This document shows, in pieces, positions 1 to 52,238 of a stretch of 52,238 nt of DNA; position 1 is the stretch's first letter, and each line of letters opens with the position of its first letter. A program made the position numbers and the translations under genes. Source of the stretch: a bacterium. Lineage in GTDB: Bacteria > Joyebacterota > Joyebacteria > Joyebacterales > Joyebacteraceae. Location of the stretch: assembly GCA_025774245.1 (NCBI GenBank), contig JALGWI010000011.1, positions 1 to 52,238 of the forward strand, in the 5' to 3' direction. The notes under the pieces were generated by a model that made no database searches, had not been told where the DNA came from, and saw nothing but the letters and a program-made list of their open reading frames with translations.

Positions 1-749
1 AAGGCGACGCCTACGCCTCTCGGTGGTCGCCGTAGCATTAAAAAAAAAAGTGACCAGATCCCGATCGCGGGCACGAAGAGGAGCACGTTCTGGCGCAGGA
101 GCGCCGCAAGCCCGAGGACGACGCCGGCCGCGAGGCCGCCCGCAAACCTCGGCCTCTCGATCCACCGGCTCACGATGATCAGAAGGAGAAAAAGAAGCGG
201 TATCAGCACGGGAGGAGCGTGGAGCTCCCCCTCGAAGTAGATGAAGATCCAGTAGAACGACATGAGCCCCGCGAGGACGAGCCCCGTCGCCGTGCCGTAC
301 CATCGTCTCGCGAAGAGGAACGCGAGCACGACGCTCACGAGGCCGAGGCACATCTGAATCACGCGCGACGCGTGGTGGCCGGGTCCTGTCACGCGGTAGA
401 CAAAGCCGAGGAAGTAGGGATAGCCCGGGGCTCGGAAGTAGGGGGTCGTCGGGACCCGGGGGTCGTTCAGGTCGGTGTCGAACGTCCAGTCGTCGAAGGC
501 GAGACCGCGGGCCCAGTAGTCGTTGAACCTCGCGTCCGCGAGCATGTTCGAGAAGTCCGGCCTCTCGGCGATCTCGTCGAGATAGAGACCCCGGAGGACG
601 CCGCCCGCGACGAGGATCACGGCGAGGGCGACCCAGACCCAGACGTTCGGATCCACGGCCCTGCGTCTCGTCCTGCGGTACGGCCTGCTCCTCGTGCGCT
701 GCGTTCCGCGCGTCGTGCGGCTCGCCCGTCGCTTCCTGCGCCTGGCCAT
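1..749 (-). CDS. GT39/PMT-type membrane glycosyltransferase, 5' part
   Basis: The frame is open from an ATG at 747-749 to the window edge, about 249 residues, so the C-terminal part is missing. The product starts with a strongly basic cytoplasmic stretch (about 30 residues rich in Arg), then a membrane segment (VWVWVALAVILVAGG), then a first extracytoplasmic loop containing DARFNDYWARG and a PYFRAPGYPYFLGF block, followed by several more hydrophobic segments and the ALLRQNVLLFVP motif. This arrangement is typical of the ArnT/PMT-like glycosyltransferase 39 family, which transfers sugars from lipid carriers to protein or lipid on the outer face of the membrane. The specific substrate cannot be told. 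A run of ten A (T in the coding strand) at 40-49 lies inside the reading frame. It lies downstream of the V-ATPase genes on the same strand, 200 bases after atpD. Confidence 0.75.
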   Translation of the reverse strand, partial: MARRRKRRASRTTRGTQRTRSRPYRRTRRRAVDPNVWVWVALAVILVAGGVLRGLYLDEIAERPDFSNMLADARFNDYWARGLAFDDWTFDTDLNDPRVPTTPYFRAPGYPYFLGFVYRVTGPGHHASRVIQMCLGLVSVVLAFLFARRWYGTATGLVLAGLMSFYWIFIYFEGELHAPPVLIPLLFLLLIIVSRWIERPRFAGGLAAGVVLGLAALLRQNVLLFVPAIGIWSLFFLMLRRPPRGVGVA

Positions 750-869
750 TCCTTCCTCCGTCCTGTTCGGTCGGGGCAGAGGATACCACCGGGAAGGGGG
801 GAGTGCATCCTCAAGATGCGCGTCGACGGAGGATCGTGTTCCGCAGGGCGGACGCGTGGGCCCGGACGA

Positions 870-949
870 ACGACGGGGCCCCGCCCGGGGCCCCGCCTCA
901 TGTCCTTTGGTCTTCGTTCGTTCCGCCGGCCCGTTCGGTCGGCCCGAAG
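870..949 (-). terminator. possible terminator after the ATPase operon
   Basis: The spacer between the stop of the ATPase D gene and the glycosyltransferase start holds GC-rich inverted repeats, the best being GGGGCCCCGCCCGGGGCCCC at about 878-897 and a GGCC...GGCC pair around 930-945. No T-run follows in the direction of transcription, so rho-independent termination is uncertain. Nothing else recognisable lies in 750-949. Confidence 0.3.
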
Positions 950-1573
950 CTAGTGCTGCCGCACGATCTCCTTCACCTTCATGAGCCTCGTCGCGGTCTC
1001 CCGCTCGAGCTCCGAGAGACGATCGGAGATGAACCGGATCGTCTCCTCGAGGCTCGGCACGAGGATGTGCTCGAGCGCGTTCACGCGGCGCCGGGTCTTC
1101 TCGAGCTCGGCCGCGATGAGCTGGATCGCCTTCTCCGTCTCGGCGACCCGAAGGAGCTTCGGGAGGACGGCCGCGTACAGCTCGAGCGCCCGGTCCAGCT
1201 CGGCCGTCGTCTCAAGGTAGCCGTACCCGAACTCCGCATCCTCGGGGAGCTCGACGGTGAACTTCGGGACCTTGAGGTTCATCACCTGCTCGCGGTCGGC
1301 GTGGAGCTCGACCAGCCGCTGAGAGAAGGCGAGTGCGGCCTCCATGGCGCTCCCGTCCATGTCGAACCTCGCCGAGATGAACGCGCGGTACGCGTGCGCG
1401 AGCTCCGCCTCGACCTCCTCGCGGAGGGCGCGCGCCTGATGCACCATCCCCAGGAAGCGACGCATGAGCTCCTCCTGCTTGTCCTTGAGGAGCTTGTGCC
1501 CGCGCTTCGCGAGGACCAGGCGTCGCTTGAGCCTCAGAAGCTGCATTCTGTTCGGGTTCGCGCGAATCCGCAT
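950..1573 (-). CDS. atpD: V-type ATPase subunit D
   Basis: 207 residues, the usual length for the central-stalk subunit D of V/A-type ATPases (not the F-type beta subunit that shares the symbol). The N-terminus (IRANPNRMQLLRLKRRLVLA) matches the conserved start of the family, followed by a long alpha-helical hairpin expected to sit inside the A3B3 ring and to transmit rotation. It is the last ATPase gene of the operon, 54 bases after subunit B, and is read on the minus strand with the others. High confidence from family signature plus context. Confidence 0.95.
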   Translation of the reverse strand: MRIRANPNRMQLLRLKRRLVLAKRGHKLLKDKQEELMRRFLGMVHQARALREEVEAELAHAYRAFISARFDMDGSAMEAALAFSQRLVELHADREQVMNLKVPKFTVELPEDAEFGYGYLETTAELDRALELYAAVLPKLLRVAETEKAIQLIAAELEKTRRRVNALEHILVPSLEETIRFISDRLSELERETATRLMKVKEIVRQH

Positions 1574-1627
1574 GCTCTCTCCGTCGACGGGGCGCCCCAG
1601 CTCTGGCGGCCCCGCGTCAAACCGAGG

Positions 1628-3022
1628 CTACGCCGCCTCCGCTTTCTTCGGCTGGTTCTTCAGGTACTTCTCGATCTGCGCCGGCTTCACCCTCTTCAGC
1701 TCGGACAGCGGAAGGATCTCGAGAAGCTCCCACCCGAGCGTCAGCGTCTCCTCGATCGTGCGGTTCTCATCGATCGTCTGCCGCAGGTAGCGATCCTCGA
1801 ACGCGTCGGCGAACTTGAAGAACGCCTTGTCCTCCGGAGAGAGCGCGGCCTCGCCGAGGATGACGGCAAGCTCCTGCGCCTCCTTCCCGCGCGCGTACGC
1901 GGCGAAGAGCTGGTTCGCGAGGTTCGCGTGGTCCTCGCGCGTTTTGCCTTCGCCGATGCCCTTGTCGCGGAGACGCGAGAGCGACGGCAGCACGTTGATC
2001 GGCGGGTAGATGCCCTTCCGGTGGAGCACCCGGTCGAGGATGATCTGCCCCTCCGTGATGTAGCCGGTGAGGTCCGGGATCGGGTGCGTCTTGTCGTCCT
2101 CGGGCATCGAGACCACCGGGATCTGCGTGATCGAGCCGTTCTTCCCGATGATCCGCCCCGCTCGCTCGTAGAGGGTCGACAGGTCGGTGTAGAGGTAGCC
2201 GGGGTAGCCGCGCCGCCCGGGAACCTCCTTCCGCGCCGCGGAGATCTCGCGCAGCGCCTCGCAGTAGTTCGTCATGTCGGTGAGGATCACGAGGACGTGC
2301 ATCTCCATGTCGTACGCGAGGTACTCGGCCGCCGTGAGGGCCATCCGGGGAGTCGCGATGCGCTCGATCGCCGGGTCGCTCGCGAGGTTCACGAAGAGCA
2401 CCGCTCGGTCGATCGCACCGGTCCGGCGGAAGTCGGAGATGAAGTACTCGGCCTCCTCGAACGTGATGCCCATCGCGCAGAAGACGACCGCGAACTCGCC
2501 CTCCGCTCCGCGCACGGCCGCCTGCCGCGCGATCTGCGCCGCGAGCTCGGCGTGCGGCAGTCCGAACCCGCTGAAGATCGGGAGCTTCTGTCCGCGGACG
2601 AGCGTGTTCAGCCCATCGATCGCGGAGATGCCGGTCTGGATGAACTCGTTCGGGTAGTCACGCGCCGTGGGGTTCATCGGCGCGCCCGCGACGTCGCGCT
2701 TCATCTCCGGGATGATCTGCGGACCGCCGTCCTTCGGATGACCGAGCCCGTCGAAGACGCGGCCGAGCATGTCGCGCGAGAGTCCGAGCTCGAGACCGCG
2801 GCCGAGGAACCTGATCCGCGCGCTCTCGACGGAGACGCCCGTCGCTCCCTCGAAAAGCTGAACGAGCGCCGTGTCCTCGTTGACCTCGAGCACCTTCCCC
2901 CTCCGCACCTCACCGTCCGGCAGCTCGACCTCGACCAGCTCCTCGTACTTGACGCCCGACACCTCGCCGACCAGGATGAGCGGACCCGCGATCTCCTGGG
3001 CGGTCATGTACTCCTTGACCAT
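1628..3022 (-). CDS. atpB: V-type ATPase subunit B
   Basis: 464 residues, normal for the non-catalytic B subunit of the soluble A3B3 head. It has the beta-barrel start ([20 protein letters not shown]) and, in place of a Walker A loop, the [18 protein letters not shown] block characteristic of B subunits, followed by the [10 protein letters not shown] region near the C-terminus. The start is an ATG preceded by GGGAGCAG. Gene order A-B-D matches ntp/atp operons of bacterial V-type enzymes. The symbol is used in the V/A-type sense. Confidence 0.96.
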
Positions 3023-3101
3023 CGTCTGCTCCCTCGCTCTTCCGACCGAATGTGATACGCGGACCTGCCGGCATCGGGCTTTCTGGAGCGCCGTGCGTCG
3101 A

Positions 3102-4898
3102 CTACACCGGCTCCTCCGCCCCGACCCTCTTCTCGATGAGTCCCTTGATCTCGCTCCCGATCTTGCCCTCGATCTCGTCGAGCTCGTCGAGCTCGGACTC
3201 CGGGACGTACCTCGAGCGGGAGATCTCCCCGTTCACGGGAAGCGCGAACAGCTCCTCCGCCTGCACTCCCTGCTCCACGGCTTCGCGCGCCTGCCTGTTG
3301 AAGGTCATGATGTTCCGGAGCATCTTGTACTGCTTCGGGAACGAGGTGTACGTGTCGATCTCGTCGAACGCGTTCTGATGGAGGAAGTCCTCCCGGACCG
3401 CCTTCGCCGTTCCCAAGATCAGGCGATCACGGTTCGAGAGCGCGTCGACACCGACGAGCCGCGCGATCTCCTTGAGCTCCGCCTCCTGCTGGAGGATCCT
3501 CATCGTCGTGGCCCGCATCTCCCCCCACTCCTCGGAGACCTCCGTGCGGAAGTACGCCTCGAGGCTATCGTGGTAGAGCGAGTAGCTCGTGAGCCAGTTG
3601 ATCGCCGGGAAGTGACGCTCGTACGCGAGCCAGTCCTCGAGCGACCAGAAGACCTTCACGACCTTGAGCGTCGCCTGGACGACCGGGTCCGACAGGTCGC
3701 CACCGGGCGGCGAGACGGCCCCTACGGCGGAAAGGGCGCCGATGCGGCCGTCCTTCCCCAGGCAGATGACGCGACCCGCGCGCTCGTAGAACTGCGCGGC
3801 GCGCGCCGGGAGGTACGCCGGGTACCCTTCCTCACCCGGCATCTCCTCGAGACGCCCGGACATCTCACGGAGCGCTTCGGCCCATCGCGACGTCGAGTCG
3901 GCCATGAGCGCCACCGAGTAGCCCATGTCGCGGAAGTACTCGGCGATCGTGATGCCCGTGTAGATCGACGCCTCTCGCGCGGCGACGGGCATGTTCGACG
4001 TGTTCGCAACGAGGACCGTCCGCTTCATGAGCGGCTCGCCCGATCGCGGATCGGTGAGCTCCGGGAACTCCATCAGGACGTCGGTCATTTCGTTGCCGCG
4101 CTCGCCGCAGCCGATGAAGATGACGATCTCCGCGTCGGCCCACTTCGCGAGCTGGTGCTGGATGATGGTCTTCCCGGCGCCGAAGGGCCCGGGGACGCAC
4201 GCGGTCCCGCCCTTCGCGATCGGGAAGAACGCGTCGATGACGCGCTGACCGGTGACGAGCGGCTCCTCCGGCGTGAGCCTCTCCCGATAGGGCCGAGCCA
4301 CGCGGACCGGCCACTTGTGCATGAGCTTGAGTTCGTGCTTCGTGCCGTCGCCGTCGCCGTCGAGCTCGCTGATGATGTCGTCGACGGTGAACGACCCGCT
4401 CGAGAGCTTCGTGATCGTGCCTGCGACGCCCGGTGGCACGAGGATGCGGTGCTCGACGAGCGTCGTCTCCGGCACGGTCCCCAGGATGTCGCCGCCCCCC
4501 ACCTCGTCCCCCACCTTCGCCGTCGCGGTGAACTCCCACTTCTTCTCGCGCGAGAGGCCCGGCACGCGGATGCCGCGCGTGATGCGGTCGCCGACCTGCT
4601 TCCTGATGACGTCGAGCGGCCGCTGGATGCCGTCGTAGATCGACTCAACGAGACCCGGCCCCAGCTCCACCGAGAGCGGCTCGCCCGTAGACTCCACCGG
4701 CTCGCCTGGTCCCAGTCCGCCCGTCTCCTCGTAGACCTGGATCGACGCGAGGTCACCCTTGACCTCGATGATCTCGCCGATGAGCTTCTTGTCGCTCACG
4801 AGGACGACGTCGAACATCCTCGCCTTGCGCATCCCGTCGGCGACGACGAGAGGCCCCGACACTTTCCTGATGAGGCCCGTGACCTTTCCTTCAGTCAT
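3102..4898 (-). CDS. atpA: V-type ATPase catalytic subunit A
   Basis: 598 residues from the ATG at 4896-4898, which has AGGAG upstream (an in-frame upstream extension to 4979 is less likely). Domains in order: N-terminal beta-barrel (residues 1-75), the A-subunit-specific non-homologous region (about 110-190), nucleotide-binding domain with the Walker A loop GPFGAGKT at about 237-244, and a helical C-terminal domain. This is the subunit where ATP is hydrolysed or made. The GPFGAGKT sequence distinguishes it from the B subunit next door. It follows subunit F after an 84-base gap. Confidence 0.97.
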
Positions 4899-4982
4899 TC
4901 TCGATCTCCTGTCGGTGGCGCCGTCCGTCCGCCGTGCCCGGAGGATCCGGCTGGCGCGTGCCGCCGGCCGTCGAGGCAACTA

Positions 4983-5306
4983 TCACTTCTCGCTGTCGGC
5001 CAGGATATCCGCGCCGATGGCGGCGGACACGGCCTGGTGGATCTCGGCGGCGGCGAGACCCCTCGATCCTCTGATGTTCGGAAGAACCGTCACCGTCGGA
5101 ATCGGCAGGTCGCGGTACTCGCCGATCTGCTCCGAGCACGCTTCGTACACGTCCTCGGTGACGAAGATGATCACGTAGCCCGTCTTCACCGCGGCCACGA
5201 GGGTCTCGCGCGCTTCCTCGGCGTCTGCCACGGGGAGCGCGGCGACGCCGAAGGCCTTGAAGCCCCACACCGAGTCCCTGTCGCCTATGAACGCGATCTT
5301 AGACAT
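4983..5306 (-). CDS. atpF: V-type ATPase subunit F
   Basis: 107 residues, usual size for the small Rossmann-like subunit F of the central stalk. It begins KIAFIGDRDSVWGFKAFGV, the signature of the family, with an IIFVTEDVYE strand and a VTVLPNI segment before a C-terminal helix that in homologues can regulate rotation. Its start overlaps the 3' end of subunit C by 8 bases, indicating translational coupling. Confidence 0.94.
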   Translation of the reverse strand: MSKIAFIGDRDSVWGFKAFGVAALPVADAEEARETLVAAVKTGYVIIFVTEDVYEACSEQIGEYRDLPIPTVTVLPNIRGSRGLAAAEIHQAVSAAIGADILADSEK

Positions 5307-6297
5307 GCGTTGTCCTGAGACGCGCCTCGACCTCGCTCCGCTCGATCCCGTTGAGCTTCGCGATGACGGCGGTCCTGATGAGCTTAATCTCGGTCTGCCT
5401 GTGGAGGATGAAGGCCACGAGCGGTTCGATGCCGTAGGCGATCGTCTTGGCCTTCTCGACTTCCCTCAGGAGGACGTTGTCGCACGCGAGTTCCAGCGCG
5501 TAAGCGCGCTCGCGCGACCACTCGCGGAAGACGGGAGCGAGTGCGCCGTACCGGCCGTACTCCAGCGCGCGGGCGAACGCGTCGATCGGTTCGCCGAGAA
5601 GCCTCTCGAAGAAGGAGAGCTCGAGCGTGCCGCCGGGAACGAACACCGTCGCGAGGTCGGCCCTGTCCTTTCCAACTTCCTTCATGCGCACGAACGTTCT
5701 GATGTTCAGAAGGTCGATCTCGACGTGGAAGAAGTCCACGAGGAACGCGTTCCTGTGGGACGATGCGACCGCGAGCGAATGTTCCCAAAGCGCGCGATCG
5801 ATGATCCCGTCGACGGAAGCGAGCTCGCCGCGGTCGCGATAGGCGTCCTGCGCCGCGCGCGCCGCCTCGGCCAGGAAGCCCGGGAGCATCGTGTAGTCCT
5901 TCTCCCGCACCGCCCTCTCGAGGACAGCGACGTCGATCGTCCCGACGCCGGCCGCAGCACCAGCGTCGCCTTCGAGCTTCACGAGCGACGCCTTCAGGAG
6001 CGCCTTCAGGTTGCGCACGTCCCAGCGGAGCCGGAAGAGGTCGACGAGCTCGGGCTCGGGCGACACCCCGGAGATGACCAAAAGCGTCTCCCCGAGAGCG
6101 CTCACGAGCCCTCGCTCGATCTCGTGCGGTCGCGCGACGTCGGCCATCGAGTCCTCGTACGCCGAATCGGTGAGCGCCTTCATGGCGCCTTCCGCCGACT
6201 CAGAGAGGAGTCGCTCGAGCCACTGCCGATCGAGGAGGCCGGTCTCCATCCCCCTCACGCGCCCTACCGCGTATGCGTATCTCGTATCGTCTGCCAT
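5299..6297 (-). CDS. atpC: V-type ATPase subunit C (d-type)
   Basis: 332 residues, as expected for the funnel-shaped subunit that links the rotor ring to the central stalk. The product is almost all helical, with the typical start (TRYAYAVGRVRGMETGLL) and the LLNIRTFVRMKEVGKD segment seen in V-ATPase C/AC39 proteins. It is preceded by GAGGCG and by 115 non-coding bases after the subunit E gene. It overlaps atpF. Confidence 0.93.
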   Translation of the reverse strand: MADDTRYAYAVGRVRGMETGLLDRQWLERLLSESAEGAMKALTDSAYEDSMADVARPHEIERGLVSALGETLLVISGVSPEPELVDLFRLRWDVRNLKALLKASLVKLEGDAGAAAGVGTIDVAVLERAVREKDYTMLPGFLAEAARAAQDAYRDRGELASVDGIIDRALWEHSLAVASSHRNAFLVDFFHVEIDLLNIRTFVRMKEVGKDRADLATVFVPGGTLELSFFERLLGEPIDAFARALEYGRYGALAPVFREWSRERAYALELACDNVLLREVEKAKTIAYGIEPLVAFILHRQTEIKLIRTAVIAKLNGIERSEVEARLRTTHV

Positions 6298-6412
6298 CGC
6301 CTCTTCCGCCGATGCCGCCGAAACCCGGTCCGGCCACCCTGTGCCGCGTCGGGGATCCGGTGTCGACCATCGGTTCCGACCGGGGCGCCAGCCTCAAGTC
6401 CGCCGCCCGTGC

Positions 6413-7009
6413 CTATCCCTCTCCGCCGCCGAACAGGATGCCGGCGACGTCGGCCTCGAACGTCGCGCGCGCGTCGCGCAGGATCGTGTCGAGCGCGCAG
6501 TTCGTTTCTATCTTGCCGCTTCGGAGGACGAATCCGCCCCCGATCTTCCGCCGCTCGCTCGAGAGGCGGAGCGGGCGGGACAGGCCGAGGCTCTTCGAGA
6601 TCTCGTCGAGGAACGCCTGATCGATGCGGGTCTCTCCCTCGCCGATGATGACCTCCTCGTCGCCCGTCTCCACGGCGTCCTTGAGAAAGGCCCCGATGAA
6701 CCTCCGGTACTCGTCCCGACCCATGCCGAGGATCTTCTTCCTTGTCTGGTCGTAGACCCGATCGATCAGCGTCTGCTTCTCGTTCAGGAGATCGCGTCGG
6801 GCGGAGAGCCTCGCGAGGGTGATGATGCGGTTGCGCTCCTCGTCGGCGCGCTGCCGCGCCTTCGCCTGCATCTTCTCCCTCTCCGACTCCACCCGCGCGC
6901 GTGCGGCGCCGAGAACCTCGTCGGCGTCCTTCCGACCCGCCGCGACGATCTCGCGGGCGGACTCCTCGGCATCGGCTTTGATCTTCTTCAGGATGTCGTC
7001 GACTGCCAT
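6413..7009 (-). CDS. atpE: V-type ATPase subunit E
   Basis: 198 residues. The first 90 residues are a charged coiled coil (DILKKIKADAEESAREIVAA and onward), followed by a small globular C-terminal domain ending in a Gly-rich tail. With subunit H/G it forms the peripheral stalks that hold the A3B3 head. Position between subunits K and C is the standard operon place. The long Ala/Arg/Glu-rich coil makes distant paralogues similar, but the context makes the call secure. Confidence 0.93.
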   Translation of the reverse strand: MAVDDILKKIKADAEESAREIVAAGRKDADEVLGAARARVESEREKMQAKARQRADEERNRIITLARLSARRDLLNEKQTLIDRVYDQTRKKILGMGRDEYRRFIGAFLKDAVETGDEEVIIGEGETRIDQAFLDEISKSLGLSRPLRLSSERRKIGGGFVLRSGKIETNCALDTILRDARATFEADVAGILFGGGEG

Positions 7010-7088
7010 TGCTTCCTCGCTTCGTCGCCCGCCGACGCGGCGGCGCTTCCGCGCGCTGCCCTCGGCGGACGCGTACCGGGCAAACCTG

Positions 7089-7550
7089 CTACGAGATGTT
7101 CTGGAGCAGGAGGATCGTGCCGAGAAGACCGAGAACGGCGTACGTCTCGACGACGATCGCGAAGATCATGCCCTTGCCCATCTCGTCGGGACGCTTGGCG
7201 ACGAGACCGCAGGCGGCGCCGGAGACCTTGCCCTGCGCGATGCCCGACGTGAGGCCCGTGATCGCGAGCGGCACGCACGCGAAGAGGATCTGCCAACCCT
7301 GCCCGACCGTGATGGCCTGCATTCCGAGCTCGCCCATCTTGCCGATCGCGAGGAAGAGCCCGACGATGCCGTAGATGCCCTGCGTTCCGGGGAGCGCCTG
7401 CAGAAGGAGGAGCCGTCCGAACTTCTCCGGGTCCTCCGCGACCACGCCCGTGGCAGCCTGTCCGGCGATTCCGGTGCCGAGCGCCGAGCCGGTGCCGGCG
7501 AGCCCCGCCGCGAGAGCCGCGCCCGCCATCGCCAGCATCAGTCCTTCCAT
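7089..7550 (-). CDS. atpK: V-type ATPase rotor subunit K, probably Na+-binding
   Basis: 153 residues with four membrane helices, the duplicated-hairpin proteolipid form known from Enterococcus hirae NtpK (156 residues). The sequence shows the ion-site residues of that protein at corresponding positions: L53, T56 and Q57 in LPGTQGIYG, Q106 in SGIAQGKV, and the essential E135 in VVETYAVLG. The first hairpin has no carboxylate, so there is one site per subunit. Known structures link this ligand set to Na+ binding, so sodium coupling is inferred. Located between subunits I and E. Confidence 0.95.
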   Translation of the reverse strand: MEGLMLAMAGAALAAGLAGTGSALGTGIAGQAATGVVAEDPEKFGRLLLLQALPGTQGIYGIVGLFLAIGKMGELGMQAITVGQGWQILFACVPLAITGLTSGIAQGKVSGAACGLVAKRPDEMGKGMIFAIVVETYAVLGLLGTILLLQNIS

Positions 7551-7618
7551 GCTTTCGCTCCTTCCGTGGGTGACCCTACTTGCTTGTCCCTGTCGATCTC
7601 ATCGTGAGCCCGGCGCGC

Positions 7619-9586
7619 CTACCTCTGCACGACGGAGTACTTCTTCTCCACCTTGAACGGCGTGAACGCCCGGCCCCCGCCCTCGAAGAACTTCGAGAAG
7701 AACTCGAGGTACTGAAGCCTGCCCGAATGGACGAACGCGCCCAAGGTGTTGACCGCGATGTTGAACACGTGCCCGCCCAGGATCACGAAGACCGCGGCGA
7801 CCGGTCCCGCGAGCGGGATTCCCATCGCCATCTCAGCGACGCCGTTGATCGCCATTGCGATCGCGGCCGTCGCGAGCCCGAGCGCGAGGAGCCGCGCGTA
7901 CGACAGGACGTCGCCGAAGTAGCCGACGATGTCGTAGAGCTTGAGGACTCCGCCGAGGACCTTCATGATCGGCTTCGGGTTCTTCCGTGCGCCCGTCGCG
8001 ACGACCGTGATGCCCATGATCATGGCGCCCTTCGTCGCGATGCCCATCACGGACGGCGGCACGCCGCCGCCGAGAATGAAGCTGTAGCCGAGCGGCACGA
8101 GGAAGAGCAGGAAGACGATCCACACCATCTGGTCGAGGATCCCGTCGAGCCACCGACCGTCCTTGAAATCCGCGACCATCCGGATCGCGAGGCCCGTCAC
8201 GATTTGCGCGATGCCGAGGATGAAGACGATGTTCAGCATCGTCATCGGCTCTTCGAGCGGGTTGATCACGACGACGCTCCGGAGCCACCCGGGAAGCGCA
8301 TCGACCGGAATGCCGAACCACCCTCCACCGAGCGCGCCGACGATCGCCGTCGCGATGCCGCCGAGGAGCAGCAGCTGCATCAGCTTCCCGCCCTCGCTCC
8401 CCCTCTCCATCTTCCTTCCGAGGACGAACGCGAGGATCGCGAGCGTGATGCCGTAGCCCGCGTCGCTCAGGCAGAGGCCGAAGAAGAGGATGAAGAACGG
8501 TGAGAGGAGCGGCGTCGGGTCGAACTCCCAGTAGACCGGACGACCGTAGAGCGTCGTGACGAATTCGAACGGTTTGACGAGCGCTCGGTTCGTGAGGTCG
8601 ATCGGGATCTGCTCGCCCTTCTCGGGGTCGCGTGCCTGGATCTCGATCTCGGGAGAGGTGGCGGCGAGGTGTTGCCTCAACGCTTCCTCGTCGCGGCCGC
8701 GGATCCATCCCTCGACGAGGAATGTGTGACTCGTTGCCCCGAAGTTCTCCTCGACCGATTTCTTCGCGAGCCTCTCTGCGACCTCGTCGAGGACGACGAG
8801 CACCGTGTCGTACTCGCCCGCGAGTTCGGTAGCCTCCTCCTTGTACTCCTCGATCTTCTTCCGGAGTTCGTCGGCCTCGGAGAGCTGGCTGCTCGCCGCC
8901 GCCTCCGGCCTTCCCGACGCTCCGATCAGATCGACGGGGCGCGCGTTGTGGCGCTTCAGTATCGGCATCACCGCCGCTTCTTCGTCCTTCAGGAAGAAGG
9001 CCACGGCATAGACTGAGGAGCCGGACTTCGAGATCTCGACGAGATCCGTCTCGGTGGTCGCTTCCGCGATCTCCACCGTGAGTCCCGCGAGGTCGCTCCC
9101 TTCGACGTTGAGGAGGGTCGCCCTCACCAAGCGCGTGTCGCCCACGTCCTCGACGGCCATGCGCAGCCCGGTCCAGTGTCCGAGCTCCTGAGCCAGCGCT
9201 TCCCTGCGGCCGATGTCCGCCTCGGCGCTCCTCATCCGTCCCTCGAGGTCGATGCAGCGCTGATACCAGGACTCGACGTCGAATCCGTCGACCGTCGCGC
9301 GGAGTTCCTCCACAGACAGAAGGAGCTTCGGCTTGAACATGTTCTCGAGCGGCTTCCCCTTCGGCACGTACGGTTTCAGGAAGTTGCGGAGGTACTCGAG
9401 CTTGCCGAGCTCCGCCGCAAGTTCCCGCTCACGTTCGCGCCGCGCCTCGTCGTCCGCGCCCTTCGTCAGCTCGACCGACGGCTCGGTAATGTGCAACGCG
9501 CCCCCCTCACGGAGGGCCGCCACGATCTCCTCTTTCGCACCGCAGTGCGCGAGGATCTGTATCTTCCTCATCCGGCTCACAGCCAT
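7619..9586 (-). CDS. atpI: V-type ATPase subunit I (a-type stator)
   Basis: 655 residues. An N-terminal soluble half of about 330 residues (starting MRKIQILAHCGAKEEIV after a five-residue lead) with two coiled-coil stretches, then a membrane half with about eight helices that forms the ion half-channels against the K ring. The block ILFFGLCLSDAGYGI opens the membrane half and GGHVFNIAVNTLGAFVHSGR near the C-terminus is the conserved signature region of the family. The start could be the ATG at 9586 or the in-frame ATG five codons later. The gene follows the H/G subunit. Confidence 0.94.
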   Translation of the reverse strand: MAVSRMRKIQILAHCGAKEEIVAALREGGALHITEPSVELTKGADDEARRERERELAAELGKLEYLRNFLKPYVPKGKPLENMFKPKLLLSVEELRATVDGFDVESWYQRCIDLEGRMRSAEADIGRREALAQELGHWTGLRMAVEDVGDTRLVRATLLNVEGSDLAGLTVEIAEATTETDLVEISKSGSSVYAVAFFLKDEEAAVMPILKRHNARPVDLIGASGRPEAAASSQLSEADELRKKIEEYKEEATELAGEYDTVLVVLDEVAERLAKKSVEENFGATSHTFLVEGWIRGRDEEALRQHLAATSPEIEIQARDPEKGEQIPIDLTNRALVKPFEFVTTLYGRPVYWEFDPTPLLSPFFILFFGLCLSDAGYGITLAILAFVLGRKMERGSEGGKLMQLLLLGGIATAIVGALGGGWFGIPVDALPGWLRSVVVINPLEEPMTMLNIVFILGIAQIVTGLAIRMVADFKDGRWLDGILDQMVWIVFLLFLVPLGYSFILGGGVPPSVMGIATKGAMIMGITVVATGARKNPKPIMKVLGGVLKLYDIVGYFGDVLSYARLLALGLATAAIAMAINGVAEMAMGIPLAGPVAAVFVILGGHVFNIAVNTLGAFVHSGRLQYLEFFSKFFEGGGRAFTPFKVEKKYSVVQR

Positions 9587-9607
9587 GAGCCACTACCCCC
9601 GAGAGCT

Positions 9608-9925
9608 TCAGGCCGCAGCCGTGATCGCATCGAGAATCTTCTTCACCCCTGTCTCGACCTTGCCTCCCGCACCCGACCGCACCTGTTCCACGCCCGTCCT
9701 GCTCTCGCCGAGGATCCCCTTCGCGTCTCCCTCCGCCCCCGCCCTCGCCTTCTCGATGAGAGTCTTCTCCTCGGCCCGCGCCTCCTTGCGCATCACGTCG
9801 AGCATGCGCTCGGATTCCTCGTGGGCCGCCGCCACGAGCCTCTTCGCCTCGGCGCGACCGTCCCGAAGGGACTCCTCCGCCTCCTGCTCGGCCCGCCTGA
9901 TCTTCTCGATCGCGTCAGAGACCAA
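9608..9925 (-). CDS. V-type ATPase peripheral-stalk subunit H/G
   Basis: I place the start at a TTG (9923-9925) preceded by a very good ribosome-binding site (GAGGAGG, five bases upstream), giving 105 residues that begin VSDAIEKIRRAEQEAEESL, the usual beginning of bacterial and archaeal G/H subunits. A longer frame to 10003 exists but adds 26 residues unlike the family. The product is a single Ala/Glu/Arg-rich coiled coil with a short C-terminal helix. It pairs with subunit E in the peripheral stalk and is the first gene of the ATPase operon. Confidence 0.85.
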   Translation of the reverse strand: MVSDAIEKIRRAEQEAEESLRDGRAEAKRLVAAAHEESERMLDVMRKEARAEEKTLIEKARAGAEGDAKGILGESRTGVEQVRSGAGGKVETGVKKILDAITAAA

Positions 9926-10034
9926 CGCGCCCTCCTCGGCTGCGTCATCCACGCCGCGCGTCCGCTCCACCACCTCAACCCCGCCGCTCGCTCGCACTTG
10001 CACGCCCGCCCCCGCCGCCCTGAGCGTGGAAGCC

Positions 10035-10133
10035 GGTGGATAACCCGCCTTCCACTGGTCGGCCGGTACTGTCTAAGTGCTTACGGTGTCGGGAGTTATC
10101 TTAGTGGGGGGCCGCTATGCACACTTGTCCACA
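10035..10133. other. two DnaA-box-like sites upstream of the ATPase operon
   Basis: The spacer between bactofilin and the ATPase operon contains GGTGGATAA at 10035-10043 (reverse complement TTATCCACC, one mismatch to TTATCCACA) and TTGTCCACA at 10125-10133 (full match to TTRTCCACA). They are about 10 kb from dnaA. Whether DnaA binds here is unknown, and chance occurrence is possible. Confidence 0.4.
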
Positions 10134-10193
10134 CGTGCTGCTCGAGAGAGCCCCGCCCCTTGCCCCCAAGTGTCGGCCGGACCTCCTCTTAAG

Positions 10194-10637
10194 CTACACC
10201 GCGGCCTCGCTCTCCTCCAGCTCCTCTTCCAGCTCCTCGTCGTCGTACGCGACGTCGCTCCCGGATGAGCGGCGCTCCGGAACGTCTCCCACGTCACCCA
10301 TCTGGCAGTTGCCCTGGAACACGACGCCGTCCTCGATCACGAGACCCCGCGTCTTGATGTCGCCCAAGAGCTGAGACCCGCGCTGGAGCTCGATCTTGCC
10401 GGAGGCGAAAACGTTCCCGTACATCCTTCCGCCGATGACTGCGTTCGAGACGGTCGCGTCCCCCTCCACCTTCCCCGTCTCACCCACGACCAGCGTGTCG
10501 GACGCCTCGATCGTCCCGTCGAACTCGCCGTCGACCTGGATGCTCCCCTCAACTCTGACGTTGCCCTTGAGGGTTGTCCCCTCGCCGATGATCGTGTTCA
10601 CGCTGTCGAGAGTCCTTTCCTCATCCCTGGTGAACAT
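10194..10637 (-). CDS. bactofilin
   Basis: 147 residues. A central right-handed beta-helix core of about 100 residues is seen as repeated short beta stretches (TTLKGNVRVEGSIQVDGEF, then LVVGETGKVEGDATV, then GNVFASGKIEL), typical of the bactofilin/DUF583 family of polymerising cytoskeletal proteins. The C-terminal tail of about 25 residues is very acidic (DDEELEEELEESEAAV). Bactofilins scaffold cell-wall enzymes or, as in Myxococcus, act with ParABS in chromosome organisation. Placement directly after parAB on the same strand makes the second role plausible. Ribosome-binding site GGGGGAACGAG before ATG. Confidence 0.9.
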   Translation of the reverse strand: MFTRDEERTLDSVNTIIGEGTTLKGNVRVEGSIQVDGEFDGTIEASDTLVVGETGKVEGDATVSNAVIGGRMYGNVFASGKIELQRGSQLLGDIKTRGLVIEDGVVFQGNCQMGDVGDVPERRSSGSDVAYDDEELEEELEESEAAV

Positions 10638-10721
10638 CTCGTTCCCCCTGCCGTTTAAGGTCCGAGGCTCAGCGCGCCGAACCCGTCTCCGCGCCCCACG
10701 CCGGGGCCGCGCGAACGGTTG

Positions 10722-10750
10722 ACGTTAGCAAAGGACCCTAGTCAAGTCAA
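10722..10750 (-). promoter_or_regulatory. candidate promoter of the bactofilin gene
   Basis: On the minus strand TTGACT (10745-10750) and TAACGT (10722-10727) are separated by 17 bases, in the spacer between parB and bactofilin. The -35 is good and the -10 only partial (three of six). Confidence 0.4.
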
Positions 10751-10775
10751 CATCTATCGGCCCGCGATGCTGCCG

Positions 10776-11639
10776 TCAGACAGCCGTTCCGCTCTCCAGC
10801 GCCGCCAGCGTCACGAGGATCCGCTCCAGGTCCTCCTCCGAGTAGTACTCGATCCGGATCGTGCCCTCTTTCCCCATCCGGTCGATCCTCACCTGCGTCC
10901 CGAGGATGCGCTGAAGCCTCTCTTCCCACTCCCGCACGATCGGATCGTCGGTGCGTCGAGCCCTCGTGGCCTTCTTCCGCCGCTTCGCGCCCCGCGCCAG
11001 GGCCTCGACCTCACGGACCGAGAGGCCCTTCTTCGCGGCCTTGAGCGCGAGCTCCCGCTGGGCGTCCGCGTTCGACACCGCCAGCAGCGCCCGTCCGTGG
11101 CCCGCCGAGAGCCGCGCGTCCGAGAGCATCTCGAGGACGTCCGGCGGGAGCGCCAGCAGCCGAAGCGCGTTCGCGACCGTGCTCCGGTCCTTTCCCACGC
11201 GCTCGCCCACCTCAGCCTGTGTCAGCCCCCCCACCTCCATGAGCGCCTCGTAGCCGTGCGCCTCGTCGACGGGATTGAGGTCCTCCCGCTGGAGGTTCTC
11301 CACCAGCGCAAGCTCGAGAGCCTCCCCCTCGTCGGCCTCTCGAACGACCGCCGGAATCGTCGTGAGCCCCGCGACCTTCGCCGCGCGGAACCTCCGCTCG
11401 CCGACGATCAGCTGGAAACGTCCCTCCGGAAGCGGCCGCAGCACCACCGGCTGCAGCACCCCGTGCATCTGCATCGACCGGGCGAGCTCTGCGATCGTCG
11501 CGTCGTCGAAGCGGGTGCGCGGCTGATCGATGTTGCGCTCGATCGTGTCGATCGCCACCTCCCGCAACGCCGCCGCGTCCGCCTCATTGGCCTCGGGGAT
11601 GAGCGCACCGAGACCCTTCCCGAGTGCCTTCCGGTTCAT
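10776..11639 (-). CDS. parB: chromosome-partitioning protein ParB
   Basis: 287 residues from the ATG at 11637-11639 (GAGGAG upstream; a 13-residue longer form from 11678 is possible). N-terminal ParA-activating segment with KGLGALIPE, then the CTP-binding ParB/Spo0J domain with the GERRFRAAK motif and LVENLQREDLNP, then a helix-turn-helix (TQAEVGERVGKDRSTVANAL) that reads parS, and a C-terminal dimerisation domain. It loads on parS sites as a CTP-dependent clamp. Two parS-like sites lie 1 kb away (12669 and 12730). It sits 54 bases downstream of parA. Confidence 0.96.
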   Translation of the reverse strand: MNRKALGKGLGALIPEANEADAAALREVAIDTIERNIDQPRTRFDDATIAELARSMQMHGVLQPVVLRPLPEGRFQLIVGERRFRAAKVAGLTTIPAVVREADEGEALELALVENLQREDLNPVDEAHGYEALMEVGGLTQAEVGERVGKDRSTVANALRLLALPPDVLEMLSDARLSAGHGRALLAVSNADAQRELALKAAKKGLSVREVEALARGAKRRKKATRARRTDDPIVREWEERLQRILGTQVRIDRMGKEGTIRIEYYSEEDLERILVTLAALESGTAV

Positions 11640-11693
11640 CGCCTCACTCCTCGTCGAGGTTCCGGTTGCGTCCGCCATGCGCGCACCGCCTTC

Positions 11694-12497
11694 TTATGCA
11701 GCGGCGCCTGCGGTCGGGACCGCGTCGGCCGTCTCGCCCTGGAACATGAGTTCCTTCGCGAGCTGGATGTAGCTCTCAGCGCCTGCTGAGAGGATGTCGT
11801 AGATGATGATGGGCTGGCCGAAGCTGGGAGCCTCGCCCAGCCTGACGTTCCGCGGGATCATCGTGCGGTAGACGCGGTCGCCGAAGTACCGCCGGGCCTC
11901 ATCGGCCACCTGCTTGGCGAGATTGAGCCTGCCATCGTACATCGTGAGCAGGATGCCCTCGATCCGAAGCTCGGGGTTCAGGTTGCGCTGGACGAGCCGG
12001 ATGCTGTTCAGGAGCTGCCCCAGGCCCTCGAGGGCGTAGTACTCGCACTGGATCGGGACGAGCACGGAGTGGGCGGCGGTGAGGGTGTTGATCGTCAGAA
12101 GACCCAGAGAGGGCGGACAGTCTATGAGGATGTAGTGGTAGTCGTTGGAGATCTCCGCCAGGGCTCGTTTGAGCCGGGTCTCCCTGGCCATGATGTTGAC
12201 CAGCTCGATCTCGGCTCCGATCAGGCGCTGATGTGACGGGAGGACGTGCAGGAACGGAAGATCCGGGGCCGTGACGATGGCGTCCCGGATGGGAGCCTCT
12301 CCGATGAGCACCTCGTAGACACTCGAACGGAGTTCCTCTTTGGCGAGGCCGATCCCGCTCGTCGCGTTCGCCTGGGGATCGATGTCGATGAGGAGGGTGG
12401 GTCTCTCAGCCACGGCTGTACAGGCTGCGAGGTTGACGGCTGTCGTGGTCTTCCCGACGCCGCCCTTCTGATTGGCGATGGCGATAATCCGGCTCAC
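11694..12497 (-). CDS. parA: chromosome-partitioning ATPase ParA/Soj
   Basis: 267 residues from a GTG at 12495-12497, chosen because AGGTGG lies six bases upstream. An upstream in-frame TTG would overlap that site. The deviant Walker A motif NQKGGVGKTT is at residues 9-18, LIDIDPQANAT and LIDCPPSLGLLT supply the Walker A' and B regions. ParA uses ATP-dependent DNA binding to move ParB-parS complexes away from the origin. A very alanine-rich C-terminal tail (ADAVPTAGAAA) is of no known role. A promoter candidate lies about 75 bases upstream. Confidence 0.96.
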   Translation of the reverse strand: MSRIIAIANQKGGVGKTTTAVNLAACTAVAERPTLLIDIDPQANATSGIGLAKEELRSSVYEVLIGEAPIRDAIVTAPDLPFLHVLPSHQRLIGAEIELVNIMARETRLKRALAEISNDYHYILIDCPPSLGLLTINTLTAAHSVLVPIQCEYYALEGLGQLLNSIRLVQRNLNPELRIEGILLTMYDGRLNLAKQVADEARRYFGDRVYRTMIPRNVRLGEAPSFGQPIIIYDILSAGAESYIQLAKELMFQGETADAVPTAGAAA

Positions 12498-12567
12498 GGG
12501 CAACCACCTGTGGATGGGTTGGGGTTATCAACGACCCGAACGGTGCTGAGGAAGGGAAGTTGGTAGA

Positions 12568-12595
12568 AGAATACCGACAGAGAGAATGGTGTCAA
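12568..12595 (-). promoter_or_regulatory. candidate parAB promoter
   Basis: Minus strand: perfect TTGACA (12590-12595), 16-base spacer, TATTCT (12568-12573). It faces parA, whose start is about 70 bases downstream. Confidence 0.55.
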
Positions 12596-12619
12596 GAGAA
12601 AAGCTGGGTACGGTGGGAG

Positions 12620-12628
12620 TTATCCACA
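12620..12628 (+). other. DnaA box between parA and rsmG
   Basis: A perfect TTATCCACA in the 213-base gap between parA and rsmG. Boxes near gidB/rsmG-parA are known in bacteria whose origin lies in this neighbourhood. Here the stronger origin candidate is next to dnaA, so this may be an auxiliary site. Confidence 0.55.
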
Positions 12629-12668
12629 GCTTTTTTCGAGGGGCGTCGCTCGGGAGGTCTGTTTGGAG

Positions 12669-12684
12669 TGTTGCACGTGAAACG
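12669..12684. promoter_or_regulatory. parS: parS site 1
   Basis: TGTTGCACGTGAAACG, two mismatches from the consensus parS palindrome TGTTTCACGTGAAACA. The CACGTG core and the right arm GTGAAAC are intact. Between parA and rsmG, the usual place for ParB loading sites. Confidence 0.75.
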
Positions 12685-12710
12685 GCGGGGGCATGATCGG
12701 TCGGGGCAGG

Positions 12711-13382
12711 CTACCCGGACGAGATCGAGCGTTCCACGTGAAACTCCGCGAAGGTCGTAGTTCGGTCGAGCCCGGGAAGCTCGACATCGGTCTCGCGGAC
12801 GAGCTCGCCGCCGCACCTCCGCCCGATCGCCACGGCTCGATCCCGCTCGTCTCTCCACCGCGGTCCCTTGAAGAGCACGAGTCGTCCTCCCTCCGCGATG
12901 ACGCCGAGCGCCGGCTCGAGCACCTTCTCCACGTTCCCCAGAGCCCGTGCCGTCGCCAGCTCGAAGCTCACCTCGCCAGCCAGCGCCTCGAGCCGCGCGT
13001 GCAGCACGGAGACGCTGGTGAGCTCCAGCGACCGCACGACCCTCTTCAGGAACACAGCCTTCCTCTGACGCGCCTCGACAAGCGTCACCTCCACCTCCGG
13101 TCTCAGAATCGCCGCCACCACTCCCGGGAACCCGCCTCCGCTCCCCAGATCCGCCAGGCTCGCGCCGAGGGGCACCACCGCCGCCAGGAGTGCCGCCGAG
13201 TCGATGAAGTGCTCGCCGAGCCGTTCCAGGTCTCTTCTCGAGACCAGGTTCGCCCGGCGGCTCCCGTCGATGACGGCCCGTCCGTACGTCCCGAGGAGCT
13301 CCGCCTGGCCGTCCGACATGGCTCCGCAGACCTCCTCGATCGCCCTCCTCGGAAGCTCGAACGACGTCGCCGTTTCGCTCAT
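12711..13382 (-). CDS. rsmG: 16S rRNA (guanine-527-N7)-methyltransferase
   Basis: 223 residues from the ATG at 13380-13382; a longer form from a GTG at 13430, immediately after the mnmG stop, would add 16 unconserved residues. The SAM-binding motif LADLGSGGGFPGVV and the LVEARQRKAVFL block identify the GidB/RsmG family, which methylates G527 of 16S rRNA. The gene follows mnmG (gidA) as in many origin regions. Its last codons contain a second parS-like site. Confidence 0.93.
   Translation of the reverse strand: MSETATSFELPRRAIEEVCGAMSDGQAELLGTYGRAVIDGSRRANLVSRRDLERLGEHFIDSAALLAAVVPLGASLADLGSGGGFPGVVAAILRPEVEVTLVEARQRKAVFLKRVVRSLELTSVSVLHARLEALAGEVSFELATARALGNVEKVLEPALGVIAEGGRLVLFKGPRWRDERDRAVAIGRRCGGELVRETDVELPGLDRTTTFAEFHVERSISSG
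12730..12745. promoter_or_regulatory. parS: parS site 2, inside the 3' end of rsmG
   Basis: CGTTCCACGTGAAACT, with outer-base mismatches and a C variant in the left arm, but CACGTGAAAC intact. It lies in the rsmG coding region where it encodes the residues FHVER. Distance to site 1 is 61 bases (start to start). Confidence 0.7.
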
Positions 13383-13431
13383 CGGCGATCCGCTCCTCGC
13401 CCGCTCCGGTCCACGTGCCCTCCCTGCCACG

Positions 13432-15366
13432 CTACGCGTGTCCCCGCGCCTTGAGGTGGATCAGCAGCACCCCAAGGTCCGCAGGGCTGATCCCCGGAAT
13501 CCGTCCGGCCTGACCGACCGTCCCAGGCCGCATCCGCTCGAGCTTCTCGCGGGCCTCCATGGAGAGCCCGTGCATCTCCTCGTATTCGAGTTCCGCCGGA
13601 AGCACGGTCTCCTCGAGGGTCCGCATGCGGTCGATCTGCCCCCGCGCCCGGTCGATATATCCCCGGTACTTGACCTCGATCTGCAGGTGCTCACGCACCT
13701 CCCCCGGGATCGCGTCAAGGCCGGCACACACACCCGCGAGATCGTCGATCGAGATCTCGGGCCGCGTCAGCAGCCGCTCCGCCGTCGTCGCCTCCGACAC
13801 CCGGCTGCTCCCGAGCCGCTCCAGGAGCGGGTTCACCTCGGCCGGCGCAACGACGATCTCCCGCAGCCGCTCCGCAGCCCGCTCCGCCATCTCCCGCTTC
13901 CGCTCGGCCCGCGCCAGCGCCTCCGCGGTAGCGAGCCCGAGCTCGTGGCCGATCGGCGTCAGGCGGAGGTCCGCATTGTCGTGCCGCAGGACGAGGCGGT
14001 GTTCCGCCCTGCTCGTGAACATCCGGTAGGGCTCGTCCGCCCCCTTCGTGACAAGATCGTCGATGAGCACGCCGATGTACGCCTCGGAGCGCCGGAGCAC
14101 GAGCGGCGGCAGGTCCTCTAGGGAGCGCGCCGCATTGACCCCCGCCACGATTCCCTGGGCAGCGGCCTCCTCGTACCCGGACGTCCCGTTGATCTGCCCC
14201 GCCAGGTAGAGCCCCCGGATGTGCCTCGTCTCGAGCGACGCATCCAGCTCGCGGGGATCGACGGAGTCATACTCCACCGCATACCCCGGGCGCAGGACCC
14301 GCGCACGCCGCAGCCCCGGCAAGCTTCTGATCATGGCCACCTGAACGTCGTACGCGAGGCTCGTGGATAGCCCGTTCAGGTAGACCGTCTCGCCGCCGCG
14401 CGTCTCAGGTTCGAGGATGATCCGGTGCGACGACCGCTCCGGGAACCTCACGACCTTGTCCTCGATCGACGGGCAGTACCGCGGTCCGACCCCCGAGATC
14501 CGTCCGCTGAAGAGCGGCGACCGCCCGAGACCCTTCTCTATTATAGCGTGGGTCTCGGCTGTCGTCGTCGTGACGTGGCATTCGATCTGGTCAACGTCTA
14601 TCGTTTGATTGGAGAAGGAGAATGGCGTCGGCACCCGATCTCCTGCCTGGACCTCCGTCTCGCCCCAGTCCACGCTCTCGGCGGCGACCCGAGCTGGCGT
14701 CCCAGTCTTGAGCCTCCCGAGTCCCAGACCCAGCCGCCTGAGGCACGAGGAGAGCCGCCTCGCTGCCGGCTCACCCGTTCGTCCGCCGCGCCACTCGGCG
14801 AGGCCGACGAAGAGTCGGCCACACAGGAATGTACCTGCTGTCAAGATCACAGCTCTGGACCTCACAATCCGCCCATTTGTCAATCCCACACCCTTCACTC
14901 GCCCCCCGGACTCGATCAGCTCCTCTGCCCGCCCCTCGATCACCGTGATGCGGGGCTCGCTCATGAGCGCATATATCATCCGTGCTTTATATGCAAGCTT
15001 GTCTGCCTGAGCCCGCGGCGACCGGACGGCCGGGCCCTTGCCGGTGTTGAGCATCCGGAACTGGATCCCGGTTTCGTCGATGGCGCGAGCCATCTCACCA
15101 CCCAGGGCGTCGATCTCGCGTACCAGCTGGCCCTTGGCGAGTCCCCCGATGGCCGGGTTGCACGGCATTTCGGCCACGTGTCTCCTTGAGATCGTGACGA
15201 CGAGCACGCTGCGCCCGAGGCGTCCGGCCGCCAGGGCCGCCTCGCAGGCGGCGTGTCCCGCACCAACCACCACCACGTCGAAGTCGTGCTCGCGTTGGGG
15301 GGACGGCGGGGACGGCGCACGGCCGCGACGACCGGTGGGATCGTTGTGCTGAGGTGTCAACGTCAC
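13432..15366 (-). CDS. mnmG: tRNA U34 modification enzyme MnmG (GidA)
   Basis: 644 residues if it starts at the GTG at 15364-15366, seven bases after the mnmE stop; this is near the family length (about 620-630). A longer open frame to 15510 overlaps mnmE and is not expected to be translated. The FAD-binding motif [15 protein letters not shown] lies near residue 30, followed by [20 protein letters not shown], the family signature, and the C-terminal GidA-associated helical domain. With MnmE it installs the carboxymethylaminomethyl group on wobble uridines. Confidence 0.95.
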
Positions 15367-15373
15367 GGTCTTC

Positions 15374-16756
15374 TCACTTCCCGACACAGAAACGCTCGAA
15401 GATACGTTCCAGGACGTCCTCGGGCGTTGTCTCACCCGTGATTTCGCCGAGCGCGAGCGTCGCCTCGCGCGCTTCGATGGCAACAAGCTCCGGGGGCGAG
15501 CCGCGTTCAACGAGGCGTGCCGCCCGCACGAGCGCTTCGTCGACCCTTCTCAAGGCATCGATGTGCCGAACGTTCGTAAGAAGGACGGGCTCCCCCTCCG
15601 GGATCTCGCCGAGGGCCACCGACGCGATCAGCCGGCGGAGATCGTCGAGCCCCTCCCCCGTCAGCGCCGAGACGGAAGCTGCGCCCGCCCACCCGCGGTC
15701 GTCGAGGCCGAACGCGCCGCCGCCTGGGGCTTTCCCGAGGTCGAGCTTGTTCCCGATCACGATCGTCCGTGCGGGATCGACCGCTCCAGCGATCGCCGCA
15801 TCCTCGTTGTCGACGCCCGCTGCGGCGTCGACAACGAGCGCGACCAGTGAGGCCCCCGCCGCGGCGGCGCGGGCCCGCTCAACCCCGGCCTCCTCGGCCG
15901 CGTCGGTCGCCTCTCGCCAGCCGGCCGTGTCGATGAGCCGCACCGGAACGCCCGACACGTGCAGGAACTCCTCGATCGCGTCTCGCGTGGTTCCCGGAAG
16001 CGCTGTCACGATTGAGCGGTCGCGCCTCAGGAGCGCGTTCATGAGGCTTGACTTCCCGACGTTCGGCTTCCCCACGATCGCGACAGCGATGCCCTCGCGC
16101 ACCGCCACGCCGAGATCGCAACGCGAGAGGAGCTCCTCGACCCGCGCCCGCGCATCGTCCGCCCGTGCGACGATCGCAGCCGGGCCCGGCGGCTCGATCT
16201 CGTCCTCCGGGACGTCGACGGCCGCTTCGATCTCCGCGCGGAGATCGAGGAGCGTCTCCCTGAGCCGCGACAGCCTGCCCGAGAGCTCACCCTCCAGCTG
16301 GCCGAGGGCGCTCTCGAGGCCGAGGCGCGTCCTGGCAGTGATGATATCGAGCACCGCCTCGGCCTGAACGAGGTCGAGCCGGCCCGCGAGGAACGCGCGC
16401 TCCGTGAACTCGCCCCGCCGCGCGAGCCTCGCCCCCGCCGCGAGAAGCGTCTCGAGCACACGCCGGGCCGGGAGCGCGCCGCCGTGGCAACCGAACTCCA
16501 CTATATCATCGCCGGTGTATGTGTTGGGAGAAAGGAGCACGGTCGCAAGGACCTCATCGACCTCGCGGCCGTCAGCGTCTGCGACGCGGCCGTGGTGAAC
16601 GGTGTGGGTCGGGCAGTCGCGGAGGACGCGACTGCCCCGAAATACGGCGTCGGCGATCTCGATCGCGCGGTCGCCTGCGAGGCGGACGATAGCGATCGCA
16701 CCCGGCCCGACGGCGGTGGATATGGCGGCGATCGTGTCCCCGGGCGAGGCTCTCAT
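15374..16756 (-). CDS. mnmE: tRNA modification GTPase MnmE (TrmE)
   Basis: 460 residues from ATG 16754-16756 with GAGGGG upstream. An N-terminal tetrahydrofolate-binding domain (start [20 protein letters not shown], with [15 protein letters not shown]), a helical domain, an inserted G domain with the P-loop GKPNVGKSS, the switch [13 protein letters not shown] and NKLD, and the C-terminal CVGK motif carrying the conserved cysteine. Partner of MnmG. Standard order jag-mnmE-mnmG. Confidence 0.95.
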
Positions 16757-16799
16757 CGTACGATCCCCTCGGGAGCGCACTCGTCGGCGAGCGTCCGGG

Positions 16800-17510
16800 C
16801 TACTTCCTCGGGGCCCTGCTTCTGCCCCTGGATCTGGACCTGGACCTCGACCTCGGCCTGGATCCACCCTTGCTCTTGCTCGAGGGATTGGCTGGGGCCA
16901 CGACGATGCTCTTTACTCGGCCCTGCCCGACGCTCGTCGTCTCGATGGTCGGATCCTCTTTGAGAACAGCGTGGACGATCCGTCGGTCGGCCGCGTCAAG
17001 CGGCTCCATGGTGACTTGCTTCTTCGCAGACTTCGCCTGCTTCGCCAGCGAGAGGGCCTTCGACGTCAGGAAGTCCTCCCGCCTGCGCTTGTAACCGCTG
17101 ACGTCGAGCACGACCTTCGCGGTCTTCCGGCTCTCCCTCTGCAGCATCCGGTTCGTGACGTACTCGATCGCGGACAGCGTGTTGCCGCCCTTCCCGATCA
17201 GGAGGCCGTCGGAGCCGGCGGTCTCGATGTCGATGATGAGGGTGTTCTTCTCCTCGGTGATGTGCAGCTGGCTGGAGAAACGCATGAGCTTGAGCATCGA
17301 CGAGACGATCTCCTCGGCGCGCGCGCGTGTCGACACGCGATGGGTCGCGCGGACGCGGGCGGGTGAACCCTTGAAGATGCCAAGGAAACCCCGACTCCCC
17401 TTGGTGATGACCGTGATCTCCGCGTCGTCCCGCGAGACGCCGAGCTCCCTCAACGCGTTCCTCGTCGCCTCCGCGACGCTCTTCCCCGTTATTTCGAGCG
17501 AGCGAGTCAT
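16800..17510 (-). CDS. jag: RNA-binding protein Jag/KhpB with basic Arg-Ser tail
   Basis: 236 residues. An N-terminal Jag_N domain (SLEITGKSVAEATRNALREL), a KH domain with the LLIGKGGNTLSAIEYV loop, then an R3H domain (PLDAADRRIVHAVL, with the R-x3-H pattern) and a 30-residue C-terminal tail of Arg-Ser and Lys (RPRSRSRSRSRGRSR) that is not part of the usual family. Jag/KhpB binds many RNAs and is typically encoded with yidC and rnpA. The tail likely adds RNA affinity (inference). It lies 41 bases downstream of yidC. Confidence 0.92.
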   Translation of the reverse strand: MTRSLEITGKSVAEATRNALRELGVSRDDAEITVITKGSRGFLGIFKGSPARVRATHRVSTRARAEEIVSSMLKLMRFSSQLHITEEKNTLIIDIETAGSDGLLIGKGGNTLSAIEYVTNRMLQRESRKTAKVVLDVSGYKRRREDFLTSKALSLAKQAKSAKKQVTMEPLDAADRRIVHAVLKEDPTIETTSVGQGRVKSIVVAPANPSSKSKGGSRPRSRSRSRSRGRSRAPRK

Positions 17511-17551
17511 TCCTTGTCCTCCCCCTTACCCACCCCGCTGGTCGATGTGAA

Positions 17552-19381
17552 CTACCTCTTCTTGCGGCGCTTCCCTCTCCGCTTCTTCTTCGAGCTCGAC
17601 GAGCGCGTGGTCTCGACGACCACTGCTTCCTCGAACTCGGGCGCCACTGTCGTTGAGGCAGTTGTCTGGCCGGCCTGAACTCCCGGGGTGGTGGCGTCGA
17701 CGGACGACTCCCCCGCAGTGCTCGGTCCGCGGTGGATGTAGTACTGTTGCGCGACGCTCAGTACGGTGTTCACCAGCCAGTAGAGGACGAGGCCCGACGC
17801 GAAGTTGTAGAAGAGTGCCGTGAACACGATCGGCATCATGTTGCCGATCATGGCCTGGCTCGGGTCCTTCGTCGAGAAGCGCTGCTGCACGAGCATCCCC
17901 ACCCCCATCAGGAGCGGCAGGATGTGGATCGGGAAGCCGGCGATCGTGGCGATCGTGTCGGGTTGCGACAGGTCGGTGATCCAGAGGACGAACGGCGCGC
18001 CCCTGAGCTCGATCGTCGTTCGCAGCACCTGGAAGAGAGCGATGAAGACCGGCATCTGGAAGAGCATCGGCAGACACCCCCCGAGCGGGCTCACCTTCTC
18101 TCTTTTGTACAGATCCATCTGCGCCTTGGCGAGCGCTTCCTTGTTGTCCTTGTGCTTCTCCTTGAGCTCCGCCTGCTGCGGCTGGAGGTCCTGCATCCGC
18201 TTCATCTCGGTGAAGCTCTTGTGCGTCAACCGATAGAAGAGGAGCTTCGTGAGGATCGAAAAGAGGATGATGACGACGCCGTAGTTGGGGATGATCGTGT
18301 GCGCCCAGACGACCGCCCGCAGCATGATGACCGAGAGCGGCCTCGTGATCGACCAGCCCAGGTCGACGGCCCTCTCCAGTCCGACCTCCATCTCCGAAAC
18401 CAGGCGGTAGTCCTGTGGCCCGACGAAGACGGTGAAGCGCGTGGTCGACGCGCCGCCCTGAATCGGGAGGCGGGCCTCGAACCCGACCGTCCGTCGGTCC
18501 ACGTCGGCGAAGACGTCGACCTGATCGAACGGCTTCTCCTCGGGCACGACGGCGGCGATGAAGTACCGCGACTGCGAGGTCGCCCAGCCGATCTCCCCCA
18601 AGAAGCGTTCGCTGGGGTCCTTCCTCAGACTGCCGAAATCCTTCCTACTCGGTTTGCCGTCCTTGAGCATCACCGAGGCAAACGCCTTGTTGTCCTCCTT
18701 CTTCTCAGTCTGGACCACGCCGGGCCAGCCGAGCGCCAACGCTCCTTCGCCGCCCGGTGCCCCCAGCCCCTCGACCGTGATCACGAGATCGAACGCGTAC
18801 CCGTCCGGGTAGAACGTGTACTCCCGCACGACCCGGATTCCCTGCCGCTCCGCCGCGTAGCGCACCACGGCCGGACGCGACCCCTCTGAAAGAACGATCT
18901 CCGAGGTCTCCCCGCCCTCGAAGAGCCAGTCTCCCGTTCCGACGGAGGACGTCCCGTAGTGAATGACCACATCGAGCGCGTTCTCACCCTCGGGCACGAG
19001 ATCGACCAGATGTCCTTCGAGGTCCTCGTGTTCCGGGAGCTGCCACGAGAGGATCGACCCGCCCCGGTTCGAGAGGACCGCACTCCAGAGCGGCGTCTCG
19101 ACCGTGACCAGCCTCTCGCTGAGCCCGCGGCTCTCCGCCTCGAGCGCACCCTCGGCGTCTTCCGTGCCGGCTGCCGCCTGCTCGAGCGACACCCCGCCGG
19201 CGGGCTCATCCCCTGCGGACTCTCCCGCTGCCGCCTCCCCGGCTGGCTCCGAGACGACCTCCGTGGCCGCATCGAACTCCGGCTCAGGCGCGGGCGGAGC
19301 GGTCTGCTTCACATACATGTTGTACGCGAAGAGCAGCCCGAAGATGAGAACGACCGCCAGAAGGACGCGCTTCTCGTCCAT
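17552..19381 (-). CDS. yidC: membrane protein insertase YidC
   Basis: 609 residues from the ATG at 19379-19381 (GGGAGG five bases upstream). One N-terminal membrane helix (VLLAVVLIFGLLFAY), an Ala/Glu-rich linker, a large periplasmic beta domain (about 90-340), then the five-helix insertase core with a hydrophilic cytoplasmic loop (FTEMKRMQDLQPQQAELKEK) and KVSPLGGCLPMLFQMPVFIALF. The large periplasmic domain is the Gram-negative form. The C-terminus is a lysine/arginine tail (SSSSKKKRRGKRRKKR), which in other bacteria aids ribosome binding. Confidence 0.95.
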   Translation of the reverse strand: MDEKRVLLAVVLIFGLLFAYNMYVKQTAPPAPEPEFDAATEVVSEPAGEAAAGESAGDEPAGGVSLEQAAAGTEDAEGALEAESRGLSERLVTVETPLWSAVLSNRGGSILSWQLPEHEDLEGHLVDLVPEGENALDVVIHYGTSSVGTGDWLFEGGETSEIVLSEGSRPAVVRYAAERQGIRVVREYTFYPDGYAFDLVITVEGLGAPGGEGALALGWPGVVQTEKKEDNKAFASVMLKDGKPSRKDFGSLRKDPSERFLGEIGWATSQSRYFIAAVVPEEKPFDQVDVFADVDRRTVGFEARLPIQGGASTTRFTVFVGPQDYRLVSEMEVGLERAVDLGWSITRPLSVIMLRAVVWAHTIIPNYGVVIILFSILTKLLFYRLTHKSFTEMKRMQDLQPQQAELKEKHKDNKEALAKAQMDLYKREKVSPLGGCLPMLFQMPVFIALFQVLRTTIELRGAPFVLWITDLSQPDTIATIAGFPIHILPLLMGVGMLVQQRFSTKDPSQAMIGNMMPIVFTALFYNFASGLVLYWLVNTVLSVAQQYYIHRGPSTAGESSVDATTPGVQAGQTTASTTVAPEFEEAVVVETTRSSSSKKKRRGKRRKKR

Positions 19382-19442
19382 TCCTGCCTCCCAGACTCTG
19401 AACATCGGGACGTCGTGGAACGCTCGGAGACGCACCCGCGCG

Positions 19443-19694
19443 CTAGCGCGGAACCGGGTCCTCGCCTCCTTCTGTCCACGGATTGCATCGCACGATTCGG
19501 ACGGCGGCCAACCAGAGACCGCGCACGAGACCGTGTTGGGTGAGGGCTCGGAGGGCGTACTCCGAACACGAGGGGGTATAGCGACAGCTCTGGGGAGTAA
19601 ACGGCGAGACGAAGCGCCGGTAGACCTTCACCAGAAGGACCACCACGTTCGTCACTGCCAGGGGTCTCTTCGAAGACTCCTTGGGATCGACCAT
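19443..19694 (-). CDS. yidD: membrane protein insertion efficiency factor YidD
   Basis: 83 residues from the ATG at 19692-19694; a GTG at 19715 would give 90. The PQSCRYTPSCSEYALRAL motif with paired cysteines and the C-terminal RCNPWTEGGEDPVP are the family signature. A hydrophobic/amphipathic helix precedes them. YidD is a membrane-associated helper of insertion. It stands between rnpA and yidC as in most bacteria, 61 bases from yidC. Confidence 0.92.
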   Translation of the reverse strand: MVDPKESSKRPLAVTNVVVLLVKVYRRFVSPFTPQSCRYTPSCSEYALRALTQHGLVRGLWLAAVRIVRCNPWTEGGEDPVPR

Positions 19695-19739
19695 CGGTCC
19701 AGCTATCTCTGCCACTCTCGCAGCAATCCCATTCCCATT

Positions 19740-20090
19740 TCAGCCGGCGCAGTCGGAGGTTCGGTGCAGCGCGGCCGTCAGCGCCTCTTCGATATCGGCG
19801 AATCGCGCCGTGGCCGCTTTGTCGGTTGCGATGAAGACGAGGGTCTCAAGTCCTGCCAGGTCCATATCGCTGGTCCGGAAAGCCTCGCGAAGGACCCTCT
19901 TTGCGCGGTTTCTCTTGACCGCTCCTCCGACTCGTAGTCACGCCAGGAACGCCACGCCCGGCGGCCCCTCTCCTGCCTGGTAGCACAGCCTGAAGTACGG
20001 CGTCCGCACTACCTTCCCAGCCCTCAGCGTCAGCTCCAGGGCCCCACGGTTCTTCAGCTTGAGGCCCCTACCAAGTTTGCGCGACGACAA
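19740..20090 (-). pseudogene. rnpA: rnpA, RNase P protein component, with an in-frame stop
   Basis: Reading on the minus strand from a TTG at 20088-20090 the frame gives about 50 residues resembling the RnpA N-terminal half (RAGKVVRTPYFRLCYQ, then GVAFLA), then TGA at 19938-19940, then in the same frame LRVGGAVKRNRAKRVLREAF, the RNR signature of the RNase P protein, to a stop at 19740-19742. Without the TGA the length (116 codons) is normal. The TGA falls where homologues have a small residue, often Ser, before the R-x-VGGAVxRNR motif. rnpA is normally essential, so sequencing/assembly error, readthrough or true loss must be separated. No ATG or GTG start is present, and TAG of rpmH precedes in the same frame. 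Confidence 0.75.
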
Positions 20091-20096
20091 CTCCCC

Positions 20097-20234
20097 CTAC
20101 CGCGTCGTGAGGCGCTTTCTCCCCTTCGCGCGGCGGCGCGCCAACACCTTCCTGCCGCCCACAGTGGAGCTGCGCTTCAGAAAGCCGTGCTTGCGCTTGC
20201 CCTTTCGCTTCTTCGGCTGGTACGTCCGCTTCAT
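20097..20234 (-). CDS. rpmH: 50S ribosomal protein L34
   Basis: 45 residues from ATG 20232-20234, with GAGGAAG upstream. Sequence [19 protein letters not shown] and ending [13 protein letters not shown] is the complete L34 signature, at the usual length. It is the first gene of the left-going rpmH-rnpA-yidD-yidC-jag cluster, divergent from dnaA, the ancestral arrangement at bacterial origins. Confidence 0.96.
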
Positions 20235-20280
20235 GACTTCCTCGGTGTCCCATGGGTGTCAGTGCACATTCAAACCTGAT

Positions 20281-20309
20281 ACACTACAACCCGCCCCCCG
20301 CGCTGTCAA
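20281..20309 (-). promoter_or_regulatory. candidate rpmH promoter
   Basis: Minus strand TTGACA (20304-20309), 17-base GC-rich spacer, TAGTGT (20281-20286). About 45 bases separate the -10 from the rpmH start. The -35 is perfect and the -10 weak. Confidence 0.5.
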
Positions 20310-20437
20310 GCCCATTCTACCCCACCCCCATCCGCCCCCCACCGCTTCGACCGCCGCCGATCGTCGCCCGCAACCTCCGCTCGCGCCCGCACTTCCCCCT
20401 GGTCTGGAAAAAAAACCCTCTCCACCGAAGAAAGTGC

Positions 20438-20467
20438 TTGCACGATTTTCGGCGGGCGTGCTAATAT
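20438..20467 (+). promoter_or_regulatory. candidate promoter reading toward dnaA
   Basis: TTGCAC (20438-20443), 18-base spacer, TAATAT (20462-20467). It would produce a leader of about 300 bases before dnaA that runs through the DnaA boxes, consistent with DnaA autoregulation. Confidence 0.5.
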
Positions 20468-20486
20468 GCCCCGCCATCACAGGCAC

Positions 20487-20778
20487 CGTTGATAAACTGT
20501 CTGCGCCGATCGGAAGGTAGGACCGGAATCAGCGGCTGAGAAGAGCCCCAAGGACACACATTTGGCTAGACTCCTTGGTTGCCCCGGGGTTCACTCGTCT
20601 AATCAGAGCTCTCCCAAGAACTTACGCAGTTATCCACATTGGGGAGTGCGAATGGTGATAAGTGCCGCCCGTTCTTGCTCGCGCTTTCTCTCGATAGCGG
20701 CCGATTACTTTGAATTGCTCCGACTTTCGCACCCGGTGGACAACTAGTTAACCGTTTGTTGAAAACCAGCGGATTGCC
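20487..20778. other. oriC: probable replication origin (oriC) between rpmH and dnaA
   Basis: No gene is visible in 20235-20778. The segment holds one perfect DnaA box TTATCCACA (20630-20638), a near match GGTGGACAA (20735-20743, reverse TTGTCCACC) and two weaker ones (20487-20495 and 20653-20661). Stretches that are AT-rich for this genome lie at about 20700-20723 and 20741-20767, possible unwinding regions. Nearly all genes on both sides are transcribed away from here. There is also a 7-base inverted repeat CCAAGGA/TCCTTGG at 20548-20578 of unknown meaning. Box strand orientation and spacing were read by eye only. Confidence 0.7.
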
Positions 20779-22119
20779 ATGACCCCGTCTGACCTCTGGG
20801 CCAGGTGCCTTGAGACGATCCGCGAAGAAACGGAGCATCAGAGCTACCAAACGTGGTTCGAGCCCACGAGAGCGGTCGAGTTGACGGACGACGTCATCAA
20901 GATCGAGGTGCCGAACCGATTCTTCGCGGACTGGCTTGAAGAGCACTACAGCGGACTCGTACGGCGTGCCATCAAGGATGGCTTGGGGCGTGAGGTTACG
21001 CCGGTCTTCCAGGTCTCGCAGCGGCGACCCGACCAGTACGAGCCCGTTTCTACCAGGCGGATTGCACCTCCGCCATTGACCATAGCAGCGGCTGATGATT
21101 GCCAGCTCAACCCACGCTATACGTTTTCAACGTTCGTCGTGGGTAACAGCAATCGTTTTGCCCAGGCTGCCACTATGGCGGTGGCGGAGGCGCCCGCCGA
21201 AGCGTATAACCCGCTCTTTATGTATGGAGGCGTCGGGCTGGGGAAGACCCACCTGATGCAGGCGGTCGGTCACTATATCAGGGAACACCGCCCGGAGCTC
21301 TCGATCTACTACGTCTCGTCCGAGACGTTCATGAACGAGCTCATCACGGCGATCCAGCGCGGGACGACGCTCGAGTTCCGGGACAAGTACCGCTGCCGGG
21401 ACGTTCTGCTGATCGACGACGTGCAGTTCCTGGCGGGGAAGGAGAGCACGCAGGAGGAGTTCTTCCACACCTTCAACGCTCTCTACCTTGCGCACAAGCA
21501 GATCATACTGACGAGTGACAGACCACCGAAGCAGATCGCGACACTCGAGGAGCGGCTCGTGTCGCGGTTCGAGTCCGGGCTCGTCACGGACATCCAACCC
21601 CCGGATCTCGAAACGAGAATCGCCATTCTGCACGAGAAGGCGGAGCTGGACGGGATTTCGATTCCCAACGACGTAATACATTTGATTGCTAATAGCGTTA
21701 CGTCGAATATCCGCGAGCTGGAGGGATCGCTCGTCCGGCTCTTAGCCTTCTCTAGTTTGACGGGGAGCGAGATCACCGTCGACCTCGCCAAGGAGGTCCT
21801 GGGCGAGTTCCTCGGGAAGCCGCGCGGTCCCATCTCGGTCGCTCGCATCCAGCAGGCCGTCGCCGAGACGTACGGCGTCCCCGTCGAGAAAATGAAGGCG
21901 CGTGGCCGGGCCAGCCAGATCGCCCACGCGCGCCAGATCGCCATGTTCCTCTCGCGCGAGCTCACGCACCTCTCGCTCGCCCAGATCGGCGAGCACTTCG
22001 GTGGGAGAGACCACACCACCGTGCTCCACGCGCAGAGGAAGATCGCCGGAGAGGTCTCGAACACCGGCCAGATCCAGCGGGACGTCGACAACCTCAGGAG
22101 GATGCTCCGCGCCTCCTAG
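20779..22119 (+). CDS. dnaA: chromosomal replication initiator DnaA
   Basis: 446 residues, normal length. Domain I (1-75) with WARCLETIREETEHQSYQTW, a short linker domain II, AAA+ domain III with Walker A YGGVGLGKTH at about 149-158 and Walker B LLIDDVQFL, and domain IV ending with the GRDHTTVLHA box-recognition signature. ATP-DnaA binds the upstream boxes and opens the origin. No strong ribosome-binding site precedes the ATG, so weak or regulated translation is possible. Confidence 0.97.
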   Translation: MTPSDLWARCLETIREETEHQSYQTWFEPTRAVELTDDVIKIEVPNRFFADWLEEHYSGLVRRAIKDGLGREVTPVFQVSQRRPDQYEPVSTRRIAPPPLTIAAADDCQLNPRYTFSTFVVGNSNRFAQAATMAVAEAPAEAYNPLFMYGGVGLGKTHLMQAVGHYIREHRPELSIYYVSSETFMNELITAIQRGTTLEFRDKYRCRDVLLIDDVQFLAGKESTQEEFFHTFNALYLAHKQIILTSDRPPKQIATLEERLVSRFESGLVTDIQPPDLETRIAILHEKAELDGISIPNDVIHLIANSVTSNIRELEGSLVRLLAFSSLTGSEITVDLAKEVLGEFLGKPRGPISVARIQQAVAETYGVPVEKMKARGRASQIAHARQIAMFLSRELTHLSLAQIGEHFGGRDHTTVLHAQRKIAGEVSNTGQIQRDVDNLRRMLRAS

Positions 22120-22149
22120 GCAGACGCGCGTCCGTCCCCCGACCGACAC

Positions 22150-22178
22150 GGTCGACCCCGTCTCCGGCGGGGTCGACC
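22150..22178 (+). terminator. hairpin after dnaA
   Basis: GGTCGACCCCG (22150-22160) and CGGGGTCGACC (22168-22178) form an 11-base perfect stem with a 7-base loop, 31 bases after the dnaA stop. No U-tract follows. Likely a terminator or transcript-stabilising structure separating dnaA from the transporter genes. Confidence 0.55.
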
Positions 22179-22552
22179 TGTGTTCGACCACCGGCGCCGT
22201 CATCAACAACGACACCTGAGCAACCCGTGGAGCGATCGGGGAGGAGCGTGGAAAACAGGGGGGCCGTAACGCTTCCCGTGGAGAGTTCTGAACGAGGAAG
22301 GCTGTTGTCCAGCGCTTCTCCACCGTCGGCCTCGGAGCCCGTCGGAAGCCGAATCGCCTGCGCGCCGGGCCTCTCCTCGGCACCAACGGCTCCCGTGAGG
22401 GCGCATTCGAACATTTCCACAGCCCCTACTACTTCTGCTATATTCTTCTATGGTAATAAGTAGTAGAACCCAGATGCAACAAGACGTCACGGAATAGTTG
22501 TTTGCCAACCCCTCCGCTCACCCGAAAAGCACCAGAGTAGAAGAGGGTTCTC
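22179..22552. other. gene-free spacer between dnaA and the FetAB-like genes
   Basis: No convincing gene. A 9-base inverted repeat CTACTACTT (22426-22434) / AAGTAGTAG (22458-22466) flanks an AT-rich loop containing TATATTC and TAATAAG. It could be an operator or an RNA hairpin about 90 bases upstream of the ABC transporter. A weak DnaA-box-like TTTCCACAG also occurs at about 22414. Confidence 0.4.
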
Positions 22553-23320
22553 TTGACCAAACCGAAGCTCGCTACCGAACGTGTCACCCTGACGAGGACC
22601 AGGTACGGTGCGGATGGTAGCCCTCCCGAGCCGGTCCTCTGCGACGTGAGCCTCGAGGTCGCGGCGGGGGAGGTCTTCGGGATCATCGGACCGTCCGGGG
22701 CGGGAAAGACCAGCCTCCTGAGACTCCTGAATGGCCTCGAGACGCCCGACCGCGGGCGGATCCTGCTCGACGGAGAGGACATCTCGGGCCTCGACACGAT
22801 CGATGTCAGGCGGCGCGTCGGCATGGTCTTCCAGACGCCGGCGCTCTTTCCGGGCACGGTGGGGGAGAACGTCGGCTACGCCCTCGAGATCGCCGACGTC
22901 CCGGGAGCGACGCGGGAGGCGAAGGGGCTCGTGTGCCTCGACCGGGCGGGCCTCTCGGACGATTTCTGGTCGAGGGACGCGCTCGAGCTCTCGCAGGGGG
23001 AACAGCAGAGGGTGGCGATCGCCCGGGCGCTCGCGGCTGAGCCAGAGGTCCTCCTGTTGGACGAGCCGACCTCAGCTCTGGACCCCTCGGCGGCGGCCCG
23101 CATCGTCGATCTCGTCGGATCGCTCCGCCGGGACCTGGGGATGACGATCGTCTTCGTGACCCACCTGATGGAACAGGCTCGCCGGATCTGCGACCGGGCG
23201 CTGGTTCTGGTCGAGGGCCGGGGCGTCGAGGAGGGCGAGGTGGCGGCCCTCTTCGACGCGCCATCGAGCGAGTTCACGCGACTCTTCATCCAGGGGCGGC
23301 TCGACGGAGGTCGGCGATGA
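22553..23320 (+). CDS. ABC transporter ATPase, FetA/YbbL-like
   Basis: 255 residues from a TTG start with GAGGG five bases upstream. Walker A GPSGAGKTS near residue 47, Q-loop (MVFQTPALF), an ABC signature variant LSQGEQQRVAIARAL, Walker B LLLDEPTSALD and the H-loop VFVTHL. The downstream gene overlaps by four bases (ATGA) and encodes a UPF0014 permease, so the pair matches the FetAB (YbbL-YbbM) exporter implicated in iron homeostasis and oxidative-stress resistance in E. coli. The transported ion here is inferred. Confidence 0.85.
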   Translation: MTKPKLATERVTLTRTRYGADGSPPEPVLCDVSLEVAAGEVFGIIGPSGAGKTSLLRLLNGLETPDRGRILLDGEDISGLDTIDVRRRVGMVFQTPALFPGTVGENVGYALEIADVPGATREAKGLVCLDRAGLSDDFWSRDALELSQGEQQRVAIARALAAEPEVLLLDEPTSALDPSAAARIVDLVGSLRRDLGMTIVFVTHLMEQARRICDRALVLVEGRGVEEGEVAALFDAPSSEFTRLFIQGRLDGGRR

Positions 23321-24102
23321 CCGGGTACTTCGAGCTCTCGTGGCTGGACGTCGTCATCTCGCTCGTGCTTGTGGGCGTGCTCCTCATCGTGTCGCTCGTG
23401 CAGAGGCTCGGGATCGGCAGGGGAGTGTTCGCAGGCGCGATCCGGACCTTCGTGCAGCTCATGCTCATCGGTTACGTCCTCAAGTTCGTCTTCGACCTCT
23501 CGAAGTGGTACTGGGTGCTCCTGATGCTCGCGGTCATGCTGGTCGTGGCGGCCAGGACGGCGGCCACGCGCGACGAGTGCCGACAGCCGGGCCGGATGAG
23601 GATTGCAGGAACGGCCATCGTGGCGGGCGTCGTGGTCACGATGGTCACCGTCGTGGCCTTGGTTATCAGAATCAGGCCCTGGTACCTGCCGCAGATCCTG
23701 ATCCCGATCTCCGGCATGGTGATCGGAAACACCATGAACGCCGTCTCGCTCACGACCTCGAGGTTCCGGAGCGAGATGGGACATCAGCGCGGCCAGGTCG
23801 AGGCGGCGCTGGCGCTCGGGGCCACGTCGACCCAGGCGTCGGCGAGGGCCTTCAGGCAGGGGATGAAGGCGGGGCTCGTTCCGACGATGAACGCGCTCAT
23901 GGTGGTAGGCCTCGTGCAGCTTCCCGGGATGATGAGCGGGCAGATCATCGCCGGCGTCCTGTCGGTGCAGGCGGTGAGATACCAGATCGTCGTGATGTAC
24001 ATGATCGCGTGCGGCGCGGCCGTCGGATCGCTCGTCGCGGCCGTGCTCGTGCGACGCCAGCTCTTCACCCAGCGCCATCAGCTGAGATCGGAGTACCTGT
24101 AG
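23317..24102 (+). CDS. fetB: UPF0014 permease, FetB/YbbM-like
   Basis: 261 residues with about seven membrane helices. The conserved stretches of the family are seen: IRTFVQLMLIGYVL, LIPISGMVIGNTMNAVSL and GLVQLPGMMSGQIIAG. It is the membrane half of the exporter with the preceding ATPase. Because its start codon overlaps the ATPase stop, translation is coupled. A weak GC hairpin with TTTT at about 24105-24140 may terminate this two-gene unit. Confidence 0.87.
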   Translation: MTGYFELSWLDVVISLVLVGVLLIVSLVQRLGIGRGVFAGAIRTFVQLMLIGYVLKFVFDLSKWYWVLLMLAVMLVVAARTAATRDECRQPGRMRIAGTAIVAGVVVTMVTVVALVIRIRPWYLPQILIPISGMVIGNTMNAVSLTTSRFRSEMGHQRGQVEAALALGATSTQASARAFRQGMKAGLVPTMNALMVVGLVQLPGMMSGQIIAGVLSVQAVRYQIVVMYMIACGAAVGSLVAAVLVRRQLFTQRHQLRSEYL

Positions 24103-24143
24103 CCCGGAGCGGGTTTCGGGCGCGCGGCGCCGGGGGTTTTGGC

Positions 24144-24172
24144 TTGCAGGTGGCCACGCCCGACCATATAAT
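24144..24172 (+). promoter_or_regulatory. strong promoter of dnaN
   Basis: TTGCAG (24144-24149), 17-base spacer, perfect TATAAT (24167-24172), about 85 bases before the dnaN start. The best sigma-70-type match in the window. Confidence 0.75.
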
Positions 24173-24258
24173 GACCGCGGAAGGCGAGGCCTTTCGTCGG
24201 CTCGGTGTGTCTCGCGACGGTGGGCCACGCTTCGACGTCAGCTACCTGGAGGTTGCCA

Positions 24259-25380
24259 ATGAAGTTCTCGATTGCGCGGCAGGATCTGGACAAGGCGATC
24301 CAGAGGGTCCTGACCGTCGTCTCGCCGAAGACGACGCTTCCGGTCCTCGCCAACTTCTTGGTGGAGGCGGACGGCAAGAAGAACGCGATCTCGATCACGG
24401 CGACCGACCTCGACATGACGGTGACGACGCGCGCGGAAGCTCAGGTGGAGGAGGGGGGAGCGGCGACGCTTCCGGCGAAGCGGTTCGCCGAGATCGTGCG
24501 GGAGTTGAGGGAAGCGGACGTCAAGCTCGCGGCCGAGGCGGAGGAGATCTCGATCCGCTCGCGCAAGAGCAAGTTCAGGATCGTCGGGATTCCGACCGAG
24601 GAGTTTCCGACTCTGCCCAAGAGCGACCCGGCGAGCGCCTTCTCGGTCGACGCCGAGGGGCTCGTGCGGATGATCGACAAGGTCGCCTTCTGCACATCGA
24701 AGGACGAGACGAGGCCCTCGCTGAACGGCGCGTTCTGGGAGTTCACCGCCGACAGCATGGGCATGACGGCGACCGACGGCCATCGGCTCGCCAGCTTCCG
24801 GACGAAGGGGAAGTTCAAGAGCCTGGCCGGGAAGAACATGATCGTGCCACCGAAGGCCCTCTCTCACGCCGTCAGGATCATCGGGGCCGAGGCCGACGGG
24901 GCGGTCAAGGTCTCCGTGCACGAGAACCACGTCGCCTTCTTCATCGGATCGACGACGATCAACTCCCGACTTCTCGAGGGCCCGTTCCCGAACTACCAGC
25001 AGGTCATCCCGAAGGACAACGACAAGGAGTTCCTCGTCGATCGAGCCGAACTCGCGAGCGCCGTGCGGAGGGTGGCGGTCCTCTCGGACGCGCTGACGCA
25101 CCAGGTGCGGATGACGCTCTCGAAGAAGAAAGTCGAACTCGTCGTGTCGACGCCGGACGTCGGCGAGGCGAGGGAAGAGATACCGGGCAAGTTCAGCGCC
25201 GCCTCGATGGAGGTCGGCTACAACGCCAACTACCTTCTCGACGTCCTGAAGCACATCGATGGGGAGAAGGCGAAGTTCCTTCTCGGCACCGCCGTCGGCG
25301 CCGCCGTCGTGAGCGCAGTCGACGGGGACGAGAACGAAGACTACGTTTGCCTCCTCATGCCCCTCCGGCTGACTTCCTGA
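24259..25380 (+). CDS. dnaN: DNA polymerase III beta subunit (sliding clamp)
   Basis: 373 residues from the ATG at 24259 with GGAGG six bases upstream (an in-frame ATG-like extension back to 24205 has no such site). Begins MKFSIARQDLDKAIQRVLTV and shows the three repeated clamp domains, with the YNANYLLDVL segment and a C-terminal LLMPLRL matching the usual MPMR(L) end. It encircles DNA and tethers the polymerase. It leads the dnaN-recF-dciA-gyrB-gyrA run. Confidence 0.96.
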   Translation: MKFSIARQDLDKAIQRVLTVVSPKTTLPVLANFLVEADGKKNAISITATDLDMTVTTRAEAQVEEGGAATLPAKRFAEIVRELREADVKLAAEAEEISIRSRKSKFRIVGIPTEEFPTLPKSDPASAFSVDAEGLVRMIDKVAFCTSKDETRPSLNGAFWEFTADSMGMTATDGHRLASFRTKGKFKSLAGKNMIVPPKALSHAVRIIGAEADGAVKVSVHENHVAFFIGSTTINSRLLEGPFPNYQQVIPKDNDKEFLVDRAELASAVRRVAVLSDALTHQVRMTLSKKKVELVVSTPDVGEAREEIPGKFSAASMEVGYNANYLLDVLKHIDGEKAKFLLGTAVGAAVVSAVDGDENEDYVCLLMPLRLTS

Positions 25381-25399
25381 CGACCGGGAGGCGACACCG

Positions 25400-26529
25400 G
25401 TGTGGCTGAGGACGCTGAGGCTCGAGAACTTCCGGAACTACGAGACGCTCGAGCTTTCGCTTGAGCGAGGCTTCAACTTCTTCGTCGGCCCGAACGGTTC
25501 GGGCAAGACGAGCATCCTCGAGGCCGTGTCGTACCTCGCGGTCGCTCGCTCGCTTCGCGGCGCCAGCGACGGGGAGGTCGTGAAGTGGGGCGCGTCGGGA
25601 TTCGGCGTGGGTGGGGAAGTGGTGGTGGGGGAGTCGTCCCGCAACGTCGTGCTCCGGTACTCGAAGCCAGGAGGCAAGGATGTCGGCGTCGACGGAGAGG
25701 CGCTCGCGAAGCTCTCCGACCTGGTCGGCGTCCTGAGAGTCGCCTGGTTCTGTCCCGAAGACACGTGGATCACCAAGGGCGGGCCGGGGGCGAGACGGAA
25801 GCTCGTCGACCTCACGCTCTGCCAGATCGATGCGAGGTACCTCGCGGCTCTCACGAACTACAAGAGAGCACTGAAGCAGCGGAACGAGGCGCTCCTCTCG
25901 TGGTCGCCCGATGAGGAGTCCGACCGGATCGTCGAGGTTTGGACCGAGCGCTTGGTGAAGTACGGAAGCACGGTCGTCGCGGGGAGGCTCGCTCTCATTC
26001 CCCGGTTCAGCGAGGCCGTGTCGCGATACCAGTCGGCCGTCGCGGGCGAGGACGAGCTGACGCTTGAGTACCGAAGCTCGGTCGCGCTGGGAGACGGCGA
26101 CGGGACGGGGGGCGACCCCGCGCACGACGAACGAGCCGTCGCCGAGTTCTTCCGCAGGGCACTCGAGCGGAAGGGCGAGGACGAACGGCGGCGCGGGTTC
26201 ACGCTGGTCGGCCCGCACCGCGACGATCTCGACGTGAAACTGAACGGACGGACCCTCCGTGCGTTCGGTTCGCAGGGGCAGCACCGGACCGCAGCGATCG
26301 CGCTCAAGCTCGGCGAGGCCGCGGTCCTCGACGTCGACGGACAGGGGGTGGTCGTCCTCCTTGACGACATCCTCTCGGAACTCGACGAGAGACGGGCGGG
26401 CTCGCTGGTGGAGCTCGTCGGGACCCACGGTCAGGCTCTCATGACCTCGACCAGGTCCATGCCGGGAGATGCGGAGCGGGGCGGAGAGAACACGATGTTC
26501 CGCGTGGAGGCGGGGGAGGTGAGGAGGAA

Positions 26530-26533
<4 letters not shown>
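25400..26533 (+). CDS. recF: DNA replication/repair protein RecF
   Basis: 377 residues from a GTG at 25400 (GGGAGG eight bases upstream). An SMC-like ATPase: start LRTLRLENFRNYETLEL, Walker A GPNGSGKTS at about 30-38, signature FGSQGQHRTAAIALKL and Walker B VVLLDDILSELD. It helps load RecA at gaps with RecO/RecR. The stop codon overlaps the GTG of the next gene (GTGA). Confidence 0.95.
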
Positions 26534-29260
<2,727 letters not shown>

Positions 29261-29339
29261 ACCGGAAGCGGAGCGGCCACGCGTGGACCGCACCGCGCGC
29301 CGCTGACCGGACCGCACGGCGGTAGCGAGCGAGGGGACG

Positions 29340-31766
29340 ATGCCACAGACCGAGAAGATCATCCCGGTAGTCATCGAAGACGAGATGAAGAAGTCGTACA
29401 TCGATTACGCGATGAGCGTGATCGTGTCGCGGGCGCTCCCGGACGTGCGGGACGGCCTCAAACCCGTGCAGCGTCGCATCCTCGTCGCGATGGACGAACT
29501 GGGACTCGCGCACAACAAGGGCTACCGGAAGTCGGCGAAGATATCCGGCGACGTCAACGGCAACTACCATCCGCACGGAACGAGCGCGATCTACGACGCG
29601 ATGGTCCGCATGGCGCAGGAGTTCTCGCTCCGATATCCGCTCGTCGACGGCCAGGGCAACTTCGGCTCGATCGACGGTGACAGCGCAGCGGCCGAGCGGT
29701 ACACCGAGGCGCGGATGACGAGCGTGGCCGGGGACCTCATGTCGGACCTCAAGAGGGACACCGTCGACTTCGTTCCCAACTACGACGAGACGCGGCAGGA
29801 GCCGGTGGTTCTTCCGGGGAAGCTCCCGAACCTCCTGATGAACGGCGCGTCCGGCATCGCCGTCGGCATGGCGACGAACATCCCGCCGCAGAACCTCCGT
29901 GAGCTCATCGAGGGCATCGTCCGGGTGATCGACGATCCCAAGGTCCCGGACGAGGAGCTTCTCAAGATCGTCAAGGGCCCCGACTTCCCGACCGCCGGGA
30001 TCATCTTCGGACGGGCGGGGATCAGGGACGCGTACCTGACGGGGCGGGGCAGGATCATCGTTCGCGCCCGCGCGAACGCCGAGACGCACCAGAACGGCGC
30101 CGAGTGCATCGTCATCACCGAGATCCCGTTCATGGTCAACAAGTCGAACCTGATCGAGGCGATCGCCGATCTCGTCAGGGCCGGCAAGATCGTGGGCATT
30201 CGGGACATCCGCGACGAGTCCGACCGCGACGGGATCCGGGTCGTCATCGATCTCAAGCGCGATGCGCAGGCGGCCGTCATTCTGAACCAGCTCTATAAGA
30301 GCACGCAGATGCAAACGACGTTCGGGACGATCCTGCTGGCGCTCGTCGAGGGCGTCCCGAAGGTGCTCACCCTCAAGCAGATGATGGCGCACTTCGTCGC
30401 GCACCGCGAGGAAGTCATCGTCAGGCGGACCAAGTTCGATCTCGCGAAGGCCGAGGCACGCGCCCACATCCTCGAGGGTCTCAAGAAGGCGCTCGACCAC
30501 ATCGACGAGATCATCCAGCTCATCAAGAGGTCGAAGGACGTCGACCACGCCCGGACGCAGCTCATGAAGAAGTTCAAGCTGTCGGAGATCCAGGCGCAGG
30601 CGATCCTCGACATGCGGCTGCAGCGGCTCACCGGCCTCCAGAGGAAGAAGATCGAGGAGGAGTACAAGGAGGTCATCAAGCTCATCGCCAGCCTGAAGGG
30701 GATCCTCGAGAGCAGGTCGAAGGTGCTTGCGATCATCAAGGAGGATCTTGCGGCGGCGGCAAAGGCCTACGGCGACGACCGCCGGACCGAGATCGTCGAG
30801 GCGACGACCGACTTCACGATCGAGGACCTGATCGCCGAAGAGGACATGGCGATCACGATGTCCCATTCCGGCTACATCAAGAGGCTCCCGGTCGGGACCT
30901 ACCGGCGCCAGCAGCGCGGCGGCAAGGGCGTCACCGGCATGGGGACGAAGGAGGACGACTTCGTCGAGCACATGATGATCGCCTCGACCCACGACTACAT
31001 CCTGTTCTTCACGCAGAGCGGCCAGTGTCACTGGCTCAGGGTCCACGAGATCCCGCAAGCCGGACGAGCCGCGAAGGGGAAGGCGATCATCAACATCCTC
31101 CAGCTCAACCCCGGCGAGTCTCTGAAGGCGTTCGTCTCCGTTCGCGAGTTCGACGACGATCACTTCATCGTGATGGCGTCGAGGCAGGGGATCGTGAAGA
31201 AGACGCGCCTCTCGCAGTTCTCGCACCCGAGGCGAGGGGGCATCCGCGCCATGTCGATCGACAAGGGCGACGAGCTCATCGACGCGGCGATTACGGACGG
31301 GAACCACGACGTCTTCCTCACGAAGAAGCTCGGCAAGGCGATTCGCTTCCGCGAGAACGACGTGCGCGAGATGGGAAGAACCGCGCGCGGCGTCCGCGGG
31401 ACGCTCCTCGAGAAGGGAGACGAGGTCGTCGGCATGGCCGCAGTCGTCGGCGAGGAGGGGACCGTCCTCTCGATCACGTCGAACGGGTACGGGAAGCGCA
31501 CGAAGATCTCCGACTACCGCGTCATCAAGCGCGGCGGAAAGGGCGTCATCTCGATCAAGGCCAGCAAGAGGAACGGCCCCGTCGTCGCGGTTCGGGTGGT
31601 GAACGACGCGGACGAGGTGATGATCATGACCGCGGGCGGCGTGATGATTCGCCTGCCGGTCAAGGGGATCTCTCTCATCGGGCGCAACACGCAGGGCGTC
31701 CGGGTGATCAAGGTATCGAGCGGGGACCGGGTGGTCGACGTCGCCTGCGTGGTCAGCGAGCAGTAG
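29340..31766 (+). CDS. gyrA: DNA gyrase subunit A
   Basis: 808 residues. Breakage-reunion domain with [21 protein letters not shown], quinolone-region sequence [19 protein letters not shown] and the catalytic tyrosine Y121 in [11 protein letters not shown]. Coiled-coil with [20 protein letters not shown], then the C-terminal beta-pinwheel. The GyrA box reads QQRGGKG instead of QRRGGKG (one change), so this is still gyrase rather than ParC. ATG start, with a GAGGGG upstream. 79 bases after gyrB. Confidence 0.96.
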
Positions 31767-31895
31767 CATCGGGCGGCCCTCAAGGGTCCGGCGATCCAGG
31801 CCAGAGACGAAGGCGGCGCGGCGGAGCGAACGGGAAGCCGCGCGCCGGCGAGCATCGCCTGGAACGGCGAGCAACCAGTCAGGGAGGGGGCAAGC

Positions 31896-33614
31896 TTGGA
31901 TCGGGTCGAGCGCACCGCGCTGATCTCGATTCTGATCAACGTGGGGCTCGTTCTTCTCAAGGTCGCTCTCGCGACCCTCTCCGGCAGCCTCGCGCTCATT
32001 GCGGACGCGTGGCACTCCGGATCCGACGTGGCCGCGTCCGCCCTCGTCTGGGCGGGAGCGCGGGTTTCGCGAGGCGAGCGACGGGTCAACCTCGCTGTCG
32101 TCGAGAACGTGGTCGGCCTCGCGATCGGCGGGCTCATCCTCTGGGCCGCCGTCGGTATCTTCCGCAGGGTCTCCCTCGCGGCGGGCGCACCCATCACGAA
32201 CCTCCCGATCGCCATCGGCGGCGCTCTCGTTGCCGCACTCGTCTCGTACTACGCCGCCCAGTACAAGCTCCATGTCGGCCGCGAGACCGGGAGCCTCTCC
32301 CTGATCGCTGACGGCCATCACTCGCGGATGGACACCCTCACAACCTGGGCGGTCGTCGTCGGCCTCCTCGGCCACGCCATCGGGATCGAGCTCGACCGGA
32401 TCGCGGCCGTGGTGGTCGCGATCTTCGTCGTCGAGTCCGCCCTCGTCATCCTGGCGGCCGCGATCGGCGGACTGCGGGAGGGGACCGCGGCGTCGGCCGC
32501 GCCCCTGGCGAAGCTCACCGAGAGTCCGCTGGCCCGCGGGGCTCTCGGGTTCCTCGAGAGGATCGGGGTCTCGCCGTGGGGGAGGAGCGTCGGTCGGGCG
32601 CTCACGACCCGCGAGGGTCGGCGGCGCGTGATCACCCTCGCGGTCATCGCGGCCCTCGCCGTCTGGGGGCTCACGGCCGTCTACATCGTCGGCCCGGGCC
32701 GGGTCGGCGTCGTCGCGCGGTGGGGAAGAGCGGACACGACACCGGTGATGCCCGGAATCCACCTCAAGGCGCCGTGGCCGGTCGATCGCGTGACGCGCCT
32801 GGCGACCTCGCAGGTCAGGAGGGTCGAGCTCGGGTTCAGGACGAGGACGCCGACCGGCATGGCGTCGATGGTCGCGGCGGAGTTCTACGCCGCGCTCTGG
32901 GAGAGCCGTCACGAGGTGGGGACCTACGAGAAGCGCCCGGACGAGGCGCTCCGGCTCACCGGCGACGAGAACATCATCGACATGAACCTCGTCGTGTTCT
33001 ACCGCGTCTCCGATCCCATCGCGTACCTCTTCAACGTCGCCGGGACGGAGGACCTCGTCCGGTTCGCCGCCGGGTCGGTGGCGACCGCGACGACCGGCTC
33101 GCTCACGATCGAGGAGATGCTCACGCTCCGGCGCTACGAGCTCGAGGGGATGATGGCGGCGGCCGTGCAGGAGCTCCTCGACACGGCGGGAGCCGGGATC
33201 GAGATCATCGACGTCCTGCTCCAGGACATGCACCCGCCGCTCGAGGTCGTGCCTTCGTTCCGCGACGTCTCGAGCGCGCGGGAGGACAAGAACAGGATCA
33301 TCAACGAGGCGCTCGGCTATAAGAACGTAACCGTCCCGACGGCGAGGGGGGACGCGGAGCGCCTCCTCCGTGAGGCCGAGGGCTACAGGAGCGAACGCGT
33401 GGGCCGTGCGGAGGGCGACTCCGACCGGATCCTCGCGATGGCGATCGAGTACAGGAGGGCGAAGAACGTCACCGAGACGAGGCTCTACATCGAGGCGATG
33501 GAAGACCTCCTCAAGAACGTCGAGAAATTCATCGTGAGTTCCGACATCGAGGTTAGGGGGTACGACCTGAGGGTGTTCGACAAGGGGATCGTGTCCGACG
33601 GGGTGATCGAGTAG
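31896..33614 (+). CDS. CDF cation-efflux transporter fused to an HflK-type SPFH domain
   Basis: 572 residues from a TTG start preceded by GGGAGGGGG. Residues 1-200 are a CDF (cation diffusion facilitator) membrane domain with both metal-binding helix motifs intact: D37-x2-H40-x3-D44 (DAWHSGSD) and D139-x2-H142-x3-D146 (DGHHSRMD). After a linker, a further membrane helix (about 233-253) leads to a band-7/HflK domain: GRVGVVARWGRADTTPVMPG, FRDVSSAREDKNRIINEALG and an Ala/Glu-rich coiled coil. The cytoplasmic C-terminal domain of ordinary CDF exporters is missing. First gene of a five-gene run with HflC and HflK. Role: probably a metal exporter tied to an SPFH assembly (inference). Confidence 0.85.
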   Translation: MDRVERTALISILINVGLVLLKVALATLSGSLALIADAWHSGSDVAASALVWAGARVSRGERRVNLAVVENVVGLAIGGLILWAAVGIFRRVSLAAGAPITNLPIAIGGALVAALVSYYAAQYKLHVGRETGSLSLIADGHHSRMDTLTTWAVVVGLLGHAIGIELDRIAAVVVAIFVVESALVILAAAIGGLREGTAASAAPLAKLTESPLARGALGFLERIGVSPWGRSVGRALTTREGRRRVITLAVIAALAVWGLTAVYIVGPGRVGVVARWGRADTTPVMPGIHLKAPWPVDRVTRLATSQVRRVELGFRTRTPTGMASMVAAEFYAALWESRHEVGTYEKRPDEALRLTGDENIIDMNLVVFYRVSDPIAYLFNVAGTEDLVRFAAGSVATATTGSLTIEEMLTLRRYELEGMMAAAVQELLDTAGAGIEIIDVLLQDMHPPLEVVPSFRDVSSAREDKNRIINEALGYKNVTVPTARGDAERLLREAEGYRSERVGRAEGDSDRILAMAIEYRRAKNVTETRLYIEAMEDLLKNVEKFIVSSDIEVRGYDLRVFDKGIVSDGVIE

Positions 33615-33681
33615 AGGACCGATCGGGGTGGCGCCCCGATCGACCGGCACTCCGCCGGCGCCGCACTCCACGGAGGGAACG

Positions 33682-34560
33682 GTGATCAAACGAAGGTACT
33701 ACCTGGTGGCTGCGCTGATCGTCGTGGTGCTCATCGCGAGGACCGGAGCCTTCGTTGTCGATGAGACCAAGACGGCGATCGTGACGCAGTTCGGGAACCC
33801 GGTTCGCCAGATCGAGACGGCGGGGCTCCACTGGAAGATCCCGCAGCCCGTGCAGGCTGTGCGGTTCTTCGACAAGAGGCTCCTCGTGTTCGATCCGAAG
33901 CCGACGGAGTTTCTGACGAGCGACAAGAAGAACATCGTCGCCGACGCCTTCGTCGCGTGGCGCATCGACGATCCGAAGCGCTTCCTCGAGACGGTGAACG
34001 ACAGGGCGGGGGCGGAGGTGAGGATGGCCGACATCGTGGCGTCGCAGCTGGGGGCGGCGCTCGGCAGGTACCCGCTGCACGCGCTGATTTCGACGGAGCC
34101 GGAGTCGATGCGGGTCGCCGAGATCATGACGGCCGTGACGGAGGGGTGTCGGTCGACCGCCGGGCGGAGCTTCGGGATTGATGTGGCCGACGTGCGGCTG
34201 AACCGCCTCGCACTCCCCGAGCAGAACAAGCAGAGCGTCTTCGATCGCATGAGGGCCGAGCGAGACAGGATCGCGCGCAAGTACCGCTCGGAGGGGGAGG
34301 AGGAGGCGATCAAGATCCGCGCCGAGGCCGACAAGGAGCGGCAGGAGGTCATGGCTGCGGCGTACAGGGAGGCGGAGGGAATCCGTGGCGAGGGGGACGC
34401 GGCGGCGATGAGGATCTACGGTGAGGCGTTCAACGCCGATCCGGAGTTCTACACGTTCCTGCGGACGCTCGAGTCGTACAAGGCGTTCCTCGATGAGAAC
34501 ACGACCGTCGTGCTCTCGTCCGACTCGGAGCTTCTGAGGCTCTTCAACAAGAAGCGCTAG
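33682..34560 (+). CDS. hflC: HflC-type SPFH protein
   Basis: 292 residues from a GTG with GGAGGG upstream. One N-terminal membrane helix (YYLVAALIVVVLIA), then the SPFH domain (VVDETKTAIVTQFGNPVRQI and ETAGLHWKIPQPVQ), a long charged coiled coil (RMRAERDRIARKYRSEGEEE) and a C-terminal TFLRTLESYKAFLDENTTVVL that matches HflC. HflK and HflC form a membrane cage around the FtsH protease. 67 bases after the CDF-HflK gene. Confidence 0.9.
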   Translation: MIKRRYYLVAALIVVVLIARTGAFVVDETKTAIVTQFGNPVRQIETAGLHWKIPQPVQAVRFFDKRLLVFDPKPTEFLTSDKKNIVADAFVAWRIDDPKRFLETVNDRAGAEVRMADIVASQLGAALGRYPLHALISTEPESMRVAEIMTAVTEGCRSTAGRSFGIDVADVRLNRLALPEQNKQSVFDRMRAERDRIARKYRSEGEEEAIKIRAEADKERQEVMAAAYREAEGIRGEGDAAAMRIYGEAFNADPEFYTFLRTLESYKAFLDENTTVVLSSDSELLRLFNKKR

Positions 34561-34585
34561 CGGCGCGAGAAGGAGAACGCGGGGC

Positions 34586-35548
34586 GTGGAAGGAAACACG
34601 ACGATCAGGTCCGACATGCAGGCAGGGCTTCCGAAGGTCCGGAGGCTCGCGCGGATCGTCGTCCTCGCGGCGGTCGCGATGTACGCGCTCTCCGGCGTCT
34701 ACGTCGTCCAGCCGGACGAGCGGGGCGTCGTGAAGCGTTTCGGTCGCGTGATCGTCGGCAACGTGCAGCCGGGCATCCACTATCGCATCCCGTGGCCGGT
34801 CGACTCCGTGGCGACGCCGCAGGTCACGTCGATCAAGAGGATGAGCGTGGGCTACAGGATCATCGACGAGCTGCGCGGCATCGCGGCCACATCGCGCGAG
34901 GCCCAGTTCGTCACGGGCGATGCGAACATCATCGAGATCCAGCTCCTGATCCAGTACGTCGTCAAGGATCCGTCCGCCTTCCTCTACGCCGTCGAGGAGC
35001 CGCACTGGATCGTGCGGAGAGCCGGCGAGACGGCCCTGACCGAGAAGGTCGGCACGCTCGGCGTCGACGCCCTCCTGACGACGGCGAAGATCGAAGTCGC
35101 GCAGTCGGTGAAGGAGGGAGCCCAGGTGCTCCTCGACTCCTACGGGGCCGGCGTGGAGATCGTCGCGGTCCACCTCCAGGACATCAGTCCGCCGCGCGAG
35201 GTCGCGGACGCGTTTCGTGATGTCGCGAGCGCGCGGGAGGACAGGAGCCGGATCATCCAGGAGGCGAACGGGTACGCCAACCGCGTCGTCCCGACCGCCC
35301 GCGGCGAGGCGCAGCAGCTCGTGACCGCGGCAGAGGGGTACCGCACCGAGAAGGTCAGTTCCGCCGAAGGCGAGGCGGAGCGTTTCCTCTTGATGCTCGG
35401 GGAGTACAGGAAAGGAAGGACCGCGGCGCGCGAGCGGATCTACCTCGAGGTCATGGAGGAGGTCCTCGGGCGCGTCAGGAAGTACGTGGTCGACAAGAAG
35501 GCGGGGGACGGGAAGCTCGACCTGAGGTTCCTTTCGCCGAGGAAGTAG
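34586..35548 (+). CDS. hflK: HflK-type SPFH protein
   Basis: 320 residues, GTG start at 34586. A membrane helix at about 22-38, the HflK-type entry (VVQPDERGVVKRFGRVI, then VQPGIHYRIPWPVDSV), FVTGDANIIEIQLLIQYVVKD, the SPFH turn DAFRDVASAREDRSRII and a coiled coil. The C-terminal sequence ending DLRFLSPRK reappears in decayed form at 46097-46277. It is similar to the SPFH half of 31896-33614, so the operon holds two HflK types and one HflC. 25 bases separate it from hflC. Confidence 0.9.
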   Translation: MEGNTTIRSDMQAGLPKVRRLARIVVLAAVAMYALSGVYVVQPDERGVVKRFGRVIVGNVQPGIHYRIPWPVDSVATPQVTSIKRMSVGYRIIDELRGIAATSREAQFVTGDANIIEIQLLIQYVVKDPSAFLYAVEEPHWIVRRAGETALTEKVGTLGVDALLTTAKIEVAQSVKEGAQVLLDSYGAGVEIVAVHLQDISPPREVADAFRDVASAREDRSRIIQEANGYANRVVPTARGEAQQLVTAAEGYRTEKVSSAEGEAERFLLMLGEYRKGRTAARERIYLEVMEEVLGRVRKYVVDKKAGDGKLDLRFLSPRK

Positions 35549-35665
35549 GAGCCGCCTGCGCGCTTCCTTCGTGCGGGACGGCCGTGGCACGTGGTACGCT
35601 TGCCTCGCGCGGCGAGCGTGCCGCGCGGGGCACTTCCGGCGCGACCCCGTCGACGGGAGCGACGC

Positions 35666-38182
35666 ATGTACGGATTCCTCGCCACGGCTCTCCTTCTTCT
35701 GTCTATAGGCCTTCTCGAAACCGCCCTCGGTCCACGGGGGGCACACCTCACCTCACTCCTGGCACTCGCTCTCCTGGCACCCGTCCTCGTCCACCTGGCC
35801 GCCGGCATCGATCGGCGGAGCGGGCTCCGCGCCTTCGCTCTGGCGGCCGGCGCGGCCTGCGCCGTCCTGTGGTTCGCGGGGCTCAGGCACGGGGCGGCGG
35901 GAGCGGCATCGTACCTGGTCCTCGCCTCGTCGTTCGCCTTCCTCGCGCTCGCGCAGGATCCATTTGAGGCGACGAGGAGAGGGCTCGCGTCGGCCCTCGC
36001 GCTCACCGTGCTCGGGTACGGCGCCTTCATCGCCGTCCGGGACCACGCGACACTCTGGCCGCTTCTCTATCCGCTCTCGACGCGCGTCACCGCGGCCGTC
36101 GCCTCGTTCTTCGGGACGTCGGCGCGCCTCGGTCCGACCTACTCGGGGTTCTGGCTCGTCATCGCGTTCGGGGTCGCGTTCGCCGCGCGGGCGGTCGTGC
36201 GACAGCCCGGGTCGGCCGGGCGCCGCGGGCGGGCGGGTTCCCCCGGAGTCGCTGCGAGGAGCCTCCTCGCCGTGGCGTTCCTCGTCGTTCTCCCCGCGGT
36301 CGCGATCGGCCTCCGGAGGCTCGTGCCGGTCGGCGTCGCCGTGGGCGCTCCGGTCCACCTTCTCGTCTGGCGCGTGATCGCGTACGTCCTCCTTCTCGTT
36401 CCGCTGGCAGTCTTCCTCCGGGCACACCCGCTTCCCGAGGGCAGGGGCAAGGGCAGGGGCGGACGCGTCGGCCGCGGGCCCGCTCCGCTTGCCCTGTCGC
36501 GGCGGCGTTCGCGCAGACGGTCGGGGTCGGCGGGCGGATCGCCCGGGCCCGCCATCGCGGCGGCGGTCGTGCTCCTCGTCGGACTCGGCCTGCTCGTGTT
36601 CAGGCCGGGCGTTCCTCCGAAGACGGGACGCGTCCTCCTCGACGCGCGTGGCGAGTTCGATCTGGAGCCGCTCCGGTGGGGCCAGTACGGGCTCGACGTC
36701 CCGCAGGGCGCCTCGATCGCGAACCTGCCTCCCTTCCTCGAAGCGCGTGGCTTCCCGGTCACGGTGCACGAGAAGATGTTGAGCGACTCGCTCCTCGCCG
36801 GTCACGACGTTCTTCTCGTGATGAACCCCGGCTGCGCCTTCGAGGAGTCCGAGCTCGAGGCGGTCTGGTCGTTCGTGGAACGAGGTGGCGGCCTCCTCGT
36901 CCTGGGTGACCACACCAACATCGGCGGGACGATGGAGCCCCTGAACACGCTCCTCGCTCCCTCGGGCGTTCGAATCGAGTTCGATTCGGCGATCCCCCTG
37001 GCGTCCCGGTGGACGTGGTACGACTGCATGCGATTCCATCCGCATCCGGTGACGCGGGGGATCCGCGACGAGAACGACGTCAAGATCAGCGTCGGCGCGA
37101 GCCTCGCTCTCCCATCGCGGGCGGTGCCGCTCCTCTCGGGACGCGACGCCTTCTCGGACGCCGGAAACTGGGAGAACGAGGACGGCGCGTATCTCGGCAA
37201 CATGAGTCACGACGCCCGCGAGGCGCTCGGCGACCTTCCGCTCGCGGCGGTCGTCCGGCACGGGCGGGGGAAGGTCGTCGTCTTCGGCGACACGTCGACG
37301 TTCCAGCGGACCGCGATCTACAACTCGCACGAGTTCGTGGTGCGGCTCTTCACATACCTCGCGTCCCCGGACGTGGACGGGCTCCCTTCGGGCGCGAGGA
37401 TCGTCGGCGCCGTCCTGGTCGTCCTCGGCGCCGCGGGCCTCTTCCTCGCCGGCGCGGCGGCGCTTCCCGTGCTCGCGGTCGCGTGCGCCGCGGGAGCAGT
37501 CCTCGTCTCTGTCGCGGGACGTGTTGCGCGCGTCGAGACGGAGCGGTTCGTGCCGGGAACGCCGCTCGCCTGGATCGACCTCGCGCACGGGAACCGGGTC
37601 GACCTCCACATCGGGCAGGACGACGGGATCAACGGCTTCGTCGACCACCTCTGGCGTGGGGGTTACGTCCCGCTCGGCGCGAAGCGCTTCGACGCGGAAG
37701 CGCTCGACGGAGCGGCGCTCGTGGCGACTATCGCGCCGGCGCTGCCGTTCGCTCCGGCGGAGCGACGGGCGCTCGTGAGCTACGTCGACGGGGGAGGGCT
37801 CCTCGTCGTCGCGACCGGCTACGAGGAACGGTCGGGCGCGGAACAGCTCCTCGACGACTTCGGCTACGCCATCGACGCGACCCCGATCGGGGGTGCGCAC
37901 GTGGCCGAGACCGCGTTCGAGGGTCACGACGTCATGATGCACGAGTCGTGGCCCGTGCTCGGAGGGGGAGAGGGCCGCGAGGTCTGGGTCTCGTCGTGGG
38001 GCTACCCGCTCGTCACGTTTGAGCGGATCGGTCGCGGCGGCCTCATCGTGATCGGCGACTCGCGTTTCCTCTGCGACGTCAAGCTCGAGAGCCGCGACCG
38101 GTTCATCGAGCCGAACATCGATTTCCTGCGGACCGCGCTGGAGACGGCCCGCGACAGGATCGCTTCGGCGGAGGAACCGTGA
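35666..38182 (+). CDS. large membrane protein with two GATase-like extracytoplasmic domains (1)
   Basis: 838 residues from the ATG at 35666. I do not know the family with certainty. N-terminal 320 residues hold about eight to nine membrane segments. Then a soluble domain beginning GRVLLDARGEFDLEPL with VERGGGLLVLGDHTN and a C-terminal GDTSTFQ block that resembles DUF4350/GATase1-like folds, two further membrane helices, and a second domain of the same kind (LVSYVDGGGLLVVATGY to GDSRFLCD). The membrane part has an exosortase-like layout (LYPLSTRVTAAVASFFG then GPTYSGFW) but no catalytic cysteine there. Paralogue of the next gene. Confidence 0.75.
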   Translation: MYGFLATALLLLSIGLLETALGPRGAHLTSLLALALLAPVLVHLAAGIDRRSGLRAFALAAGAACAVLWFAGLRHGAAGAASYLVLASSFAFLALAQDPFEATRRGLASALALTVLGYGAFIAVRDHATLWPLLYPLSTRVTAAVASFFGTSARLGPTYSGFWLVIAFGVAFAARAVVRQPGSAGRRGRAGSPGVAARSLLAVAFLVVLPAVAIGLRRLVPVGVAVGAPVHLLVWRVIAYVLLLVPLAVFLRAHPLPEGRGKGRGGRVGRGPAPLALSRRRSRRRSGSAGGSPGPAIAAAVVLLVGLGLLVFRPGVPPKTGRVLLDARGEFDLEPLRWGQYGLDVPQGASIANLPPFLEARGFPVTVHEKMLSDSLLAGHDVLLVMNPGCAFEESELEAVWSFVERGGGLLVLGDHTNIGGTMEPLNTLLAPSGVRIEFDSAIPLASRWTWYDCMRFHPHPVTRGIRDENDVKISVGASLALPSRAVPLLSGRDAFSDAGNWENEDGAYLGNMSHDAREALGDLPLAAVVRHGRGKVVVFGDTSTFQRTAIYNSHEFVVRLFTYLASPDVDGLPSGARIVGAVLVVLGAAGLFLAGAAALPVLAVACAAGAVLVSVAGRVARVETERFVPGTPLAWIDLAHGNRVDLHIGQDDGINGFVDHLWRGGYVPLGAKRFDAEALDGAALVATIAPALPFAPAERRALVSYVDGGGLLVVATGYEERSGAEQLLDDFGYAIDATPIGGAHVAETAFEGHDVMMHESWPVLGGGEGREVWVSSWGYPLVTFERIGRGGLIVIGDSRFLCDVKLESRDRFIEPNIDFLRTALETARDRIASAEEP

Positions 38183-38224
38183 GGTCCGTGAGGGAACAAC
38201 ATTGACGGCCGTCAGGAAGGAACC

Positions 38225-40834
38225 ATGAGGACTGCGAGGTTCGAGACGGCGTGGCTCGCGCTCTGGTGCGCGGTGCTCGGCTGGGACGCGCTCTCGCCGC
38301 ACGTCCTCGATCCGTGGTCCCGGCTCGCCGTCGTGACGCTCGTTCTGGCCGCGATCCTCCTCGCGACGTCGCGGGAGCGCGACGTCGACCGGTTCTCTCC
38401 CGGGCTGGCCGTCGGCATGGCGGTCGGGTGCGGCGTGGTGGGGGTGGCGCTTCCATGGCCCGAGGGGTTCGGGTTCGTTCTGGCCGGGGCGGGACTCCTC
38501 GTCTCGGCGATTCCCGTCGCGCCGGATGCAGTTCGGGGCGCCGCCCGTCGCGCACTCGTCGGGCTCGGGGCGCTCCTCGTGCTTCTCGCGGCGGCGGGGC
38601 AGCTCTATCGCCTGACGGAGGCCGCGACTCAGGGGGTCGATCTGCTGTCGGGCCCGCTCGCGTTCCTCTACCGCGTCGTCGGCGTGCGCGCCGCCGCGGA
38701 CGCGCCGTTCGTTTACTTCCAGGGTGTCGGCGGGCTCTTCACCGTAACGGCGACCTTCGAACGGGTCGTCGGCCACCCGCTCGCGCTCTTCGTGGTCGGT
38801 GGACTCGCGCTGCTCCTGACGGCACACGGGCGGAGGATCGGGTGGCGGCGACCGGCCGTGCTGCTGGCGTCGGCCTCCGCGTTCGCGATCCTGAGGGCGC
38901 TCGCCCTCGGCCTCGTTCTGGGGGAAGCCGCGGGGCCGTCGATCTACTGGCTCAGGGGATGGACGTTCGGCGGCCTGCTCGTTCTCGCGGTCTTCCTGGC
39001 GGCGGCGATGCCGCGGGTAAGAGCGGGGCCGGCGTCGTCGCGCGCTTCCAGGAGCGGGCCGGCGACCTGGCGGGCGTTCGCGGGCGGAAGGGGCGTCGCC
39101 CTCCTCGCGTCGGCGATCGCGTTCGGAGCGCTCGCGGCCGCGAGCCTGGGCGTCTTCGACCCAGGAACGCCGAAGGCCGGGCGCGTCCTCATCGACGAGC
39201 GACATTCGAACTGGGCGTGGAGCACCATCGAGCTGAACACTGAGAGCTACGGGACGCAGACCGTCTACAACTACTCCGAGCTCCTCCGGTACCTCGGCCA
39301 CTTCTACGAGACCGAACCGAGCTTCGCCGCGCTCACCGACAGCCTCCTCGCGACGACCGACGTCGTCATCCTCAAGACGCCGACGCAACCGTACGAGGAC
39401 GACGAGGTCGACGCGCTCGTACGGTTCGTGGAGCGCGGCGGCGGACTCTGGCTGGTCGGCGACCACACGAACGTCTTCGGAACGAGCACGCACCTGAACA
39501 AGGTCGCCCGTCGCTTCGGACTGCGCTACCGGTACGACGCCGTGACCGATCTCGTGACCAGCGGCCGACAGCTCTACGAACGGCCGCGGCTCTTCCCGCA
39601 TCCCTCGATCGCGCACCTTCCGCCGATGCTCCTGGCGACGTCGTGCAGCGTCGCCGGTCCTCCGCTCGGACGTCGCGTCATGCTCGGGCGCTCGCTTCTC
39701 GTCGACGAGCTCGACTACTCCGTGAACGCGTTCTTCGGGAACTTCGCGCAGGACGCGCACGAGCCGTTCGGGAACGTCCTGCAAACGGTGGCCGTGACGC
39801 GGGGCCGCGGCCGGGTGCTCGCCTTCTCGGACAGCACGATCCTATCGAACTTTTTCCTGTTCATCCGTGGGAAGCGGGAGCTGGCGCTCGGGAGCGTCGC
39901 GTGGCTCATGCGGGAGAACCAGAGGGCGTGGCTCCGGCCGGTCCTGCTGGCGGGCGCGCTGGCGGCGCTCATGCTCTGGATGTGGCTTGTGTCCGGGACG
40001 TCGCGGTGGGTCGCCCTCGCGTCACTGGCGGTCGGCGCCGCGCCCGCGTTCTCTGTCGCTGCGGTCGCGCTCTCCGCGTGGGTCGCGGGATGGTCGGCGC
40101 TGCCCGAGCCCGCGGAACCGATGAGGGAGGCGGCGTTCATGAGGGAGCGGTGCGCCTTCCACGTCCCCGAGCGGCGGCACCTCGCCGACAACTCGCCGCA
40201 CAGCTACTACACGTTCTACATCTGGACGCAGCGGGTCGACTACGTCCCGCGCACCGATCCGCTGGCGCGCTGCATCGAGGACGCCGACGCCACGGTCATT
40301 CTGAACCCCCGCGGCGAGTTCACCCCGGAGATGCTCTCCGACCTCGAGGCGTACGTGCGCGGCGGCGGCGGGCTCCTGGTGCTCGACCGTTCGTACGTTG
40401 CGGAGTCGACGGCCAACGCGGTGCTGGCGCCGTTCGGTCTCGCGTTCGAGCCGACGCAGTTCGACAGCGTGCTCGTCTTCGACGTCGTCTCGGGGGACTC
40501 GTTCCTGATCGATCGCGCGGGTGTCGTCGTGGGCGGCGAGCCCGTCCTCGAGTTCCTGGACGGGAGGAGCGCGCTCGCCCTCGCGCGCGTCGGCGAGGGG
40601 GTGGTCGTCGCGATGCCCGCCGCCGACAGCTTCTCCGACGAGGCGCTGGGGACGACCTCGCGCGTCCCGGACGAGCGGCAGCTCGGGCTCTACCGTCTCG
40701 AGTTCAGGATCTTCGACGAGCTGCTGCGCGGCGAGGAAGATCTGCGGGGCGACGAACACCCGCCGGGCGACGAGTCTCAGCAGAGCACCGAGATCTCGTT
40801 TGGGGACGATCTCCCGCAGGGCCCGGCGCCCTAG
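38225..40834 (+). CDS. large membrane protein with two GATase-like extracytoplasmic domains (2)
   Basis: 869 residues, same architecture as the preceding gene: about eight N-terminal membrane helices with an exosortase-like stretch (PLAFLYRVVGVRAAADAPF and FTVTATFERVVGHPL), a first soluble domain with VERGGGLWLVGDHTNVFG and GRGRVLAFSDSTIL, two membrane helices, and a second soluble domain with VRGGGGLLVLDRSYVAE. The C-terminus is acidic and low in hydrophobic residues. Shared sequence blocks (VERGGGL-x3-GDHTN, GN-x3-DA) show the two are tandem duplicates. Last gene of the SPFH operon. No catalytic residue set recognised, function unknown. Confidence 0.75.
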   Translation: MRTARFETAWLALWCAVLGWDALSPHVLDPWSRLAVVTLVLAAILLATSRERDVDRFSPGLAVGMAVGCGVVGVALPWPEGFGFVLAGAGLLVSAIPVAPDAVRGAARRALVGLGALLVLLAAAGQLYRLTEAATQGVDLLSGPLAFLYRVVGVRAAADAPFVYFQGVGGLFTVTATFERVVGHPLALFVVGGLALLLTAHGRRIGWRRPAVLLASASAFAILRALALGLVLGEAAGPSIYWLRGWTFGGLLVLAVFLAAAMPRVRAGPASSRASRSGPATWRAFAGGRGVALLASAIAFGALAAASLGVFDPGTPKAGRVLIDERHSNWAWSTIELNTESYGTQTVYNYSELLRYLGHFYETEPSFAALTDSLLATTDVVILKTPTQPYEDDEVDALVRFVERGGGLWLVGDHTNVFGTSTHLNKVARRFGLRYRYDAVTDLVTSGRQLYERPRLFPHPSIAHLPPMLLATSCSVAGPPLGRRVMLGRSLLVDELDYSVNAFFGNFAQDAHEPFGNVLQTVAVTRGRGRVLAFSDSTILSNFFLFIRGKRELALGSVAWLMRENQRAWLRPVLLAGALAALMLWMWLVSGTSRWVALASLAVGAAPAFSVAAVALSAWVAGWSALPEPAEPMREAAFMRERCAFHVPERRHLADNSPHSYYTFYIWTQRVDYVPRTDPLARCIEDADATVILNPRGEFTPEMLSDLEAYVRGGGGLLVLDRSYVAESTANAVLAPFGLAFEPTQFDSVLVFDVVSGDSFLIDRAGVVVGGEPVLEFLDGRSALALARVGEGVVVAMPAADSFSDEALGTTSRVPDERQLGLYRLEFRIFDELLRGEEDLRGDEHPPGDESQQSTEISFGDDLPQGPAP

Positions 40835-40862
40835 ACGGATCGGACGCCCGCAGACACGGAGA

Positions 40863-40889
40863 AGCCGGGGGCAACTCGCGCCCCCGGCT
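40863..40889. terminator. terminator between convergent genes
   Basis: AGCCGGGGGC (40863-40872) and GCCCCCGGCT (40880-40889), a perfect 10-base stem with 7-base loop, between the plus-strand gene ending at 40834 and the minus-strand gene ending at 40948. Suitable for both directions. No long U-tract. Confidence 0.65.
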
Positions 40890-40947
40890 CGCGCTTCCGG
40901 AATCGATCGTGCCCCCGGACCTTGCGGCGTCCGCGCTTCGCGCCCGC

Positions 40948-42021
40948 CTACTCCTCGTCCAGGAACATCTCCTTGATCTTGCCCCAGCTGCTCGGCTCTG
41001 TCGGACTGAGACAGGCCGCGCTGCTGGTGCACGCGCTTCCTATCGTGCAGCTGGGACCGACGGTGCAGTTGTCCCCGACCGTGCAGCCGAGGCCCGCCGT
41101 GCAGCCGTCCCCACCAGTGCAGGCGTCTCCGACCGTGCAATCGTCCCCGCCGGTGCAGCTCGTGCCGTCCGTACATCCGGGACCGCCGGTGCAGTCATCT
41201 CCACCGGTGCAGGCCGGGCCTGTCGTGCATCCACCCGGGTCGTTCGTGCAGGCCGGACCGTGGGTGCATCCCAGGCCGCCCGTGCAACGGTTTCCTCCGG
41301 TGCAGGTGCCGCCGATCGTGCAGGCGTTCGGGCCGTCGGTACAACCGAGGCCGTTGGTGCAGCCGTCTCCGAACGTGCAGGCGTCCGGCCCGCCGGTGCA
41401 ACCCGGACTGATCGTGCAGTTCGTGCACTGGCTGCAGGTGTGGCCGTCCGTGCAGAGACCGCCGACCGTGCACCCGCCGGCGCCCATCGTGCAGGCCGGA
41501 CCGACCGTACACCACGGTCCCGCCGAACAACCACCTCCGCCGGTGCAGCTGGCACCCGCCGTGCATGTCTGCGGTGACCACGTGCAGTAGTCGCCCTGCG
41601 TGCAGCCGGAGCCGAACGTGCAGTTCGACCCGATCGTGCAGTCCTGACCGAGCGTGCACATCGTGCCCTTCGTGCACTCCGGTCCGGCCGTGCAGGCCGG
41701 GTCCATGGTGCACTCGGGGAACGCCGTGCAGACGTCCCACGTGCAGGCTGGTCCTTCGGTGCAGAGAGGTGCGGTCGTACATGGGCCCGACGTGTCGTCG
41801 TTGTAGCGGAGCTCGTCAGACTCGCTGATCTCCACCATCGGGTCGCCGACGTTCCACACGCGTCGGGCCATCCCGTTGGCGGAGAGCTCGGAGATGTGGT
41901 GGTAGAGAGGAGACTCCACCCAGTCGACATCGGGCCGCGAGAAGGCTCCGGTCGTGAGACCAAGCATCAGGAAAGCAACCAGCATGATGCCGGCACCGAC
42001 CAGCCTTGAGCGGTAGCGCAT
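40948..42021 (-). CDS. secreted cysteine-threonine hexapeptide-repeat protein
   Basis: 357 residues from the ATG at 42019-42021, with AAGGAGGTG seven bases upstream. A signal peptide (basic start, LVGAGIMLVAFLMLGLTTGA), a 55-residue spacer, then about 270 residues made of 44 short units, 41 of which begin Cys-Thr: C-T-x-G-x-x, spaced six residues with occasional 3, 5 or 7 residue units. Shifted by four, the unit reads [LIV]-G-x-x-C-T, that is the left-handed parallel beta-helix hexapeptide with Cys at the inward small-residue place. The C-terminal cap is SSWGKIKEMFLDEE. Predicted secreted solenoid with about 44 buried cysteines, as disulfides or metal ligands. Family unknown to me. Confidence 0.85.
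   Translation of the reverse strand: MRYRSRLVGAGIMLVAFLMLGLTTGAFSRPDVDWVESPLYHHISELSANGMARRVWNVGDPMVEISESDELRYNDDTSGPCTTAPLCTEGPACTWDVCTAFPECTMDPACTAGPECTKGTMCTLGQDCTIGSNCTFGSGCTQGDYCTWSPQTCTAGASCTGGGGCSAGPWCTVGPACTMGAGGCTVGGLCTDGHTCSQCTNCTISPGCTGGPDACTFGDGCTNGLGCTDGPNACTIGGTCTGGNRCTGGLGCTHGPACTNDPGGCTTGPACTGGDDCTGGPGCTDGTSCTGGDDCTVGDACTGGDGCTAGLGCTVGDNCTVGPSCTIGSACTSSAACLSPTEPSSWGKIKEMFLDEE
40990..41780 (-). repeat. 18-base-period coding repeat array
   Basis: The plus strand shows gtgca every 18 bases (with a few 9, 15 or 21 base steps) through about 790 bases; this is the coding repeat of the Cys-Thr hexapeptides. The codons for Cys are almost always TGC and for Thr ACG or ACC, so repetition is partly at DNA level. 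Confidence 0.85.
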
Positions 42022-42129
42022 ATCTCGCCACCTCCTTTCCGTAGTGGATTCGTCGCGTGGCCTCGCCGGGAGCTCGGCCCGGTTTGGGTGGCCGTCGCGG
42101 GCCCTCGGTGGGACACAGACCGACACGCT

Positions 42130-42159
42130 ACCATACACCAGCATAGACAGCAACGTCAA
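42130..42159 (-). promoter_or_regulatory. candidate promoter of the Cys-Thr repeat gene
   Basis: Minus strand TTGACG (42154-42159), 18-base spacer, TATGGT (42130-42135), giving a leader of about 100 bases before the start at 42021. It is in the gap after the beta-helix gene, so the two secreted proteins can be transcribed separately. Confidence 0.5.
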
Positions 42160-42232
42160 GAGAATCCGATCATGAATACGGAATCATGAAAGAGATTATG
42201 GAAGACTGAGGCATGGTTCGCGAATGGGGCGA

Positions 42233-43381
42233 TCAGTGGGAGCCGCTGTGCTCCCGCTTCCAGTCCTCCCAAAGTTCCAGAACCTCGGCGGGGACTGATG
42301 GGATCGCGACTCCCCAGGGAGACGCTCCGGCCCCCTTGAGGCAGGGGTCCGAGCCATCAGGTGCGGCGCCGCGCCACAGCACGCGATCGCCTGTGTCCTG
42401 TAAGTGCGGATCACAGCGGAGGTTATCGTTGGTACCGGTCGGGTCGGCGCAGGCCCCGGCGGTCGTCCCCCCGCGATTCTCCCAGAAGATGTTCGCGCGG
42501 ATCGTGGCGGGCGCGTCGTCGTCCTGGCAGTAGATGGCCCCGGCCTCCCCGTTTCCGACGATGATGTTCCCCTGAATGAGAGCGGGGGATGAGTTCAGAT
42601 AGATGGCGCCGCCCCCGTGCTCGCCGGCCGTGTTCCCGACGATCGTGTTACCCGCGATCACCGGGAACGAGTTCAGGCAGAGCACCGCCCCGCCGCTCAC
42701 GGCGACGTTGTCAAAGAAGAGGTTATTATAGACGAGCGGCGCGCAGTCCACGTAGGCGGCGACGGCGCCCCCGAGGTAGCCCTCGCTGTCCCGGAAGACG
42801 TTGTAGGCGATGACCGGGTCGGACCCGTAGTTCCCGTAGACCCCCGGGCCGAAGTAGCCCAGGTGTCCGTAGAACACGTTGCCAATAATGACGGGGCTCG
42901 AGCTGTGAAGGTAGATGCCCCCGCCTCCCGAGTTCGCGTGGCTGCGGCGCCCGTTCCGGAGGGTGAGCCCAGCGATGACCGTCGTTCGGTCGAGATCCCG
43001 GGCGGTGAGGACGTACTCCTCTCCCGCGGCGTCGAGCACGGTGCTGTCGGGTCCCGCGAGACCGATCAGCGAGACGCCCGGCAGGAGGGCGTGCGTCCCC
43101 TCGTAGAGCCCGGGCGCGAGGAAGACCGTGTCGCCGGGGGCGGCCTGCGACAGCGCCTCCGTGAGGCCTGGAAGGCCCGGCGTTCCGGAGGGACCGGCCG
43201 TGGCACGCCCCGCTGTGGCACGCCTCCCCGTGACCCGCTCGCTCGCGATCCGCCCGCCCGCCGCTGCCGCGGGGAGCGCGTGGATCGCCAGGAGGCAGAG
43301 CGCCGCCGCCCACACGGCGCGCCTCCGGGCACCCGGTCTTCGCTCGGTCGATGGCGGAGGTGACGGCAGATGGCGTGTCAC
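42233..43381 (-). CDS. secreted right-handed beta-helix protein
   Basis: 382 residues from a GTG with GGAGG five bases upstream. A signal peptide with a basic start (RRRAVWAAALCLLAIHALPAAAA). After a Gly/Ala/Thr-rich linker, a DUF1565-like opening (LTEALSQAAPGDTVFLAPGL then YEG, ALLPGVSLIGL) and a series of parallel beta-helix rungs with repeated GGGxIYLxSSxPxIxxN and PVIAGNTIVGN patterns, as in pectate-lyase-like and NosD-like proteins. The C-terminal part has a short cysteine pair region (CADPTGTNDNLRCDPHL). No catalytic motif of a polysaccharide lyase is visible. Cell-surface or exported, function open. Confidence 0.82.
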   Translation of the reverse strand: MTRHLPSPPPSTERRPGARRRAVWAAALCLLAIHALPAAAAGGRIASERVTGRRATAGRATAGPSGTPGLPGLTEALSQAAPGDTVFLAPGLYEGTHALLPGVSLIGLAGPDSTVLDAAGEEYVLTARDLDRTTVIAGLTLRNGRRSHANSGGGGIYLHSSSPVIIGNVFYGHLGYFGPGVYGNYGSDPVIAYNVFRDSEGYLGGAVAAYVDCAPLVYNNLFFDNVAVSGGAVLCLNSFPVIAGNTIVGNTAGEHGGGAIYLNSSPALIQGNIIVGNGEAGAIYCQDDDAPATIRANIFWENRGGTTAGACADPTGTNDNLRCDPHLQDTGDRVLWRGAAPDGSDPCLKGAGASPWGVAIPSVPAEVLELWEDWKREHSGSH

Positions 43382-43743
43382 GGTAACCTCCTACAGCTCG
43401 TCCGGCCTCACCTGAACAGGACCTTGATCCTACCATGCCGAGCGAGGCGCCGCTCCCCCCGATCCGACGGTCTCGAGCCGTGATCCGATGCGCGCGGTGT
43501 GATAGCATGCGGCCAATACAACAGAGGCTCCAATCTGCCTGACCAGCTGGTCCTCAAGCGCTCGGCCTCTCCGAGACTGAACGGGGGGCCTTTCGGGGAA
43601 GGTGATCCGTGTCGGAGTGACGGAGCGGTCCGGTGGTGGTCGGGCCGACCGGCCTCCGGAGCCTGGTGAGTCCGGCAGATGAGAGCCATCCCCATGTCAT
43701 CGTCATGTCCCGAGCGGCGACAACCCAGACCCTGGAGTTGAAG
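43382..43743. other. gene-free spacer between divergent genes
   Basis: 362 bases between the beta-helix gene (minus) and the EIIA-like gene (plus). I see no gene and no good sigma-70 promoter in either direction. A dodecamer GGTGAGTCCGGC at about 43667 recurs at about 46629, upstream of the hydrogenase operon; meaning unknown. Confidence 0.4.
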
Positions 43744-44562
43744 ATGGACCTGTCCGAACTGCTGAGGGCGGAGTGCGTGGCTGTGAACATCGCGGCCTCC
43801 GACAAGACGGACGCGTTGTCTCAGATCGCGGCGCTCGCCAAGCGGAGCCCGATCCTCGATGAGGTATCCGCCGAGGAGATCCGTCAGGCCATGGCAGAGC
43901 GAGAGGCTGTCGGGAGCACGGGGTTCGGGAAGGGGATAGCGATCCCGCACTGCCGCATGAGTTCCGTGCCCGAGTTCGTCGTCGGTCTCGCGACCGTCGG
44001 CGGCGGCGTGGGTTTCGACTCACTCGATGGCGAGCCCGTTGGATTGATCGCGTTCATCGTCGGGCCGGCGCTGGAGTCGGCCGATCACATCCGCGTGCTC
44101 TCCGGACTCTCGCGCGTGCTCTCCAACGCTGACGCCGTCAAGGAGATGCTGGCTGCGGTGACACCGGAGGCCCTGCGCGAGAGCTTCCTGCGCCACGTTT
44201 CCTTCGATCGAGAGCTCCGCCCGGAAGCGAAGCGCAGTCTGCTCCACGTTTTCGTTCAGGACGAGGGGCTCTTCCAGGAGATCCTGCAGCTGCTGGGCGG
44301 GACGGAACCACGCTTCACGGCAGTGCTCGAGGCCGAGAACGCCAGCGTCTACCTGGCCAAGCTCCCGTTGTTCGCGGGGCTCTGGGCCGACAGGCCGCAG
44401 TCCTTCACGCGCGTGATCATCTCTCTCGTGAACAGAAGCATGGCGAACGAACTGGTGCGCAGGATCGAGCAGGTCGCCGGACCCCTCGCCGAGAGCGAGC
44501 AGGTGCTCGTCACGGTGCAGAACGTCTTCTTCTCTGGCGGGTCGCTGACCACACAGCGATGA
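43744..44562 (+). CDS. PTS EIIA-like regulatory protein
   Basis: 272 residues from the ATG at 43744 (GGAG six bases upstream). Residues 1-150 are a PTS EIIA type 2 domain (fructose/nitrogen-PTS type) with the phosphorylatable histidine H69 in GKGIAIPHCRM. The remaining 120 residues show no known motif to me (VYLAKLPLFAGLW, TRVIISLVNRSMANELVRRI). No transport EII parts are nearby, so a regulatory role is likely, and the following gene 9 bases downstream is an ion antiporter; regulation of ion transport by EIIA-type proteins is known (EIIANtr and K+ transport). Confidence 0.82.
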   Translation: MDLSELLRAECVAVNIAASDKTDALSQIAALAKRSPILDEVSAEEIRQAMAEREAVGSTGFGKGIAIPHCRMSSVPEFVVGLATVGGGVGFDSLDGEPVGLIAFIVGPALESADHIRVLSGLSRVLSNADAVKEMLAAVTPEALRESFLRHVSFDRELRPEAKRSLLHVFVQDEGLFQEILQLLGGTEPRFTAVLEAENASVYLAKLPLFAGLWADRPQSFTRVIISLVNRSMANELVRRIEQVAGPLAESEQVLVTVQNVFFSGGSLTTQR

Positions 44563-44571
44563 GGAATGCCC

Positions 44572-45882
44572 ATGGAGGATCTGTTCCGCGTTGAGCCGCT
44601 GCTCCTCGTAGGTCTCGTTGCCATCGTGGGTTACTACTTCGGGAGGGGCGCGCATGCTGCCCGCCTCCCGTCGCTCATCGGCTTCATGATCCTCGGTGTC
44701 GTGCTCGGGCCTTCCGGTGTGGGTTTCTTCTACGAGACGAACCTGACGTCCCTCTCATTCCTCACGGAGATGGCGCTGGGCTTCGTGGCGTTCAGCATCG
44801 GCGCCGAACTGAGCATGGTCTCGCTCAAGCGCCTCGGCGGAGGGATCGTCAGCGTCATCCTGGCGGAGTCGTTCGGAGCCTTCGCGATCGTGACGGTGGT
44901 GGTCTATCTCGTTACCCGAAGCCTGCCGCTCGCGCTCCTCTTCGGCGCGATCGCACCCGCGAGCGCTCCTGCAGGAACGGTCGCCGTGATCCAGGAGTGT
45001 CGTGCGCGCGGGACCCTCACCAAGGCGCTCTATGCGGTCGTCGGGTTCGACGACGGGCTCGCGATCATCATCTTCGGACTCGCAGCTGCGGTGGCCGAGA
45101 GCATCTTCCTGCGGAATCTGGGCGTTGTCGAGGCGGGCGGCGCGGGGTTGGCGGCGGGGCTGGGCAAGCCACTGCTCGAGATAGCCGCCAGTCTCGGTCT
45201 CGGCACCGCACTTGGCTTCGCCTTCTGCGTGCTCGTCCGGCGACTGAAGACATCACGCGACATGTTGATCATGACGTTCGGGACGGTCCTGATTGCCGCC
45301 GGCCTGGCGAAGCATTTCGGCCTGTCTCTCATTCTCACGAACATGGCGGTCGGATTCGTGTTGGTGAACACGCGCCGCGAGGCCTTCGTTCACAGGGTGA
45401 CGGAACCCCTGCGCGAGATCATGCCGCTCATGTTCATCCTCTTCTTCTGCATCGCCGGGGCGCACCTGAAGATCGGCGAGCTGCCCAGCCTCGGCGCGGT
45501 CGGGCTCGTCTACATCGCAGCGCGGTCCGCCGGCCTCATCGGAGGCTCGCGCCTCGGAGCGCTCATTGGTCGAACGGAGCCGAAGATACGGAAGTGGGTC
45601 GGCCTCGGAATCCTCTCCCAGGCGGGAGTGGCGATCGGCCTGTCCCTCATCGTGAGCGAGCGCTTCGGAGAGCTGGCCCGGAACCCCGCGGTGTCGGAGG
45701 CCGTCAGCCGATTCGCGGCGGCTCATCCGGACACCAGCAGGATTGTCTTCGATCCGCGGGCAGTCGGCGGCGCGATCATCACCGTGATCACCGCGACGAG
45801 CATCGTGTTTGAGATCATCGGTCCCATTCTCACGAAGATCGCGCTCAAGAGAGCCGGCGAGCTGCCGTCGACACACGAGTAG
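44572..45882 (+). CDS. CPA2-type cation/proton antiporter
   Basis: 436 residues from the ATG at 44572 (GAGG seven bases upstream; an ATG two codons earlier is possible). About 12-13 membrane helices. Family blocks: LIGFMILGVVLGPSGVGFF, AFSIGAELSM, the membrane helix with GFDDGLAII carrying two adjacent aspartates (the electrogenic type of antiporter), and a C-terminal SQAGVAIGLSLIV block. It lacks the C-terminal RCK/TrkA-N domain of KefC, so the EIIA-like protein may be its regulator. Transported ion (Na+ or K+) is not determined. Confidence 0.87.
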   Translation: MEDLFRVEPLLLVGLVAIVGYYFGRGAHAARLPSLIGFMILGVVLGPSGVGFFYETNLTSLSFLTEMALGFVAFSIGAELSMVSLKRLGGGIVSVILAESFGAFAIVTVVVYLVTRSLPLALLFGAIAPASAPAGTVAVIQECRARGTLTKALYAVVGFDDGLAIIIFGLAAAVAESIFLRNLGVVEAGGAGLAAGLGKPLLEIAASLGLGTALGFAFCVLVRRLKTSRDMLIMTFGTVLIAAGLAKHFGLSLILTNMAVGFVLVNTRREAFVHRVTEPLREIMPLMFILFFCIAGAHLKIGELPSLGAVGLVYIAARSAGLIGGSRLGALIGRTEPKIRKWVGLGILSQAGVAIGLSLIVSERFGELARNPAVSEAVSRFAAAHPDTSRIVFDPRAVGGAIITVITATSIVFEIIGPILTKIALKRAGELPSTHE

Positions 45883-46096
45883 ATGGTCGGTCCGACGGAA
45901 GGCCGGCTGCTCGAGGGCCCGTCGCGAGCAGGGTGGATGCTGAGCAGTATACCTGAATATACTGGTGTTTGTCTGTGCCCGCGGGCGCAGCTTGACGCCG
46001 GAGGGAGGGGCGCGCCACCCAGCGCGCTGAACTCCCGCCACCGCTGACCAGGTGGCAATCCCGGAGCGGGCTGACTCTCACTGAGGCCCGTGCGTG
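45883..46096. other. spacer after the antiporter gene with hairpin and palindrome
   Basis: A 7-base stem CTGCTCG (45907-45913) / CGAGCAG (45925-45931) is a possible terminator. A perfect palindrome with 6-base spacer, CAGTATA (45945-45951) and TATACTG (45958-45964), looks like an operator. No gene is visible. Confidence 0.4.
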
Positions 46097-46277
46097 GGCG
46101 AGACCGTCGGCTTCCGGGCCACGCTCGCGGAGTGACGGAGGGCCGACACCGCCGCCCGCGAGCGGACCTGCTCTGAGGTCATGGAGGAGGTCCTGTGGCG
46201 GATCTCGCACTACGTCGTCGACAAGCAAGGTAGGGGAGAGAGCGTTCGATCGCCGGTTCCTGTCGCCGAGGAAATGA
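46097..46277 (+). pseudogene. decayed 3' end of an hflK gene
   Basis: The translation gives GETVGFRATLAE, TGA (46133-46135), then RRADTAARERTCSEVMEEVL and WRISHYVVDKQ; after a +1 frameshift near 46230, FDRRFLSPRK and a stop at 46275-46277. This follows the C-terminal 60 residues of the intact HflK (34586-35548) in order: RTAARERIYLEVMEEVL, YVVDKK and the ending RFLSPRK. The reading frame is broken by at least one stop and one frameshift and no N-terminal part is seen. It is a remnant of a duplicated or rearranged copy. Confidence 0.85.
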
Positions 46278-46349
46278 GGGGACACCTCCGGTTGCCGCAA
46301 TCCCCGATCCCACTCGCGATTGCGCTGCTTCAGAGCTGCCCGTTTACAC

Positions 46350-46379
46350 TTGACACTCCCGCCTTTGGCCCGATACAAT
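46350..46379 (+). promoter_or_regulatory. promoter of the hydrogenase-like operon
   Basis: Perfect TTGACA (46350-46355), 18-base spacer, TACAAT (46374-46379). It lies about 290 bases before the first gene of the operon. Confidence 0.7.
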
Positions 46380-46393
46380 CTCCCGGGCTTTTC

Positions 46394-46669
46394 TCCCCGG
46401 CCCGAACCCGTCAGAGCGGGGGGCCGGGGAATCGTTACGACCGGCAGGCGACAATCAGTGAAAGGGCTGAGTGTTACTTGCAGGCCTGGGCAGGACCACC
46501 CCATCCGTACGCCGCAACAGCGGAGTGACCCCGGGATCGTCCTCCTCTCAATGTGGAGGAGAGCCACCGCGGGGCTTCTGCGTGAATTCGGGCGGGACCC
46601 GTCTCAGAGCTCCCGCCGCGGGTCGCGGGTGAGTCCGGCGGACCACACCAAGCGAGAGGGCTGGCCAGG
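46394..46669 (+). promoter_or_regulatory. structured 5' leader of the hydrogenase-like operon
   Basis: A perfect 10-base stem TCCCCGGCCC (46394-46403) / GGGCCGGGGA (46421-46430) with an inner CCCG/CGGG helix, and a second hairpin CTCCTC/GAGGAG at 46542-46561. There is no matching known riboswitch class I can name and no gene. May hold an attenuator or protein-binding element. Confidence 0.4.
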
Positions 46670-47737
46670 ATGAAAGAAGTCTTCATCGGACGAGAGAACC
46701 TCCAGAGGTTGATCGGCAGGTGGGCCAAGGACTATCGGGTGTACGTGCCGGTGACGTTCGACATCATGAACAACGAAGCGACACCGGACTACGAGCTGGT
46801 CGCCGGCGAGGTTCCGGAGAAGCTCCACCTGGAGGGCGCGGCGCTGGCCCACACAGCGAAGTCGTTCATCTTCTATTCCCGCGAGGTGGTAGCGAAGTAC
46901 CCGAGCAGTGATCCTGAGGCTGATGTGGAAGCGCCGCCCACGGTGATCGTGGGCCCGCGCGCGTGCGACGTTCGGGGCCTCGCGAAGTTCGACAAGGTCT
47001 ACTGGAGCACGGTGCATTTCACCGAGGAGTACGACGATCCCTTCATCATCGAGAAGCGCAAGAACACGTACATCGTCTCGCTCGACTGCACCGCCGCGAA
47101 GGAGACGTGCTTCTGCACGATGGTCGGAGGGGAGCCGTATCCGAAAGAGGGGTTCGACCTCAACCTGGCTCCGATCGACAGCGGTTTCGTTCTGACGATC
47201 GGGTCGGAGAAGGGAGAGAAGCTCGTGGCGGGGTCGGACGACCTCGTGTCGGAGCTTCAGTCGACGCACGGACAGGAGCGCGAGCGGAGCCGCAATTCGG
47301 TCACCGAGGCGGTCAACCGACAGAACGCTGACTTCCGGGTCGAGGGCTCGTTCGACAGGTACGACCTCGAGGGGTCACCCGAGTCGTGGGCGTACGTCAC
47401 GCAGAACTGTGTCGGTTGTGGCGCGTGCAACCGCGTGTGCCCGACGTGCACGTGCTTCCTCCTGGTCGATCAGAGAGCGAAGGGCGGCTACGAGAGAACG
47501 AGGAACTGGGACACCTGCCTGTCGCTCGGTTACGCGCGCACCGGCGGCGGCGGGAACTCGCGTCCCGAGTTGCTCCAGCGTCTCGATAACAGGCTCCGCT
47601 GCAAGTTCGAGTATTCCCGCGACAGGTACGGCCTCGTGACGTGCACCGGCTGCGGCAGGTGCATCGACGCCTGCATGGGCAAGATCGACATGCGCGAGGC
47701 CATCAAGCACGTGGTCACGGAGAAGGCGAAGGCATGA
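46670..47737 (+). CDS. 4Fe-4S subunit, HydB/AsrA-like
   Basis: 355 residues. The N-terminal half contains CTAAKETCFC, as in HydB/AsrA-type iron-sulfur proteins. Two 4Fe-4S cluster-binding groups follow: CVGCGACNRVCPTCTC and CTGCGRCIDAC. In sulfhydrogenases and anaerobic sulfite reductases such subunits carry electrons between an NAD(P)H-oxidising flavoprotein and the catalytic part. The stop overlaps the start of the next gene (ATGA), which encodes precisely this flavoprotein. First gene of the operon. Confidence 0.88.
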   Translation: MKEVFIGRENLQRLIGRWAKDYRVYVPVTFDIMNNEATPDYELVAGEVPEKLHLEGAALAHTAKSFIFYSREVVAKYPSSDPEADVEAPPTVIVGPRACDVRGLAKFDKVYWSTVHFTEEYDDPFIIEKRKNTYIVSLDCTAAKETCFCTMVGGEPYPKEGFDLNLAPIDSGFVLTIGSEKGEKLVAGSDDLVSELQSTHGQERERSRNSVTEAVNRQNADFRVEGSFDRYDLEGSPESWAYVTQNCVGCGACNRVCPTCTCFLLVDQRAKGGYERTRNWDTCLSLGYARTGGGGNSRPELLQRLDNRLRCKFEYSRDRYGLVTCTGCGRCIDACMGKIDMREAIKHVVTEKAKA

Positions 47738-48576
47738 AGAATCTCTACAGACCGATCGAGAGCGTCATCGAGGACATCAAGCAGGAGACGCCCAACATCA
47801 ACACGTACCGGTTCCGTCCAAAGGAGCCGGTGACCTTCGCAGCCGGGCAGTTCGTTGAGCTGACCGTGCCGGGCGTGGGCGAGGCGCCGTTCACTCCTTC
47901 CTCGAATCCGAACGTCACCGACACCATGGAGATCACGATCATGGAGGTCGGATCGGTGACCGAGGCCCTCGCGAAGATGAAGGTGGGCGACACGGTGGGG
48001 ATCCGCGGGCCGTACGGACACGGCTACAACCTGACGGATTTCGAGGGGAAGGAGATCCTGATCATCGGCGGCGGTGTGGGCTTGGCGCCTCTGCGCTCGC
48101 TCATCCTCGCGCTCTTCGACGACATCGACAGGTACAAGAAGATCTCGATCCGCTACGGGGCGCGGACGCCCGAGGACATCGTCTACAAGGACCTCCTCCC
48201 CGAGTGGGAGAAGATGAAGAACACCGAGGTCCAGCAGACGATCGACGAGCCGCATCCCGACTGGCGGGGAACCGTCGGCGTGGTGACGGTCCTTCTCGAC
48301 GACCTTCCTCTCGTGACGACCGTCGACGTCGACGTTCCGTTTCACGCGGAGACAGCCATCGCGTGCGTCTGCGGGCCTCCGATCATGCTGAAGTTCGTGA
48401 ACGTGGGGCTCCTGCAGAAGGGCTTCAAGCCGGAGAACATCTATCACTCGATGGAGCGCAACATGAGTTGCGGGCTGGGTAAGTGCGGGCACTGTATGCT
48501 GGGCGAGTACTACATCTGCAAGGACGGTCCCGTCCTCACCGCGGCGCAGATTGAGAAGTTCGGAGATCCGTTCTAG
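47734..48576 (+). CDS. NAD(P)H-oxidoreductase, HydG/PyrK-like
   Basis: 280 residues from ATG 47734. FAD-binding beta-barrel (NINTYRFRPKEPVTFAAGQF), then NAD(P)-binding Rossmann part with ILIIGGGVGLAPLRSLI, and a C-terminal 2Fe-2S motif CGLGKCGHCMLGEYYICKDG. This is the ferredoxin-NADP reductase-like family with HydG of sulfhydrogenase II and PyrK. With the preceding subunit it gives an NAD(P)H/ferredoxin input (or output) module. NADH versus NADPH preference not visible. Confidence 0.88.
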   Translation: MKNLYRPIESVIEDIKQETPNINTYRFRPKEPVTFAAGQFVELTVPGVGEAPFTPSSNPNVTDTMEITIMEVGSVTEALAKMKVGDTVGIRGPYGHGYNLTDFEGKEILIIGGGVGLAPLRSLILALFDDIDRYKKISIRYGARTPEDIVYKDLLPEWEKMKNTEVQQTIDEPHPDWRGTVGVVTVLLDDLPLVTTVDVDVPFHAETAIACVCGPPIMLKFVNVGLLQKGFKPENIYHSMERNMSCGLGKCGHCMLGEYYICKDGPVLTAAQIEKFGDPF

Positions 48577-48603
48577 TGAGTTTACCTTGAGGGGTTAGTC
48601 GAC

Positions 48604-50292
48604 ATGCCAGAGATCAAGAAGGCGTCGTGTCTCTTCTGCTCCCTCCAGTGCGGGTTCGGGATGGAGCTGGATAGGGGCGTGCCCGTCCGGCTCGACCTCG
48701 ACACAGAGGCCCCGCAGAACCTGGGTTCCCTGTGTGTGCGGGGGCACTACAACATCGAGCTCTTGCAGCACCCGAAGAGGTTCCTCGGGGCGACGGTCAA
48801 CAGGCGGAGGGTTCCGTGGTCGAGCGGGGTGACCAAGGTCGCCGGCAAGATCGGTGACATCAAGAGCCAGGGTGGTGGGGACGCGCTCGGCGTGATCGTG
48901 AGCACCGAGCTGTCGAACGAGGACTACGACGCCGCGGTCGCATTCGCGGCGACCGCCCTCGGGACGAAGAACATCGCCGTCGCCTACGACGGAAACGACT
49001 ACCCACTCCTGATGGGCGGCGGGGCCGGAGACGCGACGGTCGATGACCTCGACGACGGGACGACCTTCATTCTGATCGGCGACGTCTTCTGGGGCCATCC
49101 GTGCATCGCCAAGCGCGTGATCGAGGCTCGCCACAAGAGCAGGTCCAACCGAATCTTCACGCTGAACCCATTTCGGACGAACACCGACTGGTTCGCCGAC
49201 CGCCACTTCGCGGTCCGGCCCGGCACTGAGCCTCTCGTTCTCAGCGAGGTGCTGAACGAGCTCAACGTCAGCGGCGTGCCGAAGGTCGACCCGGCGAAGG
49301 TTGAAGCGGCCACCGGACTCAGGGCGCGCGGCGCGGCCGACATTGCGAAGTTCCTGAAGGAGCAGCACAAGGTCGTCATCCTCGTCTCCTCGAGGCTCGG
49401 CGACTCCACGTCGGAGTATCTCATCGGCCTCTTCGCCTCGAAGCTCGCGAAGGCGGTGAACGGGAAATACGCGCCGCTCTTCCGGGGGGGGAACGCGCTC
49501 GGTGCGTTTGAGCGCGTGGGCTCCGCGAAGACCGTTCCCGACATCCTCAACGGCGTCGCGGACAGGAAGATCAAGGGCCTCCTGGTCTTCGGCCCGGACA
49601 TCGTCCAGCTGTATCCGGGCGCGGTGAGCCAGGACGACATCGAGGAGCTGGACTTCCTCGCGGCCTCGGCGATCTTCGAGAACGACGTCACGAAGCACAG
49701 CGACGTCGGGCTCCCGCAGGCCGTCTGGACCGAGACGCCGGGGAGTTACACCGCGTCGTTCGGCATCTCGACAACGATCGAGCCTCTCGTGGCGGCGCAG
49801 GGCGATGCGAAGCCCGTCCGGGAGATGCTCGCGGCCGTGGCGGCCGAGCTCGGGGCGCCGCTCCGCGAGGACGCGGCCAAGGCGGAGCACCCGCCGCTCG
49901 GTGTGGACGTCGAAGCAGCCCTCGCGAAGATCGCGAAGGGTGGCGCGAACGGCGTGTCGCTCATCGAGGCGATCCACCCGCTCCACCGGTGGGACGGCAC
50001 GATCACCGGCCGGATGGCGTTTCCGCAGAGCGTGTCGCCCTACTGCGAGATCTGGGTCGGCCCGGAGACCGCGGCCGGGCTCGGGATCGATCACGGGACG
50101 ACCGTGGCGCTCTCGACCGACCGGGGTGAGACGCGGCTCATCGTCACGGTGACCGACAGAATGCCGGGCAGTCTGGTTGCGATTCCCACGTACGTTCCGG
50201 ACGCGCGGGGCCTCATGGCGTGGACCCCGAACGCCGGCACGAGGTGGTACGACGTGTCTGCCGACGGCGCGAAGGTCGCGCCGGAGAAGTAG
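48604..50292 (+). CDS. molybdopterin oxidoreductase-like subunit
   Basis: 562 residues. A 4Fe-4S motif C9-x2-C12-x3-C16-x27-C44 at the N-terminus, a central part with weak resemblance to the formate dehydrogenase/NuoG/FwdB superfamily, and a C-terminal dinucleotide-binding barrel (PYCEIWVGPETAAGLGIDHG, then PGSLVAIPTY). Shorter than catalytic formate dehydrogenase (about 700). I see no selenocysteine/cysteine at a place I can align to FdhF C140, so it may be inactive, like NuoG, or use another substrate. ATG with GAGGGG upstream. Confidence 0.75.
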   Translation: MPEIKKASCLFCSLQCGFGMELDRGVPVRLDLDTEAPQNLGSLCVRGHYNIELLQHPKRFLGATVNRRRVPWSSGVTKVAGKIGDIKSQGGGDALGVIVSTELSNEDYDAAVAFAATALGTKNIAVAYDGNDYPLLMGGGAGDATVDDLDDGTTFILIGDVFWGHPCIAKRVIEARHKSRSNRIFTLNPFRTNTDWFADRHFAVRPGTEPLVLSEVLNELNVSGVPKVDPAKVEAATGLRARGAADIAKFLKEQHKVVILVSSRLGDSTSEYLIGLFASKLAKAVNGKYAPLFRGGNALGAFERVGSAKTVPDILNGVADRKIKGLLVFGPDIVQLYPGAVSQDDIEELDFLAASAIFENDVTKHSDVGLPQAVWTETPGSYTASFGISTTIEPLVAAQGDAKPVREMLAAVAAELGAPLREDAAKAEHPPLGVDVEAALAKIAKGGANGVSLIEAIHPLHRWDGTITGRMAFPQSVSPYCEIWVGPETAAGLGIDHGTTVALSTDRGETRLIVTVTDRMPGSLVAIPTYVPDARGLMAWTPNAGTRWYDVSADGAKVAPEK

Positions 50293-50358
50293 AGAGACGA
50301 AGGAAGCCGCGCGGCCGCCCGAAACGGCCGGCGGCGGAGACATCTCCAGGAGAGCTGG

Positions 50359-50841
50359 ATGAACAAGAGAAACATCCTGGACTACGGGCGCTGCATCAGC
50401 TGTAGAAGCTGCATCGCTGCCTGCTTCTACTCACACAACAGCCAGGACCATCTCGAGGCGTCCAAGGTCCTCAGCAACATCGTGCTGCAGATGAACTGCC
50501 GGCACTGCGAGCAGCCGCTCTGCGAGGCGGCATGTCCGCAGGAGGCGATCCTGAAACGGGACGACGGGCTGGTCATCCGCAGCAACATGAAGTGCAGCGG
50601 TTGCACCTCCTGTGCTCAGTCGTGCCCGTTCGGCGCGATCGATCTGGAGAAGACCCGCCACACGATGCCGAAGTGCGATCTCTGCGAGTGGCGGACGCTC
50701 GACGAGAAGGACACGATGTGCGCGGGGACCTGCGTCTCCGGCGCCCGGACCTTCGGGGACATCGGCGACATGGAGGCTCAGAAGAGCGCTCCGACGCGTG
50801 GCGCCCGGACCCTGTCGAAGACGGTGCGGGGGGAGAGGTAA
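50359..50841 (+). CDS. HycB-type four-cluster ferredoxin
   Basis: 160 residues with 16 grouped cysteines making four 4Fe-4S sites: CISCRSCIAAC, CRHCEQPLCEAACP, CSGCTSCAQSCP and CDLCEW...CAGTC. This is the HycB/HyfA/DmsB pattern, an electron relay between the molybdopterin-type subunit and the membrane/hydrogenase part. Located between these two genes. ATG start with GGAG. Confidence 0.9.
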   Translation: MNKRNILDYGRCISCRSCIAACFYSHNSQDHLEASKVLSNIVLQMNCRHCEQPLCEAACPQEAILKRDDGLVIRSNMKCSGCTSCAQSCPFGAIDLEKTRHTMPKCDLCEWRTLDEKDTMCAGTCVSGARTFGDIGDMEAQKSAPTRGARTLSKTVRGER

Positions 50842-50898
50842 CGGGATCCGGGTCCGTTCGGACCTTCACGCACGAAGACACATGGGAGAGATAACAGG

Positions 50899-51837
50899 AT
50901 GGCCACGACACTGACCATGGTTCTCCACTTCCTCATCTTCCCCGGTCTGGTCTTCACGGCCGCGGTCGGGCTCATGACTACGTGGGTCGACAGGAAGGTC
51001 AGCGCACGCGTGCAGTGGCGCGTCGGCCCCCCGTGGTATCAGCCCTTCGCGGACGTTCTGAAGCTGATCGGGAAAGAGGTCGTCATCCCAGAGGGCGCCA
51101 AGCGGACGGGGTTCCTGTTGGCTCCCCTGGCCGGCCTGGCTGCGGTGGGTGTGGTGTCGACGATACTGTGGATGGCGAGCATTCAGGGGCGGGGTTTCGT
51201 CGGCGACCTCATCGGCGTCATCTACCTCCTGACGATTCCCTCGCTCGGCATGATCATCGGCGCGTCCGCGTCCAGCAACCCGCTCTCGAGCATCGGAGCG
51301 AGTCGCGAGATGAAGCTCATCCTCGCGTACGAGCTTCCGTTCGTGATCGCCATCTTCACCGCAGTCACGAAGGTCAGCCCGATGACGCTCAAGATCAACG
51401 ACATCCTCGCGTTTCAGGCGGCGGACGGGGTTCTCCTGGGCAACCTCTCCTGCATCATCGCTTTCGTCGTCACGATCCTGTGCGTCCAGGCGAAGCTCAC
51501 GTATCCGCCGTTCGACATTCCCGAGGCGGAGACCGAGCTCATGGACGGCACGCATATGGAGTACTCGGGTGCGGCCCTCGCCGTCGTCAAGGTCACGCAG
51601 GCGATGATGCTCTTCACGCTCCCGGTCTTCCTGATCACCATCTTCTGGGGTGGGCTCCAGCTGACCGGCTGGGGTCTTCTCTACACGATCGTGAAGTACC
51701 TGATCATCGTCACGATCATAGTTCTCATTAAGAACACGAATCCCAGGGTGAGAATCGACCAGGCCGTCAGGTTCTTCTGGGGTCCGGTCACGGTTCTCGC
51801 GATCATAGGGATGATCCTCGCGGTAGTCGGGCTGTAG
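50899..51837 (+). CDS. NuoH/EchB-like membrane subunit
   Basis: 312 residues, about eight membrane helices. WVDRKVSARVQWRVGPPWYQ near the N-terminus and the cytoplasmic-loop sequence LTYPPFDIPEAETELMDGTH are the signature of the NuoH/HycD/EchB family that anchors the catalytic subunits and links to ion pumping. The ATG at 50899 is preceded by GGGAGAGATAACAGG. Second in a membrane-bound group 4 hydrogenase or Complex I-like module. Confidence 0.92.
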   Translation: MATTLTMVLHFLIFPGLVFTAAVGLMTTWVDRKVSARVQWRVGPPWYQPFADVLKLIGKEVVIPEGAKRTGFLLAPLAGLAAVGVVSTILWMASIQGRGFVGDLIGVIYLLTIPSLGMIIGASASSNPLSSIGASREMKLILAYELPFVIAIFTAVTKVSPMTLKINDILAFQAADGVLLGNLSCIIAFVVTILCVQAKLTYPPFDIPEAETELMDGTHMEYSGAALAVVKVTQAMMLFTLPVFLITIFWGGLQLTGWGLLYTIVKYLIIVTIIVLIKNTNPRVRIDQAVRFFWGPVTVLAIIGMILAVVGL

Positions 51838-51855
51838 GACGAGACGGAGCGATAC

Positions 51856-52238
51856 ATGGGCCTAACCAATTGGGGACTCAAGAAGTCGCTGTGGGTGTTC
51901 CACCTGAACGCCGGGGCGTGCAACAACTGTGACATCGAGGTCCTGGACCTCCTCTGCCCCAAGTTCGACGTGGAGCGCTTCGGCATCAAGCTCGTCGGCA
52001 GCGTCAAGCACGCCGACGTGCTTCTCGTCTCGGGGAGCGTGCCGAGGAAGGTCGTGCCCGAGATGATCGAGACTTGGGAGCAGGCGCCGAAGCCGTGCGC
52101 GGTGGTCGCGTTGGGGTCGTGCGGTTGCACGGGCGGGATCTTCAAGGACGGCTACAACTTCGCCGGTCCTGTCGACAAGCACATCCCGGTCCACGCGTAC
52201 ATTCCGGGGTGTCCGCCGCGACCCGAGGCGATCATCGA
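51856..52238 (+). CDS. hydrogenase small subunit / NuoB-like, 5' part
   Basis: The frame from ATG 51856 (GGAG upstream) stays open to the window edge, 127 residues. Motifs of the proximal 4Fe-4S cluster: ACNNCDIE, VALGSCGCTGGI and PGCPPRPEAI. The CxxC form in the first motif is that of group 4 [NiFe]-hydrogenase small subunits (EchC/MbhJ) rather than the CC of NuoB. The large catalytic subunit, which would decide hydrogenase versus related complex, lies outside the window. Confidence 0.9.
   Translation, partial: MGLTNWGLKKSLWVFHLNAGACNNCDIEVLDLLCPKFDVERFGIKLVGSVKHADVLLVSGSVPRKVVPEMIETWEQAPKPCAVVALGSCGCTGGIFKDGYNFAGPVDKHIPVHAYIPGCPPRPEAII

Follow-up and report, generated by a model that had tools for sequence, protein, structure and literature searches.

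Insect antifreeze proteins of the beetle type are built from the repeat TCTxSxNCxxAx with C2–C8 disulfide bridges (PMC8038014), and the antifreeze protein of the spruce budworm presents TxT on 15-residue left-handed coils (PMC9210311). Paired ranks of this kind, TxT or TCT, are needed in the known insect ice-binding faces (PMC8038014, PMC9210311). Tandem hexapeptides are also found in the acyltransferases LpxA, LpxD, and GlmU (Pfam Hexapep, PF00132). On viral contigs, phage proteins with 10–30 units of C-x-[LFI]-G-[ND]-x match phrog_5353, phrog_2154, and Pfam Hexapep at up to 93 bits (IMG/VR loci L052, L058, L076, L114, L263, L267, L268, and L272); their function is unknown in PHROGs. Short conserved ends on many unrelated exported proteins of one genome are represented by T9SS CTD, PEP-CTERM, MYXO-CTERM, and LPXTG. 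The gene described here encodes a protein that shares features with each of these groups. It lies in a 52,238-nt stretch (positions 1 to 52,238) of contig JALGWI010000011.1 (GCA_025774245.1) of a member of Joyebacteraceae, phylum Joyebacterota; this whole stretch is referred to below as the window. The features of the gene are listed in Table 1.

Table 1. Features of the Cys-Thr repeat gene and its upstream region in the window.
Feature	Position	Strand	Basis or remark
Cys-Thr repeat gene, 357 aa	40948..42021	-	ATG start at 42021, TAG stop at 40948-40950
Shine-Dalgarno AAAGGAGGT	42030..42038	-	Read from sequence; GGAGG to ATG, 9 nt
Sigma-70-like promoter candidate TTGACG-18-TATGGT, 5' of the repeat gene	42130..42159	-	Consensus match only
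Predicted signal peptide, residues 1 to ~28 (MRYRSR + hydrophobic core + ..TGAFS)	41938..42021	-	Translation, hydropathy heuristic, modelled helix
Non-repetitive linker, residues 29-80, acidic near its end	41782..41937	-	Translation; homologue search empty
Cys-Thr-x-Gly-x-x repeat, residues 81-337, 44 Cys	41011..41781	-	Unit counts, codon comparison, Hexapep match and controls
C-terminal tag SPTEPSSWGKIKEMF and non-consensus LDEE end, residues 339-357	40951..41007	-	Tag pattern and matrix scores

We consider this frame to be a real, translated gene, as shown by its Shine-Dalgarno sequence, the synonymous codon changes at its fixed residues, and its conserved C-terminal end. Between repeat units, the fixed Cys, Thr, and Gly codons differed mostly at the third base, with values of 0.21, 0.48, and 0.73, respectively, vs. 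0–0.17 at bases 1 and 2. At these fixed positions, Cys is encoded by two different codons, Thr by three, and Gly by four. Such synonymous variation makes selection at the protein level visible. The third-position GC content of the gene was 0.83 and resembled that of the neighbouring genes (0.84–0.91). Long antisense frames overlap the gene, for example the ORF 39643–41577 (+), and the repeat protein lacks homologues in the searches described below; both would suit a spurious reading of a GC-rich repeat whose true gene lies on the opposite strand. We regard this as hardly credible, since the Shine-Dalgarno sequence, the signal peptide, and the tag preceding the stop all fall in the minus-strand frame, and both the third-base variation and the third-position GC content speak against it. 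Nothing comparable to these three elements was noticed in the antisense frames. A preliminary description of the gene had named a lack of translation, recognisable for example by missing homologues, as grounds for abandoning its proposal. These grounds apply in part, as homologues conserving the repeat were not found in our searches; the tag and codon evidence, however, contradict an untranslated frame.

The N-terminus was scored as signal-peptide-like by a simple hydropathy rule, and a helix at residues 6–23 was the best-scored part of the single-sequence AlphaFold2 model. Export, as proposed in the preliminary description, is supported. Recounting of the translation confirmed the 44 Cys and 41 Cys-Thr pairs reported there; the three remaining Cys are followed by Ser (2) or Leu (1). 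Gly occupied the third position after Cys (C+3) in 33 of the 42 repeat units long enough to count. The period of six given previously is exact for 35 of the 43 Cys-Cys spacings (81%) and does not hold for the others, which are of 7 (five cases), 5 (one case), and 3 residues (two cases, within CSQCTNC). These departures correspond to one-residue insertions and a mid-repeat CSQCTN irregularity. No super-period of two or three units was detected in the variable columns of the repeat, nor was any alternation between odd and even units. The 329 residues of the mature protein include 61 Gly, 50 Thr, 44 Cys, and 22 Pro, with Pro at C+4 in 16 units. The protein is acidic, with a net charge of approximately -28. 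At the DNA level, a pattern of three units (the 18-base unit TGYACNNNNGGNNNNNNN taken three times) occurred 16 times in the window vs. none in 100 dinucleotide-preserving shuffles. This pattern was absent from the rest of the own genome and from 19 other genomes of the phylum.

The preliminary description read the repeat as [LIV]-G-x-x-C-T and stated that it obeys the hexapeptide rule of left-handed beta-helices (LbH). In this register, C+2 of the unit is position i of the rule, Cys is i+4, and Thr is i+5. The Pfam Hexapep model matched the repeat protein with 32.3 bits, above the curated cut-off of 27. Since low-complexity sequence of period six can mimic such a match, controls were run. The reversed repeat gave no match, three within-unit shuffles gave none, 15.2 bits, and none, and exchange of C+2 with C+5 also abolished the match. 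Shuffling of each column among units, with column make-up kept, preserved it at 28.3 and 30.3 bits. The match thus depends on hydrophobic residues at C+2, because it was lost in shuffles that move them and retained in column shuffles. Large hydrophobic residues were indeed found at C+2 in 16 of 42 cases vs. 9 of 84 for C+4 and C+5 combined (p = 0.0006). At the same time, position i was Leu, Ile, or Val in only 10 of the 42 units, and 26 had no large hydrophobic residue there, including eight with Gly. The preliminary description is thereby corrected on both sides: the signature itself is real, but strict obedience is absent, and the rule acts in this repeat as a bias and not as a law. From its sequence, the repeat is best read as a degenerate hexapeptide solenoid.

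In line with this reading, the best sequence relatives of the protein in the PDB were LpxA, GlmU, and LpxD, though at E-values of 0.007 or worse (phmmer). NCBIfam acyltransferase models gave partial matches only, far below their cut-offs (31.6 bits vs. a cut-off of 242.5 for LpxD). The profile search suggested in the preliminary description has yielded a match to an annotated repeat family, Hexapep; a confident match to a known family was another of the grounds named there for abandoning the proposal, and it applies in part. In addition to having no complete acyltransferase match, the repeat protein differs from these enzymes in its predicted export, its Cys-based core, and its weak position i.

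A search of the 19 other genomes of the phylum, including two of the same genus, revealed no homologue of the repeat protein and none of its linker. Nor did relatives emerge from 386 sampled genomes, from phage and plasmid records, or from viral contigs. The phage Cys-hexapeptide proteins share with the repeat protein tandem hexapeptides with Cys at i+4, Gly at i+1, and six-residue spacing, which is strict in the phages. In contrast, they have Leu or Phe at i almost throughout and commonly Asn or Asp after Gly, and the residue following Cys is not fixed as Thr (T, K, E, D, and S occur). No signal peptide was seen in them, and the WGxIK tag is absent. Many carry a conserved C-terminal domain, NVDGSGR..EAGCFxG, which the repeat protein does not have; its match to phrog_5353 (E = 0.001) covered the repeat only. 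On these sequence features, we call the phage proteins the closest analogues of the repeat protein and not members of its family. With 10–30 Cys hexapeptide units, they are closer to it than the insect antifreeze proteins, which had been considered its only analogues. As the phage proteins show, placing Cys at i+4 of long hexapeptide tracts is a solution that recurs.

Several other candidates were rejected. Matches in related genomes (E = 1e-3 to 1e-5, 26–37% identity to part of the repeat, frames of 241–375 aa) were taken as ordinary hexapeptide acyltransferases, judging by length and identity. Three plasmid records (E ~1e-4, 27–37% identity), annotated as glycoside hydrolase, LPXTG-anchored, and hypothetical proteins, were taken as composition matches. 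The other matches to the pattern C-x-x-G-x-x in the 386 genomes were low-complexity DNA, for which the reversed control also scored, and were not accepted as homologues. Most matches of the DNA-pattern scan of viral contigs were likewise out-of-frame low-complexity DNA, and only proteins of the form C-x-[LFI]-G-x-x were retained. A tblastn search of phages with the repeat protein returned nothing, although low-complexity masking may hide matches.

Structure prediction was also suggested in the preliminary description. AlphaFold2 modelling of the repeat protein alone gave a pLDDT of 38. When 15 phage Cys-hexapeptide proteins were added to the alignment, which biases the model towards LbH, the value was 45. 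The latter model contained period-six strand pairs (pLDDT 55–67) in two stretches where the repeat is most regular, and few in its irregular middle part. Both models were mostly below a pLDDT of 50, and a Foldseek search with the model gave no match below E = 1.8.

Taken tentatively, with a chance that we put a little short of even, the product of the gene would be an exported structural rod, that is, a tagged, degenerate left-handed hexapeptide solenoid with inward Cys that serves as a surface or extracellular scaffold. Judging from the N-terminal sequence, the signal peptide would send the protein through the inner membrane via Sec. A putative lineage-specific machinery for sorting or surface attachment would read the C-terminal SPTEPSSWGKIKEMF tag, the sharing of which is itself observed. 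According to the sequence signature, 43–44 units of C-T-x-G-x-x could fold as a thin, degenerate left-handed beta-solenoid of approximately 14 coils of 18 residues, with Cys (i+4) directed inward and Thr (i+5) outward. The buried Cys, whether as free thiols or in disulfides formed locally, would replace most of the missing aliphatic core. The result would be a stiff acidic rod acting as a scaffold rather than as an enzyme. If this fold is right, an extracellular bacterial solenoid can exchange most of its aliphatic core for Cys, and the protein would offer testable material for a rod that can be switched by redox state or loaded with metal.

The same repeat could also belong to a chain with no regular solenoid, flexible or polyproline-II-like and rich in Gly, Cys, and Thr, which is cross-linked through Cys into an extracellular matrix, a glue, or a metal sink. 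The composition of the mature protein and the Pro residues at C+4 fit such a chain, as do the low pLDDT values of the models and the tolerated spacings of 3, 5, and 7. We consider it somewhat unlikely, however, because the hydrophobic residues are placed non-randomly within units, and the C, T, and G columns are strictly kept while their codons vary synonymously, which speaks for a register that matters. A regular fold of another kind would be a flat right-handed beta-solenoid of the Tenebrio type, with 12 residues and two units per coil and one Cys-Cys bridge per coil. The repeat protein resembles the Tenebrio/Dorcus antifreeze proteins in having Cys every six residues, Thr beside Cys, and a small residue at C+3, which is the exact spacing of TCTxSxNCxxAx (PMC8038014). 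Moreover, 44 Cys is an even number, and this fold needs no aliphatic core, which suits those units whose C+2 residue is Gly, Asp, or Asn. The beetle-type structure PDB 1ezg did appear in the phmmer list, but at a non-significant E of 0.3. The repeat protein differs from these proteins in its bacterial origin, its 44 Cys over 257 residues, and the concentration of hydrophobic residues at C+2, which varies in the beetle repeat. The whole protein contains TCT only twice, a two-unit coil finds no counterpart in an alternation of odd and even units, and searches of the own genome revealed neither DsbB nor VKOR. Taken together, these points make a 12-residue solenoid improbable.

Ice binding by threonine ladders, which the preliminary description regarded as conceivable, would find its basis in the Thr column present on nearly every unit (41 of 44). 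The paired TxT or TCT ranks of the insect faces are missing, however. Thr directly precedes Cys in only 3 units, and Thr would lie on all faces of the solenoid and not on one. The ice-binding face known from the insect motifs is thus not supported by the translation, and we rate this function as very improbable. The spruce budworm protein is similar in a possible left-handed solenoid with surface Thr; the repeat protein differs from it in having no TxT face and six-residue units throughout.

The state of the Cys in the preferred left-handed solenoid deserves separate consideration. Searches for DsbB and VKOR gave nothing in the own genome, which is 97% complete, although both were positive in control genomes; thioredoxin-like proteins are present. 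Since neither enzyme was found, there is no ground for assuming a full disulfide ladder, and the Cys may also be free thiols or form metal sites. An electron wire, which the preliminary description also called conceivable, finds no backing in heme or Fe-S motifs: the protein contains no CxxCH and, as related motifs, only CSQC and CTNC. Several tagged exported proteins of the own genome are Cys-rich as well (up to 33 Cys), despite DsbB and VKOR not being found.

The C-terminal tag is an element, recognised here by pattern and matrix, that is absent from the preliminary description. The repeat protein ends in SPTEPSSWGKIKEMFLDEE. A consensus derived from 38 carriers of the own genome reads [ST]-P-V-E-[DEAP]-x-[ST]-W-G-x-I-K-[AG]-[LM]-[YF]-R, followed by the stop. 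The repeat protein departs from it by Glu in place of Ala/Gly and by LDEE in place of the final Arg; the invariant W, G, [IV], and K are present at its extreme C-terminus. On a matrix built from the 38 carriers it reached 39.2 bits (the training range starts at 32.5), and the next best of 70,177 sequence windows in this stretch reached 6.1 bits. Each of the 20 genomes of the phylum contained the pattern WGx[IV]Kxx[YF] close to a stop 6–41 times, and the reversed pattern not once. A stricter tag ending in Arg-stop was present in all 20 genomes, with 58 exact sites in the own genome and 10–55 in the others, vs. zero in reversed controls. Outside the phylum, it occurred 4–19 times per genome in a few other families and 0–2 times in the rest of the 386 genomes. 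In the second sampled phylum, that of one tag-rich family, 38 of 47 genomes contained it.

Signal-peptide-like starts were scored by the simple hydropathy rule in 46 of the 54 tag carriers with a complete start, vs. 1 of 15 other genes of the window. The bodies of the carriers are unrelated and contain right-handed beta-helix, lamin-tail, or MAM-like domains, or no known domain. Tag membership places the repeat protein among dozens of predicted exported proteins. In eight carriers scanned, the tag was matched by no Pfam or NCBIfam model, and no open-access paper containing the literal tag strings tried was retrieved by a PMC search. The tag resembles T9SS CTD, PEP-CTERM, MYXO-CTERM, and LPXTG in that a brief conserved terminus is common to many exported proteins of one genome that are otherwise unrelated; it differs in its length of approximately 16 residues, the lack of a hydrophobic segment, and the nearly invariant WGx[IV]K with final R. 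It may be the trace of a sorting route that has so far escaped recognition. A broader proposal, possible and in our opinion doubtful, is that WGx[IV]KxLYR is the recognition signal of an undescribed export or surface-anchoring system in at least two phyla. The repeat protein would be a cargo of this system, namely, an extracellular solenoid with a stacked-Cys core on the plan of the phage Cys-hexapeptide proteins. The tag may matter more than the fold: a short, nearly invariant terminus on roughly 60 exported proteins per genome, occurring in two sampled phyla and lacking a Pfam or NCBIfam model in the carriers scanned, is how an overlooked sorting system would show itself, and a search for its receptor is now directly possible. 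Tandem arrays of the tag were observed in two loci, L253 and L254.

The convergent neighbour of the repeat gene encodes an 869-aa membrane protein with Pfam ABC_transp_aux and DUF4350 domains, to which none of the 19 further genomes from the phylum gave a match. On the other side of the repeat gene, a PTS-EIIA/antiporter pair is conserved in three other genomes. The repeat gene is situated in an accessory stretch of approximate extent, because no counterpart of it or of the 869-aa neighbour was found in the other genomes of the phylum while the PTS-EIIA/antiporter pair is conserved. The neighbour has a tandem paralogue of 863 aa; the two membrane proteins (35591–40834, +) are 30% identical and contain DUF4350, ABC_transp_aux, and GIFT-like domains. 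The window is probably located near the replication origin, since dnaA, dnaN, recF, gyrB, and gyrA, as read from translations, are clustered at 20779–31766 (+). The gyrB frame opens with a long Lys/Ala/Pro-rich repeat (26813–27200, +; tandem repeat at 26934–27163), which resembles a histone-H1-like tail before gyrase B.
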